This document shows positions 1 through 64,000 of a DNA stretch of 64,000 nucleotides, piece after piece; position 1 is the stretch's first letter, and the number at the start of each line of letters is the position of its first letter. This DNA is from an uncultured Candidatus Saccharibacteria bacterium. Its GTDB lineage: Bacteria; Patescibacteriota; Saccharimonadia; Saccharimonadales; Saccharimonadaceae. Below the pieces are notes generated by a model, which was given only the letters and a program-made list of their open reading frames with translations, did no database searches and was not told where the DNA came from. A program made the position numbers and the translations under genes. The stretch covers positions 18,874 through 82,873 of the forward strand of contig CAMJLE010000001.1 in the NCBI GenBank assembly GCA_946406665.1, in the 5' to 3' direction.

Positions 1-742
1 ACAGCTTATAACTGTCTTTGTCTACATCGTCGACCATACCGCCACCGATAAAGCTCGTCTCAATTTTCTTAAACAAATCGCGGCGGACAATCATAAAGCC
101 GAGCGATGGACCATACATTTTATGCGCCGAGCTACAGATAGCATCGGCCTCGGTTTTGTACAAGATTTCTGGACTATGCGCGAGTGCCTGCGCGGCGTCG
201 ACGATAATCACACCTTTTTGCTTATGAACTTTTTTGATTAGCTCCTTAATATTGCTTAGTTGGCGGCCATCAATATTCGATGCGCAGTTCACAACAACGA
301 GTGCCTTCGTGAAATCGTAATCGTCGAGCTCGATTGAGCCGTCTTCTTCGCGCACCATAACCTCGCGCGGAATGCCGTGGCGCTTCGCGAAAGTCATCGT
401 GGAGAGGAATGGCGAATTATGCTCAATATCAGACGTGACGACTTTTTCGAAGATTCCATCTTTGAACTGATCGAGCAAAAGATTAATGCCGTATGTAGTA
501 TTAAGCGTGAATGAAACTGAATAATCTTTTGACTTGAGTTTGAGGTATTTCAAAATGAGCGCACGGGTTTCCTCGACCAACTCATCAGTTTCTCGGCCCC
601 AGGCATATTTTACGCGCTCGCCGCAGGAATTATGTTGCGTATAGTAGCGATTTAGTGCGTCGATTACTGGTCGCGGGCGCAAAGATTGGCACGCAGAGTC
701 TAGATACACATCGCCATCGGATAGATAGTCAAAATCTTTCAC
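1..742 (-). CDS. Aminotransferase class V / cysteine desulfurase-like, 3' part outside window
   Basis: I translated this myself because the ORF track omits it. It begins with GTG at 742, preceded by AAGGAGG, and reads MKDFDYLSDGDVYLDSACQS. About 247 codons are visible and the C-terminus lies beyond position 1. The fold-type I PLP signature is clear: SSAHKMYGP contains the lysine expected to form the internal aldimine, and VDAAQALAH supplies the Asp and Gln that hold the cofactor. These are the hallmarks of the SufS/NifS/CsdA family, which takes sulfur from cysteine as a persulfide for Fe-S clusters or tRNA thiolation. The catalytic cysteine loop would lie in the missing part, so a cysteine desulfurase cannot be told from another class V aminotransferase. 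It is transcribed away from the accessory genes at 900-2568. Confidence 0.85.
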   Translation of the reverse strand, partial: MKDFDYLSDGDVYLDSACQSLRPRPVIDALNRYYTQHNSCGERVKYAWGRETDELVEETRALILKYLKLKSKDYSVSFTLNTTYGINLLLDQFKDGIFEKVVTSDIEHNSPFLSTMTFAKRHGIPREVMVREEDGSIELDDYDFTKALVVVNCASNIDGRQLSNIKELIKKVHKQKGVIIVDAAQALAHSPEILYKTEADAICSSAHKMYGPSLGFMIVRRDLFKKIETSFIGGGMVDDVDKDSYKL

Positions 743-821
743 TCACACCTCCTTAGTACTTTTACTAGTATATCATCCTTTGGGCTCGGCTGACCATAGA
801 AGCTAAGAAAAAACCTTCGTC

Positions 822-850
822 TTGAATAATCTCTGCTTTTGTGATATAAT
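822..850 (+). promoter_or_regulatory. Sigma70-type promoter for the 900-1220 gene
   Basis: TTGAAT (822-827), a 17-nt spacer and TATAAT (845-850). The spacer ends in TTTTGTGA, a tail also seen before other accessory genes. A strong Shine-Dalgarno (GAAGGAGGA) follows. Confidence 0.8.
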
Positions 851-899
851 ATAAGAATGTCGCAATAGTCAAGCAGTATTCGCAGAAGGAGGAAGAAAA

Positions 900-1220
900 A
901 TGGCGAATGAGAGCTTAACTTTAGAAACAGTCGCGAACAACATGATAAGAGTGCCCTGGTATACAATCTAGGCTGATCAGTATCTGAGCATGCTGCTATC
1001 GATGCCCCAGTTGCGTCGGCTCGGATGGGTCGATGAAGATGGATATAGGCGACACACCGCACAGTTTGACGGAAATGCTGCCATTATCAGCATCATAACC
1101 GTGAACAATGACGGCAAAGATTGCTATTTGATCCAGCGAGTCACGCTACCTAACGGAAGGTTCCACTACGCAAGGGGCGATATCAACTCATACATGCGGG
1201 TAAAACTGAACAAAGGCTAA
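900..1220 (+). pseudogene. Small accessory gene interrupted by an in-frame TAG
   Basis: ATG at 900 follows AGAAGGAGGAAG at good spacing and gives 23 codons (MANESLTLETVANN...) before TAG at 969-971. The same frame then stays open to TAA at 1218-1220, and the ORF-track entry at 990 is simply that continuation. Read through, the product would be about 106 aa. No family is recognised. The promoter, ribosome site and terminator are intact, so the stop is probably a recent mutation or an assembly error. Internal restart at ATG 990 is possible but no good ribosome site lies before it. The layout matches the other small monocistronic genes in this window. Confidence 0.65.
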
Positions 1221-1251
1221 GCCTTTCAATCCCGTAATTGCACATTTCGAC

Positions 1252-1285
1252 ACCCTCCGGAGAGACATAATCCGGAGGGTCATTT
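1252..1285 (+). terminator. Rho-independent terminator-like hairpin
   Basis: A perfect 10-bp stem, ACCCTCCGGA (1252-1261) with TCCGGAGGGT (1271-1280), followed by CATTTTA. It ends the 900-1220 gene. Confidence 0.75.
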
Positions 1286-1400
1286 TATGTCGGAATTTGC
1301 ATTTACTATAAACTACTATTTAGTAGTGGCGTTTTTAATGGTTTTATTGTATTATATAGACAGATGCGACGTGCTCTTTTTGAGAGAGGAGGTGATTTTA

Positions 1401-1892
1401 ATGATTTTTATCGAAAAGAGAGCTATTAACGACGTCTTCGAGGCGATCTATGAAGCGATCCACTCTGGAAAGCACGTAATAATTACTGACGCCGCATTGA
1501 AGAGATTATGGGAAAAGACCCGCACTGTGGAAAAAAGTTTACTGAGGCGCTCCATAATAAGCAAAACTCGCCCAAATGGGGATAGAGAGATTGTGCCATT
1601 AGCGGAACGCGTCGTGTTCATGAATAAACGTGAACATTGCGTTCAGTTAGAACGCGAAAGATACCACAGATTCACAACGGTGCTTTCATTCTGTAGTAAG
1701 CATACAGATTGGGAGGTGGAGATTATTCCCATGCAGTCGCCGGAAGGTTCTCCTACGGATTTCTTTGTCGCTGGCATTCATCGCAAAGACGCGACGAAGC
1801 CATGGACGGACATCCCTTGGGATAGCGACTGGAATACTACAGGTTTCCTCGCAGGTAGCGAGCGGGAACCGGTAGTAATCGTATTGCCATAA
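1401..1892 (+). CDS. Hypothetical accessory protein, 163 aa
   Basis: The ORF track starts at 1287, but GAGAGGAGGTGATTTTA lies directly before ATG 1401, so I start there (MIFIEKRAINDVFEAIYEAI). The upstream in-frame segment looks like untranslated leader. The product is soluble, without signal peptide or membrane segment, and has a basic middle region (LLRRSIISKTR). I recognise no family. The opening (AI...GKHVIITD) resembles that of the next gene (AIKQLRQGKIYIL), which hints at distant paralogy. A hairpin terminator follows at once, so the gene is a single transcription unit within a run of three accessory genes. Confidence 0.75.
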   Translation: MIFIEKRAINDVFEAIYEAIHSGKHVIITDAALKRLWEKTRTVEKSLLRRSIISKTRPNGDREIVPLAERVVFMNKREHCVQLERERYHRFTTVLSFCSKHTDWEVEIIPMQSPEGSPTDFFVAGIHRKDATKPWTDIPWDSDWNTTGFLAGSEREPVVIVLP

Positions 1893-1920
1893 GCCGCGGA
1901 ATCATTCCGTGGCTTTTTTA
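1892..1920 (+). terminator. Rho-independent terminator
   Basis: AGCCGCGGA pairs with TCCGTGGCT (one G-U pair), followed by TTTTTT. It overlaps the stop codon of the 1401-1892 gene. Confidence 0.85.
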
Positions 1921-1970
1921 TGACTAGTAAAAAGACGTCTTCAGCCTGATTTGCTAAGTAGATTGACTGC

Positions 1971-1998
1971 TTGACTAATGCATATTTTGTTCTATAAT
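1971..1998 (+). promoter_or_regulatory. Promoter for the 2047-2568 gene
   Basis: TTGACT (1971-1976), 16-nt spacer, TATAAT (1993-1998). AAAAAGGAGGGG lies before ATG 2047. Confidence 0.8.
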
Positions 1999-2046
1999 TA
2001 TATTATTGCTAGAGTCGATTTTTTATCCAAAAAGGAGGGGTCATAA

Positions 2047-2568
2047 ATGGATACGATGATTCAAACAGCAATCAAACAACTACGTCAGGGCAAAATCTAC
2101 ATTCTGTCCGAACATTGGTACTGGAAACAGCTAACTGATATAGCTGCGACTGGATGCATCGACAGAAGAACTGTCGACAGCAATAACAAGCAGTTATGCC
2201 GAGCTAGGACGATTATCGGGCGAAAAGAAAACAGGATTGTCGTTAATAGCATTTTGCTTTGCGACAATAGTAGCCTCTTAGGCGACTACCGTATTATTAC
2301 CAGTATAAAAACACCCGATTGCACCTTAAAGACGGGAGTCGACATGAGGATGTGTAAGCTCTGTCTAGAAGCTGCAAATAGCGCAAAAACTAGATTCTGC
2401 CCCATAGAGTCCTTGACTATATGGCTTATCGAGGCGCTAAATGCGACCAAGCGCAAGGCATTCAAAAGATATCTCGGACTATATATGACAATTCTTGAAT
2501 GGGCCGACCAAAACGCGCAAGACTCCAAAGACGTTGCGCAGCGTATTGAATGCAGTATACCGCGATGA
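2047..2568 (+). CDS. Hypothetical accessory protein, 173 aa
   Basis: The ATG is preceded by AAAAAGGAGGGGTCATAA, and a near-consensus promoter lies at 1971-1998. The product is soluble and rich in lysine and arginine. It has a mid-section with several cysteines (MCKLCLEAANSAKTRFC) and a helical C-terminal half. No catalytic motif or known domain is recognisable. The four cysteines in the central segment do not form a standard zinc finger. The N-terminus (AIKQLRQGKIYIL) resembles the start of the preceding gene. It is monocistronic and converges on the TasA-like operon, sharing a terminator with it. Confidence 0.75.
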   Translation: MDTMIQTAIKQLRQGKIYILSEHWYWKQLTDIAATGCIDRRTVDSNNKQLCRARTIIGRKENRIVVNSILLCDNSSLLGDYRIITSIKTPDCTLKTGVDMRMCKLCLEAANSAKTRFCPIESLTIWLIEALNATKRKAFKRYLGLYMTILEWADQNAQDSKDVAQRIECSIPR

Positions 2569-2590
2569 CGTATTGCGCAATAGGCGAAAC

Positions 2591-2625
2591 ACCTCCGGCT
2601 TGAAAGGGCCGGGGGTTATTTTTTC
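2591..2625 (+). terminator. Terminator of the 2047-2568 gene, convergent region
   Basis: ACCTCCGGC (2591-2599) pairs with GCCGGGGGT (2608-2616, one G-U), then TATTTTTTC. The T-tract overlaps the stop codon of the convergent minus-strand gene. Confidence 0.75.
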
Positions 2626-3422
2626 TTGTCTTTCTTCCCGTCTTTTAGGAATTTGCGAATTAGTACACAGGCTATTGCTAAGCCGACAACGAAGACCGCA
2701 CATAAAGCCATGACTCCGGAAATATCGTCTAGAGTATAGGCGTTATTAGGCAACGGTTTTGGCTTGCGGCCACCGCCATTACTGCCGTTATTGCTATTAT
2801 TGTTGCTACTGTTGCATTGCTGACAGTTGCAACAATTAGAACAGTTACATGGTTTGTCATCCTTATAGCCTTCCGCCGTAAAGACCCAATCTACCTCTCC
2901 GGTGCGATGCATATATTCATTACCGAGCGTCTTTGGCACAATTAATTCCACTTTCAGCGTAGTGCTAGCGCCGTTTACGAATTCGCCAAGGAGTACGTTG
3001 TTCCTTAGTCCATCGAGCTGATCAGGTGAAGAGTTATATATTAGGTTGCCGCCATTATAGACGCGCATCGATAATTGCGACAAGAAGTCCGACATGGTCG
3101 CAATGGTTTCTTTATCGGAGACTTCTTTCAAGGGCGGATTATTGGATTCATCATGCGTCTCGGCGCGAAGGTAGATTTTGACGTAGTCGTATTCTGGCGC
3201 CGTATTGCGGACCTTGATAGTTTCAGTGACTTTATCGCCCGGCATGGCATTCTTGAAACCGTCAAATAGGTCAGTATCGTTCCATTCTGAGCCTGGATAA
3301 AACACGAAATTATCTGCTCCGCCCTCAAAATAGACGGCAGAACTTAAAGCGCCAACATTTTGCGTTCCGAGCGCTACGAAAATTGAACTGAATAGTAAAA
3401 TAGATGCGAAAAACTTCTTCAT
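2616..3422 (-). CDS. Exported surface protein, TasA-like, Cys/Asn-rich stalk and C-terminal anchor
   Basis: I start at ATG 3422 (MKKFFASILLF), behind GAGGAG, not at the ORF-track start, which runs into the upstream gene. The 268-aa product has a signal peptide and a beta-rich ectodomain with the AMPGD...VRNT signature shared with the two preceding TasA/camelysin-like genes. A low-complexity stalk follows (six Cys in CNCSNCCNCQQC, then Asn/Ser/Gly runs). It ends in a hydrophobic helix of about 22 residues and a lysine-rich tail. LPNNA just before the helix resembles a sortase signal but is not a canonical LPXTG, so plain membrane anchoring is equally possible. It is the last gene of the SipW operon and begins 1 nt after the previous stop, suggesting coupled translation. 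Confidence 0.8.
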   Translation of the reverse strand: MKKFFASILLFSSIFVALGTQNVGALSSAVYFEGGADNFVFYPGSEWNDTDLFDGFKNAMPGDKVTETIKVRNTAPEYDYVKIYLRAETHDESNNPPLKEVSDKETIATMSDFLSQLSMRVYNGGNLIYNSSPDQLDGLRNNVLLGEFVNGASTTLKVELIVPKTLGNEYMHRTGEVDWVFTAEGYKDDKPCNCSNCCNCQQCNSSNNNSNNGSNGGGRKPKPLPNNAYTLDDISGVMALCAVFVVGLAIACVLIRKFLKDGKKDKKK

Positions 3423-3423
3423 T

Positions 3424-3999
3424 TTACTCCTCGGGCCAACCTTCCGCCTCATAAACGTTATTGCCATTATTCGCTACTTGAACGCCTTGCGCTGTTAATT
3501 CTATATTAAACGAAGCATCAGCAAAGGTTGTAGCTAGACCTTTTGACAGCGACACTTCCGTAAATAGCGGCTCAGTAGTTTCGCCAGCTTTGAGTGCGCG
3601 ATAATAATAGTAGTAACCATCGCCACCATTAAGCCAATTATGCGTATTATAATTAGCCATAATCGCATCATTTGGCGCGGGAACAACAGCGCCATCGGCA
3701 TTTTTGACACTATTTTTCACAAGAATCCGCACCCAAACATCGCCGTGGTCAGTGTTTTTGACTTGCGGAATCTTGCTAAAAGTATCGCCCGGCATAGCGT
3801 TGTTGATATTCGTAAACGGAATCGGGCGCCCATCAACGCCAACTCGGTTAGTATTCTCAATCAAATCTATTGAAACACCGTCCGTAGTAATAACATTGTG
3901 GGCGCGATCCGATGTCACGAAGAAAGCAGAAGTACCACCAATCGTAGCCACGATTAGCAACGCGAGTGAGATTAGTAGTATCTTCTGCTTCTTAGACAT
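3424..3999 (-). CDS. TasA/camelysin-like secreted protein (SipW-type signal)
   Basis: A 191-aa protein with a SipW-type signal: basic start, long hydrophobic core, then SAFFVTSD, matching the AYFTDTE cleavage region of the family. VSIDLIEN and NNAMPGD...QVKNT follow, the conserved beta-sandwich core of TasA/CalY-like proteins. Family members form extracellular fibres or surface proteins in Bacillus; that role here is inference. There is a run of five tyrosines (YYYYY). It sits third among four secreted genes after the dedicated signal peptidase. The Shine-Dalgarno is weak, so it may rely on coupling to the upstream gene (gap about 20 nt). Confidence 0.8.
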   Translation of the reverse strand: MSKKQKILLISLALLIVATIGGTSAFFVTSDRAHNVITTDGVSIDLIENTNRVGVDGRPIPFTNINNAMPGDTFSKIPQVKNTDHGDVWVRILVKNSVKNADGAVVPAPNDAIMANYNTHNWLNGGDGYYYYYRALKAGETTEPLFTEVSLSKGLATTFADASFNIELTAQGVQVANNGNNVYEAEGWPEE

Positions 4000-4019
4000 G
4001 AGTTTATTCTAAATTCCGT

Positions 4020-4769
4020 TTAGTTATTTTGAGCAGCGTACGCAGCTACGGCGTCGTCAACATTAGCGATACCTTCGGCCTGAACTGCATAGGCATTAAC
4101 GATTACTTCCCAATCGCCAGAATATTCAGCAAACGAGCCAGAATATTTACCATTCGTTACTTCCTGGCCGGTTGGTATATATACTTTGTCGCCAACCATT
4201 TTCACATCGTCATCGACATAAATTTGGCTGATTGCTGGAGAAGTAGTATAACCAGGTTCAACAATATCCTTGTGGGTTGAGCGTAGACGAGAATAGGTCT
4301 TATCGCCAACAGTAACTTCGTCAACATAAGTCATAAGACTCCACTGATGAGTGTCATGATCGTCGTAGACAGTCGCTATGCCACTATTTGTAGTGTAGCC
4401 ATCAAGAAATGTCTTTAGCTGATTATAATGGAGAGCATTATTGCTTTCTTGAGTCTGTGTTTTCGAATTATAAAGAGCACTCGGAATCAGCATTTCAACC
4501 CAAACCCATGCCTTTTCGCTGTCATTCTTTACGGTAACAATAGCGTTCTTTTGCACCGCTATATCACTGTTCCCTGGCATTATCTTTTGGTTTTGCACGA
4601 AGGCATTACCCTGATGGTCATATTCTTTTAACTCAATGTCAACTTTACCAAGCGTAAAGGTGTTGGTCTCCGTTTCGGTATCCGTGAAATATGCCAAGGT
4701 GCCTGCGCTAAGAATAAGAGCGGAGATGCCGAGTACACCTGCTACTGCTAGAACTTTTTGCTTTGTCAT
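4020..4769 (-). CDS. TasA/camelysin-like secreted protein (SipW-type signal)
   Basis: A 249-aa protein. The N-terminus shows the textbook SipW-dependent signal: MTKQK, a hydrophobic core, then LAYFTDTETETNTF and GKVDIELKEY. The core contains KIMPGN...VTVKNDSEKAWVWV, the PG-D/N...N pattern of the TasA/CalY family. No transmembrane anchor or sortase signal is present at the C-terminus, which is alanine-rich. The product is expected to be released or assembled at the cell surface after cleavage by the peptidase at 5531-6043. Only a weak, distant ribosome site (AAAGGAAA) precedes the ATG. Confidence 0.85.
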   Translation of the reverse strand: MTKQKVLAVAGVLGISALILSAGTLAYFTDTETETNTFTLGKVDIELKEYDHQGNAFVQNQKIMPGNSDIAVQKNAIVTVKNDSEKAWVWVEMLIPSALYNSKTQTQESNNALHYNQLKTFLDGYTTNSGIATVYDDHDTHQWSLMTYVDEVTVGDKTYSRLRSTHKDIVEPGYTTSPAISQIYVDDDVKMVGDKVYIPTGQEVTNGKYSGSFAEYSGDWEVIVNAYAVQAEGIANVDDAVAAYAAQNN

Positions 4770-4792
4770 TTTTTCTTGTTTTCCTTTCTTTA

Positions 4793-5479
4793 TTAGTTAC
4801 TTAAATAGCTAAATGCTTGTTGTGGCGTGCTGAAGCCGTAAGATTGTACCGCTTCGGCGGTCATTTTTACGATCATTTTGCCATTTCCGTCTACGAAGTT
4901 AGATAAATCAACACTCTCGTCTTTCAACACTTGCGTGCTTAAGCCAATATATTGGTAAATCGGCATAGTTGTCTTCATGCCGGGCTTGAGCGGTTCGCGA
5001 CGCGTAAAGGTTACTTCTTTGTATTGCTTGCCATCAATTGTGCGATTCGCAAAGTTGCGGACAAATTCTGAGTCGCCAGGATCTTCGTCTGGCAATTTAG
5101 ATGTGCCACCATAAGAGTATGTGATGTAATCCTTGCTAAATAGCTCTAGCGGGAAATACGCCTTGATGCGAACGTAGACATCGATGTTGCCATTATTAGT
5201 AACATAAGGCTTCATCGCGATCTGCTTGCCGGCGACGAGGATATTTGCGGAAGTTCCAAGCCATTCCTCATATGCTGTGTTGAGCTGCTCGGACATCGCC
5301 TTGTTGTAGTAAGTAGACGTAATATCCGAGTGCCAACGAAATAGCGTAATGTCCGTGTTGCCGACTAGGAATTGGTTTGTAACTTCGCTCGTATCTGTAA
5401 AGTACGAAAGGGTCGTCATGGAGCCGGTTACGCCCAACATGATAACGGCTAGAGATACAATCAGGATCTTTTTCTTCAT
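4793..5479 (-). CDS. TasA/camelysin-like secreted protein (SipW-type signal)
   Basis: A 228-aa protein starting MKKKILIVSLAVIMLG, with the SipW cleavage region LSYFTDTSEVTNQF and GNTDITLF. Later, KPYVTNNGNIDVYVRI and PLKPGMKT correspond to the family's conserved strand regions. It is the first secreted gene after the signal peptidase and has the best ribosome site of the group (AGAAAGGAGGTTAATG), so it may be the most abundant product. No cysteine and no C-terminal anchor are seen. A fibre-subunit role is inferred from the family and operon, not shown by sequence. Confidence 0.85.
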   Translation of the reverse strand: MKKKILIVSLAVIMLGVTGSMTTLSYFTDTSEVTNQFLVGNTDITLFRWHSDITSTYYNKAMSEQLNTAYEEWLGTSANILVAGKQIAMKPYVTNNGNIDVYVRIKAYFPLELFSKDYITYSYGGTSKLPDEDPGDSEFVRNFANRTIDGKQYKEVTFTRREPLKPGMKTTMPIYQYIGLSTQVLKDESVDLSNFVDGNGKMIVKMTAEAVQSYGFSTPQQAFSYLSN

Positions 5480-5530
5480 TAACCTCCTTTCTCCCTATTA
5501 ATATATGAATCTTTTAATAACTCCTTCATA

Positions 5531-6043
5531 CTATTTTTTGCTCGCAGTTTTCTCCTTTCTTTTGTCATAAACAGTCGGATAGAATACCACGAATAGTAGG
5601 CCAATGGCGACTACTATCGCGATGTATAAGCCTGGCGGATGTTGAATATGAAATGCTAAGTACCCCAGCAGCGGGATGGAAAATTCTGGCCTGCCGAGAA
5701 CGTTTTTATAGTGAACCTCTTTTGCGTCAGGGACATCGTTGGCGTCACCTTTGGTGCGAAAACGCTTGCCATTATCGGCATTGACAACTTCAACGATGCG
5801 GTGCGTCACAATAGTATTATTCTCGTCGGCGACGAAAGTAATTACGTCGTTTTCTTCTAGCTCATCTATATCGACCGGCTTAACATAAATCAGCGAGCCG
5901 ACGTGGTAATTTGGCTCCATCGAGCCCGACATGACGGTGTATATTTCGTAGCCAAATAGGCGGAAAACGACTAGTAAGATTGAGAGTAGCAGAACGAAAC
6001 CGACCGCAATGGTGGTAAATATACCCCAATAACGTCTCCTCAT
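5531..6043 (-). CDS. sipW: Signal peptidase I, SipW/archaeal type
   Basis: I choose ATG 6043 (MRRRYWGIF), behind AGGAGTAGG and downstream of a good promoter. The 216-aa ORF-track version would read back through that promoter and the preceding terminator. The 170-aa product has an N-terminal membrane helix, the serine motif SGSMEP, and THRIVEV, in which histidine replaces the Lys general base of classical bacterial type I peptidases. This is typical of the ER/archaeal/SipW subgroup. FRTKGDANDVPD matches the conserved box E, and a second membrane helix lies at the C-terminus. It heads the operon whose four downstream genes carry SipW-type signals, so it probably processes them. Confidence 0.9.
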   Translation of the reverse strand: MRRRYWGIFTTIAVGFVLLLSILLVVFRLFGYEIYTVMSGSMEPNYHVGSLIYVKPVDIDELEENDVITFVADENNTIVTHRIVEVVNADNGKRFRTKGDANDVPDAKEVHYKNVLGRPEFSIPLLGYLAFHIQHPPGLYIAIVVAIGLLFVVFYPTVYDKRKEKTASKK

Positions 6044-6064
6044 CCTACTCCTATCCACGTTTTT

Positions 6065-6093
6065 ATTATATTCATTATGCTTATTTTTTGCAA
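6065..6093 (-). promoter_or_regulatory. Promoter of the sipW/TasA-like operon
   Basis: On the minus strand: TTGCAA (6088-6093), 17-nt spacer, TATAAT (6065-6070). It lies just upstream of sipW and after the terminator of the previous unit. Confidence 0.8.
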
Positions 6094-6127
6094 CAAAAAG
6101 CCCTCGTCCGATAAGCTCGGGCGAGGG
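6094..6127 (-). terminator. Terminator of the 6215-6865 membrane gene
   Basis: On the minus strand, CCCTCGCCCGA pairs with TCGGACGAGGG (one mismatch), then CTTTTTGTT. Confidence 0.8.
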
Positions 6128-6214
6128 TCGACAAATGTTGATAGTAGCAATCAGCGCCCCTCCCCCCGCTACGTACATCACGAGCGGAGAGAGGGGACAG
6201 AACGGAGGGGATTA

Positions 6215-6865
6215 CTAATGAACGACGCAGACTGCGAGCACTCCAGCAAGAAGCACAGAGAAGTTCACGATATTCGAAAACGTTACCGCATACTCGGCGT
6301 CGTATTTATCGTTGTCCTGATCAAATATTGCGGTAGCGATGAAAACTCCGGCCTGCACAATGATCAGGAGTGGTATCATGGCCGGACCGCCATACTTCTC
6401 CATAACAGAGAACGGATCTAATACCGCCAGAATGACCGCAACAAGAGCTGTAATGGCGACAATGCATTCTCCGTTGCCAGTGAGCTGGCTCATCACGACA
6501 GTAAACAGCGCCACCAGCGTTGCAATCGCCACTGCGATCACGAATGTAATCGTGCGGGCTTCACGCAACGGCCCGATAAACATAAGGCCAATCGCAGAGA
6601 TTGTCGTAATCATGGAGCTGGCGGCATATGCAAATCTGTTTTTTATACGATCTGCTACAAACAGCGCCCCAACACATACGAAAGACAGGAGACTCTTACT
6701 GATCAGGTTGGCCGGCACCCTTTTAAATATGAATGCTGCAGCCATAGCGACGGCAAGCTGGACCACTGCCATAAGGGCAGACGTGGTCCTAAACTCGCGC
6801 AGGTGCATAGGCGAGGAAGTCTTCTCTTCCTGGCTTTTTTCAAACTTCATTTTAAAACGCAACAT
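6215..6865 (-). CDS. Hypothetical polytopic membrane protein, 216 aa
   Basis: ATG 6865 follows TTTGGAGGTGTAA, and a promoter lies at 6923-6951. After a short charged N-terminus (KFEKSQEEKTSS) the protein is almost entirely hydrophobic, with about six membrane segments separated by short charged turns. FDQDNDKYDAEYA forms the one acidic loop, before the last helix. I recognise no transporter or enzyme motif. It is a single transcription unit with its own promoter and terminator, placed between the secreted repeat protein and the SipW operon, all on the same strand. Confidence 0.75.
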   Translation of the reverse strand: MLRFKMKFEKSQEEKTSSPMHLREFRTTSALMAVVQLAVAMAAAFIFKRVPANLISKSLLSFVCVGALFVADRIKNRFAYAASSMITTISAIGLMFIGPLREARTITFVIAVAIATLVALFTVVMSQLTGNGECIVAITALVAVILAVLDPFSVMEKYGGPAMIPLLIIVQAGVFIATAIFDQDNDKYDAEYAVTFSNIVNFSVLLAGVLAVCVVH

Positions 6866-6922
6866 TTACACCTCCAAAATATAAAAGATCGGTGGGCACA
6901 ATTACCCATTGCTACTTTTTAC

Positions 6923-6951
6923 ATTATAGCATCTAGTGGACGGCTCGTCAA
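6923..6951 (-). promoter_or_regulatory. Promoter of the 6215-6865 gene
   Basis: TTGACG (6946-6951), 17-nt spacer, TATAAT (6923-6928), read on the minus strand. Confidence 0.85.
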
Positions 6952-7004
6952 TATTATTACTACATGCCATAGAGCCCCCCAAAAAAAATACAAAATCAAG
7001 ACAC

Positions 7005-7037
7005 GAAAATAGCCGCCCGACATTGTAGTCGGACGGC
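7005..7037 (-). terminator. Terminator of the secreted repeat-protein gene
   Basis: On the minus strand, GCCGTCCGA pairs with TCGGGCGGC around an 8-nt loop, then TATTTTC. Confidence 0.75.
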
Positions 7038-7075
7038 ATAAATACAGTCTGCGTTTATTGGTTATTAGCGATGAA

Positions 7076-8689
7076 TCACGTAAAGCGATCCATCGTTATT
7101 GACACACCGTTCGGGCAGGTCTCTTTGAGCCCCTCGAAGGTCTCGTAGATCGACCTGGGGTCTTCCCCGTTGAGAATCTCGAGCGCCTTCAGGACGACTC
7201 GACCAGCCCTCTCGGGAACAAGGTCGCCATTCTCGAGCTTAACGAACTGTTCTCCTTTAGCGAGCTGCCCGTCAAACTTTACTAATATCCGGTACCAAGG
7301 ACCAGATATCAGAACGCCGGTATACTCCCCAACGCCATACACCTCGATACTATAAGAAGAAAGAACCATATAGCCGTAGTTGTTTGTTTGCGGGAGAAGA
7401 GTCATTTTTTCGGTCGTCGCTGGGTCTACGCGCCATTTCTGGCCATGCGCAAGAGCACGCAAATCCAGGCATCCGTCGCTTATATAGGCCGCAACGTCCT
7501 CCTGCGTAGAAATCCATCCGTCGCTAAAATTAGTCACGACAGGCGGCTGCTCCTCGGGATTTTCTGCCCTAATGACTTCCTCTGGGTCTGTCTTTGTGCG
7601 GAGATAGACATCCGCCAAGACGCCAGTCGGAGCCGTCTTGTCAAGGGCGTCAAAGCGCACCTCGAAGAAGTCGGGATAGTTCGCAAGGCTACTCATGGCC
7701 AGCGAGATTGCTCTCGCCATCAGCTCTGGAATTTTGCTTCCATTTTCCATGACGAATATATCGCCGGCCAATGGAAACGACATCCAAATCGTCACCCCGC
7801 GCCCGAGCTGCGCCTCAAAGTAAGGTCGCTCGGCATCGTCCCAGCTTCCATAGACTCGGATCTTCGACGTCTGACCTAGTTGGCTGTCGTCGTAATAATA
7901 CGAGACGCCCCCGCCTTCGATGCTATCTCCGCCAACAAAACCGCGGCGCTTAGCCGTCTCGCCGAGCCAGAATTGATTGCCCATCGTTACAATGGGCGTA
8001 CTGTCAACATCGTCCCAGGTTACCAGCTCGGTGTCGGGATTGTAGAGAACCTTGACGTCCGTATTGGCGGACTCACCCCACTGCTTGAGGCGCAGGAAAC
8101 GAGCCTTCGTTCTCGCCGATTCTCCATCAGACGTCTCGAGGTAATATAAAACTACCTTAGCCATCAACGGAGAAATGTGGCTTCCGTCTTCCAGAACCAG
8201 CGTTCTGTCCTCGGGCGAGTCATGAAATTTCATATCGATTATACATGTGGGTGCAAAGATTCCGCCATGTATGTATGGACAATCCGAATCACTTCGGGCT
8301 CCATGGATCGTAATATTCGATCCGCTCTCTGGGACCATGTCGGCAGTAATCTCTTCCCCGGCAACCCCATAGCCATCAGTATGGCCATGAGCTTTCGCCA
8401 TGCGGCGAAAATCGAGGTTATTCCCTTCGTCGATGTACGTCTCAATGTCGCCCTTCAGGAAGAAGTATCCTTCGCCGAATTGGACCCTGTTGCCAACTTC
8501 GTCAATCGCGGGATCGTAGTCCTCGAAGACGAAGGTGGGCCTCATGACCATTGTTTCAGGCTCAGGCTCTGGCTCGGTTTCCGCCGTAGCTCCGTATTGG
8601 TTAGCAGCGTGCATAAATGACACGAAAATCAGCGTGGCGCAGAGTATTGCCGCTGCGCACTTGAAGATTCTATTAGATTCTTTCTTCAT
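7076..8689 (-). CDS. Exported protein with three internal repeats, unknown function
   Basis: I start at ATG 8689 (MKKESNRIFKCAAAI) because AAGGAGGGGAAAG precedes it. The 537-aa product has a signal peptide ending near AANQYGATAE and a short Glu/Pro linker (EPEPEPE). A unit then recurs three times about 160 residues apart, most visible at its end: LVLEDGSHISPLMAKVVLYYL, FVMENGSKIPELMARAISLAM and VKLENGDLVPERAGRVVLKAL. Units one and three also share DIETYIDEG...LDFRRMAKAHG and DVAAYISDG...LDLRALAHG. No catalytic motif or membrane anchor is seen. A cell-surface or secreted adhesin-like role is conceivable but not shown. It has its own promoter and terminator. Confidence 0.8.
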   Translation of the reverse strand: MKKESNRIFKCAAAILCATLIFVSFMHAANQYGATAETEPEPEPETMVMRPTFVFEDYDPAIDEVGNRVQFGEGYFFLKGDIETYIDEGNNLDFRRMAKAHGHTDGYGVAGEEITADMVPESGSNITIHGARSDSDCPYIHGGIFAPTCIIDMKFHDSPEDRTLVLEDGSHISPLMAKVVLYYLETSDGESARTKARFLRLKQWGESANTDVKVLYNPDTELVTWDDVDSTPIVTMGNQFWLGETAKRRGFVGGDSIEGGGVSYYYDDSQLGQTSKIRVYGSWDDAERPYFEAQLGRGVTIWMSFPLAGDIFVMENGSKIPELMARAISLAMSSLANYPDFFEVRFDALDKTAPTGVLADVYLRTKTDPEEVIRAENPEEQPPVVTNFSDGWISTQEDVAAYISDGCLDLRALAHGQKWRVDPATTEKMTLLPQTNNYGYMVLSSYSIEVYGVGEYTGVLISGPWYRILVKFDGQLAKGEQFVKLENGDLVPERAGRVVLKALEILNGEDPRSIYETFEGLKETCPNGVSITMDRFT

Positions 8690-8744
8690 CTTTCCCCTCC
8701 TTGGATGTATTTTAAAATTCTTCACTATACGCGACTGTAACTAT

Positions 8745-8773
8745 ATTATATCACACATCGGCGAAAAAATCAA
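8745..8773 (-). promoter_or_regulatory. Promoter of the secreted repeat-protein gene
   Basis: TTGATT (8768-8773), 17-nt spacer ending GTGTGA, TATAAT (8745-8750) on the minus strand. Confidence 0.85.
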
Positions 8774-8808
8774 GCATATGCTCTACCTAAAGCCCCTCTA
8801 ATACCACA

Positions 8809-8837
8809 AAAAGCACCCCCTAGGTAAGGGATGCTTT
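8809..8837 (-). terminator. rpoBC operon terminator
   Basis: Minus strand: AAAGCATCCCT pairs with GGGGTGCTTT around TACCTAG, followed by a T-run (TTTTTG). It lies 20 nt after the rpoC stop. Confidence 0.85.
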
Positions 8838-8856
8838 AGATTCTTGGCGAGTTGGA

Positions 8857-11800
8857 CTAAATATTGTCTAATTCGCCTTCGGCTGGCTCAGAATCGTCTG
8901 TGCCATCTACGGAATCGTCTGTGCCAACATATTGAGATAGCGGCTCAATACCAGTTCCTACAGGAATCTTGCGACCAATAATCACATTCTCCTTTAGACC
9001 CTTGAGGTGGTCGACGCGGCCAGAGATGGCGCTGGAGATTAGGACGCGGGTCGTATCTTGGAAGGAAGCAGCAGATAGGAATGAGTCGGAGTAGATAGAT
9101 ACCTTAGAGATACCGAGGAGCATTTGCGTATACTCCGCTGGAGTCTTACCTTCGGCGAGAGCGGCCGCGTTCTCTTCGGCAACCGCAGCCTTACTGACGA
9201 TATCGCCAGTAACGAAGCTGGTATCGCCCGGCTCGTCGATCATGACGCGCGAGAACATCTGGCGAATAATGATTTCGAGATGTTTCGAGGAGATTTCATG
9301 GCCCTGTGCGGCATAAATCGTAAGAATATCGTTCAAGATATAGCGCTCGGTTTCCTCGATGCCCTTGTACTTCATGAGGTCCTGCAAGTTCAACGAACCC
9401 TCAGATAGGCGATCGCCAGGCTCGACGCGGTCACCGTCGTGGACGGTTAGGGCGAAGTCTACTGGTACGGAAACTTTGAGTGGTGCGCCTGCATTAGCAA
9501 CAAGAACAATCTCGTCCTGAGTGAGCTCAGCAATACCGTCGAATGGAGCAATAATTGGGTCTGCACCCTTGGCTTTGCTTGCGATTACTGCGCCAGTCTT
9601 GACCGAAGCGCCATCCTTAACCTTAGCCTTGCGGCCATCAAGAATGAAGTGTTCCTTCTTGCCTGCGTCTGGCGTAACTTGAACAATATTGTGGCGCCCC
9701 TCTTCCCAAGTAGAGACAACACCGGCAATAGTAGAGATGTAAGCCTGACCTTTTGGTGTACGAGCTTCGAGAAGCTCTTCGACGCGCGGAAGACCGCGAG
9801 AGATAGCACCAGAACCGGCAACACCGGATGAGTGCTTCGTATCGAGCGTAAGCTGCGTACCAGGCTCACCGACGGACTGAGCGGCGATAACGCCGACTGG
9901 CTCATGATAGGCAACTGGCTGGCGGGTCGACATATCGATACCGTAAGCCTTGCGCGGCACACCGTCGTTGCATTCGGTAGTAAGAACGCTCTGAATCTTC
10001 AAGCTATCGATTTCCTCATCTGCAGCAATCTGGTCAGCAACCTCGCGCGAAATCAATTCGTCAGCTTCGAGGCCATACTTTTCGACCGCCTCGGCAGAGT
10101 AGCGACCATAAATACGATCAGCAAAGTTGATGCCGGTGATTTCGGACTCGCTCTTATAGATGCGGAATCCTGGATCTTCGGCTTCGGACTCAACCGTAAA
10201 GACATCCTGAGACACATCAACGAGACGGCGAGTGAGGTAACCAGAGTCGGCCGTACGAAGAGCGGTAGATACCTGGCCTTGGCGCGCACCGCGGGTAGCG
10301 ATGAACGATTCGAGCGTATTGAGACCCTTCTTATAGCTAGACTTTACTGGAAGCTCAATTTCACGGTTAAAGACATCCACCATGATACCGATGGTCGCAG
10401 ATGCAAGCTTAATATTACCTGCAGAACCACGCGCACCAGAGTTGGTCATGATAGAGATATTCGTGTCAAGGTGAGCAAGATTATCCTTAACGAGCTTAGA
10501 AATGTCGTCGTCAACCTTGCGCCATGCGGCTACGGTTAGGCGATAGCGCTCGTCTTCGGTAATGAGGCCATCCTCAAACTGTTGGCTAATCTGCGCTGCA
10601 ACACCTTCACCTTCGGCAATCAGCGGTTCGACTTCTGGATAGTATGGATAATCGTCCTTAGAAGTAGATACGCCTGCTACGGTTTCGTACTTAAATGACA
10701 AATCCTTGATTGCATCAGCAGCCTCGACGGCGGCGTCGGCACCGAATTGGTTGAGGATATTCGCCATCACCTTCTTGAGGTGCTTGCTATTCTGAACTTC
10801 GTTATCATACGGATAATCCTTTGGCAAAACTTCATTGAAGAAGACGCGGCCAAGGGTAGTATCGCGCTTTTGACCTTTCGTATGGACGCGAATTGGCGTC
10901 TGGAGCTGGATGAGGCCCATATCGTAGGCGAGCTCAGCTTCATATACGCTAGTATAAGCCTTGCGCTCGGTCTGAGCGGACGGCTTCTCGTAGGTTAGAT
11001 AGTAGCTACCCAATACGACGTCCTGTGTAATCGAAAGTACTGGCGCACCATCGGCTGGCTTCAAGAGGTTCTTGCCGGCAGCCATGAGCTCTTTGGCCTC
11101 TGCCTGAGCTTCGCTCGAAAGCGGTAGATGGACAGCCATCTGGTCACCATCATAGTCGGCGTTGAAGCCGTTAGCAACGAGCGGATGGAGCTTAATAGCT
11201 TTACCGTCAACCAAGCGTGGCTGGAAAGCCTGAACAGAGAGACGGTGTAGAGATGGAGCACGGTTTAGGAGAACGTATTTGCCTTCAATTACCTCATCTA
11301 GCGCATCCCAAATCACGGTTTCGCCCTGCTCAATCATACGAGAAGCAGAACGGATATTATTAGCATACTCATTCTTGATCAACCAAGATACGACAAATGG
11401 CTTAAAGAGTTCGAGCGCCATCTGCTTTGGTAGGCCGCACTCATTGATGCGAAGTTCTGGGCCTACGACGATTACTGAACGACCAGAATAGTCTACGCGC
11501 TTACCGAGAAGGTTTTGGCGGAAGCGGCCTTGCTTACCTTTTAGGAGATCCGACAAGCTCTTGAGCTTGCGGCGGCCATTCTGAGAGTTGGCGGTACGAC
11601 CACCACGCGATGCGTTGTTGTCGATGAGTGCATCGACTGCTTCTTGAAGCATGCGCTTTTCGTTGCGCTGAATAACTTCTGGAGCGTTGAGGTCAACCAA
11701 CTTCTTCAAGCGATTATTGCGGTTAATAACGCGGCGATAGAGATCGTTCAAGTCGGAAGTGGCAAAACGACCACCGGCGAGCGAAATCATCGGGCGAAGA

Positions 11801-12711
11801 TCTGGTGGAATAACTGGAATTACACTCAAGATGAGATCAGTTGGCTTAATACCGGCAGATTGCATGCCTTCTAGAACTTTGAGGCGCTTCATGATACGCT
11901 TTTGTCTTTGTCCCTTGGCGCTCTCTGCTTCTGCGTGTAAATCGTCAACGAGTTTATCGAGGTCGATTTCTTCGAGAAGTTTCTTGATTGCGCTTGCGCC
12001 CATTTCTACGGTGATGAGATCCTCATACTCTTCATCAAGATTGCGATAATCAACTTCATTGATGACGGCGCCCTTCTTGAAGCTAGTCAGGATTGCCTTC
12101 TTGTTACGATAATCATCCTCTAATTCTTCAAGCTCTTTAGTCTGGGCCTCAGCGAGAGCTTTAACGTCGGCGTTGTCGGCCTTCGATTCGTTCTCGTAGC
12201 GAGCCTGAATGGCCTGGCGGGCGACATCGGTCTGCGCTTCGAGGTCTTCTAGGCGTTTATCGATTTCGGCCTGATCGGCATCAATAATGAGATATGAAGC
12301 AAAATATACGACTTTCTCAATATTTTTCACGGTGATATCGAGCAAAAGGCTCAATGCGGACGGCGTACCGCGCATAAACCAGATATGCGCAACCGGCGCG
12401 GCAAGCGTAATGTGCCCCATGCGCTCGCGGCGAGTAATGCTCTTGGTGACAAGATTGCCCTCTTTGTCTACGGCAGCCTCACGGGAGCGGACGCCTTTTA
12501 GCTTCGGGTCATTTGGATTGATATCTTTTACTGGTCCGAAGATACGTTCGCAGAACAGACCGTCACGTTCTGGTTTCTGCGTACGATAGTTAATAGTTTC
12601 TGGCTTTAGCACTTCGCCGTAGCTCCAGTTGAGGATATCCTCCTCGCTAGCTACTGAGAGGCGAATAGAGTCAAACTCGTTGGCGCTAATGAAATTATCT
12701 TCCCAAGCCAT
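8857..12711 (-). CDS. rpoC: RNA polymerase beta' subunit
   Basis: The largest subunit of RNA polymerase, 1284 aa. The catalytic Mg motif is present as NADYDGDQMAVH (Tyr where most bacteria have Phe). KPETINYRTQKPERDGLFCERIFGP marks the N-terminus and GVIAAQSVGEPGTQLTLDT the bridge-helix/trigger-loop region. Unusually, both zinc sites are degraded. Between GLFCERIFGP and RRERMGH none of the four cysteines of the N-terminal zinc ribbon remains. In the second site, only one Cys (TTECNDGVPRKAYG) stands where CX6CX2C is expected. It starts with ATG 1 nt after the rpoB stop, so it is co-transcribed and probably translationally coupled. The C-terminal tail is acidic. Confidence 0.97.
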   Translation of the reverse strand: MAWEDNFISANEFDSIRLSVASEEDILNWSYGEVLKPETINYRTQKPERDGLFCERIFGPVKDINPNDPKLKGVRSREAAVDKEGNLVTKSITRRERMGHITLAAPVAHIWFMRGTPSALSLLLDITVKNIEKVVYFASYLIIDADQAEIDKRLEDLEAQTDVARQAIQARYENESKADNADVKALAEAQTKELEELEDDYRNKKAILTSFKKGAVINEVDYRNLDEEYEDLITVEMGASAIKKLLEEIDLDKLVDDLHAEAESAKGQRQKRIMKRLKVLEGMQSAGIKPTDLILSVIPVIPPDLRPMISLAGGRFATSDLNDLYRRVINRNNRLKKLVDLNAPEVIQRNEKRMLQEAVDALIDNNASRGGRTANSQNGRRKLKSLSDLLKGKQGRFRQNLLGKRVDYSGRSVIVVGPELRINECGLPKQMALELFKPFVVSWLIKNEYANNIRSASRMIEQGETVIWDALDEVIEGKYVLLNRAPSLHRLSVQAFQPRLVDGKAIKLHPLVANGFNADYDGDQMAVHLPLSSEAQAEAKELMAAGKNLLKPADGAPVLSITQDVVLGSYYLTYEKPSAQTERKAYTSVYEAELAYDMGLIQLQTPIRVHTKGQKRDTTLGRVFFNEVLPKDYPYDNEVQNSKHLKKVMANILNQFGADAAVEAADAIKDLSFKYETVAGVSTSKDDYPYYPEVEPLIAEGEGVAAQISQQFEDGLITEDERYRLTVAAWRKVDDDISKLVKDNLAHLDTNISIMTNSGARGSAGNIKLASATIGIMVDVFNREIELPVKSSYKKGLNTLESFIATRGARQGQVSTALRTADSGYLTRRLVDVSQDVFTVESEAEDPGFRIYKSESEITGINFADRIYGRYSAEAVEKYGLEADELISREVADQIAADEEIDSLKIQSVLTTECNDGVPRKAYGIDMSTRQPVAYHEPVGVIAAQSVGEPGTQLTLDTKHSSGVAGSGAISRGLPRVEELLEARTPKGQAYISTIAGVVSTWEEGRHNIVQVTPDAGKKEHFILDGRKAKVKDGASVKTGAVIASKAKGADPIIAPFDGIAELTQDEIVLVANAGAPLKVSVPVDFALTVHDGDRVEPGDRLSEGSLNLQDLMKYKGIEETERYILNDILTIYAAQGHEISSKHLEIIIRQMFSRVMIDEPGDTSFVTGDIVSKAAVAEENAAALAEGKTPAEYTQMLLGISKVSIYSDSFLSAASFQDTTRVLISSAISGRVDHLKGLKENVIIGRKIPVGTGIEPLSQYVGTDDSVDGTDDSEPAEGELDNI

Positions 12712-12712
12712 A

Positions 12713-15700
12713 TTATAGGTCCTCCCCTAAATCAGTTATTACTTCTTCATCGTCGAAATCTTCCTCGACCTCGATTTCTTCGTCGAGTGGGTTTCCTTCG
12801 GCGTCTTCAAGTCCGAATCCTTCGGCATTCTCGCCAAGATCCTCTGGCGGCGCCTCTTCATCGCTATGTTGAGCATATATCACAGAATCATCGCGTTGGC
12901 GCTCAACTTCCTCGGTTGTCTTCTCAATGACATGATCGGCATCTCTGGCATCACCATGATCAAGTAAGTCAACCTTAAGGCCGAGACCTTGGAGTTCCTT
13001 TACCAAGACGTTGAAGCCTTCCGGAAGTTTTGGCCCCTCAATTGGCTCATTCTTAATGATAGATTCGTATGCCTTGGCGCGACCGTAGACGTCATCAGAT
13101 TTAATTGTAAGCATCTCTTGCAAAGTCGATGCTGCGCCATAAGCCTCGAGTGTCCACACCTCCATTTCGCCGAAGCGCTGGCCACCATTCTGAGCTTTAC
13201 CACCAAGTGGCTGCTGAGTGACCATAGTGTATGGACCGGTAGAACGAGCGTGAATCTTGTCGGCTACCATATGATGGAGTTTAAGCATATACATTACACC
13301 AACCGTAATGCGCTCTTCGAATGGCTCACCGGTCAAACCGTCGTAAAGCTTAACGCGGCCATCTGGCTCAAAGCCGGCCTTCTTTAATTCTTCAGAAATC
13401 GTTTCGTCAGTAACGGAGTTGAATGATGGAGTAGTGACATGATAGCCAAGAGCGCGTGCGGCCATACCGAGATGTGTCTCGAATAGCTGACCGAGGTTCA
13501 TGCGGCTTGGCACGCCCATTGGGTTAAGTACAACATCTACTGGAGTACCATCTTCCATGAACGGCATATCTTCTACAGGAAGAATACGTGCAACTACACC
13601 CTTGTTACCGTGGCGGCCAGATAGCTTATCGCCAACGCTGATTTTGCGCATTTCGGCAACATAGATCTTAATTTGCATTAATACGCCAGACTTCAAATCG
13701 TTGCCCTGCTCGCGCGTGAAGATTTTAACACCGACAACCTTGCCGCCATCAGAACCATTCATGCGGACGGAAGTATCGCGAACGTCTTTAGCCTTTTCGC
13801 CGAAGATGGCGCGAAGGAGACGTTCCTCAGAGCTGAGCTCCTGCTCGCCCTTTGGCGTGATCTTACCAACGAGAACATCGCCATTATGAACTTCAGAACC
13901 GACAGTTACGATACCGTCTTCGCCGAGGTGGCGAAGTGCAGCTTCGCTAACATTCGGAATATCGCGAGTGACCTGCTCTGGACCAAGCTTAGTTTCGCGA
14001 ACCTCTACATCAAAGTCGCGAATATTAATACTAGTTAATTCATCATCCTGGACAAGGCGGCTAGAAATCACGATAGCATCATCCATGTTGTAACCACGCC
14101 ATGGCATGAAGGCGACAAGCATATTCTTGCCGAGTGCAAGCTCGCCCTTATCTATGGATGCGCCCTCAATGAGAACATCGCCCTTCTTGACCTTCTGGCC
14201 ACGCTTAACAACAACGCGCTCATCGTAACAGCGGTCGTCATTCGTCTTCATGAAGTGGATTAGATTATAAGTCTTCGTTTCTTTCTTGTACTTAACTTCA
14301 ACAGCGTTCGAATCAGCTTTGACAACTTCGCCATCCTCTTCGGCAAAGACAATTTGCGAAAGATTCTTAGCAACTTCGCCATCGATGCCGGTGGAGACAA
14401 GAGCAGCCTCTGGCTTGATTAGTGGTACTGCCTGTTTCTGCATGGCGCAGGCCATCAAAGAACGGTCGACGCGGTTCTTTTCTACGAATGGAATCATCGA
14501 TGCGGCAACGCCAAGAATTTCCTTATGTGCGGCATCCATATGTGTAACTTCGCTGGCCATTACCTGTGTAGGTTGAAGGGCTTTGCGAGCAGACACGTAT
14601 TCATCAATAAACTTGCCGTCTTTGTCTAGCTTTGCGCTCGTGTCGGCAATAACCATATTTTCTTCTGCAGCGGCATCTACGTAGACGATTTCGTCGGTAA
14701 CTTTGCCGTTCTTTACGATGCGATATGGCGCCTCAATAAAGCCATAATCATTGATGCGAGCGTAGGTTGCAAGGTTAAGCACGAGGCCTACGTTGCCACC
14801 TTCTGGGGTTTCTACTGTACAAATGCGGCCATAGTGGGTTGGATGCGTATCGCGCACTTCAAAGCCTGCGCGTTCGCGAGTAAGACCACCGGGGCCCATG
14901 CTAGATAGACGGCGCTTGTGCGAAAGTTCGCTGAACGGGTTAGTTTCATCCATGAGCTGGCTGAGCTGAGAGCTACTGAAGAACTCTTTAACAGCGGCGG
15001 TAACTGGACGAGAGTTGACTAGCTGAGATGGAGTAACTGTTTGCGGGTCACTCATCGACATGCGGTCGAGAATGTTGCGCTGCAAGCGAAGCATACCTAA
15101 GCGGAATTGGCGCTGAACTAGCTCGCCGACGAGCTTTACGCGGCGATTTGCGAGCGAGTCGATATCGTCAACTGGATCTTGAGTGTTGTTTAGGCGAATT
15201 ATCTCACGAATAATCGCGATAAGATCTTGCATTTGTAGCGTGCGATGCGATTCGTCATTTGGCGTATCGAAGCCGAGGCGTTGATTAATCTTGTAGCGGC
15301 CAACACGAGAATAATCATAGCGGCGATAATCATTGAAAGTACGGTCAATCATCGAGCGTGCATTCTCGATGGTCGCCAAGTCGCCCGGACGAAGACGGCG
15401 ATAGATTTCGAGAAGGGCACTGCCCTGATTGTCGGATGGGTCTTTCTCGAAAGTATTTTCGATATAGTGAACATCGCCGGTATCAATATCCTTGAAATCA
15501 GCCATGATTTCGGTCTTTTTACGGCCAAGCGCACGAAGCAGAGTCGTTACAGGAACTTTGCGACGGCGATCGATTTTGACGTAGATGACGCCCTTAGTGT
15601 CTGTTTCGAACTCGAGCCATGCACCGCGGCCTGGAATAATTTTTGCACCATAATAATTATGGCCACCAACGCTGTCTGCCTGGAAGAATACACCTGCAGA

Positions 15701-16120
15701 GCGAATTAACTGAGAAACTATAACGCGCTCGGTACCATTAATAATAAAGCTGGCGCGATCGGTCATCCATGGATAATCGCCAAAATAGATATCCTGCTCT
15801 TTAACTTCGCCGGTTACTTTATTAGTAAGCTCTACATTAACATGCAGTGGAGCTTCGTAAGTTGTAAGATTTTCTTTTGCCGTACGGTCGTCTTCGACAG
15901 GATCCTTAAAGTAGTAATCCTTGAAGCGTAGGCTCATTTTCTGACCAGTATAGTCATCAATTGGATTGAGCTCATTGAAGACTTCTTGTAGGCCGAATTT
16001 TACAAATTCATCCCAAGATTTGGTCTGATGCTCGGTTAGATTTGGTATTTGAAGAACTTGGTCGCCTTCGGTAAAGGATACCCGGCTACCACTGTTTGTG
16101 GAATTATTTGATTTTGCCAC
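12713..16120 (-). CDS. rpoB: RNA polymerase beta subunit
   Basis: The second-largest RNA polymerase subunit, 1135 aa, ending in a strongly acidic tail (EIEVEEDFDDEE). The GTG start (16120) follows GCGAGGGAAT. The rifampicin pocket is of sensitive type: SQLSQLMDETNPFSELSHKRRLSSMGPGGLTRERAG keeps the Asp, His and Ser positions that commonly mutate to resistance. GRHGNKGVV and MPFMEDGTPVDVVLNPMGVPSRMNLGQ give the conserved active-site lysine region and switch region. It forms an operon with rpoC. The promoter at 16243-16271 is divergent from the membrane gene at 16324. Confidence 0.97.
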   Translation of the reverse strand: MAKSNNSTNSGSRVSFTEGDQVLQIPNLTEHQTKSWDEFVKFGLQEVFNELNPIDDYTGQKMSLRFKDYYFKDPVEDDRTAKENLTTYEAPLHVNVELTNKVTGEVKEQDIYFGDYPWMTDRASFIINGTERVIVSQLIRSAGVFFQADSVGGHNYYGAKIIPGRGAWLEFETDTKGVIYVKIDRRRKVPVTTLLRALGRKKTEIMADFKDIDTGDVHYIENTFEKDPSDNQGSALLEIYRRLRPGDLATIENARSMIDRTFNDYRRYDYSRVGRYKINQRLGFDTPNDESHRTLQMQDLIAIIREIIRLNNTQDPVDDIDSLANRRVKLVGELVQRQFRLGMLRLQRNILDRMSMSDPQTVTPSQLVNSRPVTAAVKEFFSSSQLSQLMDETNPFSELSHKRRLSSMGPGGLTRERAGFEVRDTHPTHYGRICTVETPEGGNVGLVLNLATYARINDYGFIEAPYRIVKNGKVTDEIVYVDAAAEENMVIADTSAKLDKDGKFIDEYVSARKALQPTQVMASEVTHMDAAHKEILGVAASMIPFVEKNRVDRSLMACAMQKQAVPLIKPEAALVSTGIDGEVAKNLSQIVFAEEDGEVVKADSNAVEVKYKKETKTYNLIHFMKTNDDRCYDERVVVKRGQKVKKGDVLIEGASIDKGELALGKNMLVAFMPWRGYNMDDAIVISSRLVQDDELTSINIRDFDVEVRETKLGPEQVTRDIPNVSEAALRHLGEDGIVTVGSEVHNGDVLVGKITPKGEQELSSEERLLRAIFGEKAKDVRDTSVRMNGSDGGKVVGVKIFTREQGNDLKSGVLMQIKIYVAEMRKISVGDKLSGRHGNKGVVARILPVEDMPFMEDGTPVDVVLNPMGVPSRMNLGQLFETHLGMAARALGYHVTTPSFNSVTDETISEELKKAGFEPDGRVKLYDGLTGEPFEERITVGVMYMLKLHHMVADKIHARSTGPYTMVTQQPLGGKAQNGGQRFGEMEVWTLEAYGAASTLQEMLTIKSDDVYGRAKAYESIIKNEPIEGPKLPEGFNVLVKELQGLGLKVDLLDHGDARDADHVIEKTTEEVERQRDDSVIYAQHSDEEAPPEDLGENAEGFGLEDAEGNPLDEEIEVEEDFDDEEVITDLGEDL

Positions 16121-16242
16121 ATTCCCTCGCTATTTTTTCTTTAGTGTTGATACTTTGGCCGGAAGATCACCGCTTTAACCTCTACCGCTTCGCCGGAACG
16201 GTTCGAGCAAAAAATTTAAAGCACACTACTTCTTAGTACTGT

Positions 16243-16271
16243 ATTTTAGTGCATTCCTACAAGAACGTCAA
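16243..16271 (-). promoter_or_regulatory. Probable rpoBC promoter
   Basis: TTGACG (16266-16271), 17-nt spacer, TAAAAT (16243-16248) on the minus strand, giving a leader of about 115 nt before the rpoB GTG. The rest of 16121-16323 holds the divergent promoter and no other feature I can name. Confidence 0.75.
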
Positions 16272-16286
16272 GACGATTTTAATTAG

Positions 16287-16315
16287 TTGTAAAAAATAGC
16301 ATGAGCGTTTACAAT
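16287..16315 (+). promoter_or_regulatory. Promoter placing the start site at ATG 16324 (leaderless)
   Basis: TTGTAA (16287-16292), 17-nt spacer, TACAAT (16310-16315). ATG begins 8 nt after the -10 box and no Shine-Dalgarno is present. Confidence 0.75.
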
Positions 16316-16323
16316 TTTCTTAT

Positions 16324-18459
16324 ATGGAAGGTTATGTGTTTTTAGTGCTACTAGTGCTTGGCGCTTTTATTTTGCTCAATCCTGTCACATGGATTGTAAT
16401 AATTGCAGTCATCGTAATTGTAAGTAGCTCCAAGAAGAAAAAGAATGTTAACGCTAGTGCACCTAACGCAAAAGTAGGACCAGGCGCAAAACCGACTGTT
16501 GCGCCAAAGCCAGCAAATCCGATGACGAAATGGAACTGGCTACTATATATTGGTAGTTTCCTGATCGTACTTGCGATGATGTATTTCATCAATACGATTG
16601 ATGGCTCATATGTGGCGCCAAGCACTGTTATCCTTACCATTCTAATATATACCGGCGGCATAGTCCTGCATAAAATGATTGATTACCTACGCCCAGTAGC
16701 GAAAGCTTTCGTCTATTCGGCCCTCTGTATGATTCCGCTCTGGCTTATCGCCTTTTCTTCAATGGGGATGCCAGACAAAATTGTGCCAATTTGCGTCTCT
16801 TCGGCATTTATGGTCGCAACCTTCCTGAGCGCTTTTCTACTAGACGACAATTTGCTAGGTCACGTAGCCTTCACGAGCATAGTGCTCTTTATGTGGTCGT
16901 TCACATCGTTGTTGAACTTGAAAGTAGATTCTGGACCATTCTGCTACATCATACATATGTCGCCCGCTCTAGCTTCCATATTGCCAGTTTCCTTGTATCT
17001 GTCTGGCGCATCATTGCCTGTAGCCTTCAAAGAAGCGTCGAAAAATATCGGCACTGCGCTTTGGCAGTTAGGTTTTTGTACTTCTCTGATTTTATTCGTA
17101 ATACCAGGCATCGCTACCGTTGCGCCGCTTTTGCGAACGATATGTGCATTGCTATTCTTAGCTTTCTCATTTGCGTTTTGGTACAAAACCCGAAAACGCT
17201 ATTTCTCAATCACGATGAGAATAGGTATTCAAACGCTAGTGCTCGCCATAGTTGCGGATATAATGGACTTCTCTGTTGGGTATATTTCTAACGACCAGGT
17301 ATTAATCAGAAAGGCAGTCTGCTTCGTGAGCGCATGGCTGGTTACCTTTGCCGGGCAAGTCTTATACTCCTTGTACTGCAAGAAGCCGACAAAATCCGAC
17401 GAATCAGCGGAGCGGGCAGTTAGTATTGCATCGATGGCCTGTATTCTATTTGCGCCGGGACTCTGCTTCGGATTACCATCAACGGCAAATGCAATTATTT
17501 GGATAATCGTCTGTCTACTACTTGCGATTTTCGGTATCACATACGCGTTTTACTACAAGAATGTCAGCTGGAGTATCGCTACGGCAACTAGTGTCATGAT
17601 TATCCCTTATGTGATCGGCTCCTATATTGCGGAGCCAAAGTGGGATAGTGTGATATATGTAATATCCTATGGGATTATTTCACTCATATTTCTACTTGGC
17701 GCATTCCTTTTGCAAAAAATCCAGAAGAAAGAAACGCAGATTATCGGCGCAATCAGTATCGTAATATCCTGTTTGGCGATGACTAATTACGCGATAGACG
17801 CGAATATGGCATATTTGGGTTATATGCTGTCGGCTGTATTCTTCTCCGGCTTCGCCATGCTTATTAATATGGATGCATTTTATGAGGTGGCTGTATATGT
17901 TTTCTCGATAGGTCTAATGCAGCTATTCGGCGATTTACTCCATCCAGCCGTCGGCTCTCATAGAGACACTAACGAGATCTTGCGACAGGTTATCGATGCT
18001 CATATTATCGGCATTGCGTTTATTGGAACGCAGCTAATCTCAAAGTATATATACAAAAAATCCGACAAAACACGTTTCATTATCGGGTATTCACTATTTT
18101 CCATAGTGATGACGGGTATCTGCGCATCATTATCTTCTAATGGAGACATCGGGTGGGCGTTACTCTTCTTGGTCGAACAGGTAGTAGCGCTACTCTACGG
18201 CGTAACAAAGAGGGAGAAATGGTTAATTTGGTTCAGCTCGATCGAAATCTTTATCGTCGCATTACGCCTAACCGAAGGATTGTACTTCTTATGGATGGGG
18301 CTAATCGGTGTTGGGCTAATAGCTATAGTTATCTGGCAGCTCAGTAAAGCAAACAAGCAGGGCATCGACAAAGACACAAAACCGGTAAAGCCGTCGCTCC
18401 CCGAAGAGCAGAAGGCTCCAGAAGCGACAACTGAACAAAAAGAAGATACGCGGCAGTAA
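16324..18459 (+). CDS. Large polytopic membrane protein, unknown
   Basis: A 711-aa protein with one N-terminal membrane helix, a basic cytosolic loop (SSSKKKKNVNAS, then an Ala/Pro-rich linker), about 18 further closely packed membrane helices, and a hydrophilic tail rich in Lys, Glu and Pro. No transporter, glycosyltransferase or flippase motif is evident. The architecture recalls DUF2157/DUF2339-type multi-span proteins, but I cannot assign it. The mRNA looks leaderless: the ATG is 8 nt from a TACAAT box with a correctly spaced TTGTAA. It diverges from rpoB and is followed by two hairpins. Confidence 0.85.
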   Translation: MEGYVFLVLLVLGAFILLNPVTWIVIIAVIVIVSSSKKKKNVNASAPNAKVGPGAKPTVAPKPANPMTKWNWLLYIGSFLIVLAMMYFINTIDGSYVAPSTVILTILIYTGGIVLHKMIDYLRPVAKAFVYSALCMIPLWLIAFSSMGMPDKIVPICVSSAFMVATFLSAFLLDDNLLGHVAFTSIVLFMWSFTSLLNLKVDSGPFCYIIHMSPALASILPVSLYLSGASLPVAFKEASKNIGTALWQLGFCTSLILFVIPGIATVAPLLRTICALLFLAFSFAFWYKTRKRYFSITMRIGIQTLVLAIVADIMDFSVGYISNDQVLIRKAVCFVSAWLVTFAGQVLYSLYCKKPTKSDESAERAVSIASMACILFAPGLCFGLPSTANAIIWIIVCLLLAIFGITYAFYYKNVSWSIATATSVMIIPYVIGSYIAEPKWDSVIYVISYGIISLIFLLGAFLLQKIQKKETQIIGAISIVISCLAMTNYAIDANMAYLGYMLSAVFFSGFAMLINMDAFYEVAVYVFSIGLMQLFGDLLHPAVGSHRDTNEILRQVIDAHIIGIAFIGTQLISKYIYKKSDKTRFIIGYSLFSIVMTGICASLSSNGDIGWALLFLVEQVVALLYGVTKREKWLIWFSSIEIFIVALRLTEGLYFLWMGLIGVGLIAIVIWQLSKANKQGIDKDTKPVKPSLPEEQKAPEATTEQKEDTRQ

Positions 18460-18480
18460 CCAACGAGTATTCACCGTTCG

Positions 18481-18510
18481 AGGCGCTGACCAATATGGCC
18501 GGCGCCTTTT
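18481..18510 (+). terminator. Terminator of the 16324-18459 gene
   Basis: AGGCGC pairs with GCGCCT, followed by TTTT. Confidence 0.7.
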
Positions 18511-18549
18511 AATATTGCTATGAAAACTGACGCTTCTAACTAGAGCACC

Positions 18550-18583
18550 AAAAAACCACCCCTCTACCATGGGATGGTTTTTT
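18550..18583 (-). terminator. Bidirectional terminator between the membrane gene and khpA
   Basis: AAAAAACCA-CCC pairs with GGG-A-TGGTTTTTT. A/T tracts on both sides allow termination from either strand. It is the first strong hairpin after khpA. Confidence 0.75.
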
Positions 18584-18661
18584 AGCATATAAGCTCTCAA
18601 CTATTTATGTTTTTAAAGCTGACTCGCAGTTAGCCTAATGCCTAAATAAGCATTACGTTTA

Positions 18662-19099
18662 TTATATATCCAAATCGTCCAAGTCTGCAAGCTCTTGACG
18701 GGTCTTTTTTGCAAGTTCGCTGCCCTCTTCGACTGTAGATTCATCGTCGCCATCAACATCTTCCTCGATATCCGCCTCTTCTGCGGCAATAGCAGCTTCC
18801 TCGTCTTCTGTCGGAACTTCTTCTTTGTCTTCGTGCTTAGCAGGCTCGTAGCCGTCGTTGTTTACAATCTTAAGGTTGTAGCGAGCGTCATTCTTCGTGC
18901 CAAGGGCGCGTAATAGCGTGCGGATGCTTTGGGCAGTAGCGCCACGGCGGCCAATAATGCGACCGACATCTTCTGGGTCAACTTCTAGACTTAGGAGTAC
19001 GCCCTTTTCGTCGATGGTGCGATCGATGCTAACTTTGTCTGGATTATTAACTAGAGTCTTTACAATATATTCTACGAATTGCTGGTCTATAGTAGCCAT
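18662..19099 (-). CDS. khpA: KH-domain RNA-binding protein KhpA
   Basis: A 145-aa protein. The first about 80 residues form a single KH domain with the RNA-gripping loop GRRG in VGRIIGRRGATAQSIRTLL. This is typical of KhpA, which binds RNA with KhpB/EloR and helps control cell-wall elongation in Gram-positives. The remaining 60 residues are a strongly acidic, probably disordered tail (EEADIEEDVDGDDE), longer than in most KhpA. It lies downstream of rpsP as in many bacteria, but a separate promoter (TGTCAA, 16 nt, TATAAT) and a terminator between the two suggest independent expression. Confidence 0.9.
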   Translation of the reverse strand: MATIDQQFVEYIVKTLVNNPDKVSIDRTIDEKGVLLSLEVDPEDVGRIIGRRGATAQSIRTLLRALGTKNDARYNLKIVNNDGYEPAKHEDKEEVPTEDEEAAIAAEEADIEEDVDGDDESTVEEGSELAKKTRQELADLDDLDI

Positions 19100-19168
19100 A
19101 GGTTCTCCATTTTTAATTATTTATGCTTTTATTATATATTATTCTGGCATTTTTGACAGCGAAGCGTA

Positions 19169-19197
19169 AAAAAGTCCGCCTCCTTGGGCGGACTTTT
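19169..19197 (-). terminator. Hairpin terminator between rpsP and khpA
   Basis: AAAAGTCCGCC pairs with GGGCGGACTTTT, and T-runs flank it on both strands. Confidence 0.8.
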
Positions 19198-19246
19198 CCA
19201 TTCATGCATAACCCCTCATATCATACTTGATGATATTCGTCAGTAC

Positions 19247-19280
19247 AAAAATGCACCTCTCATTCTGGAAGTGCATTTTT
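19247..19280 (-). terminator. rpsP terminator
   Basis: On the minus strand, AAAAATGCAC pairs with GTGCATTTTT around an unpaired 14-nt centre. It lies 16 nt after the rpsP stop. Confidence 0.75.
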
Positions 19281-19295
19281 AGAATATCTCGAGTT

Positions 19296-19661
19296 TTAAG
19301 CCTCTGCTGTTTCTTCGCCAGCTTCTTCAGCTGGAGCTTCTTCTTCCTTTGGTTGGTTTTTGCGAAGCTTGTCGGCATGCTTTGCGTTTGCATGCTTCTC
19401 GTTTGGCATTTTAACCCATTTTGGCATCTTGATGCCTTCTTTGACTAAAATGCGAATCACGCGAGTGCTCGGCTGAGCACCGTTGCTGAGATATTTTTCG
19501 ACTTCTTTTTTATCAAGGACGGTTTCCTTGGTATGTGGGTTGTAGCTGCCGACCTGAGCGACGATACGACCCGAAAGAGGGTGACGTTGCGCTTCTTGGA
19601 CGACTATCCGATAAAGCGGGAAAGCTTTACGGCCATTACGCTGTAAGCGAATCGCAAGCAT
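19296..19661 (-). CDS. rpsP: 30S ribosomal protein bS16
   Basis: The bS16 core is clear (MLAIRLQRNGRKAFPLYRIVVQEAQRHP, then GRIVAQVGSYNPHTK). At 121 aa it is longer than the usual 80-90 because of a C-terminal Lys-rich then Ala/Glu-rich tail (EEEAPAEEAGEETAEA). Such low-complexity tails recur in this window (NusB, KhpA, RpoB). The start has a good AAGGAG site. The promoter is TTGCTC-17 nt-TATAAT (19690-19718, minus strand). Confidence 0.95.
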   Translation of the reverse strand: MLAIRLQRNGRKAFPLYRIVVQEAQRHPLSGRIVAQVGSYNPHTKETVLDKKEVEKYLSNGAQPSTRVIRILVKEGIKMPKWVKMPNEKHANAKHADKLRKNQPKEEEAPAEEAGEETAEA

Positions 19662-19689
19662 AATACTCCTTAATTAATTTATCTTGGTT

Positions 19690-19718
19690 ATTATAACTTA
19701 TTTTTACCTATTGAGCAA
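19690..19718 (-). promoter_or_regulatory. rpsP promoter
   Basis: TTGCTC (19713-19718), 17-nt spacer, TATAAT (19690-19695) on the minus strand. Confidence 0.75.
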
Positions 19719-19737
19719 GTATACTTCTTTGAGCATG

Positions 19738-19764
19738 AAAAATCCCGCCTCAGAGAGGCGGGGA
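19738..19764 (-). terminator. Terminator of the 19771-20223 gene
   Basis: On the minus strand, CCCGCCTC pairs with GAGGCGGG, then ATTTTTC. Confidence 0.8.
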
Positions 19765-19770
19765 ATCGGA

Positions 19771-20223
19771 CTACGGAAAGATCTTAAACGCCACCCACAA
19801 AAGGCATGACGTGAGCAGGACAGCACAAATGCATGCGAAGCCTTCCCCATGTTTACTGTCTGCCTTATTGACGGCGCTAATTGTGTTGATATAATGACTT
19901 ATTCCCCACACAACTTCCTTGTCATCGTTGACGTCGTGGTGGCGACCAAACGCGCCAACCTTGTAAGTGTATCCTCTTTGCCGAGTATGATACACCTTGA
20001 TGTCGCTGACGCTGCGGCCCGGCTCGTATTTTGCCACGATCATGCCCTTGACGGCCGCTTCGGCGGCGTCACGCTCTTCTTCCGCGGCCACGAGCGCCGC
20101 TTTGGTAGGCGCGTAGGTGGCGACTGTGTACCCGCAGGCTACGAAAAATAAGATCACCATAGCCAGCTGTACTATCTTTCTAAAGATACGGTCCATTCGA
20201 CCTGTTCTTCTATTGCGACTCAT
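19771..20223 (-). CDS. Small membrane protein with two membrane segments, unknown
   Basis: I prefer the second ATG (20223, MSRNRRTGRM). The run GGGGGG then sits 6 nt upstream, whereas it abuts the first ATG at 20229. The 150-aa protein has a basic N-terminus and a membrane helix (IVQLAMVILFFVACGYTVA). A short Ala/Glu helix (ALVAAEEERDAAEAAVKGM) and a hydrophilic loop follow, then a second helix near the C-terminus (FACICAVLLTSCLLWVAF). No family is recognised. It is expressed alone from the best promoter in the window (TTGACA-17-TATAAT). Confidence 0.7.
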   Translation of the reverse strand: MSRNRRTGRMDRIFRKIVQLAMVILFFVACGYTVATYAPTKAALVAAEEERDAAEAAVKGMIVAKYEPGRSVSDIKVYHTRQRGYTYKVGAFGRHHDVNDDKEVVWGISHYINTISAVNKADSKHGEGFACICAVLLTSCLLWVAFKIFP

Positions 20224-20261
20224 TCTCATCCCCCCTCTCGTGAAATATGTAGTCCTATACT

Positions 20262-20290
20262 ATTATAGCGCATTTATTCATATTTGTCAA
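20262..20290 (-). promoter_or_regulatory. Perfect consensus promoter (TTGACA-N17-TATAAT)
   Basis: Minus strand: TTGACA (20285-20290), 17-nt spacer, TATAAT (20262-20267). It drives the small membrane gene at 19771-20223. Confidence 0.9.
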
Positions 20291-20323
20291 GTATAGAATC
20301 TCTCGCTGGCGATTTTGAACAGA

Positions 20324-21079
20324 CTAGGCGCGAGTTTTGCGCTTAGCATCCTGCGGAGCCGTCTTATCCGGATGCTCTTTCTTATATTTGCGAATAGCCT
20401 CACTGGCGGCTTTGACCTGAGCTTCTTGCTTGCTGTGGCCGGTAGCGGTTGCCTTGAGGTTTTCGTTAATATAAACACCAAGCGTAAAGACCTTATCGTG
20501 ATCGGGCCCCTCTTCTTTCATGACGCGATAGACCGGCGTCACGCCGTCAATACGCTGGGCGAGCTCTTGCAAGTAGGACTTTGAATCGCGCCAGGATTCA
20601 TTCTCGAGAATTTCATCTATCTTCGTAAGAGTATTGTCATGAATGAATTTTTCAGCAACGCCATAGCCCTTGTCTAGATAGATAGCGCCAATAATCGCCT
20701 CGTAGCAGTCCGCCATGATGACATGATGGGCGCGTTCGGAACCGTTCTTTTCGCCCCTGCTAAGGCGCACGAGCGGACCATAGCCGAGTTTCTCGCCACT
20801 GGCGGCATTAGACTCGGTGTTGACGAGCGCGGCGCGCCAGCTGGTCATTATCCCCTCTGGCTGGTCATAGTTTTTGAAGAGGAAGTCCGATGTGACCAAC
20901 TCCAAAACGGCATCTCCTAAGAATTCTAGACGCTCGTTATGCTCAACCGCCGTCTTTTTATGCTCGTTGACATAAGAGCGATGAGTCAAAGCGGTGATTA
21001 GTAGGTTGATGTCCGAAAAATTAATACCAAGTTTGTTTTTAGCAAACTCTTTATACGCATCAAGTTGTTCTTTATTCAT
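20324..21079 (-). CDS. rnc: Ribonuclease III
   Basis: A 251-aa double-strand-specific endoribonuclease for rRNA and mRNA processing. The family signature ERLEFLGDAVLELVTSDFLF gives the catalytic Glu and Asp. DCYEAIIGAIYLDKG supplies the second acidic cluster. A C-terminal dsRNA-binding domain ends GHSKQEAQVKAASEAIRKYK, followed by a basic tail. The ATG overlaps the stop codon of the upstream NUDIX gene (TAATG), so translation is coupled. It belongs to an rpmF-nusB-NUDIX-rnc cluster of RNA genes. A possible target is the pnp leader hairpin at 43572-43642. Confidence 0.95.
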   Translation of the reverse strand: MNKEQLDAYKEFAKNKLGINFSDINLLITALTHRSYVNEHKKTAVEHNERLEFLGDAVLELVTSDFLFKNYDQPEGIMTSWRAALVNTESNAASGEKLGYGPLVRLSRGEKNGSERAHHVIMADCYEAIIGAIYLDKGYGVAEKFIHDNTLTKIDEILENESWRDSKSYLQELAQRIDGVTPVYRVMKEEGPDHDKVFTLGVYINENLKATATGHSKQEAQVKAASEAIRKYKKEHPDKTAPQDAKRKTRA

Positions 21080-21765
21080 TAATATTCCCCACTACGAATT
21101 TTGCGTTTTGCAATTAACATTAGTTTTTCTATGTCGGCATACTCGATTGCATCAAGTGCGTCAGCGAAACTAAACCAGCGGATACCGTTCATCCATTTTT
21201 CTTTCGTTGGGCGCTCGTTCTTATCTAGCGACTGAACGAGGTAAACTTGAGTCGTCATTAAAACTAGCTTCTCTAGACGGCGATACTTGAAGTGTATTTT
21301 GCCTAGCCAAGTTAGTACGTCGACATTTTTGAGACCGGACTCTTCGCCGATTTCGCGCACTGCGGTCTGCTTGGCCGTCTCTCCGGGCTCAATATGGCCT
21401 TTTGGAATAGTCCAGCGATCCTTGCTGTCTTGGATTAGCAAGATTTCAATATCGTGCTGGTCTGGCGTCATGCGAAAAACTATACCGCCAGCAGTTGGCT
21501 CACGCACGATTTCTTTGATCTCTGGTTTTTTGCGCAGAACAACTTGTCGAAACTTCTCGAGTTTCGGCTCTTTATAGAGCTCAGTAGGCAAAGCCTCTGG
21601 AATTTTGTATCCGTTACGATGGCTCTTCGTGTTATTGTTGTTGCTGTTCTTACTTGATGATGTAGATCGGTGTGCGGCGTTCTTAGTCCTTGGATTCTTC
21701 GCTAGCTTGTTCTGACTCTGTTTCTGCTGGGGCTGCTTCTTCCTTGGTCTTTTCTGATTCTGCAT
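21079..21765 (-). CDS. NUDIX hydrolase with basic N-terminal extension
   Basis: The 228-aa ORF carries a complete NUDIX box, [23 protein letters not shown], with all catalytic Glu residues. It probably hydrolyses a nucleoside diphosphate derivative, but the substrate cannot be told. The first about 50 residues are low-complexity and basic (Lys, Gln, Asn; [10 protein letters not shown]) and are encoded in the 83 nt overlapping the nusB 3' end and just beyond. A shorter start inside this region cannot be excluded, but the next likely domain start is still preceded by open frame. The stop overlaps the rnc ATG, so the three genes form one operon. Confidence 0.85.
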
Positions 21766-22210
21766 GCTTTCTATTATCCTCTCCCCCGATATTACGATAA
21801 GCAGTGCCTAGTACGCCATTAATGAACTTAGAAGAGTTGTCGGAACCAAAAGCTTTAGCGAGCTCTACGGCCTCATTAATAGCTACTTTTGGAGGCACTT
21901 TGTCTTGACGGCGCGTCAATTCAAAAAGACCAATCCTCAGGACATTGCGGTCGATTGAGGAAATACTAGAAATTGGCCATTCTGGCGCCATTGGCTGCAA
22001 CTCTTTGTCGAGTTGTTCCATTTCATCAAAAACACCATGCGTTAGGTCATGGACGAAATCTACGTCTCCTAATGCCTTAGCATAGGGTTCGATGTTTTTT
22101 GCGACGATACTATCGATGTCGGCCGAGGCATCGCCTGCCTTACTACGGAATTCGTATTCATACAAACTCTGTAGCGAGATTATTCTGCCGAGATGTCGAT
22201 TGCTTGCCAC
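21683..22210 (-). CDS. nusB: Transcription antitermination factor NusB
   Basis: A 175-aa protein. The all-helical NusB fold is recognisable from [21 protein letters not shown] at the start and [30 protein letters not shown] near the end, the most conserved part, which contacts NusE and boxA RNA. The GTG start follows GGGAGG. About 30 extra C-terminal residues are acidic ([17 protein letters not shown]) and overlap the NUDIX gene in another frame. It lies directly after rpmF on the same strand. Confidence 0.92.
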
Positions 22211-22228
22211 GTTTTACTGCCTCCCTTT

Positions 22229-22450
22229 TTATTTTTTCTTACTGTCTTTTTTACAATCACAATCTTTGCAATCGCAATTTTTATTTCCGCACTTTTTGCA
22301 GGTTTTAAGTTTGAGATTTGGGGTTTTCTTCGCAGTCTCAAAAGCTTTAACTGGAGAGTGCTTGTTTACACTACGAGCTAGCGTCAAACGCAAGTGGCTA
22401 CGGCGTAGGCCGGTCTTGCGAGGGCTACTCTGTTTTTTCGGTTCAGGCAT
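22229..22450 (-). CDS. rpmF: 50S ribosomal protein bL32 (probable)
   Basis: A 73-aa basic protein. The start MPEPKKQSSPRKTGLRRSHLRL matches the conserved bL32 N-terminus (PKR-TSKSR--RRSHWKL). The C-terminal half holds a cysteine cluster (TCKKCGNKNCDCKDCDC) in place of the usual CX2C...C zinc ribbon, with extra cysteines, and ends in a lysine tail. AAGGAG precedes the ATG by about 10 nt. A TTGTAA-17-TAAACT promoter lies upstream. It precedes nusB and rnc. I am fairly but not fully sure because the cysteine part is unusual. Confidence 0.75.
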   Translation of the reverse strand: MPEPKKQSSPRKTGLRRSHLRLTLARSVNKHSPVKAFETAKKTPNLKLKTCKKCGNKNCDCKDCDCKKDSKKK

Positions 22451-22559
22451 GTAAAAATGCTCCTTCTTTGATATATTACTTTGGCATTAGTTTACTATAT
22501 TTCTGAGGTTTTTACAAGTGGGCAGCATCACTAGGCTTCTCTATGCTATAATTAAGCTT

Positions 22560-23417
22560 ATGAAAATACGGAAGGCGAAGTCGCGAATCAAGCTCGCATT
22601 AAGTTGCGCGCTAGCTCTTGTTTGCGTGGTTGGAATTGGCGTATCTGGCTATAAGATTATTGAGTGGAAGATCGATTCTGAACGCACAAAGAACCAGCAA
22701 GAGGAAATTGTGGTTATTGCCGATGTTACGGAAAAAGAGGACGACGAAAAGACCGAGGTTATCGAACAAAAGAAGCCAGACCCGAAGACTGGCCCATACT
22801 GGGACTATATTAAGATGAGGCTTATTGATGTTGATTTTGGTGAGCTAAAAAAGAAGAACCCAGACACGGTGAGCTGGATTTCGCTAAGCGGAACAAATAT
22901 TAACTACCCAGTAGTCCAATCGACCGATAATGATTTCTATTTGCACCATACTTTTGATCGAAGCTACAATCAGGCGGGTTGGGTGTTCGCCGATTATCGC
23001 AACGCTATAGATGGCACTGATAAAAATATGATTTTTTACGCCCACGGGCGCGTTGATGGCACGATGTTCGGCACCTTACGAAATGCTCTGTCGAATGGCT
23101 GGCTAAGTAATACTAGTAACTTCACGGTACGTACAGCCAACGAACACGAGAGCTCGCTATGGCAGGCTTTCAGCGTATATCATATTCCGACTACTAGTGA
23201 TTATATTAGGACTGATTTTGCGGGCGATGAGGATTTCGAGCAGTTCGCCAATACACTCATGAAGCGTAGTGCATACAACTTTCATACGACAGTTTCTGGT
23301 TCCGACCACATCCTTACATTATCCACCTGCTACAGCGAAACAGAACGCGTAGTTTTGCACGCGAAGTTGATTAAACGACAAGCCAAGGCATCCGTGCCGG
23401 CGACTACGGATTTGTAA
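22560..23417 (+). CDS. Sortase, class B-like
   Basis: A transpeptidase that attaches surface proteins to the wall or to each other. The 285-aa product starts at ATG 22560 (MKIRKAKSRIKL), 8 nt from an extended -10 (TGCTATAAT), so the mRNA looks leaderless. The ORF-track ATG at 22518 lies upstream of that promoter. It has an N-terminal membrane anchor, a charged linker (EKEDDEKTEVIE), then the sortase fold: NINYPVVQSTDNDFYLHHTF, the catalytic His in FYAHGRVDGTMFG, the nucleophile in LTLSTCY and the Arg in ERVVLHAKL. NxDFYLxHxF is typical of class B. No classical substrate lies next to it; the 2616-3422 protein is a candidate. Confidence 0.9.
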   Translation: MKIRKAKSRIKLALSCALALVCVVGIGVSGYKIIEWKIDSERTKNQQEEIVVIADVTEKEDDEKTEVIEQKKPDPKTGPYWDYIKMRLIDVDFGELKKKNPDTVSWISLSGTNINYPVVQSTDNDFYLHHTFDRSYNQAGWVFADYRNAIDGTDKNMIFYAHGRVDGTMFGTLRNALSNGWLSNTSNFTVRTANEHESSLWQAFSVYHIPTTSDYIRTDFAGDEDFEQFANTLMKRSAYNFHTTVSGSDHILTLSTCYSETERVVLHAKLIKRQAKASVPATTDL

Positions 23418-23443
23418 TTATTCGCGGCCGGCACATATGTGCC

Positions 23444-26254
23444 TTATTTGATAACTATATTCACTAAACGTGTCTTTGGAACTACGATAACCTTGACGAT
23501 TTCCTTGCCATCCGTGAATGTCTTTATTTTTTCGTCGGCAAGCGCTAGTTCCTCTAGCTTGGCCTCATCCTCGGCGTCGCCCGCAGCGATTTGAATGCGC
23601 GCGCGAAGCTTGCCGTTAACTTGGACGACCATCTCGACTTCGTCATCGACGAGGTATTTCTCGTCCCACTTTGGCCAAATATCGTCAGACTTGAGCTCTT
23701 CGAGCATTTCCGATGCCAGATGTGGCGCAAACGGCTTAAGTAGCTTGGCGAGTGAAATCAAATCCTCTTTATTGGCGCCCTTTTTATATAGCTCATTTAC
23801 AAACTCCATCAATGCAGCGACAGCCGTATTGAAGTTATTGCGATGCATATCTTCGGTAACTTTTTTGATAGTCTTGTGACGATATGCGAGGTTTGTGTCT
23901 TCTTTGATGCATTTTTTGTCGAAAGTTAGAGTCCAACAACGATTCAGGAAGCGGTACACGCCTCCGATTGCTTCAGTGCTCCATGCAGCATCCATATTAT
24001 ATGGCCCAATAAACAATTCGTAAGTACGAAGCGTATCTGCGCCATAGCCTTGATTGATAACATCGAGTGGATCGATGACGTTGCCCTTCGACTTCGACAT
24101 CTTCTTGCCGTCTGGTGCATTAATATAGCCGTTGTACAGCAATTTTTTAATAGGTTCACGGAAGTTTAGATAGCCCTCGTCGGCAAAGAATTTGCACCAG
24201 AAGCGAACATAGAGTAAGTGCGCAACCGCATGGTCGCCACCACAATAAACGTCGGTAGGTGCCCAAAAATTAACTTTCTCTGGCGCCCAGGCTTGATTCT
24301 TATTATGTGGATCAGTATAGCGCCAGAGGTACCAGCTCGAACAAGCATACCCATCAAGCGTATCTGTCTCGCGCATCATTTTTTCGCCATTGATTGTAAC
24401 TTCCATGAATTCCTTGGATTTTGCGAGAGCACTACGTCCAGACTTATCCGGTTTATAATCGTCAATCTTTGGCAGCATAACCGGCAATTGATCTTCAGGA
24501 ATTGCGTGCGGATTACCCTGTTTGTCGTAGGCTATAGGAATCGGACAACCCCAGTAGCGTTGTCGCGAAATTAGCCAGTCGCGCATACGATAAGTAACTT
24601 TGCTGCGACCAAGCTTCTTCTTTTCTAGCCATGCAATTATGCGTTCGCTCGCAATAGCATGCTCCAGACCGTCGTATTCGCCAGAATTTATCATGATGCC
24701 GGCGCCAGCCATAGCGCTAGGGCTCTTGTAGTAATTAAAAGTTTTTACGTGGAGTTCGTCTTGGATTTTTGCAAGAACTTCTTTCTCACTTAGCCATTCA
24801 ACGTCGAGTTTTTCGTCGGCATCAAGCTTCTGCTTATTGCGCTTGTCTGATTTTAGTTGAAATACGAAGCCGTAGAATTCTTTTTCGACGTATTCTTTTC
24901 GGCTAGCCGCATAGAAATGATGAAGGATGCGTGGAGTCTCCGTAATTAATTCCAAATCTACATATCCGGTTTCTTCGGCTATCTCGCGAAGCGCACACTC
25001 TTCTGGTGTTTCGCCTTTCTTACTACTGCCGCCCGGGAAAAGATGCCAATCGTGACCATCTGTCTTGCTCCAGTCTAATACTAAGTATTTCTTAGTATTT
25101 GGATCATATACTACGCCAAGGGAGCCCCATTCTTTTCTTTCTGCTTCGTCGTTAGCGTCGCCAGTGGTTTCTTCGATGACTTGACGAATTGGAAGATTGA
25201 ATTTCTGCGCAAACTCATAGTCGCGCGTATCGTGAGCCGGAACCGCCATAATAGCGCCCTCGCCGTACCCAGCCAAGACATAATCCGCGACCCAAACCGG
25301 TATTTTTTCGTTATTAATAGGGTTAATTGCATACGCACCGGTGAAGACGCCGGTTTTTTTCTTGTTCTCTTGGCGTTCAATCTCGGATTTCTTGATTGCT
25401 TCCGCGCAATATTTTTCAACCTTTGAGTGTTCTTTCGTGGCGACAATCTTTTTAATTAGCGGATGCTCTGGCGCCAAGACTAGAAAAGTGGCGCCGAATA
25501 GCGTGTCTGGGCGAGTAGTAAAAACAGTAACTTTTTCGTTTGAGCCATCAATGCGAAAATCAATTTCTGCGCCCTCACTACGGCCAATCCAATTCTTCTG
25601 CATGGTCTTGATTTTTTCTGGCCAATCAAGAGAATCGATTTCGTCGAGTAGTTCGTCCGCATATGCAGTGATTTTGAAGAACCACTGTTTCATCTTTTTC
25701 TTTTCGACTTCGTGACCACAGCGCCAGCAGCAACCACCCTCTACCTGCTCGTTTGCGAGTACCGTCTGATCGACCGGGCACCACCATTGATAGCTCTCTG
25801 CTTGATATGCGAGGCCTTTTTTGAATAGCTGAAGAAAACACCATTGAGTCCACTTGTAATATTCTGGGTCGGAAGTATTAATTTCGCGCGACCAATCGAT
25901 TGCATAACCTAGGCGCTTCGCCTGCTTGCGGAAATTATCAATATTAGTTTTTGTGACTTCTTGAGGGGAAATGCCAGTCTTGATAGCGTAGTTCTCGGCA
26001 GGAAGCCCAAAAGTGTCATAGCCAAATGGGCGCAAAACATTCATTTCTTGCTGCGCGTAGAAACGAGCTAAACAATCTACGATAGAAAAATTGCGAACGT
26101 GGCCAACATGAAGGCCGGCGCCGGACGGATAAGGAAACATTTCCGCGAGAAACATCTTCGGACGCTCGTCGTCGTCTTTTGCGGCAAAAGGTTTTTCTTC
26201 TTCCCAACGCTTTTGCCATTTTTCTTCTATTTTTAGTGGATCGTAATGGCTCAT
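23444..26254 (-). CDS. leuS: Leucyl-tRNA synthetase with an inserted NUDIX domain
   Basis: Charges tRNA-Leu. The start MSHYDPLKIEEKWQ (26254) is preferred; no Shine-Dalgarno is visible and a TAAAAT box lies about 9 nt upstream. Class I signatures are GLHVGHV and KMSKSKGN. The zinc-1 module is intact (CPVDQTVLANEQVEGGCCWRCG). The CP1 editing domain has TTRPDTLFGATF and GEGAIMAVPAHDTRD. Then, between LPIRQVIEE and GIMINSGEYDG, about 150 extra residues form a NUDIX domain with a complete box (GSSKKGETPEECALREIAEETGY). This makes the protein about 936 aa rather than about 800-870. The insertion is in frame and flanked by well conserved LeuRS sequence, so it is not an assembly chimera. A promoter region is shared with the divergent PBP gene. 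Confidence 0.96.
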   Translation of the reverse strand: MSHYDPLKIEEKWQKRWEEEKPFAAKDDDERPKMFLAEMFPYPSGAGLHVGHVRNFSIVDCLARFYAQQEMNVLRPFGYDTFGLPAENYAIKTGISPQEVTKTNIDNFRKQAKRLGYAIDWSREINTSDPEYYKWTQWCFLQLFKKGLAYQAESYQWWCPVDQTVLANEQVEGGCCWRCGHEVEKKKMKQWFFKITAYADELLDEIDSLDWPEKIKTMQKNWIGRSEGAEIDFRIDGSNEKVTVFTTRPDTLFGATFLVLAPEHPLIKKIVATKEHSKVEKYCAEAIKKSEIERQENKKKTGVFTGAYAINPINNEKIPVWVADYVLAGYGEGAIMAVPAHDTRDYEFAQKFNLPIRQVIEETTGDANDEAERKEWGSLGVVYDPNTKKYLVLDWSKTDGHDWHLFPGGSSKKGETPEECALREIAEETGYVDLELITETPRILHHFYAASRKEYVEKEFYGFVFQLKSDKRNKQKLDADEKLDVEWLSEKEVLAKIQDELHVKTFNYYKSPSAMAGAGIMINSGEYDGLEHAIASERIIAWLEKKKLGRSKVTYRMRDWLISRQRYWGCPIPIAYDKQGNPHAIPEDQLPVMLPKIDDYKPDKSGRSALAKSKEFMEVTINGEKMMRETDTLDGYACSSWYLWRYTDPHNKNQAWAPEKVNFWAPTDVYCGGDHAVAHLLYVRFWCKFFADEGYLNFREPIKKLLYNGYINAPDGKKMSKSKGNVIDPLDVINQGYGADTLRTYELFIGPYNMDAAWSTEAIGGVYRFLNRCWTLTFDKKCIKEDTNLAYRHKTIKKVTEDMHRNNFNTAVAALMEFVNELYKKGANKEDLISLAKLLKPFAPHLASEMLEELKSDDIWPKWDEKYLVDDEVEMVVQVNGKLRARIQIAAGDAEDEAKLEELALADEKIKTFTDGKEIVKVIVVPKTRLVNIVIK
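24690..25160 (-). other. NUDIX insertion within leuS
   Basis: This is the coding segment for the extra domain, inferred from the translation: KKYLVLDWSKTDGHDWHLFPGG, the NUDIX box, then HHFYAASRKEYVEKEFYGFVF. All box residues (G, three catalytic-site Glu, the REUxEExGU pattern) are present, so hydrolase activity is plausible. Boundaries are approximate. Confidence 0.85.
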
Positions 26255-26340
26255 AATTAACATATTTTACCCTATTTTCTAAGAGGTGTAAAATGCTCGC
26301 GTTTTAACACAAAAAGCATTTCGTAGTGTATAATAATGTA

Positions 26341-29076
26341 ATGGCAAAACTTAAAACTGCGAGTAATAAGAAAAAGGCCACTAAATCCGTATCCAGCAGG
26401 CGCCCCATCAAAAAGGCGACCAAGAAAAACGGAATGAGCCTGTATTCCAATTTAGCTTACAAACGCCGCGTCAAGGAGGATATGCGCGCGCGCAAGAAAG
26501 CCGAAGAATTAGCTAAACTACCAAAGAATCCTTTCTTGCGTTTCTTTGCAAGATTAAGACCAGACCGCGTCTTTAAGGCAATCTTCTCCAAAGAGGGCTT
26601 AATCAGAATTCTTAAGTTCATCGTAGTCTGTATATTGCTGATGATTATTGCAGTTGGCGGTTTGTTCTTGTATTTCAAGAAGGATTTATCCGAAATAGAT
26701 CCAGAAGAGCTAGCAAGCAGAGTGCAAAATACCGTTAATACCTACTATGACCGAAATGGCGAGTTGCTTTGGGAAGATAAGGGAGACGGCGATTATCGCT
26801 TAGTTGTTGACGGTAGCGAGATTTCGTCATACATGCGCCAAGCAACAGTCGCAATTGAGGATAGAAACTTCTACAACCACGCGGGCGTAGATTTGGGCGG
26901 TATCGCTCGCGCCGTATACGTCACGGTTCTCAAGCGCGGAAACGTACAAGGCGGCTCCACGTTAACTCAGCAGTTGATAAAACAAGTTTATTTCTCAGAC
27001 GAAGCTAAAGACCGTTCATTCTCTGGCATTCCTCGCAAGATTAAGGAAATGATTCTTGCGATTGAAGTCGAAAAAATGTACGACAAAGAGCAGATTATTA
27101 CAATGTATCTGAACGAGTCGCCATACGGTGGTCGCCGTAACGGTGTCGAGTCGGCAGCTCAGACCTACTTTAAGAAGAGCGCGAAAGACCTCGATTTGGC
27201 AGAATCCGCATTACTCGCAGCGATTCCGAACAATCCGGGCGTATTAAACCCGTACAATATCGACGGGAATAAGGCACTTCTGCAGCGCCAACATTACGTT
27301 CTAGACGCAATGGTCGACATGAACTACATCACCGAAGAAGAGGCCGAGAAGGCAAAGAAGGTAGACATTCTCGACAAACTGCAACCAGAGCAGAACCAAT
27401 ACGCTGGCATGAAAGCGCCTTGGTTTGTCCTTGAGGTTAAGTCGCAATTGGAGAAGAAGTACGGCATCAAGACGATGCGCGAGGGTGGCTTCAAGATTAA
27501 GACTACCGTTGATTTACGTGCGCAAAAACTCGCCGAAGAGGCCGTACGGCAGGGGCAAAAGATTTTCTACATCAATGGCGCAGACAATGCGGCGCTAGTA
27601 TCGGTCGATGTAGAGACGGCTCAAGTTATCGCGATGGTCGGTAGTGTCGACTGGAATAAACAAGGCTACGGCCAAGTAAATGCAACAACTTCTCTACTAG
27701 AGCCAGCATCATCAATTAAGCCGATTCTCGACTACACGCCACTATTCATGAAGCGTGATGGCGTAAACTACGCGCCTGGCACAATCTTACGCGATGAGAA
27801 TATCAATTCGATTTATTGCGCAGGCTCTTACGGAAATTGTAGTGTAAAAAACTATTCCGGTGCCTTCTATGGGAATATTACAATTCGTAAATCCTTGGCT
27901 GGCTCATTAAATATTGGCGCCATCAAAGCTCTGTATATTAATGGCATCGATAATAGCCTTAAGGTGGCGCATGATTTGGGCGATAAGTCATACTGTGCAA
28001 ACGGCGAGCAGGCCGGTCTATCTATGGCAATTGGCGGTGGCTGTTCGGTCCGGCCAGTTGAGCACGCTAACGCTTACGCTAGCATCGCACGCGGTGGCGT
28101 TTATAAGGATTTGGCTTACTGGCTAGAAATCAAGAATTCGACTGGCGACGTAATTGATGCTTGGGAAGATACTAAGGGCAATCGAGTTGTCGATGAGCAA
28201 GTCGCCTATATGACTATGAGCATCTTGACGGATTGTGATTCGCGCAACTTTACCTTCGGCTATTATCTCGCACATAATGCCGGCTTCTGTTCAAACCCGG
28301 GCGATGTAGTATTTGGCTCAAAGACTGGTACTTCGGAAAATGGTAGAGGGCGCGCAAAAGATACTTGGATTTTGACCGCTTCTCCAGTTGTCGCAACGGC
28401 AATTTGGAGCGGAAACCACGATGGTTCACCGCTTACGGCGGATACTCACAATATCGTGTTCGCAATTAGCTCTGCCTATATCAGCCCACTGCACAACCAA
28501 GTTTACGCAAAGGATGGGAAGTGGCGAAAGGGCCAAAGTTTCTCGGTGCCAAACGGTATCAAGCACACGACGATCAACGGTGTTTACGACTACTGGCCAA
28601 GCTGGTATACGCAAAAGAGCTCTGGTATCTCAAAGACCTCCAAGACTTTCGATCGTATTAGCAAGAAGCTAGCAACTAGCTGTACGCCAGAAGAGACTAA
28701 AGTTACGGCCGACGTTACTAAGATTATCGACCCGATGACAAAGAAAGAGTCGTTGCTCGCCGGTGATTATAATCCGAACGAGAAAGACAATGTCCATAGC
28801 TGCGGCGACGCAAGACCAAGTGCGTCGGTAACGATTACTGATTCTGGGGCTGGCGAAGATGGAAGTCAAAGCTGGAAAGTCACCGGAACAGCAACGTTCG
28901 GAACTTTCGAACTCTCGAGCTACACGTTGATAGTAGATGGTCAGACCGTAAAAAGCGGAGGACTGAACCCGTCTAGCGATACCGTCGAATATACTACGAC
29001 AACTAAGCCGACTAGCGTCAGCTTCAAGATCGAAGACAAAGCTGGCTACGTATATACAGCAACCGGCGCTAACTAG
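26341..29076 (+). CDS. Class A penicillin-binding protein (bifunctional)
   Basis: Peptidoglycan glycosyltransferase plus transpeptidase, 911 aa. I start at ATG 26341 (MAKLKTASNKKKATK), 8 nt after a TATAAT box, so it is probably leaderless. A lysine-rich cytosolic tail is followed by one membrane helix (FIVVCILLMIIAVGGLFLYF). The GT51 domain has ATVAIEDRNFYNHAGVD with the catalytic Glu and QGGSTLTQQLIKQ. The transpeptidase domain has SSIKP (SxxK serine) and SKTGTSENGR (KTG). The last about 150 residues form a beta-rich appendage with paired cysteines and low similarity to anything I know. It follows the sortase and diverges from leuS. A strong terminator follows. Confidence 0.93.
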   Translation: MAKLKTASNKKKATKSVSSRRPIKKATKKNGMSLYSNLAYKRRVKEDMRARKKAEELAKLPKNPFLRFFARLRPDRVFKAIFSKEGLIRILKFIVVCILLMIIAVGGLFLYFKKDLSEIDPEELASRVQNTVNTYYDRNGELLWEDKGDGDYRLVVDGSEISSYMRQATVAIEDRNFYNHAGVDLGGIARAVYVTVLKRGNVQGGSTLTQQLIKQVYFSDEAKDRSFSGIPRKIKEMILAIEVEKMYDKEQIITMYLNESPYGGRRNGVESAAQTYFKKSAKDLDLAESALLAAIPNNPGVLNPYNIDGNKALLQRQHYVLDAMVDMNYITEEEAEKAKKVDILDKLQPEQNQYAGMKAPWFVLEVKSQLEKKYGIKTMREGGFKIKTTVDLRAQKLAEEAVRQGQKIFYINGADNAALVSVDVETAQVIAMVGSVDWNKQGYGQVNATTSLLEPASSIKPILDYTPLFMKRDGVNYAPGTILRDENINSIYCAGSYGNCSVKNYSGAFYGNITIRKSLAGSLNIGAIKALYINGIDNSLKVAHDLGDKSYCANGEQAGLSMAIGGGCSVRPVEHANAYASIARGGVYKDLAYWLEIKNSTGDVIDAWEDTKGNRVVDEQVAYMTMSILTDCDSRNFTFGYYLAHNAGFCSNPGDVVFGSKTGTSENGRGRAKDTWILTASPVVATAIWSGNHDGSPLTADTHNIVFAISSAYISPLHNQVYAKDGKWRKGQSFSVPNGIKHTTINGVYDYWPSWYTQKSSGISKTSKTFDRISKKLATSCTPEETKVTADVTKIIDPMTKKESLLAGDYNPNEKDNVHSCGDARPSASVTITDSGAGEDGSQSWKVTGTATFGTFELSSYTLIVDGQTVKSGGLNPSSDTVEYTTTTKPTSVSFKIEDKAGYVYTATGAN

Positions 29077-29082
29077 TTTTAA

Positions 29083-29117
29083 AAAGAAGACCCCTCTACT
29101 CTGAGGGGGTCTTTTTA
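29083..29117 (+). terminator. Terminator between the PBP and PIN-TRAM genes
   Basis: GACCCCTC pairs with GAGGGGGTC, flanked by AAAAAG and CTTTTT. It can serve both converging genes. Confidence 0.85.
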
Positions 29118-29894
29118 TTTCTTGCTTTTGCGACGGTTGAGGTTTCGTTTATTCTTCATGTCATTTCGTTGTGGTCGCGAATCGCTCTTACTGTGTTCGG
29201 CCATTTTCGCAAACATCATTTTGCCAGCATTGGTCTGGAGATAACGCACGAATTCGATTTCAATGACCTGATTTTTCCCCGCATAGCGTTCAGCTGCGTC
29301 GACGACAACCATCGTACCGTCAGGAAGGTAGGCGACGCCTTGGTGCGGATTACTCCCCACACCAATAATTTTCACTCTGAGCCGATCGCCCGGCAAATAC
29401 TCACTGCGAAGACCCTGCGCAAGGTCGTTAATATTGATCGCGTCAACATGCTCCGTAGCTGCAACTTTTGCAAGATTAAAATCATTAGTTAGAATGATGC
29501 CGCCATGCTCCTTGGCGAGCTCTATGAGACGCTCGTCTACCTTGATGCGTCCGCCTTCATCTGCGAATATCTCTACATGCGATAGCTCAATGCGCTCTAG
29601 CTCGTTCGCGACATCCATGCCAAAGCGCGCACGCGCACGCTTTTCTGGATCAGAACCGTCGGCCAGCAATTGGAGCTCACGTATAACAGAGCGCGGAATC
29701 AGCACATCGTCTCCCAAAAAACCGGCCTTTGCTACCGACAAAATTCGGCCATCCATTAGCGTGGAAGTATCAACAAATACTTTGCGGCGCGCTGTGCCGT
29801 TTATGCGTGCACCTGCGCCAAGAAAGCTTTTCATAGTCAGCGCTGTAGTCTCAGCGAAAATGCCAGCTAAGATTATTATTAAAAATAAGTCCAT
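29115..29894 (-). CDS. PIN-TRAM domain protein, putative RNase
   Basis: A 259-aa protein. One N-terminal hydrophobic segment precedes a PIN nuclease domain: VFVDTSTLMDGRI (first Asp pair), VIRELQLLADG and GIILTNDFNLAK (later acidic residues). A TRAM domain follows (GDRLRVKIIGVGSNPHQGVAYLPDGTMVVVD), then a basic tail (NKRNLNRRKSKK). This matches the YacL group, membrane-linked PIN-TRAM proteins thought to cut or bind RNA. The promoter at 29903-29931 puts the start site within 1-2 nt of the ATG, so the mRNA is probably leaderless. Confidence 0.88.
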   Translation of the reverse strand: MDLFLIIILAGIFAETTALTMKSFLGAGARINGTARRKVFVDTSTLMDGRILSVAKAGFLGDDVLIPRSVIRELQLLADGSDPEKRARARFGMDVANELERIELSHVEIFADEGGRIKVDERLIELAKEHGGIILTNDFNLAKVAATEHVDAININDLAQGLRSEYLPGDRLRVKIIGVGSNPHQGVAYLPDGTMVVVDAAERYAGKNQVIEIEFVRYLQTNAGKMMFAKMAEHSKSDSRPQRNDMKNKRNLNRRKSKK

Positions 29895-29902
29895 ATTTGT
29901 AT

Positions 29903-29931
29903 ATTATATCACGTTTTGGTTATTTTTGCAA
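29903..29931 (-). promoter_or_regulatory. Promoter of the PIN-TRAM gene (leaderless arrangement)
   Basis: Minus strand: TTGCAA (29926-29931), 17-nt spacer, TATAAT (29903-29908). The ATG begins 8 nt after the -10 box. Confidence 0.85.
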
Positions 29932-29943
29932 GCTCCCAGCAAA

Positions 29944-29972
29944 AAACGCCCCGTTTGTGCGGGGCGCTTTTC
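29944..29972 (-). terminator. ldh terminator
   Basis: AACGCCCCG pairs with CGGGGCG(C), flanked by A and T runs. It lies 9 nt after the ldh stop. Confidence 0.85.
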
Positions 29973-29980
29973 GCATCTTT

Positions 29981-30892
29981 TTATCCTTCTGCCTCTTTAA
30001 TCGCTTCTTGTAGTGCGCTGATACTCTTTTCGAACTTGCTCTGCTCTTCCGCATTTAGCTTAAGACCGATTCGGCGTACGATACCATGGCGACCCACTAC
30101 CGCAGGATACCCGTTATATGTATTGCTCATCTCATCGTAGTTGCTAACTGGAAGAATGCGGCGCTCGTCATTCAGAATACAGTTGGTTATCATGGCCATA
30201 CAGCTACCGATACCATAATAGGTCGCACCCTTCTTCTCGATGATAGTGTAGGCTTCTTTGCGCGCAAAATCTTCGATTTCGTCTAGCTCACTCTTTTCGA
30301 TAAGGTCGACAATAGGCTGACAGCCAACATTCGCACTGCTCCAAATTGCGAACTCCGTATCGCCGTGCTCGCCGACTTGGTAAGCGTGAATATTCTTCGG
30401 ATGAACCTGTAGTCGTTGACTAAGGCGAAAACGAAGACGTGCGGAATCAAGGACCGTACCGGAGCCGATTACTCGCTCTGGCGGCAATCCAGAGTAGCGC
30501 CAGGTTAGATACGTAAGCACATCCATCGGATTGCTAACGATTAGGAAAATACCATCGAAGCCGGCCGCCATAATCTGGCCAATCATATCCTTGAAGATAG
30601 CGGCATTTTTCTTTAGCAAGTCCATACGAGTTTCGCCTGGCTTCTGTGGAACGCCAGCCGTTATAACTACCATATCGCAATCGCCAGCATCGGCATATGA
30701 GCCGCTACGGATTTTGAGGTAACTTGGAGATACGGCGAGCGTATCGCGAAGGTCAATCGCCTCGCCTTCTGCATCCTCTGTATTTATATCTACGAGCACT
30801 AGCTCGTTTACGCTGGTACGTTGGTGAACTAACGCATAGCCATAGCTCATGCCTACATTCCCCGTACCAACAATCATTACTTTGTTTGCCAT
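29981..30892 (-). CDS. ldh: L-lactate dehydrogenase
   Basis: Reduces pyruvate to lactate with NADH, recycling NAD in a fermentative cell. It is 303 aa from MANKVMIVGTGNVGMSYGYAL (start at 30892; the ORF-track start reads through the promoter). It has the Rossmann GTGNVG, the substrate loop VPQKPGETR with Gln at the specificity position (malate dehydrogenases have Arg there), DSARLRFRL with the carboxylate-binding Arg, and the catalytic His in GEHGDTEFAIWS. A TTGTTT-16-TAGAAT promoter with an extended TG lies within the 3' end of the dprA remnant. It is the only central-metabolism enzyme in the window. Confidence 0.93.
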   Translation of the reverse strand: MANKVMIVGTGNVGMSYGYALVHQRTSVNELVLVDINTEDAEGEAIDLRDTLAVSPSYLKIRSGSYADAGDCDMVVITAGVPQKPGETRMDLLKKNAAIFKDMIGQIMAAGFDGIFLIVSNPMDVLTYLTWRYSGLPPERVIGSGTVLDSARLRFRLSQRLQVHPKNIHAYQVGEHGDTEFAIWSSANVGCQPIVDLIEKSELDEIEDFARKEAYTIIEKKGATYYGIGSCMAMITNCILNDERRILPVSNYDEMSNTYNGYPAVVGRHGIVRRIGLKLNAEEQSKFEKSISALQEAIKEAEG

Positions 30893-30944
30893 TTTGTTTG
30901 ATGCCCTTTTTGACTTATACTTTAATTCTAGCATAAGCGTAATT

Positions 30945-31794
30945 CTAAACAAGAGCCCATTGATTACATCCTAGCGAACGAATCGTTCCTTTTATTTCGA
31001 GCAAGGTCACTAGTTGATTAAAAGCTGCAATATTCATGCCTAGGTTTTTCGCTATATCTTCGCCAAACGTTGCTCCGTTTTTAATTTGCTCCACTATTGC
31101 GCGCTCGTCTGGCCCGAGCTGATGAAGTCTTCTGACTTTAGGGCGCATGTGAAGAGCATGTGTTGCAAAGTCATCGAAGCTAACATAGGGTTCTGCATTC
31201 CTAAGTAAAACATTGCATCCAGCCGACATCGGGCGCGTAATATCTCCGGGGACAACGTATAAATCTTTCCCCTGCTCCACCGCAAACGATGCCGTTCGAA
31301 GAGTTCCAGAATGATCTGATGCTTCCACGATAACTACGGCATCAGCTAAGCCAGAAACGAGGCGGTTCCGGTCAAGAAAATGAAAAGCTTTCGTCTTTGT
31401 TCCAGGGGAGTACTCGGATAATATTGCGCCTCGCTCAAGAATACGTTGCGCAAGCCCATAGTTGCTGCGCGGATATATTTGATCGATTGGCGTGCCCAAA
31501 ACTGCGATAGTTATGCCACCGGCGTCAAAGGCAACCTCGGTGCGCACATGAATCTATACCATATGCAAGGCCGCTCACGACGATAACTCCCAATTTTGCC
31601 AACTTGTAAGCTAAATCGTAAGCGATAGCTTCGCCGTAGGGCGTACAACGTCTGGCGCCAACTATACTCACAACTCGCTGTTTACTAGACAGACCAGGAA
31701 TCTCCCCTTGTCTTCAAAGATGAATAGGTGGGTTACTAATCTGCGTTAAGCGCTTAATTAAGCTTTGATCAAAATCACATTCTTCATACTTCAT
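30945..31794 (-). pseudogene. dprA: DNA processing protein DprA, broken by a nonsense codon and a frameshift
   Basis: DprA loads RecA on incoming single-stranded DNA during natural transformation. The ORF track shows only the last 200 codons (30945-31547), but homologous coding sequence extends upstream. Frame one starts at ATG 31794 (MKYEECDFDQSLIKRL) and meets TGA at 31714-31716, just after NPPIHL, where the family has an aromatic residue (PPxxLY/WxKG). It continues in frame through SIVGARRCTPYGE and VVSGLAYGIDSCAHRG. One extra T near 31533-31536 then shifts it into the 200-codon frame (FDAGGITIAVLGT..., SGTLRTA, winged-helix end). Two independent lesions argue for a real pseudogene, though assembly errors remain possible. 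Confidence 0.85.
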
Positions 31795-31840
31795 GAAGAT
31801 ATTTTAAACACGGTGACAATGTCGATAAAGCGTAAGTCTT

Positions 31841-33280
31841 TTATTTTTCTGACTCGTCGCGGCGCATAGGTGGGAACGGTACACCCTCGCGAGCTGAAAC
31901 GCCTTCAAATAGCCAGAAATTACGCTCAGAGTTTCCCCAACCACAAGTCGGCGGCATACCATATTCGAGCATCTCTACGAAATCCATATCAAGCATTTGC
32001 GCCTCATCATCGCCGGCGTCGCGCATAGCCTGCTGACGCTGGAAGCGCTCGAGCTGGTCGAGCGGATCGTTAAGTTCGGAGAATCCATTGCCCATTTCGG
32101 TGCCAAAGATTACTGGATGGAAGCGCTCAGTAACACGTGGATCCTCGGCGTGCTTTTTGGCAAGTGGCGACAGCTCAACTGGCTCATGAATTAGCCAGAA
32201 CGGACCAGCGGAATTCTTACGAATAATTTTCCATAAATAATCTAGCAAGCGCGAAGCTTCGGCCTTGTCATCGAATTTTACATTATTTTTGCGCAAGATG
32301 TCGTGAATTTTTTGAATATCTGGATTAAAAACGTCGACATCGAAATTCTCTTTAATAATGTCCGCAAAGGTAATCTTAGGCCACTCACAATCAAGGTCTA
32401 CTTTCATGCCGTCGCGCTCAAATTGAAGCGTCCCCCAGGTTTCCTTGCAGACATATTTAATCATCTCTTCGTAGAAAGCCATGCCCTCTTCGTAGTCCTG
32501 ATACGCCGCGTACGATTCCATCGCGACATGTTCTGGAAGGTGTTCTTCGTCCATGCCCTCGTTGCGGAAACGTGGACCGATATCATAAACTCGCTCGTAT
32601 CCGCCACCGATTAAGCGCTTGAGTGGAAGCTCGTGCGAGATGCGTAGATAATAGTCTTGGTCGAGTGCATCCATGTGCGTTACGAACGGATTCGCATCGG
32701 CGCCGCCAGTGGTTACTTCGAGGACTGGGATATTAATCTCGATAAAACCGTGGTCGTTCAAGAATTGGCGTGTAGCGGTCCAGAATTTGGAACGACGAAT
32801 AAAACGCTCGCGAACCTCGGGGTTAACCGCCATATCAACATAGCGGCGACGCAAACGCTCCTCTTTATTCGTAAAACCATCGCGACCAGGAAGCGGACGT
32901 AGCGCCTTCGTTAAAATGCGTGGCATGTCGCAGAATACGGATATCTCATCCGTCTTAGTTTTGCCGACTTTGCCCTCGGCCTCGAGAAAGTCGCCAGTAT
33001 CTAGCTTCTTCGTAAACTTCGCCGCAGCGTCTTTGAGAAAAATCTGTATCTGGCCAGAATCGTCGGCGATTACCACAAAAGCAAGCTTTCCGAAACTACG
33101 TATGCTAGCAATTCGGCCGGCAACACAAACGTCCTTGTCGGCATACTTATCGAAACTCTTAAGAATATCTCCGATTTTAGTATTACGGTTGGAATGTGCT
33201 GGATACGGATCAATACCCTCCGCTCGGAGTTCATTTAGTTTGCGAATTCTTTCATCGCGAAAATCTTTAAGAGTTGCCAT
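31841..33280 (-). CDS. lysS: Lysyl-tRNA synthetase, class II
   Basis: A 479-aa protein. An N-terminal OB-fold (VCVAGRIASIRSFGKLAFVVIADDSG) is followed by the class II catalytic domain: motif 2 around ERVYDIGPRFRNEGMDEEHLPE and motif 3 GWGNSERNFWLFEGVSAREG with the ATP-binding Arg. Motif 3 differs from the usual GLGIGIDR of bacterial LysRS, although the overall order and the HELPLKRLIGGGYE segment fit lysine enzymes. No clear Shine-Dalgarno is present. The start lies within about 7 nt of a TATGAT box, so it may be leaderless. It sits between the dprA remnant and a GH3 enzyme on the same strand. Confidence 0.9.
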   Translation of the reverse strand: MATLKDFRDERIRKLNELRAEGIDPYPAHSNRNTKIGDILKSFDKYADKDVCVAGRIASIRSFGKLAFVVIADDSGQIQIFLKDAAAKFTKKLDTGDFLEAEGKVGKTKTDEISVFCDMPRILTKALRPLPGRDGFTNKEERLRRRYVDMAVNPEVRERFIRRSKFWTATRQFLNDHGFIEINIPVLEVTTGGADANPFVTHMDALDQDYYLRISHELPLKRLIGGGYERVYDIGPRFRNEGMDEEHLPEHVAMESYAAYQDYEEGMAFYEEMIKYVCKETWGTLQFERDGMKVDLDCEWPKITFADIIKENFDVDVFNPDIQKIHDILRKNNVKFDDKAEASRLLDYLWKIIRKNSAGPFWLIHEPVELSPLAKKHAEDPRVTERFHPVIFGTEMGNGFSELNDPLDQLERFQRQQAMRDAGDDEAQMLDMDFVEMLEYGMPPTCGWGNSERNFWLFEGVSAREGVPFPPMRRDESEK

Positions 33281-33319
33281 ATCTTATATCATAACATCGT
33301 TTCGCTGATTAGTCGAGCA

Positions 33320-34564
33320 TCATCGGATACGTTGGACCACTTCGGCATGCTCAGCGCTGCCAAAGTATGACTCGTCAAGATATTCATAATCTTCAAGATT
33401 CTCTTTTTTGAACTTCAAGACGCGATATGCCGCCTCGTCGATGCGTTCAATCTTGACGTTGCGTTTGATATTTTCAATCGCTAGCTCAGGATTACTTGGT
33501 AGCACAAGCATGTCAGCGCCGGCATTAATTGCGCGACGATAGCTATCCCATTCCTGATAATTATTCGTGATGGCACCCATATTCATAGCGTCGGTCACAA
33601 CTAAGCCGTCATACTTATATTCTCTGCGTAGAATATTTGTAATTATAGTCCCAGATAGAGATGCCGGGGTATTATCGCCGGTGACTTTCGGTAAAGCTAT
33701 ATGGCCAACCATAATGATTTTAGCTCCATTTTCAATCGCATTCCGAAATGGGACTAGATCACTACGCTCAAGCTCGTTGTGCGAGCGATTAATAATCGGT
33801 AGACTTAGGTGCGAGTCGACAGCCGTGTCGCCGTGGCCTGGGAAATGTTTATATGTAGCAACTACGCCATTTTCTTCCAGGCCTCCTGCTAACGCCATCG
33901 ACATCTTTGTCACTACTTGCGGATTATCCGAAAAACTGCGCTTGCCGATGACGTTATTATTCGGATTAAAAAAAACGTCAACGTCCGGCGCAAAATCTAC
34001 ATTAATGCCAATTGCGCGCATTTCTTCCGCCATTACGCGACCGACTTCTTGAGCCAGCCCAGCATCGTTCGTAGAACCAAGACTATACATGTCAGGAATA
34101 TTCGTAGCCGCTCTATCCGAAATATTCGCTATTCGCTGGACGGGGCCACCCTCTTGGTCGGTCGCAATAATCAGTTTTGTCTTGGCGCGCTTCTGCAATT
34201 CTTCCACGTATTTTCTCGTACTGGCTAGCGTTCCATAATTATCGCCCATGAGAATATAGCCACCATAGGGGGCCTCTTTTAGACGAGACATCTCTGCTTC
34301 AGTTATGGTTTGGCACTTATTCTCTACTATCAACAACTGCGCAATTTTTTCTTCGAGGGACATTGCATTGAGTTGCTCTTGGATAGGGTCGACGGGTTTT
34401 GGTTCTGGCTTTATTGTTGGAGCAGAGTCAGACTGCCGTTCTAAGCTATGCGCTTGCCGCGGCAGTTCATCATTGGGCTTCCGGATAGACACTAATGCGA
34501 CTATCGCTATCGTAGCGGCCATGGAGACTAAAAAGAGGGTAAGTAGCTGTATAGTTTTTCGCAT
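33320..34564 (-). CDS. Glycoside hydrolase family 3, NagZ-like
   Basis: A 414-aa protein. An N-terminal membrane or signal segment and a Pro-rich linker place the enzyme outside the cytosol, unlike the cytosolic NagZ of Gram-negatives. The GH3 barrel is clear: ATDQEGGPVQR, FAPDVDVFFNPNN, the conserved KHFPGHGDTAVDSHLSLP loop that carries the acid/base Asp-His in the NagZ subgroup, and VVTDAMNMGAI with the nucleophile Asp. The likely substrate is beta-N-acetylglucosamine on peptidoglycan fragments. For an epibiont this could be its own or its host's wall; that is inference. It lies just downstream of the ABC exporter gene (20 nt gap), with AAGGAGGG before the ATG. Confidence 0.88.
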   Translation of the reverse strand: MRKTIQLLTLFLVSMAATIAIVALVSIRKPNDELPRQAHSLERQSDSAPTIKPEPKPVDPIQEQLNAMSLEEKIAQLLIVENKCQTITEAEMSRLKEAPYGGYILMGDNYGTLASTRKYVEELQKRAKTKLIIATDQEGGPVQRIANISDRAATNIPDMYSLGSTNDAGLAQEVGRVMAEEMRAIGINVDFAPDVDVFFNPNNNVIGKRSFSDNPQVVTKMSMALAGGLEENGVVATYKHFPGHGDTAVDSHLSLPIINRSHNELERSDLVPFRNAIENGAKIIMVGHIALPKVTGDNTPASLSGTIITNILRREYKYDGLVVTDAMNMGAITNNYQEWDSYRRAINAGADMLVLPSNPELAIENIKRNVKIERIDEAAYRVLKFKKENLEDYEYLDESYFGSAEHAEVVQRIR

Positions 34565-34584
34565 TGATTACCCTCCTTTTTTAA

Positions 34585-36387
34585 TTAATCTGCACCGTCC
34601 AAGAATGCGCCAGATTGACGCGACCAGAGATGATGATATGTACCATTCTTCTCGAGAAGTTCTTGGTGTGTACCTTGCTCTACTATTTTACCGTTATCTA
34701 GGACGATAATGCGGTCAAGGCTAGCAATAGTAGATAGGCGGTGAGCAACAACGATGCTCGTGCGCCCTTTCATGAGTCGAACGAGCGCATCTTGAATTAG
34801 AGCTTCAGATTCAGAATCGAGCGCAGAAGTTGCTTCGTCGAGCACTAGAATGGGTGCGTCCTTCAAGATTGCGCGAGCTATCGCTACGCGTTGACGTTGG
34901 CCGCCTGACAGTTTTACGCCACGTTCACCAACAAGCGTCTCGTAACCCTCCGGCAAATCTTTGATAAAATCATGCGCATTCGCCAGCTTGGCGGCACGAA
35001 TCACATCCTCACGCGTAGCATCGGGGCGGGCGTATGCGATATTATCAGCTATACTACGATGAAACAGTGATGTTTCCTGCGGCACATAGGCAACCGCCTC
35101 GCGTAGGCTGACCTGCTGAACTTCGCTAATATTTTGACCATCAATTAAGATTTCGCCACCCTGGACGTCCGCAAAACGCAGAAGTAGCTTCGTTAGCGTC
35201 GTCTTGCCCGAACCCGACACGCCGACGAGACCAACACGCTCTCCGGGCTTTATATGTAACGAAAAGTCCTCGAAGATAGAAGCCTTCGCGTCGGCATGGC
35301 GAAACGAAATTGCATCAAAATCGATTTTACCTTTCTCTGCTTTTAGTGGTTTAGCGCCTGAAATGTCCTTGACGAGTTTTTCAGTATCAAGAATCATCGT
35401 CATCTCGTATGCGTCGCCAAAAACGCGATTCATGTGCTTAAAGATATTATTAACATTCCACAATTCGCCCATGATACTCATCGAATAGTTGACAATGAGA
35501 ATGAGAGTAGCCACCGATAGATTGAAAACCGACGACCCAGTCATCATGAATACTACGAGTACGGCGATAATGCCGATATTGACTACGTTAAAAGCTAAAT
35601 CTCGACGCATGGTGCCTCTTAGGTGTGCCATGCCCGCATTGTAGCTAGCGCGGTTAAAATTCGCGTAGCGATGCCGCTCATGCGCTTCGCGACCATAAGA
35701 CTTAACCGATAGAATATTTGACACCGAATCGGCTAGTTGCCCAGTCTGCTTCGTTTCTGCTTCGGCGTGCTCCTTGCTGAGATGCGAAATTCTCTTGAAT
35801 GTCAGCGCCGAGCATGCAATATAGGCGGCGACAAATAGGAAGAGGCCTAGCACAAATAATGGCGCGCGCGGCACTAGAATAATAAAGATGAATGTTAGCA
35901 TTGAGACTAAATAAAGAATGTCGAAAGTTATAATATCGAAGAAGCGTTCAAACGATCCGACAAATTTATTTGTCTGCGATACTAGAGAGCCCGAAAATCG
36001 GTTATTGTGAAACTGCATCGATTGTTCGCTGACTGCGTCGAAACACATTGCCGCTAAGTCATACAGAACCTTGAGTTCGTATTTCCAGCACCAGCAAACG
36101 CGTAGCCAACCCAAAATTACACCACCAGCAACATAGAGACCAAGTAAGGCGAGCCCCTGCGGCAAAAGAACTGGGACGATTTGATCATTCGGTATTCCCT
36201 CAGCAATTGCATCAATCATGTTTGCAAAAATAAGTGGAATCAAAACCGTGCGAATCAATACGACGATTGGCGTAGAAATAATTGTGCCAATTGCGTACCA
36301 TTTATACTTTTTTGAACATTGCCAATAGTAGTACAGCGTACGCTTCGCAACCGACGCTCGCTGCTTGCTATCTTTTCGTTTTTTCAT
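34585..36387 (-). CDS. ABC transporter, fused membrane and ATPase domains
   Basis: A 600-aa half-transporter of the exporter type. The N-terminal about 330 residues hold six membrane helices. The C-terminal nucleotide-binding domain has Walker A GVSGSGKTT, signature LSGGQRQR, Walker B ILVLDEATSALD and the H-loop VVAHRLSTI. The MsbA/LmrA-like layout suggests a homodimer that exports a lipid, drug or peptide; the substrate is not predictable. The ATG is 6 nt after TATAAT (36394-36399), so it is probably leaderless. It is followed closely by the GH3 gene, suggesting an operon. Confidence 0.92.
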   Translation of the reverse strand: MKKRKDSKQRASVAKRTLYYYWQCSKKYKWYAIGTIISTPIVVLIRTVLIPLIFANMIDAIAEGIPNDQIVPVLLPQGLALLGLYVAGGVILGWLRVCWCWKYELKVLYDLAAMCFDAVSEQSMQFHNNRFSGSLVSQTNKFVGSFERFFDIITFDILYLVSMLTFIFIILVPRAPLFVLGLFLFVAAYIACSALTFKRISHLSKEHAEAETKQTGQLADSVSNILSVKSYGREAHERHRYANFNRASYNAGMAHLRGTMRRDLAFNVVNIGIIAVLVVFMMTGSSVFNLSVATLILIVNYSMSIMGELWNVNNIFKHMNRVFGDAYEMTMILDTEKLVKDISGAKPLKAEKGKIDFDAISFRHADAKASIFEDFSLHIKPGERVGLVGVSGSGKTTLTKLLLRFADVQGGEILIDGQNISEVQQVSLREAVAYVPQETSLFHRSIADNIAYARPDATREDVIRAAKLANAHDFIKDLPEGYETLVGERGVKLSGGQRQRVAIARAILKDAPILVLDEATSALDSESEALIQDALVRLMKGRTSIVVAHRLSTIASLDRIIVLDNGKIVEQGTHQELLEKNGTYHHLWSRQSGAFLDGAD

Positions 36388-36430
36388 ATATTAATTATAT
36401 TCCTTTTATGCTATTTTTATGATTCTGCGC

Positions 36431-36472
36431 GCAAAAACGCGCCGTTTTTTAATAATCCGACGCGTTTTTTTA
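36431..36472 (-). terminator. greA terminator
   Basis: Minus strand: AAAACGCGTCGG pairs with CGGCGCGTTTTT (with one bulge), ending in a T-run. Confidence 0.75.
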
Positions 36473-36481
36473 GAAATTCAA

Positions 36482-36928
36482 TTACTCGATGGCGGTAACT
36501 TTGAAAACTTTACCGTTTGGCAAAACTGCCTCCTCGCCAACTTTCTTGCCGAGGATTGCTTTACCAATTGGTGATTCGTCGCTGATTTTGCCTTCGAGCG
36601 GATTAGCTTCTACTGCTCCAACTAGCGTATATTGGCTAGTTTTGCCGGCAGATTCGAGCGAAACCATGCTGCCCATGGCGACTTTCTGCTTACTACCGCC
36701 TTTAATAATTTTGGCGTGAAGTAGAATATCTTGAATTTCTAAGATGCGTCCTTCGACTACTTTTTGCTCACCACGAGCAGCGCTGTAGTCTTCGTTTTCG
36801 CTTAAGTCGCCATAGGAACGTGCGAGAGCGATTTTCTCCGCAATCTCTGGACGACGTGCGATAAGTTGTTTTAGTTCTTTCTCTAAATCTTTACGACCTG
36901 CCTCAGTAATACTAACTGTCTTAGCCAT
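36482..36928 (-). CDS. greA: Transcription elongation factor GreA
   Basis: Rescues backtracked RNA polymerase by stimulating transcript cleavage. It is 148 aa. The N-terminal coiled coil ends in the active tip ARSYGDLSENEDYSAARGEQ, which has the paired acidic residues. The C-terminal FKBP-like domain ends GKKVGEEAVLPNGKVFKVTAIE. AAAGGAGGG lies before the ATG, one of the stronger ribosome sites among housekeeping genes here. A terminator follows. Confidence 0.95.
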   Translation of the reverse strand: MAKTVSITEAGRKDLEKELKQLIARRPEIAEKIALARSYGDLSENEDYSAARGEQKVVEGRILEIQDILLHAKIIKGGSKQKVAMGSMVSLESAGKTSQYTLVGAVEANPLEGKISDESPIGKAILGKKVGEEAVLPNGKVFKVTAIE

Positions 36929-36974
36929 ATACCCTCCTTTCCTCTTATGATTATCGGGACTTTGGTATTAATTT

Positions 36975-38210
36975 CTAAGAAAGTTTACTAATAAACTCGT
37001 TTAAGGTCAAGAGCTTTGTTTCGCCAGTACGGCGATTTTTAATTTCGACTTTATCGTCTGCTAAGGTTTTCTCGCTAACTACGACTCGATACGGGATACC
37101 CATCAGGTCCGCATCGGCAAATTTTTCGCCAGTACGAGCAGTTTTGCGATCATCCCAAATGATATTCTCTGGGGATTTAGCATAGAGCTCGGCCGCTTTT
37201 TGTTCGCCAGTCTCCCCTATGCCGACTAGATAGTATTTATATGGAGCGATTTCCTCTGGCCAGACCAAACCCTTATCGTCGCTTAATTTTTCGGCAATTA
37301 CGCCCATAACGCGGCTTGGGCCAATACCATAGCTGCCCATAAAGACTTTCTGGCGTTTACCGTCTTCATCGTTATAGCAAAGATCTAATGCGTCAGTATA
37401 TTTATATCCAAGCGTGAAGATATTACCGACTTCGGCCGCCTTACATTTTTCGAGCTTGTCCGCTTCCAGGCCAAGCTGCTTAAGCGTCTCGTCATTATAA
37501 ACTTCTTCGTTCACAGCTATTTTCTTTTCGCGATCGAGATAAATTATATCTTCGCCGGCATCGCAAAGTGTCTGAAACTCGTCGCTAAATTTGCTAAACG
37601 AGCCGCCTGAAGCGAAAGTACGAAACGTACTATCGCCAATGCCTAGACGATCGAAGATTTTAAGGTAAGTTTGAGCACAACGCTCGTAAAAGTCTAGATG
37701 TTGCTCGCGGTCAGTCGAAAAACTATACAAATCCTTCATCATGAATTCACGCGTGCGCATGATGCCGGATTTGGCGCGAAGCTCATTGCGGAACTTTGTC
37801 TGAAACTGATAGACGTACCTTGGCAAGTCTTTATAACTAGAAATGTACGATTTCATCAAGCGCGTTAGTGGCTCTTCGTGCGTTGGCGCCAAGCCAAGTT
37901 CGCCGCCGGCATTGAGTTTTGTCTTAAACCAAACGTCCATCACGTCGTCATCCCAGCGGCCGCTAGCCTCCCAAACGGCTTTTGGCTGCAAGCTGGTCAT
38001 ACGTAGCTCTTCGCCACCAATACTATTCATCTCTTCGCGAATAATCTGGATGATTTTATCTAGCGTACGCATACCAAGAGGTAAGTAATCATATACGCCC
38101 GCCATTTCCTTATAAATATAACCAGCGCGCAAAAGAAACTTAGCGCTGCGACTAACTTCGTCGGCCGGCGTGGTTTTCGTGGTTTTAGTAAATGATTGAC
38201 TTAACTTCAT
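36975..38210 (-). CDS. proS: Prolyl-tRNA synthetase, compact form without the INS editing domain
   Basis: Charges tRNA-Pro, 411 aa. Class II motifs are clear: motif 1 around VYDYLPLGMRTL, LAPTHEEPLTRL, motif 2 FRNELRAKSGIMRTREFMMKDLYSF, and motif 3 GSYGIGPSRVMGV. A short anticodon-binding domain closes it. Typical bacterial ProRS is about 570 aa because a 180-residue editing (INS) domain lies between motifs 2 and 3. Here only about 60 residues separate them, so cis-editing of Ala-tRNA-Pro is absent. Shorter ProRS forms are known in alphaproteobacteria and other lineages and rely on separate editing proteins. No strong ribosome site precedes the ATG. Confidence 0.94.
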   Translation of the reverse strand: MKLSQSFTKTTKTTPADEVSRSAKFLLRAGYIYKEMAGVYDYLPLGMRTLDKIIQIIREEMNSIGGEELRMTSLQPKAVWEASGRWDDDVMDVWFKTKLNAGGELGLAPTHEEPLTRLMKSYISSYKDLPRYVYQFQTKFRNELRAKSGIMRTREFMMKDLYSFSTDREQHLDFYERCAQTYLKIFDRLGIGDSTFRTFASGGSFSKFSDEFQTLCDAGEDIIYLDREKKIAVNEEVYNDETLKQLGLEADKLEKCKAAEVGNIFTLGYKYTDALDLCYNDEDGKRQKVFMGSYGIGPSRVMGVIAEKLSDDKGLVWPEEIAPYKYYLVGIGETGEQKAAELYAKSPENIIWDDRKTARTGEKFADADLMGIPYRVVVSEKTLADDKVEIKNRRTGETKLLTLNEFISKLS

Positions 38211-38281
38211 AATTATTATCCTATCATAAATTTGAAACTTTACAAAAAGTTATTAATATTATCTATTATTGCGCTCTAGCT

Positions 38282-40522
38282 TTAGGCAAGATTATCGTAT
38301 TCGTCCATGGACGTGATGAGCAATTCGCGACCTTTATTTCCGCCAGACGAATCGCCTACGATCCCCATGTCGGACAATTCATCGATAATAGCGGCCGCTC
38401 GACCGTAGCCAATACGCAAACGACGTTGCAAAAGCGAGGTAGAGATTTTGCCTTCACGAAGCGCGACTTCGACGGCTTGACGCTTGACGTCGCCCCCGGC
38501 GCCACCGCCCATATCGATACCGACGCCAGCAGAACCCTTACCGCCGAGTACTACCTGTTGCGAAGTAACCTCTTCGTTGTAGTTTGCAGGCGCTTGCTGA
38601 CGCAGAAAATCGGTAACTTTTGCAATCTCGGGGTCGCTGAGGTATGCGCCCTGAACACGGAGCGGTTTGCCCATCATTTCCGTAGTAAGGAACAACATAT
38701 CTCCGGAGCCAAGGAGCTTTTCGGCGCCGCCCATATCGAGCATAACGCGAGAGTCGGTATTGTTGTTTACTGCAAAGGCGATACGCCCTGGAATGTTGGC
38801 CTTGATAAGACCAGTAACGACTTTTACTTCTGGACGCTGCGTAGCGAGAACGAGATGAATACCTGCGGCGCGCCCCTTCTGGGCAATGCGCACAATCAAA
38901 GTCTCCAATTCTTTGCCCGCCATCATCATCAAGTCCGCCATCTCGTCCACGATTATAACGATATACGGCATCTTGCCATTGTCGTGCCTCTGTGGATTGC
39001 CGTCCTCGTCTTGTATCGTGGTCGGCGTACCCTCCCTGGCCATCTTCTCGTTGTAATCAACGATATTCTTAACACGCGCATCCTTCATTACGGTATAGCG
39101 CTGCTCCATTTCCTTTACTGCCCACTGCATTGCGCTTAGCGCCTCGGAAACATTTGTAATTATCGGGGCAAGCAAGTGCGGAATAGCCTCATACGCAGCC
39201 ATTTCAACCTGCTTTGGGTCGACAATAATCAAGCGCAAATCTGCTGGAGAGTTGTGATAAAGCATAGAAGTAATGAGAGTATTAGTCATCACCGACTTAC
39301 CCGAACCAGTAGTACCGGCAATGAGTAGGTGTGGCATCTTGGCGAGATTGCCCATGATCGGTTTTCCGGAGATATCCTTCCCTACCGTAAAGGCCAATGG
39401 CTTATCGGCTATCATCCTGTGCCATTCGCTAGATTTTAAAAGTTCATGCAAGCCAACGCTTGCGGCTTTGTTATTTGGAATCTCTATGCCTACCGTGCGA
39501 GTACCAGGAATCGGCGCTTCAATACGAATCTTATCTTTTGCTAAGTTGAGCGCCAAATCTCGGTCTAGAGTGGCAATCTTACTAACCTTTACCCCTGCGG
39601 GGGGTCTTAGTGTATACTGCGTAATGCGCGGGCCAACGTTAGCGCCTTCAACCTCTACGTTAATGCCGAACTGTTCTAGAGTATCTTTAATGATAGCGGC
39701 ATTATTGTGCGTGTCGCCCGGATCAGCCGGTGAACGTTTCTTGCTGAGCAAATCTATAGATGGCATTTCCCAATTCGGGTCGCTAATCGCCATAAGTGCA
39801 GTCGATTCCTCGGCGACTGGGCGTTTTTCGGTATCGTTCGCCCTCTTCACTAATAAACCGTGCTTCTCTTTCTTCGAATCGGCTATTTCAACATTGGAAT
39901 TAACTCTGAAATTCTTGAGGCCGTCATCATCTGGATCAAGCTCGTGGCCGCTAGCACGACGCATGACTTTGGCGTTCTTAACATCTTCTTCGTTCTTGCT
40001 AGTTTTAAAAATAGAGCCGATTTTGCGGAAGAGCGCGGCGGGAGTCTCGGCATACATGAATAACGCAGTAATCAGAATTAACACTACATAGGCAAAAATT
40101 GCGACTCCATTTCCGAGCGTCTTTACGGCAATACTGTTTAATCCTTCACCAACAATGCCGCCAGTAGGTTCTGCTTGGCCGTAGGTCGGAACGCCAAATG
40201 CGCCACAAAACCAAAAAATCATCAAGACGGACGCCACCCAGACGCTCGCATCGAGGCGGTTATTCTGAGCGCGAAAAATCATTACAGCAAGATAAGTTAA
40301 GAGAACGGGGAATAGAAAAGTAGTATAGCCAAATACGTGCAAGGAGGCATCGTTGACTTTTTGCAAAGCCTCACCGCCCTTACCCATCCAAGTAACAACA
40401 AATACGATAGCAACACAGATCATTAGCAGTGCCATTATTTGGCGCCAGAAACCGCCCGGCAACTCATGCGAGTTAACTACTTCTTGCGATTTTTTCTTGC
40501 GTCCACGTTTTTTTGTTGCCAT
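38282..40522 (-). CDS. ftsK: DNA translocase FtsK/SpoIIIE
   Basis: Pumps chromosomal DNA through the division septum. It is 746 aa: about four N-terminal membrane helices, a short linker, the alpha domain (GVKVSKIATLDRDLALNLAKDKIRIEAPIPG), a RecA-like motor with Walker A GTTGSGKSV and Walker B VIIVDEMADLMM, and a C-terminal winged-helix gamma domain (STSLLQRRLRIGYGRAAAIIDELS) that reads KOPS-like sites. The linker is much shorter than in E. coli. The ATG lies 8 nt from a TATAAT box (40531-40536) with no Shine-Dalgarno, so it is probably leaderless. Confidence 0.96.
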   Translation of the reverse strand: MATKKRGRKKKSQEVVNSHELPGGFWRQIMALLMICVAIVFVVTWMGKGGEALQKVNDASLHVFGYTTFLFPVLLTYLAVMIFRAQNNRLDASVWVASVLMIFWFCGAFGVPTYGQAEPTGGIVGEGLNSIAVKTLGNGVAIFAYVVLILITALFMYAETPAALFRKIGSIFKTSKNEEDVKNAKVMRRASGHELDPDDDGLKNFRVNSNVEIADSKKEKHGLLVKRANDTEKRPVAEESTALMAISDPNWEMPSIDLLSKKRSPADPGDTHNNAAIIKDTLEQFGINVEVEGANVGPRITQYTLRPPAGVKVSKIATLDRDLALNLAKDKIRIEAPIPGTRTVGIEIPNNKAASVGLHELLKSSEWHRMIADKPLAFTVGKDISGKPIMGNLAKMPHLLIAGTTGSGKSVMTNTLITSMLYHNSPADLRLIIVDPKQVEMAAYEAIPHLLAPIITNVSEALSAMQWAVKEMEQRYTVMKDARVKNIVDYNEKMAREGTPTTIQDEDGNPQRHDNGKMPYIVIIVDEMADLMMMAGKELETLIVRIAQKGRAAGIHLVLATQRPEVKVVTGLIKANIPGRIAFAVNNNTDSRVMLDMGGAEKLLGSGDMLFLTTEMMGKPLRVQGAYLSDPEIAKVTDFLRQQAPANYNEEVTSQQVVLGGKGSAGVGIDMGGGAGGDVKRQAVEVALREGKISTSLLQRRLRIGYGRAAAIIDELSDMGIVGDSSGGNKGRELLITSMDEYDNLA

Positions 40523-40540
40523 ATGGGGATATTATAGCAT

Positions 40541-40574
40541 AAAAAATAGGGAGAAAGCTTACGCTTTCTCCCTA
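40541..40574 (-). terminator. Terminator of the 40590-41279 gene
   Basis: A perfect 12-bp stem (TAGGGAGAAAGC with GCTTTCTCCCTA), tetraloop, then TTTTTT on the minus strand. Confidence 0.9.
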
Positions 40575-40589
40575 GTCCGTTGGCCTGTC

Positions 40590-41279
40590 CTATTTTAGCA
40601 AGCCGTCGAGAATATCACTATAGCTACTATAATCATCGTAGATAGAGTTGCTCGAAGTTTTGCCATAATAGCTAACCAACTGTTGCACAAATACGATAAT
40701 GAACCCAATTGTCGCGATGGCGATGGCGATGAAGCAAACGATGCGCAAGAGGGAAGTTTGCCCCTTGGCAATACGCGAAGCTATAAAGCTAATAGTTCCA
40801 GCGCCAATTGCGCAAATAACGGTCGGCAAGAAGCTACTTAGCCACAGGTCGCCCTGCTTGAAGCCCTTACGACCAAGCGACATGAGCGAGTAGATGATGA
40901 TGCCTACCATATTAAGAGCATATACCGCAACAAAGCCTAGGAATACATTTGCGATACAGCCCCAAGCTTTCTTGGTAGCTTCGGCGTCAGTAACCTTCTT
41001 GAGCGTCAAGATTCCGTAAATCGCAAACGCTAGCGCAAACAACCCAGCCATAATAATGGTCGGCACAGCACTATTGGAGCCCATAAAGCGGCCAAAGAAC
41101 GGAATGGCGAATGACCATTTTCCTTTCGTGAATCCGGCGATAGCGCAAAAGATAGCGCTATAGCCAAGGAACATCGCGAGCGCCATTGACCAAGCGTTCG
41201 TGATGGCCAATTTACGTTTATCTATGTTTATTTTTGGCATTGATACCGGCTCCACGACCGGTTTTTCTGTTTCTGGCAT
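40590..41279 (-). CDS. Membrane protein with about six helices, unknown
   Basis: I start at ATG 41279 (MPETEKPVVEP), behind AATGGAG; the ORF-track start is upstream of the promoter region (TATAAT around 41315). The 229-aa product has a hydrophilic N-terminus (VSMPKINIDKRKLAI), then pairs of membrane helices in a DUF4190/DUF4064-like style, and ends in a tyrosine/serine-rich tail (SIYDDYSSYSDILDGL). No enzymatic motif is seen. It is monocistronic, with terminators on both sides. Confidence 0.75.
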   Translation of the reverse strand: MPETEKPVVEPVSMPKINIDKRKLAITNAWSMALAMFLGYSAIFCAIAGFTKGKWSFAIPFFGRFMGSNSAVPTIIMAGLFALAFAIYGILTLKKVTDAEATKKAWGCIANVFLGFVAVYALNMVGIIIYSLMSLGRKGFKQGDLWLSSFLPTVICAIGAGTISFIASRIAKGQTSLLRIVCFIAIAIATIGFIIVFVQQLVSYYGKTSSNSIYDDYSSYSDILDGLLK

Positions 41280-41322
41280 ATATACTCCATTTAGATTATG
41301 TATATACCATATATTATATAAC

Positions 41323-41351
41323 AAAAATGCCCGCACAATGTCGAGCATTTT
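41323..41351 (-). terminator. pnp terminator
   Basis: Minus strand: AAAATGCTCG pairs with CGGGCATTTT around an 8-nt loop, then TTG. Confidence 0.8.
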
Positions 41352-41370
41352 CTGAATGCTTTTTCGAAGC

Positions 41371-43557
41371 TTAGGCTTTTTGATCTACACCTTTCATCGA
41401 GAGGCTGAGGCGACCCTTATCGTCGATAGCGTCAAGACGAACGTTGATTTCGTCGCCAACCTGCAAGGCGTCGGTAACCTTTGCTAGACGCTTGTCGCTA
41501 ACTTGTGAAATATGAAGCATGCCATCAATGCCCGGCAGAATGTTTACGAAAGCGCCAAAGTCCTTAATTGAAACGACTTTGCCTCTATAAATCTTCCCCG
41601 GTTCTGGTTCCTCGACGAGCGATTTGATCCAGTTTAGGGCCTTCTCAATCTTCTCCGTGTCTGCAGCGGCGACAGTGACGAGGCCATTTTCCTCGATATT
41701 GATTTCGGCACCAGTTTCTGCGGTAATTTTATTGATAGTCTCACCACCTTTACCGATGATAGTACCAATTTTATCCGGGTTAACCATGAGCTTCTCGATG
41801 CGTGGCGCGTATGGGCTAAGATGATCGCGCGGGCCGTCGAGTACGGAAAGCATATGTTTCATAATAAACATACGACCATCGTGAGCTTTTTTGATTGCCT
41901 CGGAGAGAACACTAACTGGAAGGCCGTGAACTTTCATATCCATCTGAAGTGCCGTAATACCTTCAGTAGTACCGGTAACTTTGAAATCCATATCTCCAGC
42001 AAAATCCTCTGCGTCCATAAGATCGGTCAAGACGTACGGCTTATCACCATCCATCATTAAGCCCATAGCGACACCGGCAACTGGACGTTTTAGTGGAACG
42101 CCAGCATCCATCAAAGCGAGACAGGAGCTACAGGTAGCAGCCATAGAGGTTGAACCATTCTGAGACATAATCTCAGTAACGCTGCGGATAGCATATGGGA
42201 ATTCTTCTTCGCTTGGCAAGACTGGCATAAGAGCACGCTCAGCAAGGTAGCCGTGACCGATTTCGCGACGCCCTGGGCTACCAATGCGGCCAATTTCACC
42301 GACCGTATAGCTTGGCGCGTTGTAATGGTGCATGTAGCGGCGGACACCGTCGGTAACTTCCATCGTATCGACTAGCTGGCCATAGCTGAGTGGGGCTAAT
42401 GTGACAATATTCATAGCCTGCGTTACGCCGCGCGTGAAGAGGCTGGAGCCATGAGTGCGCGGCAAAATACCAACTTGGGAGCTCAGCGGGCGCACTTCAT
42501 CAAGCTTTCGGCCGTCAGGACGGATGCCGTCTTCGATAATATGCTTTCGCACATCTTTCTTGACGGCTAGTTCAAAGGCCTCTGAATAATCTGCGCGGAA
42601 ATGCTCGTCGTAATATTCAGTCTTAGTGGTCATCTTCTCTTCTTCGGACATCTTGTCAGTTACGCCGGCTTCTTCGTCGGTGATTTCTTTGGCGAATTCG
42701 TCATGCATTTCCCACTTGATTTCATCGATCAAATTATTGCGCTCGACTGTGTTTTGAGTGCGTAGATTGTCGCCAAGTTTACCGACCATCCATTCGTCAA
42801 CTTTCTTCTGGATTTCTTCGCTTGGAAGCACGAGAGTGTATTCTTTCTCTTCGACGCCAACTTTCTCGCGGAGTTCGTTCTGGAGCTTGATGGCTGGTTG
42901 AATCATCTTGAGACCCCATTCGAGACCTCCGATGATGACATCTTCTGGGACTTCGTTAGCGCCCGCTTCAACCATGGTAATGCCGGTATCTTTACCAGCC
43001 ACAACCAAGTCGAGATCAGAAGCATCGCGCTCTTCTGGAGTGAGGAAGGCCTTATATTCGCCATTAACACGACCAATACGCAAACCGGCAATTGGCCCAT
43101 CAAACGGAATCCCGGCTAGCATTAACGCGCTAGATGCCGCAATCATAGCGATGACGTCCGGCCTAAAGTTCGGATCCATCGATAGAACAGTCGCCACGAC
43201 CTGCACCTCTTGGCGATAGCCTTTCGGGAAAAGCGGACGAATTGGGCGGTCAATGAGACGGCCGATTAGGACGGCATTGTCGGAAGGTTTGCCTTCGCGC
43301 TTAATAAATTTACTACTGCTAATTTTGCCAGCAGCATAGTATTTCTCTTCGTAATCGATAGAGAGTGGGAAGAAATCCTGTACAACTGGCTTAGTGCCGA
43401 CAACGACCGATCCAAGAACGACGGTGTCGCCATAGCTAACGAGTACGGATGAAGTAGTACGAAAGCCGACGCGGTTAACTTCCAGCGATAATGGGCGGCC
43501 GCAAAAATCCGTCTCCACCTTGAAAGTCTTCTTTCCGCTGGGGTTGATAATTTCCAT
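41371..43557 (-). CDS. pnp: Polynucleotide phosphorylase
   Basis: A 3'-5' exoribonuclease that degrades RNA phosphorolytically, 728 aa. It has two RNase PH domains (FCGRPLSLEVNRVGFRTTSSVLVSYGDT and later RPDGRKLDEVRPLSSQVG...LFTRGVTQAM), a helical linker, KH (VNPDKIGTIIGKGGETINKI) and S1 (GKIYRGKVVSIKDFGAFVNILPGIDG) domains. The second domain keeps the metal-binding DLMDAEDFAGDMDFKV. AAAGGAAATGTA precedes the ATG. The leader holds a long hairpin (43572-43642) that resembles the RNase III target controlling pnp in other bacteria. Confidence 0.96.
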   Translation of the reverse strand: MEIINPSGKKTFKVETDFCGRPLSLEVNRVGFRTTSSVLVSYGDTVVLGSVVVGTKPVVQDFFPLSIDYEEKYYAAGKISSSKFIKREGKPSDNAVLIGRLIDRPIRPLFPKGYRQEVQVVATVLSMDPNFRPDVIAMIAASSALMLAGIPFDGPIAGLRIGRVNGEYKAFLTPEERDASDLDLVVAGKDTGITMVEAGANEVPEDVIIGGLEWGLKMIQPAIKLQNELREKVGVEEKEYTLVLPSEEIQKKVDEWMVGKLGDNLRTQNTVERNNLIDEIKWEMHDEFAKEITDEEAGVTDKMSEEEKMTTKTEYYDEHFRADYSEAFELAVKKDVRKHIIEDGIRPDGRKLDEVRPLSSQVGILPRTHGSSLFTRGVTQAMNIVTLAPLSYGQLVDTMEVTDGVRRYMHHYNAPSYTVGEIGRIGSPGRREIGHGYLAERALMPVLPSEEEFPYAIRSVTEIMSQNGSTSMAATCSSCLALMDAGVPLKRPVAGVAMGLMMDGDKPYVLTDLMDAEDFAGDMDFKVTGTTEGITALQMDMKVHGLPVSVLSEAIKKAHDGRMFIMKHMLSVLDGPRDHLSPYAPRIEKLMVNPDKIGTIIGKGGETINKITAETGAEINIEENGLVTVAAADTEKIEKALNWIKSLVEEPEPGKIYRGKVVSIKDFGAFVNILPGIDGMLHISQVSDKRLAKVTDALQVGDEINVRLDAIDDKGRLSLSMKGVDQKA

Positions 43558-43571
43558 TACATTTCCTTTCT

Positions 43572-43642
43572 TCGAGAAAATAATATGTATCCATGGCCGT
43601 AGTCTAAGTACTACCGCCGCTGGGTATCTATCATTTTCTCGA
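43572..43642 (-). promoter_or_regulatory. Long hairpin in the pnp leader, candidate RNase III site
   Basis: Minus strand: outer stem TCGAGAAAAT with ATTTTCTCGA (10 bp), an interrupted middle part (ATAGATACCCA with TGGATACATAT), and inner stem GGCGGTAGT with ACTACGGCC (one mismatch). In all about 70 nt fold into one rod ending 15 nt before the pnp start. An extended -10 (TGGTATAAT, 43661-43666) puts the transcript start near 43654, so the rod lies at the 5' end of the mRNA. Confidence 0.75.
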
Positions 43643-43804
43643 TATTTGATACTGTAAATAATTATACCACACCCCTCTTATTCGTCTCCAGAAATGTAAC
43701 GATCGACTGACCTGATACGACCTGCCATATTCATGAGAGTACATCCCATTCGCCAAGGAGATGCAAGCAAAGTGCCAACACTAGCGGAAAGGAGGTGGTC
43801 CGAG

Positions 43805-44134
43805 TTGGATGAATTAATCAATCCAGTTGTTGTTACTGGTTTCGTAAATGAAGCTACTATTAAAAATATATTCGAGAAAATCGAAAAGCCGGCTGGAGTA
43901 CGATTATGTTCTCGCTATGACGACAAAAAGAATGGAACGGTGTTATATGTGTGGCCTTTTCGGGCCGCTTTCGCGTACAGTGATAGAGATGGCTTTTTCT
44001 ACGTATTCTATTTAGATGACGAGGCGCTCGAGAAGGACGGTATCAAAAGCATCGAGGCTACCTGCAAGTTAACACGCCAACATAGTGCCTTGGCCCTACA
44101 ATGGCGAAACGTAGGGTGGATTAATGAGCAATAA
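43805..44134 (+). CDS. Accessory protein, paralogue of the next gene, 109 aa
   Basis: I use TTG 43805, which follows AAAGGAGGTGGTCCGAG; the ORF-track ATG at 43733 has no ribosome site. The TTG start gives M-DELINPVVV, aligning with MVELAGYQITI of the next gene. The shared block is ATIKNIFEKIEKPAGVRLCSRYDDKKNGTVLYVWPF versus SINNIFRKIAEGHNACFSYAEDDGKAKICVYPF. No known domain is recognised. The product is short and soluble with many aromatic residues. A clean terminator follows (44146-44171). It opens a run of three accessory genes inserted between pnp and rpsO. Confidence 0.75.
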   Translation: MDELINPVVVTGFVNEATIKNIFEKIEKPAGVRLCSRYDDKKNGTVLYVWPFRAAFAYSDRDGFFYVFYLDDEALEKDGIKSIEATCKLTRQHSALALQWRNVGWINEQ

Positions 44135-44145
44135 ACCGTGCTCAA

Positions 44146-44176
44146 CCCCATGTACGGCATGGGGATTTTTCTTGCC
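44146..44176 (+). terminator. Terminator of the 43805-44134 gene
   Basis: CCCCATG pairs with CATGGGG, pentaloop TACGG, then ATTTTTCTT. Confidence 0.85.
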
Positions 44177-44337
44177 CTACAAACATATCGTCGACCGCAC
44201 AATTACCACGCTCCGTAAATTGACCAATGTGTTATTTTGTGTCATAGTGATAATAGTGCGTTTCTTTTTTGTTGGAGAAATGCAAGTGTAACATTTTTTG
44301 TGTGTTGTTTTTTACCTAGGAAAGAAGGTGATAAAAA

Positions 44338-44973
44338 ATGGTGGAACTTGCTGGCTATCAAATAACCATACCCGCAAACAAAGCTGAAATGCGGATGGGG
44401 TCTATCAACAATATATTCAGGAAGATCGCCGAGGGGCATAATGCATGTTTCAGCTACGCCGAAGATGACGGGAAAGCTAAAATTTGCGTTTACCCATTTA
44501 GTATGAGCTACGAAGCTCGCAAGTCAAAGTCGGGTCTCGATGCAATAGTACCACCGAGTTGCTACGTGCTCAGGATGGACGGCGTACTGTCTACTCAATC
44601 GTATGGAACCATAAAAAGACTCAGCGATGAGTACTTTGCGAGAACTACAGAGCGGGACGGCGACAAATTATTGCGCATGGCTTCACTTGAGGCCGTAGAT
44701 GTCTATGGCGGAAATTGGGTATTGGAGCCGGATTGCGACGCAGTTTTCGCCCAGTTTATCTGTACGGAATTCAGAATCTCGGCGGCGGTATCTAGGTCTA
44801 ATTCTCCCGACATAGGAGCAAAGCTCAGGCGAGATGCGGTCGAAGTTGGGAAAATAATTGCCGACGTCGTTATGCATACAAACTTACAGGACGATGTAGC
44901 GAAGAATGCCCATCCTCTTCTTCAGTCGCTCTTCGGAGAGCTCCTGAAAATGGATGGCGCTGGGGGCGACTGA
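44338..44973 (+). CDS. Accessory protein, 211 aa, paralogous N-terminus with the upstream gene
   Basis: AGGAAAGAAGGTGATAAAAA precedes the ATG. The first about 90 residues match the 43805 gene (NIFxKI...DDxK...VxPF). The rest is unique: a central segment with RTTERDGDKLLRMASLEAVDVYGGNW and a helical C-terminus (DIGAKLRRDAVEVGKIIADVV, then LLQSLFGELLKM). No catalytic motif, signal peptide or membrane helix is present. TTGACC lies at about 44219, but the matching -10 is weak. TGA stop; a perfect terminator follows. Function unknown. Confidence 0.75.
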   Translation: MVELAGYQITIPANKAEMRMGSINNIFRKIAEGHNACFSYAEDDGKAKICVYPFSMSYEARKSKSGLDAIVPPSCYVLRMDGVLSTQSYGTIKRLSDEYFARTTERDGDKLLRMASLEAVDVYGGNWVLEPDCDAVFAQFICTEFRISAAVSRSNSPDIGAKLRRDAVEVGKIIADVVMHTNLQDDVAKNAHPLLQSLFGELLKMDGAGGD

Positions 44974-45001
44974 AGGCCAGCCATAACAACAAAGCTGTTT
45001 T

Positions 45002-45030
45002 AACCCTATCGCTGTCGATAGGGTTTTTCG
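45002..45030 (+). terminator. Terminator of the 44338-44973 gene
   Basis: AACCCTATCG pairs with CGATAGGGTT, tetraloop CTGT, then TTTC. Confidence 0.9.
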
Positions 45031-45060
45031 TACTCTAAATTATAGGTATACACTTTATGC

Positions 45061-45089
45061 TTGACTTTATTTCTCTTTTGTGCTATAAT
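45061..45089 (+). promoter_or_regulatory. Promoter of the 45144-45782 gene
   Basis: TTGACT (45061-45066), 17-nt spacer ending TTTTGTGC, TATAAT (45084-45089). The same TTTGTGC-TATAAT tail is seen before 52988. Confidence 0.9.
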
Positions 45090-45143
45090 ACGGATATAAA
45101 TCTACATTTGCACCATTAACAAAGCACAGAAGGGGAGGTAGCT

Positions 45144-45782
45144 ATGCCGATAATAGTAAGGGACGGCGCTATGCTAATAGTTGAAGGCATTCACAATTGT
45201 CAACTAATCGAAGGCACTTTCAATAAGTTAGACGTTGCCAGGGGGTACTCAGTAATCGTCTGGCATAATGAAAGAAACGGGCTCGACGTGACGGAAGTTA
45301 TAGTTGTTCCCCGAAAATTCAGGTATGTTTATCACCCTCGAACGGCGGGCGACCAAGACTACGGCCTCGCAAATATTAAGCATGTCGTCTTCGAGGTGCC
45401 ATTCGAGATAAGACAAGAAGATCTTTCGAGCCTACAAAAAGGCTATGCCGAATTCAGGGACGAAAGAAACCGGTTGAGCTCGAGTGGCGGCACAACGCTT
45501 GGCGATATGACTTTTTGCCCGACAACGAGCGAGTGGTTACTCGACGAGGATGATTTCGAAGTCAGAAGTACGGCGATTCAGATTGAAATATCCGTCGGCG
45601 ACGGCCCGTTACAGGACAATCTTAACGAAGTAGTCGCGACAAGACGCTTTATCGATGAACAGCTCTGCAAGTTCGTCGATGAGCGATTATACTCGGATGT
45701 CTATTACACTGTTACTAACATCTTCTGTGCCATCATTGACGAGCTCGAGTTGCGCAACATGCGCGATGTCGGGAAATGTTAA
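45144..45782 (+). CDS. Accessory protein, 212 aa, unknown
   Basis: AGAAGGGGAGGTAGCT lies before the ATG and a near-perfect promoter is upstream. The product is soluble, acidic and beta-rich, with no signal peptide. A middle loop (RDERNRLSSSGGTTLGDM) is followed by a helical C-terminus (RFIDEQLCKFVDERLYSDVYYTVTNIFCAIIDEL). No family is recognised. I see no convincing similarity to the two preceding accessory genes. It converges on rpsO, with two adjacent hairpins between them. Confidence 0.75.
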   Translation: MPIIVRDGAMLIVEGIHNCQLIEGTFNKLDVARGYSVIVWHNERNGLDVTEVIVVPRKFRYVYHPRTAGDQDYGLANIKHVVFEVPFEIRQEDLSSLQKGYAEFRDERNRLSSSGGTTLGDMTFCPTTSEWLLDEDDFEVRSTAIQIEISVGDGPLQDNLNEVVATRRFIDEQLCKFVDERLYSDVYYTVTNIFCAIIDELELRNMRDVGKC

Positions 45783-45804
45783 CTGAATGCGAACGTATTT
45801 TAAG

Positions 45805-45836
45805 AGCCCGATCTTTTTAGAGGTCGGGCTTTTTTT
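45805..45836 (+). terminator. Terminator of the 45144-45782 gene
   Basis: AGCCCGA pairs with TCGGGCT, then TTTTTT. Confidence 0.85.
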
Positions 45837-45843
45837 CATCATA

Positions 45844-45877
45844 AAAAATCCGGCCCGCTGGGGGGGGTCGGATTTTA
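45844..45877 (-). terminator. rpsO terminator
   Basis: Minus strand: AAAATCCG...CCC pairs with GGG(C)CGGATTTT, ending in a T-run. Confidence 0.75.
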
Positions 45878-45891
45878 ATAGCGATTGCAAT

Positions 45892-46158
45892 TTATTTGCG
45901 AAGGCCGAGAGCCGCAACAGTTGCTTTATATTTCTCAAAATCTGTGCGCTCAAGATACTTTAGAAGCTTCTTGCGCAAGCCAACCATCTGAATGAGACCG
46001 CGCTTAGCCATAAAGTCGTGCTTGTTAGCCTTGACGTGCTCGGTAACTTCTTTGATGCGCTCAGTCAAAATCGCAACCTGCACCTCTGGTGAGCCAACGT
46101 CCTTATCACTACGGGCGAGCTTCTTGATCGCCTTAGCCTTGTTATCTTTAGTAATCAT
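45892..46158 (-). CDS. rpsO: 30S ribosomal protein uS15
   Basis: An 88-aa protein of standard length. DVGSPEVQVAILTERIKEVTEHVKANKHDF and RGLIQMVGLRKKLLKYLER are the classical uS15 helices that bind 16S rRNA near h20-22. The promoter is TTGCGT-17 nt-TAAAAT (46168-46196, minus strand) with the -10 only 9 nt from the ATG, so the leader is at most a few nucleotides. The autoregulatory leader known from E. coli rpsO is therefore unlikely here. Confidence 0.97.
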   Translation of the reverse strand: MITKDNKAKAIKKLARSDKDVGSPEVQVAILTERIKEVTEHVKANKHDFMAKRGLIQMVGLRKKLLKYLERTDFEKYKATVAALGLRK

Positions 46159-46201
46159 ATTGGGCTAATTTTATCACAAATCTTAAGATGACGCAACAAT
46201 T

Positions 46202-47563
46202 CTACTTATTGTTCATATACTTCACCAACGCCGCACGAATATCTTTGACCGGCAGTACGAATTTATCCTTAATAGTTGCTGGCGCAATAGCATTCTTGAA
46301 GCCGAGTTTTTTCGCCTCGGCAATACGGCGATCCGGTGCTATTACGCTGCGAATTTCGCCACCAAGGCCAATCTCGCCAAAAACTACAATTTTATCATCA
46401 AGCTTACGACCAGCCGCGGCGCTCGCGATAGCCATGCAAACTGCAAGATCCGCAGCAGAATCATTGAGACGCAGGCCGCCTACGACGTTAATAAAGATAT
46501 CTTTATCTTGTAATTTAAGCTTGGTTCGTTTTTCGAGAACTGCAACTAGGAGGTTAAGGCGGTTTAGGTCGAAACCGGAAGCCGTGCGCTTGGGGTAGCC
46601 AAAATTAGTCGGATTGACGAGTGCCTGAATTTCCACTAAAAGCGGACGCGCACCCTCAATGGTAGCCATAATAATACTTCCGTCAGTATTTTGGCGTTCC
46701 GACAATAGAGCTTCGGATGGATTCTTAACCTCGGAAAGCCCCTTATCGGCCATTTCAAATATCGCCATCTCGGTCGTAGAGCCAAAGCGGTTTTTAACGG
46801 CGCGAATAGTCTTAAAACCGCCATAGCGATCACCCTCGAAGTTCAAGACGACGTCCACTAAATGCTCGAGGATTTTTGGCCCAGCCAAAGTGCCGTCTTT
46901 TGTTACGTGACCCACGATTATTACGGCTGTATTGCTTGCTTTGGCGGCTCGAATAATAAGATTACCGCAACTACTAACCTGACTAACAGTTCCCGGGGCT
47001 GAGCTGATTTCCGCTAAGCTTAGCGTTTGAATTGAGTCTATTATTACGAGCTCGTAGTCGCTTTCTTCGATAGTCTTAGCTATGTCATTGCCCGATGTTG
47101 AGCTAGCAAAATGTAACTGCCCCGAAGACGCCCCAAGACGAACCGCGCGCATCTTTACTTGACTAGCCGACTCCTCTCCAGAAACATACAGCACCTTATG
47201 ACCAGAATTAGATACGGCGGCACATACTTGCATCAGAATTGTAGATTTGCCGATGCCCGGCTGCCCTGCTAGCAGATTAACCGAACCGAGCAAAATGCCG
47301 CCACCTAGAACGGAATCAAAATCTAGGAAGCTAGTCGAGAGACGAGACTCGGTATCGGCCGTCTCTATTGTATCAATGGATACCGCATTGAGCTTCTTGC
47401 CAGATACGGCACCACGAGCCAAGGCTCCCTTTATTTCTGATTCAGCGGGAACAACTTGCTCCATGAGCGTATTCCATTCGCCGCAGTTCTCACAACGGCC
47501 AGCCCATTTCGCGTGGCTAGCACCGCAGTTTTGGCAGACGTACCTTGTTTTTTGTTTAGCCAT
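46202..47563 (-). CDS. radA: DNA repair protein RadA/Sms
   Basis: A helicase-like ATPase that extends branched recombination intermediates, including during transformation. It is 453 aa. The N-terminal zinc finger is intact (YVCQNCGASHAKWAGRCENCGEWNT). The RecA-like core has Walker A GQPGIGKST, Walker B YELVIIDSIQ, and the RadA-specific VKNRFG. A C-terminal Lon-like domain (FINVVGGLRLNDSAADLAVCMAIASAAAG) lacks protease activity in the family. No strong ribosome site; TAAACT stands 6 nt before the ATG, so it may be leaderless. Confidence 0.95.
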   Translation of the reverse strand: MAKQKTRYVCQNCGASHAKWAGRCENCGEWNTLMEQVVPAESEIKGALARGAVSGKKLNAVSIDTIETADTESRLSTSFLDFDSVLGGGILLGSVNLLAGQPGIGKSTILMQVCAAVSNSGHKVLYVSGEESASQVKMRAVRLGASSGQLHFASSTSGNDIAKTIEESDYELVIIDSIQTLSLAEISSAPGTVSQVSSCGNLIIRAAKASNTAVIIVGHVTKDGTLAGPKILEHLVDVVLNFEGDRYGGFKTIRAVKNRFGSTTEMAIFEMADKGLSEVKNPSEALLSERQNTDGSIIMATIEGARPLLVEIQALVNPTNFGYPKRTASGFDLNRLNLLVAVLEKRTKLKLQDKDIFINVVGGLRLNDSAADLAVCMAIASAAAGRKLDDKIVVFGEIGLGGEIRSVIAPDRRIAEAKKLGFKNAIAPATIKDKFVLPVKDIRAALVKYMNNK

Positions 47564-47610
47564 AAACTCAGTTTAGCACGCCGTGTCTTTCGCAATAAGC
47601 ATGAGCTTCT

Positions 47611-47634
47611 AAAAAGCTCCGGCATATGCCGGAG
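47611..47634 (-). terminator. clpP terminator
   Basis: CTCCGGCAT is self-complementary with ATGCCGGAG, followed on the minus strand by CTTTTTAG. Confidence 0.85.
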
Positions 47635-47640
47635 ACTTGT

Positions 47641-48234
47641 TTATGGCTTAATCACTTCGTCAATAATACCGTATTTGAGCGCCTCTTCGGCAGACATCCA
47701 ATTATCGCGGTCCATATCTCGCTCTATTGTCTTTGCGTCCTTGCCTGTATTCTTGCACATCATGTCAATAACGATTCTTTTAAGCTCGATGCCTTCCTTA
47801 AGGGCGATTTCCTGATCTGTAATCTTCCCCTCCGTGCCGGAGCTAGGTTGATGTATCATGACACGAGCATTCGGCAAACAGAAACGTTTCCCCTTGGCGC
47901 CCGACGATAACAGTAGAGAGCCCATCGAGGCTTGCAGGCCGATGCCGATAGTCTGGACGTCCGGCTCGATGTAGTTCATCGTATCGATAATCGCAAAACC
48001 GGCATAGATTGAGCCGCCGGGGGAATTAATATATAGCTTGATATCTTTTTTAGGATCTTCGTAGGCTAGATGTAGCAACTGAGCCACTACGAGATTTGCT
48101 GTTTCTGGAGTAACTTGATCGCCTAGGAAAACGACGCGCTCTTTTAGGAGGCGTGAGTAGATATCGTACGCGCGCTCGCCGCGATTCGTCTCTTCGACGA
48201 CGGTTGGAACCAAATAATCATTTAACTTATTCAT
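47641..48234 (-). CDS. clpP: ATP-dependent Clp protease proteolytic subunit
   Basis: A serine peptidase that forms the 14-mer chamber served by ClpC or ClpX. It starts at ATG 48234 ([15 protein letters not shown]), giving 197 aa, the usual length. The track's longer form runs into the promoter. The catalytic Ser is in [19 protein letters not shown], the His in [11 protein letters not shown] and the Asp in [12 protein letters not shown]. The -10 box (TATTAT) ends 6 nt before the ATG, so the mRNA is leaderless. The -35 box lies inside a CIRCE operator, so HrcA should repress it until heat or unfolding stress. Confidence 0.97.
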
Positions 48235-48240
48235 AGTTCC

Positions 48241-48269
48241 ATAATATATACTTAGCACTCACAAGTCAA
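48241..48269 (-). promoter_or_regulatory. clpP promoter
   Basis: Minus strand: TTGACT (48264-48269), 17-nt spacer, TATTAT (48241-48246). The -35 box lies within the CIRCE spacer. Confidence 0.9.
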
Positions 48270-48278
48270 GAGTGCTAA
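48252..48278 (-). promoter_or_regulatory. CIRCE operator (HrcA site) of clpP
   Basis: Perfect TTAGCACTC-N9-GAGTGCTAA, matching the CIRCE consensus at all 18 positions. HrcA binding here would cover the -35 box. Confidence 0.97.
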
Positions 48279-48286
48279 GTATAATC

Positions 48287-50314
48287 CTAGGCAGCCTCAC
48301 TTCGTTCAGGGAATTCGAGAAACTCACTAGGTTCGGGCGATAAAGACTTGCGAGCTTCGCTTAGGATTTTCGCGGCAGCATTAAGAAGGGCGCTTTGATT
48401 ATCATAATCCTCAATTTTATCAGGGACATTTCGCGCTTGAGCCTCAACGAGTCTACCGTCCTTCGAATATATCAGTTTCCATTGGCCAATTATATCTACA
48501 TTGTCAACTGCATACTCTGTGGATTTTTTTAGTATTGTCTCCTCTGGAGAAAGACCTTTCGTGCCACCACTCGACCCTAGCATGCCATAATTGGGCTTCT
48601 TACTATAGAATCTTTGATCGTCTTTATCGAGTTGATACCAAGCCACGTCGCCATACGTCCGCTCTTCGTCATATAGATTGGATATTTCCGAGATTTGGCG
48701 GTTCATGTCGCTAATCATGTAATCTAGGCATGAAATATGAGCCTCCACGGAAGACGAATCCGCATAATCCGCCGCAACGCCTTTCGGGTCGCGCGCATAT
48801 GTTTCATAGAGAAATCTGACTATTTCCCGGACGCGAGGACGACTCTCGTAGTCGCGGAGCTTTAATATATCGCGCGCAAACTCCTTCTCACTGCGGCCAA
48901 ACATCTGCTCGTATGCCGACATCTTTTTATCTACGTTACTATGGAGTTTCTCTTCTTTGCCGATCTTGTACCGCAACCTCTCGCTCGAATTATTATCATC
49001 GTCCGTTAGAATACCCTCCTCTTTAGCCTTAGCTAGGTATTCCGCTATCCTATTCTTAATATCCATCATTTCTGAGCTATCCTCAGCTATGTTAGCGGCT
49101 CTTTTCTGATTGCGCTCTTCTTTTAGTGCTAATAAATCAGAAAGCGCATCAATTCTTTTTTGGCGCGCATCGCGTTCTTCTAAGAATTCCGACATTTCGT
49201 TTCGGGATTTATCGTAATTATAAAGAGCATAACCACGACCGCGAGGCGCAAAACGCTTAACGGCATCCCAGTCAATCGCCCCCTCTTTGCCATCATTCGT
49301 AATTATATCCCATACTTTTTCAATCGGTTGATCTTCGCCAAGCTCTTCGATGATTCCTAACGTACGTTCAACCTTTAGAGCTCCGCCATCCTTGTCGTCA
49401 CCCTTACCATGATACCCCTCATCAAGGATTGTATGAGTAATATATCTATCCAGGGCTTTGTTACTGCCAAAGTAATCAAGACTTTCAGCATCCTTGACGT
49501 ACTGATGGATGGATGCCCTAGCGCCGAGATCGCGCACCTGCTCTAGGAGCCGCCTAACATCAGCTCGAGCTTCTTCGTCGTCGGCGTCGTTCATCCCTTC
49601 GAGCTTCGTTTCTAACATATACTCCATCTCGAATAGAATACCCGTCGTAGACTCTGGGCGCTCTTTCGGATCCATATAAGCAATATGGTAAGAGTAGTCG
49701 TCGTACAGTCTTTGTGCATCCTCCGCGGAGAGTTTCTGACCAGTACTAGGACATTCGAACGTAGTGTTGAGATGTTTCTCTATGAATGCCTCCTTATGAA
49801 GGTTGATTAACTCATCAGACAATCGATCACCTTCTTCGGTATTTTCGGGCGTAAACCTGCTCATGATTGCATTTAAGACATCGAGTTTGCCCTTAGGTGG
49901 TCGCTCATTCTTTTCCAGCTCCATCACGCTGGTCGAATAGACGCCATACAATTTCTCTGCATCCTCCGCAGGAATAGAGTTGAAATATTTATCAATAAAC
50001 GCAGTACGGTCTGGATTTGGGTCCACCTCCTTTACGCTTTCAGCAGATTTGCGTTGTTTTGCTTTCTTTTTTGCTTGTTTTCTTTTCTGTATACCTTCCG
50101 ATATAGTCGTGATGATACGCCCAATACGGGATATGATAGATTCGTGAGTTTTCTCTTCCTCAACTTCCTCCCCCATCGTAAGCCAATCAATATCGCTGCC
50201 TATATCCGTTAAGTCAGGTTCATTTTCGTTACCGACCCCAAAATACTGCAACCATCTATTTTCCCCATATGGATTAGTTTCTCCGCCTCCCGATGAAGCC
50301 TCCATATTTCTCAT
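48287..50314 (-). CDS. Unknown 675-aa helical protein between clpP and clpC
   Basis: A soluble, charged and mostly helical protein with no recognisable enzyme domain. A basic low-complexity stretch near residue 75-95 (KRKQAKKKAKQRK) is followed by two related units. Each opens with FI(D/E)K(Y/H)xN, then AEDA(E/Q)(K/R)LYxxYS and ERP about 15 residues on. Helical segments and a tail rich in Ser, Glu and Pro follow. CAGGAGTAATACTTA precedes the ATG. It begins about 50 nt after the clpC stop and its own stop lies just before the clpP CIRCE, so it may be read through from the heat-inducible clpC promoter. An adaptor or stress role is only a guess from position. Confidence 0.8.
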   Translation of the reverse strand: MRNMEASSGGGETNPYGENRWLQYFGVGNENEPDLTDIGSDIDWLTMGEEVEEEKTHESIISRIGRIITTISEGIQKRKQAKKKAKQRKSAESVKEVDPNPDRTAFIDKYFNSIPAEDAEKLYGVYSTSVMELEKNERPPKGKLDVLNAIMSRFTPENTEEGDRLSDELINLHKEAFIEKHLNTTFECPSTGQKLSAEDAQRLYDDYSYHIAYMDPKERPESTTGILFEMEYMLETKLEGMNDADDEEARADVRRLLEQVRDLGARASIHQYVKDAESLDYFGSNKALDRYITHTILDEGYHGKGDDKDGGALKVERTLGIIEELGEDQPIEKVWDIITNDGKEGAIDWDAVKRFAPRGRGYALYNYDKSRNEMSEFLEERDARQKRIDALSDLLALKEERNQKRAANIAEDSSEMMDIKNRIAEYLAKAKEEGILTDDDNNSSERLRYKIGKEEKLHSNVDKKMSAYEQMFGRSEKEFARDILKLRDYESRPRVREIVRFLYETYARDPKGVAADYADSSSVEAHISCLDYMISDMNRQISEISNLYDEERTYGDVAWYQLDKDDQRFYSKKPNYGMLGSSGGTKGLSPEETILKKSTEYAVDNVDIIGQWKLIYSKDGRLVEAQARNVPDKIEDYDNQSALLNAAAKILSEARKSLSPEPSEFLEFPERSEAA

Positions 50315-50366
50315 TAAGTATTACTCCTGCCTATTGTCTTTAGCATTATTATACACGAAATAATGC

Positions 50367-52841
50367 TTATTCTTTAGCAATGGACAGCGAGTATTTTTCT
50401 TTTTTGTAGTCGATTTTGGCAATATCGCCTTTTTTGAGCTTATCTGCTAGTAAGTTGTCCGCAATGAGGCTTTCAATATTATCCTCTATCACGCGGCGAA
50501 GCGGGCGCGCGCCATTTTTGGAGTCGTATCCACTATGGATAAGTTGCTTCTTGGCAGCGGGAGTAAGTTGCAGGCCAACGGATTTTGTGGCAAGACGTTT
50601 TTTGAGATCCTCTATCATATTGTCGAAGATTCTTTCAACATTCTTCTCGCTAAGGGCATTAAACGTAACAATGGAATCAAAACGGTTGACGAGTTCCGGA
50701 CGCATTAGTTTGCGCAGAGCTTTCATGGCGGCCGCCTCATTAGCGGCATGCTCGGCTGCAAGTGCTTTTTCATCTTTCTTGGTTTTAGCGGCAAAGCCCA
50801 TTTCGTTCTCACGGTACATTTCTTCCGCACCGAGATTGCTAGTCAATATAACTATCGAGTTATTAAACTTCACTTTGGTACCCTGCCCATCAGTTAAAGT
50901 TCCATCTTCTAGTATCTGAAGCAGGATATTAAAAACGTCTGGGTGAGCTTTCTCAATCTCATCAAAGAGTACGACTGAGTATGGGCGGCGTCGGATTTGC
51001 TCGGTTAATTTGCCACCATCATCGTAGCCAATATAGCCAGCCGGAGCGCCGACTAGGCGGCTCACATTGTGCTTCTCGCCAAATTCAGACATGTCTATCT
51101 TGATAAGTGAATCTTCACCACCGAATACCTCGCGTGCGATTACTTTAGCGAGCTCGGTTTTACCAACACCGGTCGGCCCCATGAAGATGAATGAGCCAAT
51201 CGGGCGATGGAGGTCGGCGATGCCGGAGCGGCCGCGACGAATTGCCTTGCTAACGGCCTTAATAGCTTCATCTTGGCCGATAATATCTTTTCCTAAATGC
51301 TTTTCGAGATTCACGAGAATTTCTTGCTCCGAACCATGAACGCGACTAACCGGAATTCCCGTCTTAAGACTGATCGCGGTGGCTAGATTGTCGGAATTTA
51401 CTGCAGGAATTTCCTCGAGGTTCTTCTTGTCTTTTTCAAGCTTCTTTATTTCTTCTTGAAGTTGGGCTGCCCGCGTCTTATACATAGCTGCCTTCTCGTA
51501 GTCTTCTTTTTCGGCCGCTGCTTCGATTTTTGCTTCTAGGTCGACTAGCTCGATGCGATTCTTCTTGTAGGCATTGCCGCCTTTTTTATCGATAGATACG
51601 CGCGCAATCGCACTAGCCTCATCAATAACATCTATAACCTTATCCGGCATATAGCGATCCGAAATATATCGCTCAGATAAAGTAATCGCTTCCTCTAGAA
51701 TCTCATCGGAAATAGAAACTTGATGATATTTTTCGTAATGAGATTTAATGCCCTTTAAAATGCGTAGCGTAATGGTCGGGGATGGCTCATTAACCATTAC
51801 AGTCTGGAAGCGACGCGCCAGAGCTTTATCTTTTTCAATATTCTTTCGATATTCATCCAAGGTTGTAGCGCCAATTAGTTTAAGCTGGTTGCGCGCGAGG
51901 GCGGGCTTAAGAATATTCGCCGCATCCATGCTACCCTCGGCTGAGCCTGCGCCGGACAACAAATGTAATTCGTCAATAAACAAGATGACCGAATCATCTT
52001 CGACGGCTTCGTCGATAATTCCTTTGATGCGCTCTTCGAATTCGCCGCGAAACTTAGTGCCGGCAACAACTGAGCTAAGATCGACCTGAAAGATACGCTT
52101 GCCGATAAGCTTGCCAGGCACGTCATTTTTAGCGATGCGCATAGCTAGTCCTTCGACGATAGCTGTTTTGCCTACGCCAGCCTCACCGATAAGAACAGGG
52201 TTTGATTTCGTGCGACGACAAAGAACGGTGACAGCACGCTCAATTTCTTGCTCTCGGCCAATAACCGTGTCTAGCTTGCCATCCTTGGCGGCGGCGGTTA
52301 AATCTGTTCCATACTTACTTAAGAATCGATAACTTGCACGTTTGCCAGCTTTGCGCTTCTGCTCTTCAATTTTCGCCTCGCTAGCTTGATGCTCGACTAG
52401 CTCTTCAATGTTCTCTGCCAGGCTCTGAAGATCGACATCGAGACGATCGAGAAGAATAGATGCGCGAGAGTTTGGCTGCCGCACTAAAGCATAAACGATA
52501 TGCTCGGTGCCAACAATATCTAGACCATTTTCTTTAGCAAAATTCAGAGACATGCGTAGCGTCAGGACGGTCGCCTCCGAAAGAGACATCATTGCCATTG
52601 GGGCGGCCGGCACATCGACCGCAACTTTGCCCTGTGCGCGTTCCACTTCATCGATATCTATGCCGTTTTCCCTCAAAAGCTTGGCGCCCGTGCTAGTGTC
52701 CTGCGCAAGAATACCCATCAAGAGATGCTCGGTACCCATGTAGCCTTGATTGTAACGCTTACTATAATAATCAGCCTTCTGCAGCGCAAAACGAGCGTTT
52801 TCGCTCAGATGGTTCATAATCTCACTAAATTCATCTACCAT
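50367..52841 (-). CDS. clpC: AAA+ unfoldase ClpC
   Basis: Unfolds substrates for ClpP, 824 aa. The N-terminal double Clp-N repeat ([28 protein letters not shown]) binds adaptors. The first ATPase has [15 protein letters not shown]. The middle domain carries a UVR motif ([21 protein letters not shown]), which marks ClpC rather than ClpB. The second ATPase has [15 protein letters not shown]. The promoter is TTGACT-17-TAAAAT with its -35 in a perfect CIRCE box. The ATG lies 11 nt after the -10, leaving a leader of only about 4 nt. Confidence 0.95.
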
Positions 52842-52852
52842 ATGTGCATCTT

Positions 52853-52881
52853 ATTTTAGTCGTTTAGCACTCGCAAGTCAA
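52853..52881 (-). promoter_or_regulatory. clpC promoter
   Basis: Minus strand: TTGACT (52876-52881), 17-nt spacer, TAAAAT (52853-52858). The -35 lies in the CIRCE spacer. Confidence 0.9.
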
Positions 52882-52890
52882 GAGTGCTAA
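52864..52890 (-). promoter_or_regulatory. CIRCE operator (HrcA site) of clpC
   Basis: Perfect TTAGCACTC-N9-GAGTGCTAA. It differs from the clpP copy at one spacer base only. Confidence 0.97.
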
Positions 52891-52894
52891 AAGA

Positions 52895-52923
52895 TTGACT
52901 TTTCATTCCGTTTGTGCTATAAT
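52895..52923 (+). promoter_or_regulatory. Promoter of the 52988-53755 gene
   Basis: TTGACT (52895-52900), 17-nt spacer ending TTTGTGC, TATAAT (52918-52923). It begins 5 nt from the clpC CIRCE, on the other strand, so HrcA binding might also touch it. Confidence 0.85.
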
Positions 52924-52987
52924 TATAGTATCTAACTATCGGTTCGCACCTTAACGGTGACATTATGTTCTAGAAGGAGGGGGCATT

Positions 52988-53755
52988 ATGGATAATAACA
53001 GAAACAACGAGCTTTATGCGAAAATTTTTTTTGCGGCGCTACTAGCGTTAGCCGTCGAACTCGGCGCAGCATTGATAGTCGCCGTACAAGACATGAATTA
53101 CGTACCGCCAGCAACGGAGCACCTATCTGATTTCGGTTCGCAGGACTGGCGCCGGGAGGCATTCCCCGTTTCGGGCGCACACAACAGTACTTCGTCTAGA
53201 GAAGATCAAACTGCTCTTGAAGAAGCAGTCGAAGGGAGTTTATTATCTCCTGAGGATCGGGCGAACTTCGAGGGGGTCAATAACAATGACTGTACAGAAG
53301 CCACCCCTAATCCAGAACTGAACGACGAAGAAGAGAAACCGCAGCTCAACACGAGCTCAGCAGTCTGCACCCCCGAACGGCCAGATAATTATGTCGATCC
53401 CAAAACTGGCGAAGTGTACGACATAATCGAGGGTGACAGGGCTCTACTAATCCATCCAACTCTCCGAAGCGTCGGAGTGTGCGATTTAAGCAACGGCGAC
53501 AAACTAGTTGTCGTTTCGAAATTCGAACTACCTGACGGGGAACTGTTTTCGGAATCCCTTCTACTCGAGCTTAACCGCAACGGAATTACTGCTCGAGCAA
53601 AAGGCTACAATGAAAGGTTTTGGGGATGGGTAATTACGGTTGACCGCCTCAAATCGTCAGGAGACGTCTCAAACCAGAACATCGGCAGCATCGCGTATAA
53701 TATTGCAGAGTCCATAGCGAAAGATGGACACCCTAAAGCCGAGACGTATGAGTAA
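52988..53755 (+). CDS. Membrane-anchored accessory protein, 255 aa
   Basis: AGAAGGAGGGGGCATT lies before the ATG. One N-terminal membrane helix (IFFAALLALAVELGAALIVAV) is followed by a long acidic, probably disordered region (residues about 40-125, with DEEEKPQL). A compact C-terminal domain of about 120 residues starts near GEVYDIIEGDRALLIHP. No family is recognised. The protein probably faces outward, given the short N-terminus before the helix. It has a dedicated promoter and terminator and diverges from clpC. Confidence 0.75.
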   Translation: MDNNRNNELYAKIFFAALLALAVELGAALIVAVQDMNYVPPATEHLSDFGSQDWRREAFPVSGAHNSTSSREDQTALEEAVEGSLLSPEDRANFEGVNNNDCTEATPNPELNDEEEKPQLNTSSAVCTPERPDNYVDPKTGEVYDIIEGDRALLIHPTLRSVGVCDLSNGDKLVVVSKFELPDGELFSESLLLELNRNGITARAKGYNERFWGWVITVDRLKSSGDVSNQNIGSIAYNIAESIAKDGHPKAETYE

Positions 53756-53783
53756 TGGCTCAGATTTAAGTCACCGAAAACCT

Positions 53784-53818
53784 ACTCCAGCCCCAAACAC
53801 TGGGCTGGAGTCTTTTTT
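53784..53818 (+). terminator. Terminator of the 52988-53755 gene
   Basis: ACTCCAGCCC pairs with GGGCTGGAGT, then CTTTTTT. A convergent gap with ligA. Confidence 0.9.
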
Positions 53819-53848
53819 GTGCTTTAGTTCAATGCGCCCGCGGAGTGC

Positions 53849-56928
<3,080 letters not shown>

Positions 56929-56948
<20 letters not shown>

Positions 56949-57810
56949 GCCTTTCTATACGTGCTTCAATTGGCGGATGAGTCGAAAAGAAACGGCTCAA
57001 TACGGATTTTTTCAGCGGATTAGAAATATACATTGCTTCGGTCGCAATATTTTGCTGGCGCATTGGCCGATTATGTGCATCGAGTTTACGAAGCGCACTA
57101 ATCATATCGTCAGGATTACCGATAATTGAAGCCGATGACGCGTCGGCTAAATATTCGCGTTGGCGCGAAACCGCAAGCTGCACGATGGTCGCCAAAAGCG
57201 GTGAGAGCACCAATACGATTAATACAAAAAGCATACCGATCGGCGAATTGTCTTCTTCGTCGCGATCGCTATACCAAAGCACACGCAAGCCAAAGTCTGA
57301 CAAGAGTCCGGCTATCATCGTGAGGCCAAAAGTAATCATATTGACGCGAATATCGTAATTTCGCACGTGCGACATCTCGTGTCCGAGAACCGCACGCAAC
57401 TCTTTATCGTCCATAACATCCAATAACCCAGTCGTGACAGCTAATGCGGAATGGTGTGGATCGCGACCAGTAGCAAAAGCATTCGGCGCCGAATCGTTTA
57501 TTACATATAGACGCGGTACGGGAATCTTTGCGCTCTCGGCCAGTTTAGTTGCTATACGATAGTAGCGAGCATGCTCATCTTGGTCGGCCTCCTTGGCGCC
57601 GGCGGAAGCAAGGGCTAATTTGTCGGAAAGGAAATATTGAATCGCCGCATAGCCTAAAGCAATTACTACGCACCATATTAATATGGCGGAATCATTTGCC
57701 AGCCATGCAAAAAGCCACCCTATTAAGCCAATGAGTGCCACAAATAAGAGCATCATGAGAATCGTATTGATTTTGTTTTGCGCAATTTGCTTCCGTAGGG
57801 CTACTGCCAT
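56929..57810 (-). CDS. htpX: Membrane metalloprotease HtpX (M48)
   Basis: Degrades damaged membrane proteins. It starts at ATG 57810 (MAVALRKQIAQNK), 293 aa. Two N-terminal membrane helices are followed by the catalytic LGHEMSHVRNYDIR (HExxH), two further helices and the third zinc ligand region (SRQREYLADASSA). The -10 box TATAAT (57817-57822) overlaps the stop codon of the helicase gene and ends 6 nt before the ATG, so a leaderless transcript starts within the previous gene's end. It is followed by overlapping genes. Confidence 0.93.
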
Positions 57811-57817
57811 GCAACCA

Positions 57818-59815
57818 TTATACCACTTGTTGCTCACTAGATATCTCTCTGACAAACGGGGACGGATTCTTACTATTGGCGATTAGGTAAGTTGCTTCAC
57901 GAGCGCGCGTAATTGCGACATAAAACAGGCGGCGTTCTTCGGCGAATGGGTAAGGCTCATTATCTGCAAGTAGTGAATTAATAATAGGGTCAGATTCACG
58001 AACGGCCGGCATACCATTTAGGCCAGAGTTCATATTCAAAACGATGACAATATCGCGCGTGATTCCTTTAGATTTATGCATGGAGCAGAACTCGAGTTTA
58101 AGCTCTTGCCCAATATCGCTCCGCCAGATAAGGTTAAAAATATCAGCGTTATCACGATGTGGGGCGATTTTGAAAAGCTTAGACTTTAGGCGCCGAATGT
58201 CGTGATTATAACGCGAAATAATTTGGATGGACTTTTGTTTAACGGCTTCAATGCCGATTTGTGCAATAATGCTTTGCAGAATGATTCGTAGCGACTCGGC
58301 GTCCTGCCCTTCTTTTTGTTTAGTTTGTTTATTAAAAATAACATAAATGGGCGTCGTAGTCTGCTTGGGGCTTCTGACCATTTTATGTGACTGGGCGGGG
58401 TTTCGCTGAATAAAATCACAGCTAATGCGAGTGGTTGGCTGGCCAAAACGGTGCGTCGATTCAATAAAACTGCGACGCGTTGCGAGGCCAAAGATTTGCT
58501 CAAAATCTTTAATTAGCGCCAAATCGCTGCCAGCGAAACGATAAATTGACTGCCAATCGTCTCCGACGGCAAATAGTTTGCAGCCGGGATTTTTACGCAA
58601 AATAGAACGGATTAATAACAAACGATTGCGCGATAAATCCTGTACCTCATCGAGCAAAATGTACTCATAGCCACGCGCGCAATTATCGACTTCTTCAACT
58701 TGACATTTGGCGACATTAATCATGTCAGCAAAATCATATTGGCGTGTTCTAAATAGATATTGTTCATAGGCGTTATAGATGCGCGCATAAATCCTCCGAA
58801 AAATTGCGTTGCGAGTTGCGGAGTATTTATCCTCGCCGTGAAGACGTTCGACTATTTCGGACATACTATATGTGCCGTTTTTGTGTAACGACAAAAAAGT
58901 TTGTAGCATACAATAAAAGCCTTCAAGATTCCTAATATGGCTGCCGTCTTTCAATAGTTTTTGATACAATTCAGCATCGGGAAGCCGTTGTGGCGTAATA
59001 TGATATTTATTTAATTCTGATTCTAAAAAATCAAACATCGAACAATCACGCCAATGCCATGACGGAACGGCGATGTAGTTTGTACTATTTCTAGCATGGA
59101 GTTCAGTGCGCCATTTTGCGTCTCGTATATACTCGCGCCCATATGGGCTGTGGCCTTTTTGGTCAATAACTAAATAATCTATGTATATTATTTTTGGCGT
59201 TTTTATAACAAAGTTAATATGACATTTCTGCTCCGAAAATGGACATTGATCGTTCTTCGTAAATTCTAAACCATGAATGCGCAGCCAATCGGCGACACGT
59301 TCTTCCTCGATAGCAACTTGATCGACCAAAAATGGATAATAGAACAAAACAAAATCGACAAAAACGCGGGCGAAGTCTGCGTCATGCAAAATCAGAAATT
59401 CACAATAATTACGGATAAAAATGCCAATTTGCGTGTCGGCAATTAGTTGTTTTTGCGCCATCGATGGCTGCCTGGCGGAACGTAAAAAATAATTGCCGAG
59501 GCTATGGAAAGTTCGGATTTCTACGCCATCGATATTGCAGCGCTCTTTTAGCTCGGCGACTGTTTTCTGCGTAAAGGATATTACGAGAATGTGCCGCGAC
59601 GGTATCCTTAGTTGATTATGGATATATTCGATTTTAGCAAGCAGACTTAGAGTCTTCCCGCTACCAGCAGAAGCAAGAACAAGTTGAGCATCTTCGCAGG
59701 CGACCACGGCCTCGATTTGTTGCTTATCGAGCGAGTGGCCAGCACAAGTCAACGGTTGCCGTTTTGTGCACTTTAAAAAACGCCGATTGTGAAGCTCGCG
59801 AAAGAACGCAACCAA
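57818..59815 (-). CDS. UvrD/HelD-like superfamily 1 helicase
   Basis: A 665-aa ATP-driven helicase. Motif I is VLASAGSGKTLSLLAK, motif II LLDEVQDLSRNRLLLI, motif III VGDDWQSIYRFAGSD, and motif VI FYVAITRAREATYLI. The segment GREYIRDAKWRTELHA before a long insertion resembles DNA helicase IV (HelD) of E. coli, so I favour that group over UvrD/PcrA. The track start is TTG 59815 with no ribosome site. The same frame continues upstream past a TGA (59828-59830) to ATG 59872 (MSKLCAQLLGGRKK), so the gene may have lost its original start through a nonsense mutation. Its stop overlaps the htpX promoter. Confidence 0.85.
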   Translation of the reverse strand: MVAFFRELHNRRFLKCTKRQPLTCAGHSLDKQQIEAVVACEDAQLVLASAGSGKTLSLLAKIEYIHNQLRIPSRHILVISFTQKTVAELKERCNIDGVEIRTFHSLGNYFLRSARQPSMAQKQLIADTQIGIFIRNYCEFLILHDADFARVFVDFVLFYYPFLVDQVAIEEERVADWLRIHGLEFTKNDQCPFSEQKCHINFVIKTPKIIYIDYLVIDQKGHSPYGREYIRDAKWRTELHARNSTNYIAVPSWHWRDCSMFDFLESELNKYHITPQRLPDAELYQKLLKDGSHIRNLEGFYCMLQTFLSLHKNGTYSMSEIVERLHGEDKYSATRNAIFRRIYARIYNAYEQYLFRTRQYDFADMINVAKCQVEEVDNCARGYEYILLDEVQDLSRNRLLLIRSILRKNPGCKLFAVGDDWQSIYRFAGSDLALIKDFEQIFGLATRRSFIESTHRFGQPTTRISCDFIQRNPAQSHKMVRSPKQTTTPIYVIFNKQTKQKEGQDAESLRIILQSIIAQIGIEAVKQKSIQIISRYNHDIRRLKSKLFKIAPHRDNADIFNLIWRSDIGQELKLEFCSMHKSKGITRDIVIVLNMNSGLNGMPAVRESDPIINSLLADNEPYPFAEERRLFYVAITRAREATYLIANSKNPSPFVREISSEQQVV

Positions 59816-60078
59816 GCGCGTTTTGAGTCATTTCTTACGACCGCCCAGGAGCTGCGCGCAAAGCTTGGACATGTCACGAAAAGAAATATATCGATCATTA
59901 CGAAAAAGAGCTTTTATAACCACATTTAATTGATAAAACTTTGCACGCATAACCTAAATATATAGCTTTCGGCGCAACGAGAAAGCATAAGTGTAATAAA
60001 ATTTTTACCGGCATTAAAAAACGGGGTTTTTGCCCCGTTGCGCCGCATAATGCGGCTAAATGTGTAGGCCGAAAGAGA
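59816..60078. other. Intergenic region upstream of the helicase
   Basis: About 260 nt. It holds the possible 14-codon helicase N-terminus before the TGA, a TATAAA-like box near 59914 on the minus strand, and the terminator of the next gene. I see no RNA gene. Confidence 0.5.
60014..60039 (-). terminator. Terminator of the 60079-60702 gene
   Basis: Minus strand: AACGGGG pairs with CCCCGTT, then TTTTT. Confidence 0.85.
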
Positions 60079-60702
60079 TCAGTCAGAGAGGAGAAGCTGG
60101 CCGGACCAGAAATTGTTATATACGCGCACGTTTCCAGCCCACTCATCATCATATTCATCCGGTTCTTCATCGTCATCCAGATCTTCATAGTCATCCGGAT
60201 CTTCATCGTCATCCAGATCTTCCGGATCCTCCTGGCGCTCTTCTCCCTCAGGAGCGATGGACAGCGGGATTGACTCAACTGTTTCATTGATAATGTTGCA
60301 GATCGTTTCCGCGACCTGTCTCTCCTGATTCTCATCAATCGACTTAGTCGGATCAATGACCATTGCGAATGTCGCCAGAGCATAATAATCACCGTCGTCC
60401 TCGACGGACATGATCAGGCCGGAGTCGGGATTGCCCGACGAATTCCACTCATCCACCGCGTCCAAGCAACGCTCCTGGAGATCCTCCTTAATGTCGTCCG
60501 TCGGCTCGTCCCCTTTCCAGCAGAAAAAGAACTGGGGATTGCGGTTGCGGCAGCCTCGGTCCGTCATCTTCGGATGAGCATACACACCCATACAGATAGC
60601 GACGCCGTCTTCGGCCTCGATCTCGTTCAGAGCCGCTTCCATGATCTCCTGGCTGTTTTCGCACAGCCTATCAATTGTTTCATTAAACCTTGCATCACTC
60701 AT
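60079..60702 (-). CDS. Acidic accessory protein with tandem 12-residue repeats, 207 aa
   Basis: AAAAGGAGGAACAAAA lies before the ATG. The N-terminal about 150 residues form a globular part with several cysteines and an NPQFFFCWKGDEP segment. An extremely acidic run follows, in which a 12-residue unit occurs twice (DLDDDEDPDDYE, DLDDDEEPDEYD), encoded by a 36-bp tandem DNA repeat. The protein ends WAGNVRVYNNFWSGQLLLSD. No known family. It has its own promoter (60802-60830) and terminator. Confidence 0.75.
   Translation of the reverse strand: MSDARFNETIDRLCENSQEIMEAALNEIEAEDGVAICMGVYAHPKMTDRGCRNRNPQFFFCWKGDEPTDDIKEDLQERCLDAVDEWNSSGNPDSGLIMSVEDDGDYYALATFAMVIDPTKSIDENQERQVAETICNIINETVESIPLSIAPEGEERQEDPEDLDDDEDPDDYEDLDDDEEPDEYDDEWAGNVRVYNNFWSGQLLLSD
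60155..60226. repeat. 36-bp tandem repeat, two copies, within a coding region
   Basis: Units begin with TCATCCGG at 60155 and 60191 and are nearly identical (both contain TCTTCATCGTCATCCAGATC or close to it). A third partial unit may follow at 60227. Confidence 0.8.
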
Positions 60703-60801
60703 TTTTGTTCCTCCTTTTTCGAAAAAATGGCGACTTGAGTTTACGGTTTCCTACACAAAGAAAAAGAGATAGACTTTCTCTACTCTTTTCTTCTGGAAAT
60801 C

Positions 60802-60830
60802 ATTATAGCATATTTAATTATATTATGCAA
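60802..60830 (-). promoter_or_regulatory. Promoter of the 60079-60702 gene
   Basis: Minus strand: TTGCAT (60825-60830), 17-nt spacer, TATAAT (60802-60807) with TG at the extended -10. Confidence 0.8.
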
Positions 60831-60892
60831 ATACTTCCTGTACTAATATTATGCCCCGTTGGTTTCGCTGCGATTCTCGAGCAATATGCAGA

Positions 60893-61141
60893 CTATTTCG
60901 ACAACCTCTTAGCGGCAATTGTCACGACGAGGCCGACAATAGTAATTATCAAGCCAGTGTGGATTAGAGAATACCCAGCCTGAACATCAATCGTATACTG
61001 AAGTTGCCGCTCTAGTGTCGGATCTTGATATGGGATCCCTGCTCTGAAAACCAGATAATATTCACTCACGAGAAAAACGAATACTCCAGCCATTAGCAGC
61101 GCCCATGCGAATGGCGTGATGTTTTTCTTCGTCTTTTTCAT
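60893..61141 (-). CDS. Small membrane protein, 82 aa, two helices
   Basis: MKKTKKNITPF is followed by a membrane helix (ALLMAGVFVFLVSEYYLVF), a short acidic loop (PYQDPTLERQLQ) and a second helix (LIHTGLIITIVGLVVTIAA), ending in a basic tail. No family is recognised. TTGACA lies upstream, 19 nt from a TATAAT. The ATG is 10 nt past the -10, so the leader is only a few nucleotides and there is no Shine-Dalgarno. It is on the same strand as the acidic protein but separately promoted. Confidence 0.65.
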   Translation of the reverse strand: MKKTKKNITPFAWALLMAGVFVFLVSEYYLVFRAGIPYQDPTLERQLQYTIDVQAGYSLIHTGLIITIVGLVVTIAAKRLSK

Positions 61142-61205
61142 AACTATATTAATTATACTTAATCAGCTAACTCGCTTGTCAAGAAGTGGAATTTTTGCCA
61201 CATAT

Positions 61206-61236
61206 GAAAAATGCCGAGCACTTATATGCTCGGCAT
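61206..61236 (-). terminator. Terminator of the 61256-61792 gene
   Basis: Perfect 10-bp stem ATGCCGAGCA with TGCTCGGCAT, then TTTTC on the minus strand. Confidence 0.9.
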
Positions 61237-61255
61237 GAGGTTCCCAGGTATGATT

Positions 61256-61792
61256 TTAGACTGGACGGACCAGGGCGCCCCAGTCACTGTTGCCGCCTTC
61301 GGATCTGGCGAATGATTCATTCGCCACTTCCTTGAGACACACAAGTGCCCACACTCCGACATCGGAGGGTACTTCTACCCCCTCAACCAGGTGCTCGGCA
61401 ATCAACTCCTCGTCAAGGTTGCGAATATCCGTGCCGCTGAGACGTGGCGCGATGGAAATGACGATCGTTCCAACGTCTTCTATCTCAATCACGACACCCG
61501 GACAATAGAACGGGCAAGGTCTCTGCCAGCTCGGTTCTCCACTGCCATACCACCGCTTAATTGCGCTGGCCATTTTAATGGAATCGCCAATGAAGGATTC
61601 ATACTCGGCGTCCGGCGGGCGATTGTAGCCATGAACAGTCATGTGCGTCAGTCCGTCGTCCGACGACGTAACCGTCTGAGTAGCGACAACGTAGCCATCT
61701 CCAATATATGACCGAATTATCACATTGGCACTATTAGCGATCTTGGCGGGGTCAACGTCAACAGTTTCTTCATTCTTTTTGTCGGGTTCCAA
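61256..61792 (-). CDS. Accessory protein, 178 aa, unknown
   Basis: TTG start at 61792 behind AGAAGGAGGGAACAAA. The product (M-EPDKKNEETVDVDPAKIANS) is soluble and acidic, with a compact core containing one cysteine pair (PCPFYCPGVVIEIEDVGTIV). No family is recognised. The promoter at 61878-61906 gives a leader of about 80 nt. It is another single-gene unit with strong initiation and termination signals. Position and signals, not sequence, link it to the other accessory genes. Confidence 0.75.
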   Translation of the reverse strand: MEPDKKNEETVDVDPAKIANSANVIIRSYIGDGYVVATQTVTSSDDGLTHMTVHGYNRPPDAEYESFIGDSIKMASAIKRWYGSGEPSWQRPCPFYCPGVVIEIEDVGTIVISIAPRLSGTDIRNLDEELIAEHLVEGVEVPSDVGVWALVCLKEVANESFARSEGGNSDWGALVRPV

Positions 61793-61877
61793 TTTGTTCC
61801 CTCCTTCTTCGTGGCCTGGGTTGTAAGGTTCTCAATAAAAAACCGGGGTTGATGCTCCGAGTTTTTTACCATTTGTT

Positions 61878-61906
61878 ATTATAACATATCAAAGCCATTA
61901 ATGTAA
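61878..61906 (-). promoter_or_regulatory. Promoter of the 61256-61792 gene
   Basis: Minus strand: TTACAT (61901-61906), 17-nt spacer, TATAAT (61878-61883), extended TGT. Confidence 0.75.
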
Positions 61907-61975
61907 GTGGGAATATTCGTGGCGACAATCTCAGACGACGTGCTAGTTTAAAGGGGCCAGCATAGAAGTTACCGA

Positions 61976-62004
61976 TTGACTTTTTCGTTAGTCTATGATA
62001 TAAT
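61976..62004 (+). promoter_or_regulatory. Promoter of the leaderless mini-ORF
   Basis: TTGACT (61976-61981), 17-nt spacer, TATAAT (61999-62004). ATG follows 6 nt later. Confidence 0.85.
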
Positions 62005-62010
62005 GTAGAT

Positions 62011-62112
62011 ATGAACAGTAATATTTTCGCATACTGGTTTATGGTAGCAATGGTCACACTATTTGGTGGCCATCTCGTCATGCCAAAAACCATTATCGCG
62101 GAAACTGTCTAA
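62011..62112 (+). CDS. Leaderless 33-aa hydrophobic mini-protein or leader peptide
   Basis: Not in the ORF track. ATG 62011 lies 6 nt after a TATAAT with a matched TTGACT, so transcription should start at or next to the A of ATG. The peptide has a hydrophobic core (IFAYWFMVAMVTLFGG) and stops with TAA at 62110-62112. Two hairpins (62123-62154 and 62190-62209) and then the MFS gene follow. It could be a small membrane protein or a leader peptide that regulates the transporter. I cannot decide between them. Confidence 0.55.
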   Translation: MNSNIFAYWFMVAMVTLFGGHLVMPKTIIAETV

Positions 62113-62122
62113 TTCTTGTAAA

Positions 62123-62154
62123 TCTAGATAAGTTTCAAAAGCGACTTGTCTAGA
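62123..62154 (+). promoter_or_regulatory. Hairpin between the mini-ORF and the MFS gene
   Basis: TCTAGATAAGT pairs with ACTTGTCTAGA (11 bp, one G-U) around a 10-nt loop, followed by A's rather than T's, so it is not a simple terminator on this strand. A second stem, AGCCGT/ACGGCT, follows at 62190-62209. Confidence 0.6.
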
Positions 62155-62249
62155 AAAATCAAATAAATAATCGCCTTTGGAATTTATCCAGCCGTATAAA
62201 CAGACGGCTAGCACTTTTATATGCGCACTATAATGAAAGGAGGATTATT

Positions 62250-63422
62250 ATGAGCAAAAGACATAGTGCTCTGCGCAACATGAAGCTAGTAATTGCCGAA
62301 TCGGCAGCTACGGCGGCCCTATTGTCCGTGCCGATTATGACGCCCTTCTATCTTAGCCTCGGGTTGAGCCAGGAGGAGATTGCATTGACGCAGATGGCCT
62401 TTACGGCGGCCGTGATGTTGCTGAATCTGCCGCTTGGATGGGTGGCCGATCGGTTTAGCCGCAAATGGGCTAATGTTGCGGGGGATTTGCTAGGAGCTAT
62501 TTCTTTATTGTTCTACGCAACAGTCAGTACTTTCTGGACCATCGTCTTCTGCGAGATATTATTCGGCGTCGGCTGCGCCCTGTCGCAAGGGGTCGACTCG
62601 ACTCTTTTGAAACATTTCTGCGAAAAAGAAGATAGTAGTGGTAAGCTGTTCAAAAACAAGTATGCCAAAATGGCATCCTACCGAGAGGTAACGACACTTT
62701 TCATCCTGCTACTTGGCGGTCCAATTGGAGCAATAAGTTTTCGTCTAGCCATCGCTTTGTCGTCGGTGACCTACTTCGTCGGCGCAATACTAAGCATATT
62801 GATTGAAGATGACAGCGAGAAACTGACCGCAAGTACGAAGAACCCGGCAAAAGAAATCGCTAGATTGATAAAACGCAATGCGAGCGACGGCGGCCTACGC
62901 GCTAGAATCGCTGCCTATGCGGTAGCACGGGAATGCACCCACGGCATAATTTGGGTATTTACGCCTTTAATGCTCTATGTAGGTGTGCCGCTAGAAATAG
63001 TTTCAGTCGGATGGACGATTAACTATATCGCTGCCTACTTGGGTACACAAATGGCACGGCGTTTTGCGCCGAAAATGAGCAAAGCACAGATATTCTTGGC
63101 GCCAGTCGTCATCGTATCAGCTGCGAGCATAGTGATGGCCATTAATTTGAACGCTTTCACTGTCTGCTTGTATGCCCTATTTGGTCTAGCGCGAGGTTGG
63201 AGCGGCGCAACAATGATGCCACTCATTAAAGAACGCGTTCGCTCGACGGAGCAATCGTCAGTCGAATCGTTGGCGCGCGTCATTTCGCAATTGCTCTACA
63301 TCGTGGCCGTGTGGCTAATTAACCGCGCCGCAGATGTTCAATTGCAATATGCATTAGTAGCAACGGTTGCAATCTTTGCGCCCCTCGCCATTCCGATTGC
63401 GCTCAGACTGCGCAAGGAATAA
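62250..63422 (+). CDS. MFS transporter
   Basis: A 390-aa major facilitator with 12 predicted helices. The MFS motif A between helices 2 and 3 is present as GWVADRFSRKWANVAGDLLG. The first half is better conserved, and an acidic central loop (LIEDDSEKLTASTKNPAKE) separates the halves. The substrate is unknown; drug or metabolite efflux is common in this group. GAAAGGAGGATTATT lies before the ATG. A TATAAT at 62229-62234 is too close to allow a full leader, so transcription may start at the mini-ORF promoter. Confidence 0.85.
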   Translation: MSKRHSALRNMKLVIAESAATAALLSVPIMTPFYLSLGLSQEEIALTQMAFTAAVMLLNLPLGWVADRFSRKWANVAGDLLGAISLLFYATVSTFWTIVFCEILFGVGCALSQGVDSTLLKHFCEKEDSSGKLFKNKYAKMASYREVTTLFILLLGGPIGAISFRLAIALSSVTYFVGAILSILIEDDSEKLTASTKNPAKEIARLIKRNASDGGLRARIAAYAVARECTHGIIWVFTPLMLYVGVPLEIVSVGWTINYIAAYLGTQMARRFAPKMSKAQIFLAPVVIVSAASIVMAINLNAFTVCLYALFGLARGWSGATMMPLIKERVRSTEQSSVESLARVISQLLYIVAVWLINRAADVQLQYALVATVAIFAPLAIPIALRLRKE

Positions 63423-63427
63423 AATGC

Positions 63428-63453
63428 GCCCCAGCCAGTTGGCTGGGGCTTTT
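63428..63453 (+). terminator. MFS gene terminator
   Basis: GCCCCAGCC pairs with GGCTGGGGC, tetraloop AGTT, then TTTT. Confidence 0.85.
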
Positions 63454-63466
63454 CCTGTGATATAAT
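63439..63466 (+). promoter_or_regulatory. Promoter of tRNA-Cys
   Basis: TATAAT (63461-63466) with TTGGCT 16 nt upstream. The -35 lies inside the MFS terminator hairpin. tRNA-Cys starts 9 nt after the -10. Confidence 0.7.
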
Positions 63467-63474
63467 AGTCGCAT

Positions 63475-63548
63475 GGCGCGTTGGCGGAGCAGTTACGCAG
63501 CGGTCTGCAAAACCGCGTAGACCAGTGCAACTCTGGTACGCGCCTCCA
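63475..63548 (+). tRNA. tRNA-Cys (GCA), CCA encoded
   Basis: Acceptor stem GGCGCGT/ACGCGCC, discriminator U, encoded CCA. Anticodon loop CTGCAAA between GCGGT and ACCGC gives GCA. The elbow is unusual: the D-loop reads GAGCAGTTA and the T-loop TGCAACT, so position 18 is A instead of G and position 55 is G instead of T, while G19 and C56 are kept. Confidence 0.93.
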
Positions 63549-63562
63549 CGAAATATGTGCTC

Positions 63563-63649
63563 GCCCGAGTGGCGGAATTGGTATACGCGGCGGACTTAAA
63601 ATCCGCTTCCCTTACCGGATTATGAGTTCGAGTCTCATCTCGGGCACCA
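63563..63649 (+). tRNA. tRNA-Leu (UAA), CCA encoded
   Basis: Acceptor stem GCCCGAG/CTCGGGC, discriminator A, CCA encoded. Anticodon loop CTTAAAA between GCGGA and TCCGC gives TAA. A long variable arm is present. The D-loop (AATTGGTATA) and T-loop (TTCGAGT) are canonical, unlike those of the two neighbouring tRNAs. Confidence 0.95.
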
Positions 63650-63652
63650 GAC

Positions 63653-63680
63653 AAAAAATGACCCATCGAGGTCGTTTTTT
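63653..63680 (+). terminator. Terminator after tRNA-Cys/tRNA-Leu
   Basis: AAAAAATGACC pairs with GGTCGTTTTTT (one G-U). Confidence 0.85.
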
Positions 63681-63783
63681 GAAGCAAGTTCACTATTCAG
63701 CTCCGCATTCGCAACCACACCAACACGAGCTATGACGACACTCTTGCGTTTTGTTTGCTTTTAGCATATAATTTGCATAGCGA

Positions 63784-63859
63784 GCGGGTTTAGCTCAGTT
63801 GTTAGAGCGCTTCCTTGCCAAGGAAGAGGTCGAGAGTTAGAGTCTCTTAACCCGCACCA
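63784..63859 (+). tRNA. tRNA-Gly (GCC), CCA encoded, altered elbow
   Basis: Acceptor stem GCGGGTT/AACCCGC, discriminator A, CCA encoded. Anticodon loop TTGCCAA gives GCC. Compared with ordinary bacterial tRNA-Gly (D-loop AGTTGGTA, T-loop TTCGAGT) this one reads AGTTGTTA and TTAGAGT. That is G19 to T and C56 to A, which together restore a Watson-Crick pair. A TATAAT-like box (ATATAATTTG, 63767-63776) lies upstream. Confidence 0.93.
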
Positions 63860-63866
63860 CAAAGAA

Positions 63867-63892
63867 GGACGTCGTAAGACGCCGTTTTTTGT
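63867..63892 (+). terminator. Terminator of tRNA-Gly
   Basis: GGACGTC pairs with GACGCC around GTAA (one mismatch), then GTTTTTT. Confidence 0.7.
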
Positions 63893-63904
63893 GCCTTAAA
63901 TTAG

Positions 63905-64000
63905 CTAATCCCTATGCTTTGCAGCGAGTCGAACCAATGGTCTTCTACGTAGACCGTTCAGCACCTTTGCAACATAGTCAGCTGGCAATAGCCAACAAAA
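63905..64000 (-). CDS. C-terminal end of an unidentified gene, start outside window
   Basis: On the minus strand the last 31 codons read FCWLLPADYVAKVLNGLRRRPLVRLAAKHRD, then TAG at 63905-63907. The PADYVAKVLNGLRR stretch resembles the end of some short-chain dehydrogenases, where a (P/A)EDVA helix follows the active site. The segment is too short to assign. It is not in the ORF track because it runs off the window. Confidence 0.45.
   Translation of the reverse strand, partial: FCWLLPADYVAKVLNGLRRRPLVRLAAKHRD

Follow-up and report, generated by a model that had tools for sequence, protein, structure and literature searches.

Throughout the Saccharibacteria, a class of very small, parasitic bacteria, tRNA-Gly(GCC) has U19-A56 or A19-U56 in place of the elbow pair G19-C56, and the two positions are kept matched by compensatory change. 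The gene under study lies at positions 63784 to 63859 on the + strand of the window, by which we mean the whole 64,000-nucleotide stretch of DNA that was analyzed; it has an encoded CCA and discriminator A73. ARAGORN and the Rfam tRNA model agree on its identity as tRNA-Gly(GCC). The match to RF00005 (70 bits, E = 3e-13, against a gathering threshold of 29) covers model positions 1 to 71 of 71, with a complete cloverleaf; a sequence-only reading of this DNA had proposed a covariance-model search as a check, and this result confirms its assignment. The D-loop, AGTTGTTA, occupies 63797 to 63804 (+ strand), with G18 at 63801 and U19 at 63802 in the register set by relatives, and the T-loop, TTAGAGT, occupies 63837 to 63843 (+ strand), with U54 at 63837, U55 at 63838, A56 at 63839, G57 at 63840, and A58 at 63841. 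G18-U55 is thus present, G19-C56 is absent, and a Watson-Crick pair is retained between positions 19 and 56. The replacement of G19-C56 by U19-A56, as that reading described it, was borne out exactly by the ARAGORN and Rfam calls and by the relatives.

The gene is the last of three + strand tRNA genes at the end of the window, after tRNA-Cys(GCA) at 63475 to 63548 and tRNA-Leu(UAA) at 63563 to 63649. The tRNA-Leu, called by ARAGORN on the + strand, has the canonical GG/TTC elbow and served as neighbor and control. A TATAAT at 63767 to 63772 (+ strand), 11 nucleotides upstream of tRNA-Gly, may be a -10 box, as judged by eye; it has no good -35 element, the promoter scan did not report it, and for tRNA-Gly itself no scoreable element came out of the promoter/terminator scan.

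Because positions 16 to 20 of the D-loop vary in length, the register is not self-evident from a single sequence, and a sequencing error, a pseudogene, or a misread D-loop could in principle give the appearance of a swapped pair. The relatives make such an artifact almost inconceivable. Hundreds of independent assemblies concur, one complete genome among them, the cloverleaf is intact, and the CCA is encoded. Some relatives have 7-nucleotide D-loops, AGTGTTA with TTAGAGC and AGTGATA with TTTGAGT, in which G18 is constant and the change is confined to position 19. In an alignment of 21 tRNA-Gly(GCC) sequences, positions 19 and 56 covary with 0 mismatches (AU in 10, UA in 10, and GC in 1), and a shift of the partners by one to three columns abolishes the signal. 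Each of the 24 secondary and tertiary pairs is formed at 100% in this alignment; 18-55 and 15-48 are invariant, with G18-U55 in 21 of 21. The 7-nucleotide loops and the covariation together settle the register and rule out the alternative U18 G19, and the notion of an artifact is refuted by the relatives. A mispaired D-arm, obtained by folding the lone strand, is without comparative support.

Further evidence comes from congeners. The tRNA-Gly(GCC) of one genome, G255, matches that of G117 and G318 throughout its 76 nucleotides except at positions 19 and 56, and the same is true of G129 and G051; such pairs demonstrate the compensatory change and fix the alignment. Another genome, G137, has the A-U state in its genus's own 9-nucleotide D-loop background, the rest of the genus being U-A among the matches listed. 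The sequence-only reading had held that both partners changed with a Watson-Crick pair retained, and that selection rather than error lay behind the matched double change. It is upheld on both counts by the repeated switching of the pair, in both directions, between U-A and A-U, as well as by the two-position differences between congeners.

To define how widely the swap is distributed, the GTDB species collection was screened for exact copies of the D-arm 19-mer, and among the matches ARAGORN identified 59 intact tRNAs. Fifty-five were tRNA-Gly(GCC), all with A56, from source records mostly labeled Saccharibacteria or TM7 and otherwise mostly unclassified. The remaining 4 (Val, Lys, Lys, and Ala of other bacteria) had U19 in common with them and C56 in every case. 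A56 in 55 of 55 versus C56 in 4 of 4 means that the double change marks a lineage, far above chance. One of the 55 Saccharibacterial tRNA-Gly(GCC) lies in a contig labeled Dokdonella (L051, JALOBC010000077.1), which is probably misbinned.

A second pattern, in which the D-stem, anticodon, and spacing were fixed and the elbow was left free, was run on 393 genomes, that of the window and those of its relatives in the class, and matched in 324. C56 was found in 0 of these 324 pattern-matched genomes, which gives a 95% upper bound of ∼0.9% on the frequency of G19-C56, relatedness being ignored. Limiting position 56 to C or U left 34 genomes, all A19-U56. The other 290 have A56 or G56, with U19-A56 in every one among the matches listed; residue 19 was read among those matches, and a minority of the A56/G56 genomes lie outside that reading. 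U19-A56 with an 8-nucleotide D-loop was verified by exact pattern in 74 genomes, and U19-A56 was present in 79 of 79 further genomes listed, mainly from other families and genera. When the genomes missed by the pattern were searched again, 23 tRNA-Gly(GCC) were recovered, 17 U-A and 6 A-U, with no exception. Relatives with GG and TTC, which the sequence-only reading had named in advance as evidence against it, were not seen in the class. Both orientations occur inside genera g3, g8, g21, and g84 and families f9, f13, and f20. Outside the class, where the elbow was read from the minority of Patescibacteria genomes that match the pattern, most matching families have G19-C56, and families f83 and f113 have A19-U56. 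The discriminator is A73 in Saccharimonadia (window position 63856), whereas the families retrieved from elsewhere in Patescibacteria (L146, L147, and L188 to L192), those with A19-U56 included, have U73.

In the complete genome TM7i (CP075337.1), a single tRNA-Gly(GCC), with U19-A56, accompanies a single tRNA-Gly(UCC), whose elbow is canonical; apart from tRNA-Gly(GCC), every tRNA found in this genome has GG/TTC, in a search list that is perhaps not exhaustive. It had been asked whether another tRNA-Gly with G19-C56 exists alongside the altered one: the UCC isoacceptor of TM7i is such a tRNA, and no second GCC gene was found in that genome. The uniqueness of the GCC gene rests mainly on TM7i, whose tRNA list may be incomplete; the window's genome is 83.65% complete, and the tRNA search does not recover every gene of a genome, as the window's own tRNA-Cys is missing from its output. 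In the 38 long ORFs of the window, the glycine codons are GGT (323), GGC (600), GGA (141), and GGG (120). GGU and GGC thus make up 923 of 1,184 (78%), and the GCC anticodon is needed unless the UCC tRNA superwobbles. Codon usage and the sole GCC gene found make it very probable that translation relies mainly on tRNA-Gly(GCC) for its glycine. One genome of the class (G162) has, in addition, a tRNA-Gly(CCC) that is evidently a duplicate of the GCC gene with an altered anticodon (L145, G162:C3:117700-118200); it lies ∼4 kb from the GCC gene and retains U19-A56. A tRNA-Ala(CGC) with A19-U56 occurs in two class genomes (L055, tRNA at 7110, AGTTGATA/TTTGAAT; L100, tRNA at 878, AGCTGATA/TTTGAGT).

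Staphylococcal peptidoglycan tRNA-Gly have an altered elbow, and the sequence-only reading had raised a nonstandard role, or reduced use of EF-Tu, as a question worth asking. A tRNA dedicated to peptidoglycan, or shared with it, and with reduced use of EF-Tu, would suit the presence of FemAB-family proteins in the window's genome and genus, several per genome; two adjacent full-length genes, encoding 338 and 340 amino acids, are found in the window's genome (L169:902-2960, G000:C20). Several 95 to 99% complete genomes from other families of the order gave no FemAB match; the near-complete order members in which none was found (G039, G254, G185, G173, G352, and G057) all keep the A-U elbow. The staphylococcal non-proteinogenic tRNA-Gly, donors for FemXAB, are extra, dedicated tRNAs in which EF-Tu elements of the T-stem are reported to be lost (PMC9976931). 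The Saccharibacterial tRNA resembles them in being a glycine tRNA with an altered elbow, in a genus with FemAB proteins; unlike them, it is the single GCC decoder found, has an intact T-stem, and carries a compensated Watson-Crick pair. Among the 21 aligned sequences, both T-stem pairs lost in S. aureus are formed, with 51-63 an invariant G-C and 49-65 always paired. The sole GCC isoacceptor, the distribution of FemAB, and the intact T-stem leave the suggested role unsupported, and we consider it highly improbable.

We are confident that this is instead an ordinary proteinogenic Saccharibacterial tRNA-Gly(GCC) whose 19-56 contact is a compensated A-U pair rather than G19-C56. Since G18-U55, U54-A58, and G15-C48 are all retained, its elbow should fold normally, and an A-U pair with unchanged geometry would present the same flat stacking face to RNase P, the ribosome, and the other factors that bind the elbow. 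Selection would then act on the existence of the 19-56 pair and not on its G-C identity. The A-U state probably dates from the class ancestor, its orientation having flipped several times afterwards.

Why the pair is A-U in either orientation is a separate matter. A single ancestral double change may have become fixed in a small, fast-evolving lineage in which any Watson-Crick pair works; the orientation would then flip occasionally with nothing tuned, and the absence of G-C and C-G would be historical contingency. Such neutral compensated drift is a serious candidate, if somewhat short of probable. Human mitochondrial tRNA-Ser(UGA) can no longer be aminoacylated when it carries G19C but regains this activity with A19:U56 or C19:G56 (PMC10412605); the identity of the pair is replaceable in that tRNA, so a swapped pair may simply work. 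Covariation of 18-55 in tRNA-Cys and A19-U56 in tRNA-Ala(CGC) at two loci point to elbow change as a general tendency of these genomes, but G19-C56 is kept in nearly all their other tRNAs. The at least seven flips within the genera and families named above all stay A-U, with none to G-C or C-G, which under drift has a probability of ∼5e-4 if three equally reachable pairs, equal rates, and monophyletic ranks are assumed; the route from U-A to C-G takes transitions only and should be the easiest. This persistence of A-U in either orientation, with G-C and C-G never seen in tRNA-Gly(GCC) of the class, is what would be expected if a weaker, two-hydrogen-bond elbow were selected to offset the all-G/C codon-anticodon helix, bringing ribosome binding, accommodation, or fidelity into line with other tRNAs. 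Once a cognate tRNA is accommodated, the A-site finger stacks on its 19-56 pair (PMC10495418), and all-G/C anticodons are likewise found in the remaining tRNAs observed to have an A-U elbow, tRNA-Ala(CGC) and the GCC-derived tRNA-Gly(CCC). However, GG/TTC is kept by other tRNAs with such anticodons in these genomes (Arg GCG, Arg CCG, Pro GGG, and most Gly CCC), and we regard tuning of this kind as rather unlikely.

Avoidance of G19-C56 that is limited to one tRNA and indifferent to the orientation of A-U is also what would be expected if the identity of G19 or C56 itself were avoided, the swap hiding tRNA-Gly(GCC) from a nuclease, a modification enzyme, or a regulator that recognizes one of them. 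No such elbow-reading factor was identified, and we think an escape of this sort improbable. A regulator that could be sought directly is the T-box: T-boxes stack on the tRNA elbow, and the solved cases include a glycine T-box (PMC4810234), so a glycine T-box could have coevolved with the swap. In a search of 41 relatives, nearly all genomes with a match had a single weak T-box-like leader, none of the matches reached the Rfam cutoff, and similar single matches are seen in most genomes of the genus. The leader in the window's genome (L168:358-526, G000:C3:29757-29925), also below the gathering threshold, is directly upstream of ileS and not of a glycine gene, and thus cannot explain the change in tRNA-Gly. 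As it is the single T-box-like match in that genome, in a search that weaker matches may escape, we rejected a glycine T-box as the cause of the swap.

The neighboring tRNA-Cys(GCA) (63475 to 63548, + strand, called by ARAGORN) is altered at the other elbow contact: A18 (63491) and G55 (63527) replace G18 and U55, and G19-C56 is retained. Among 56 distinct tRNA-Cys sequences in the matches listed from the class search, 30 have G18/U55, 26 have A18/G55, and 0 are mixed. The mutual information between columns 18 and 55 is 0.996 bits, compared with 0.27 for the next column, and both states are present in several families. In tRNA-Cys, the usual G18-U55 contact is repeatedly exchanged for a putative A18-G55 contact, the pairing itself being read from the covariation.

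The tRNA-Gly(GCC) described here shares with canonical bacterial tRNA-Gly(GCC) the cloverleaf, GCC anticodon, G18-U55, U54-A58, G15-C48, the D-stem GCUC/GAGC, and an encoded CCA, and differs from it in having U-A or A-U rather than G-C at 19-56. G19-C56 has been termed universally conserved (PMC10495418); the ribosome, RNase P, T-boxes, and several enzymes all recognize its exposed face (PMC4810234), and C56 has been reported to be a determinant of T54 2-thiolation (PMC7912444). Natural tRNAs without G19-C56 include tRNA-Pyl and type II mitochondrial tRNAs (PMC7609411), but these have lost the whole canonical D/T-loop motif, whereas the Saccharibacterial loops depart from the canonical form at one swapped pair only. 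The A19:U56 and C19:G56 mutants of human mitochondrial tRNA-Ser(UGA) are likewise active despite a Watson-Crick swap (PMC10412605); they are laboratory made and were assayed with seryl-tRNA synthetase only, whereas the Saccharibacterial swap is a natural, fixed state. In the open-access literature, we found no published report of the swap and nothing on the D-loop or T-loop of Saccharibacteria or Patescibacteria tRNAs; the subscription literature was outside the scope of the search.

The class-wide A-U pair in the main glycine tRNA is a rare exception to the near-universal G19-C56 rule and evolutionary proof of the 19-56 contact; it indicates, from nature and not from mutants, that the pair matters rather than its identity. 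It supplies hundreds of natural elbow variants for tests, with the exchange at 18-55 in tRNA-Cys as a further, independent natural case, and models or probes that presume G19-C56 or U55 will misjudge Saccharibacterial tRNAs. More tentatively, the elbows of particular Saccharibacterial tRNAs may be under tRNA-specific selection, as suggested by a 19-56 pair in tRNA-Gly(GCC) that is A-U and never G-C and by the repeated exchange of G18-U55 and A18-G55 in tRNA-Cys. If so, the elbow would not be invariant, as is supposed, but open to evolutionary tuning, and would report on a divergent ribosome or on an elbow-reading factor.
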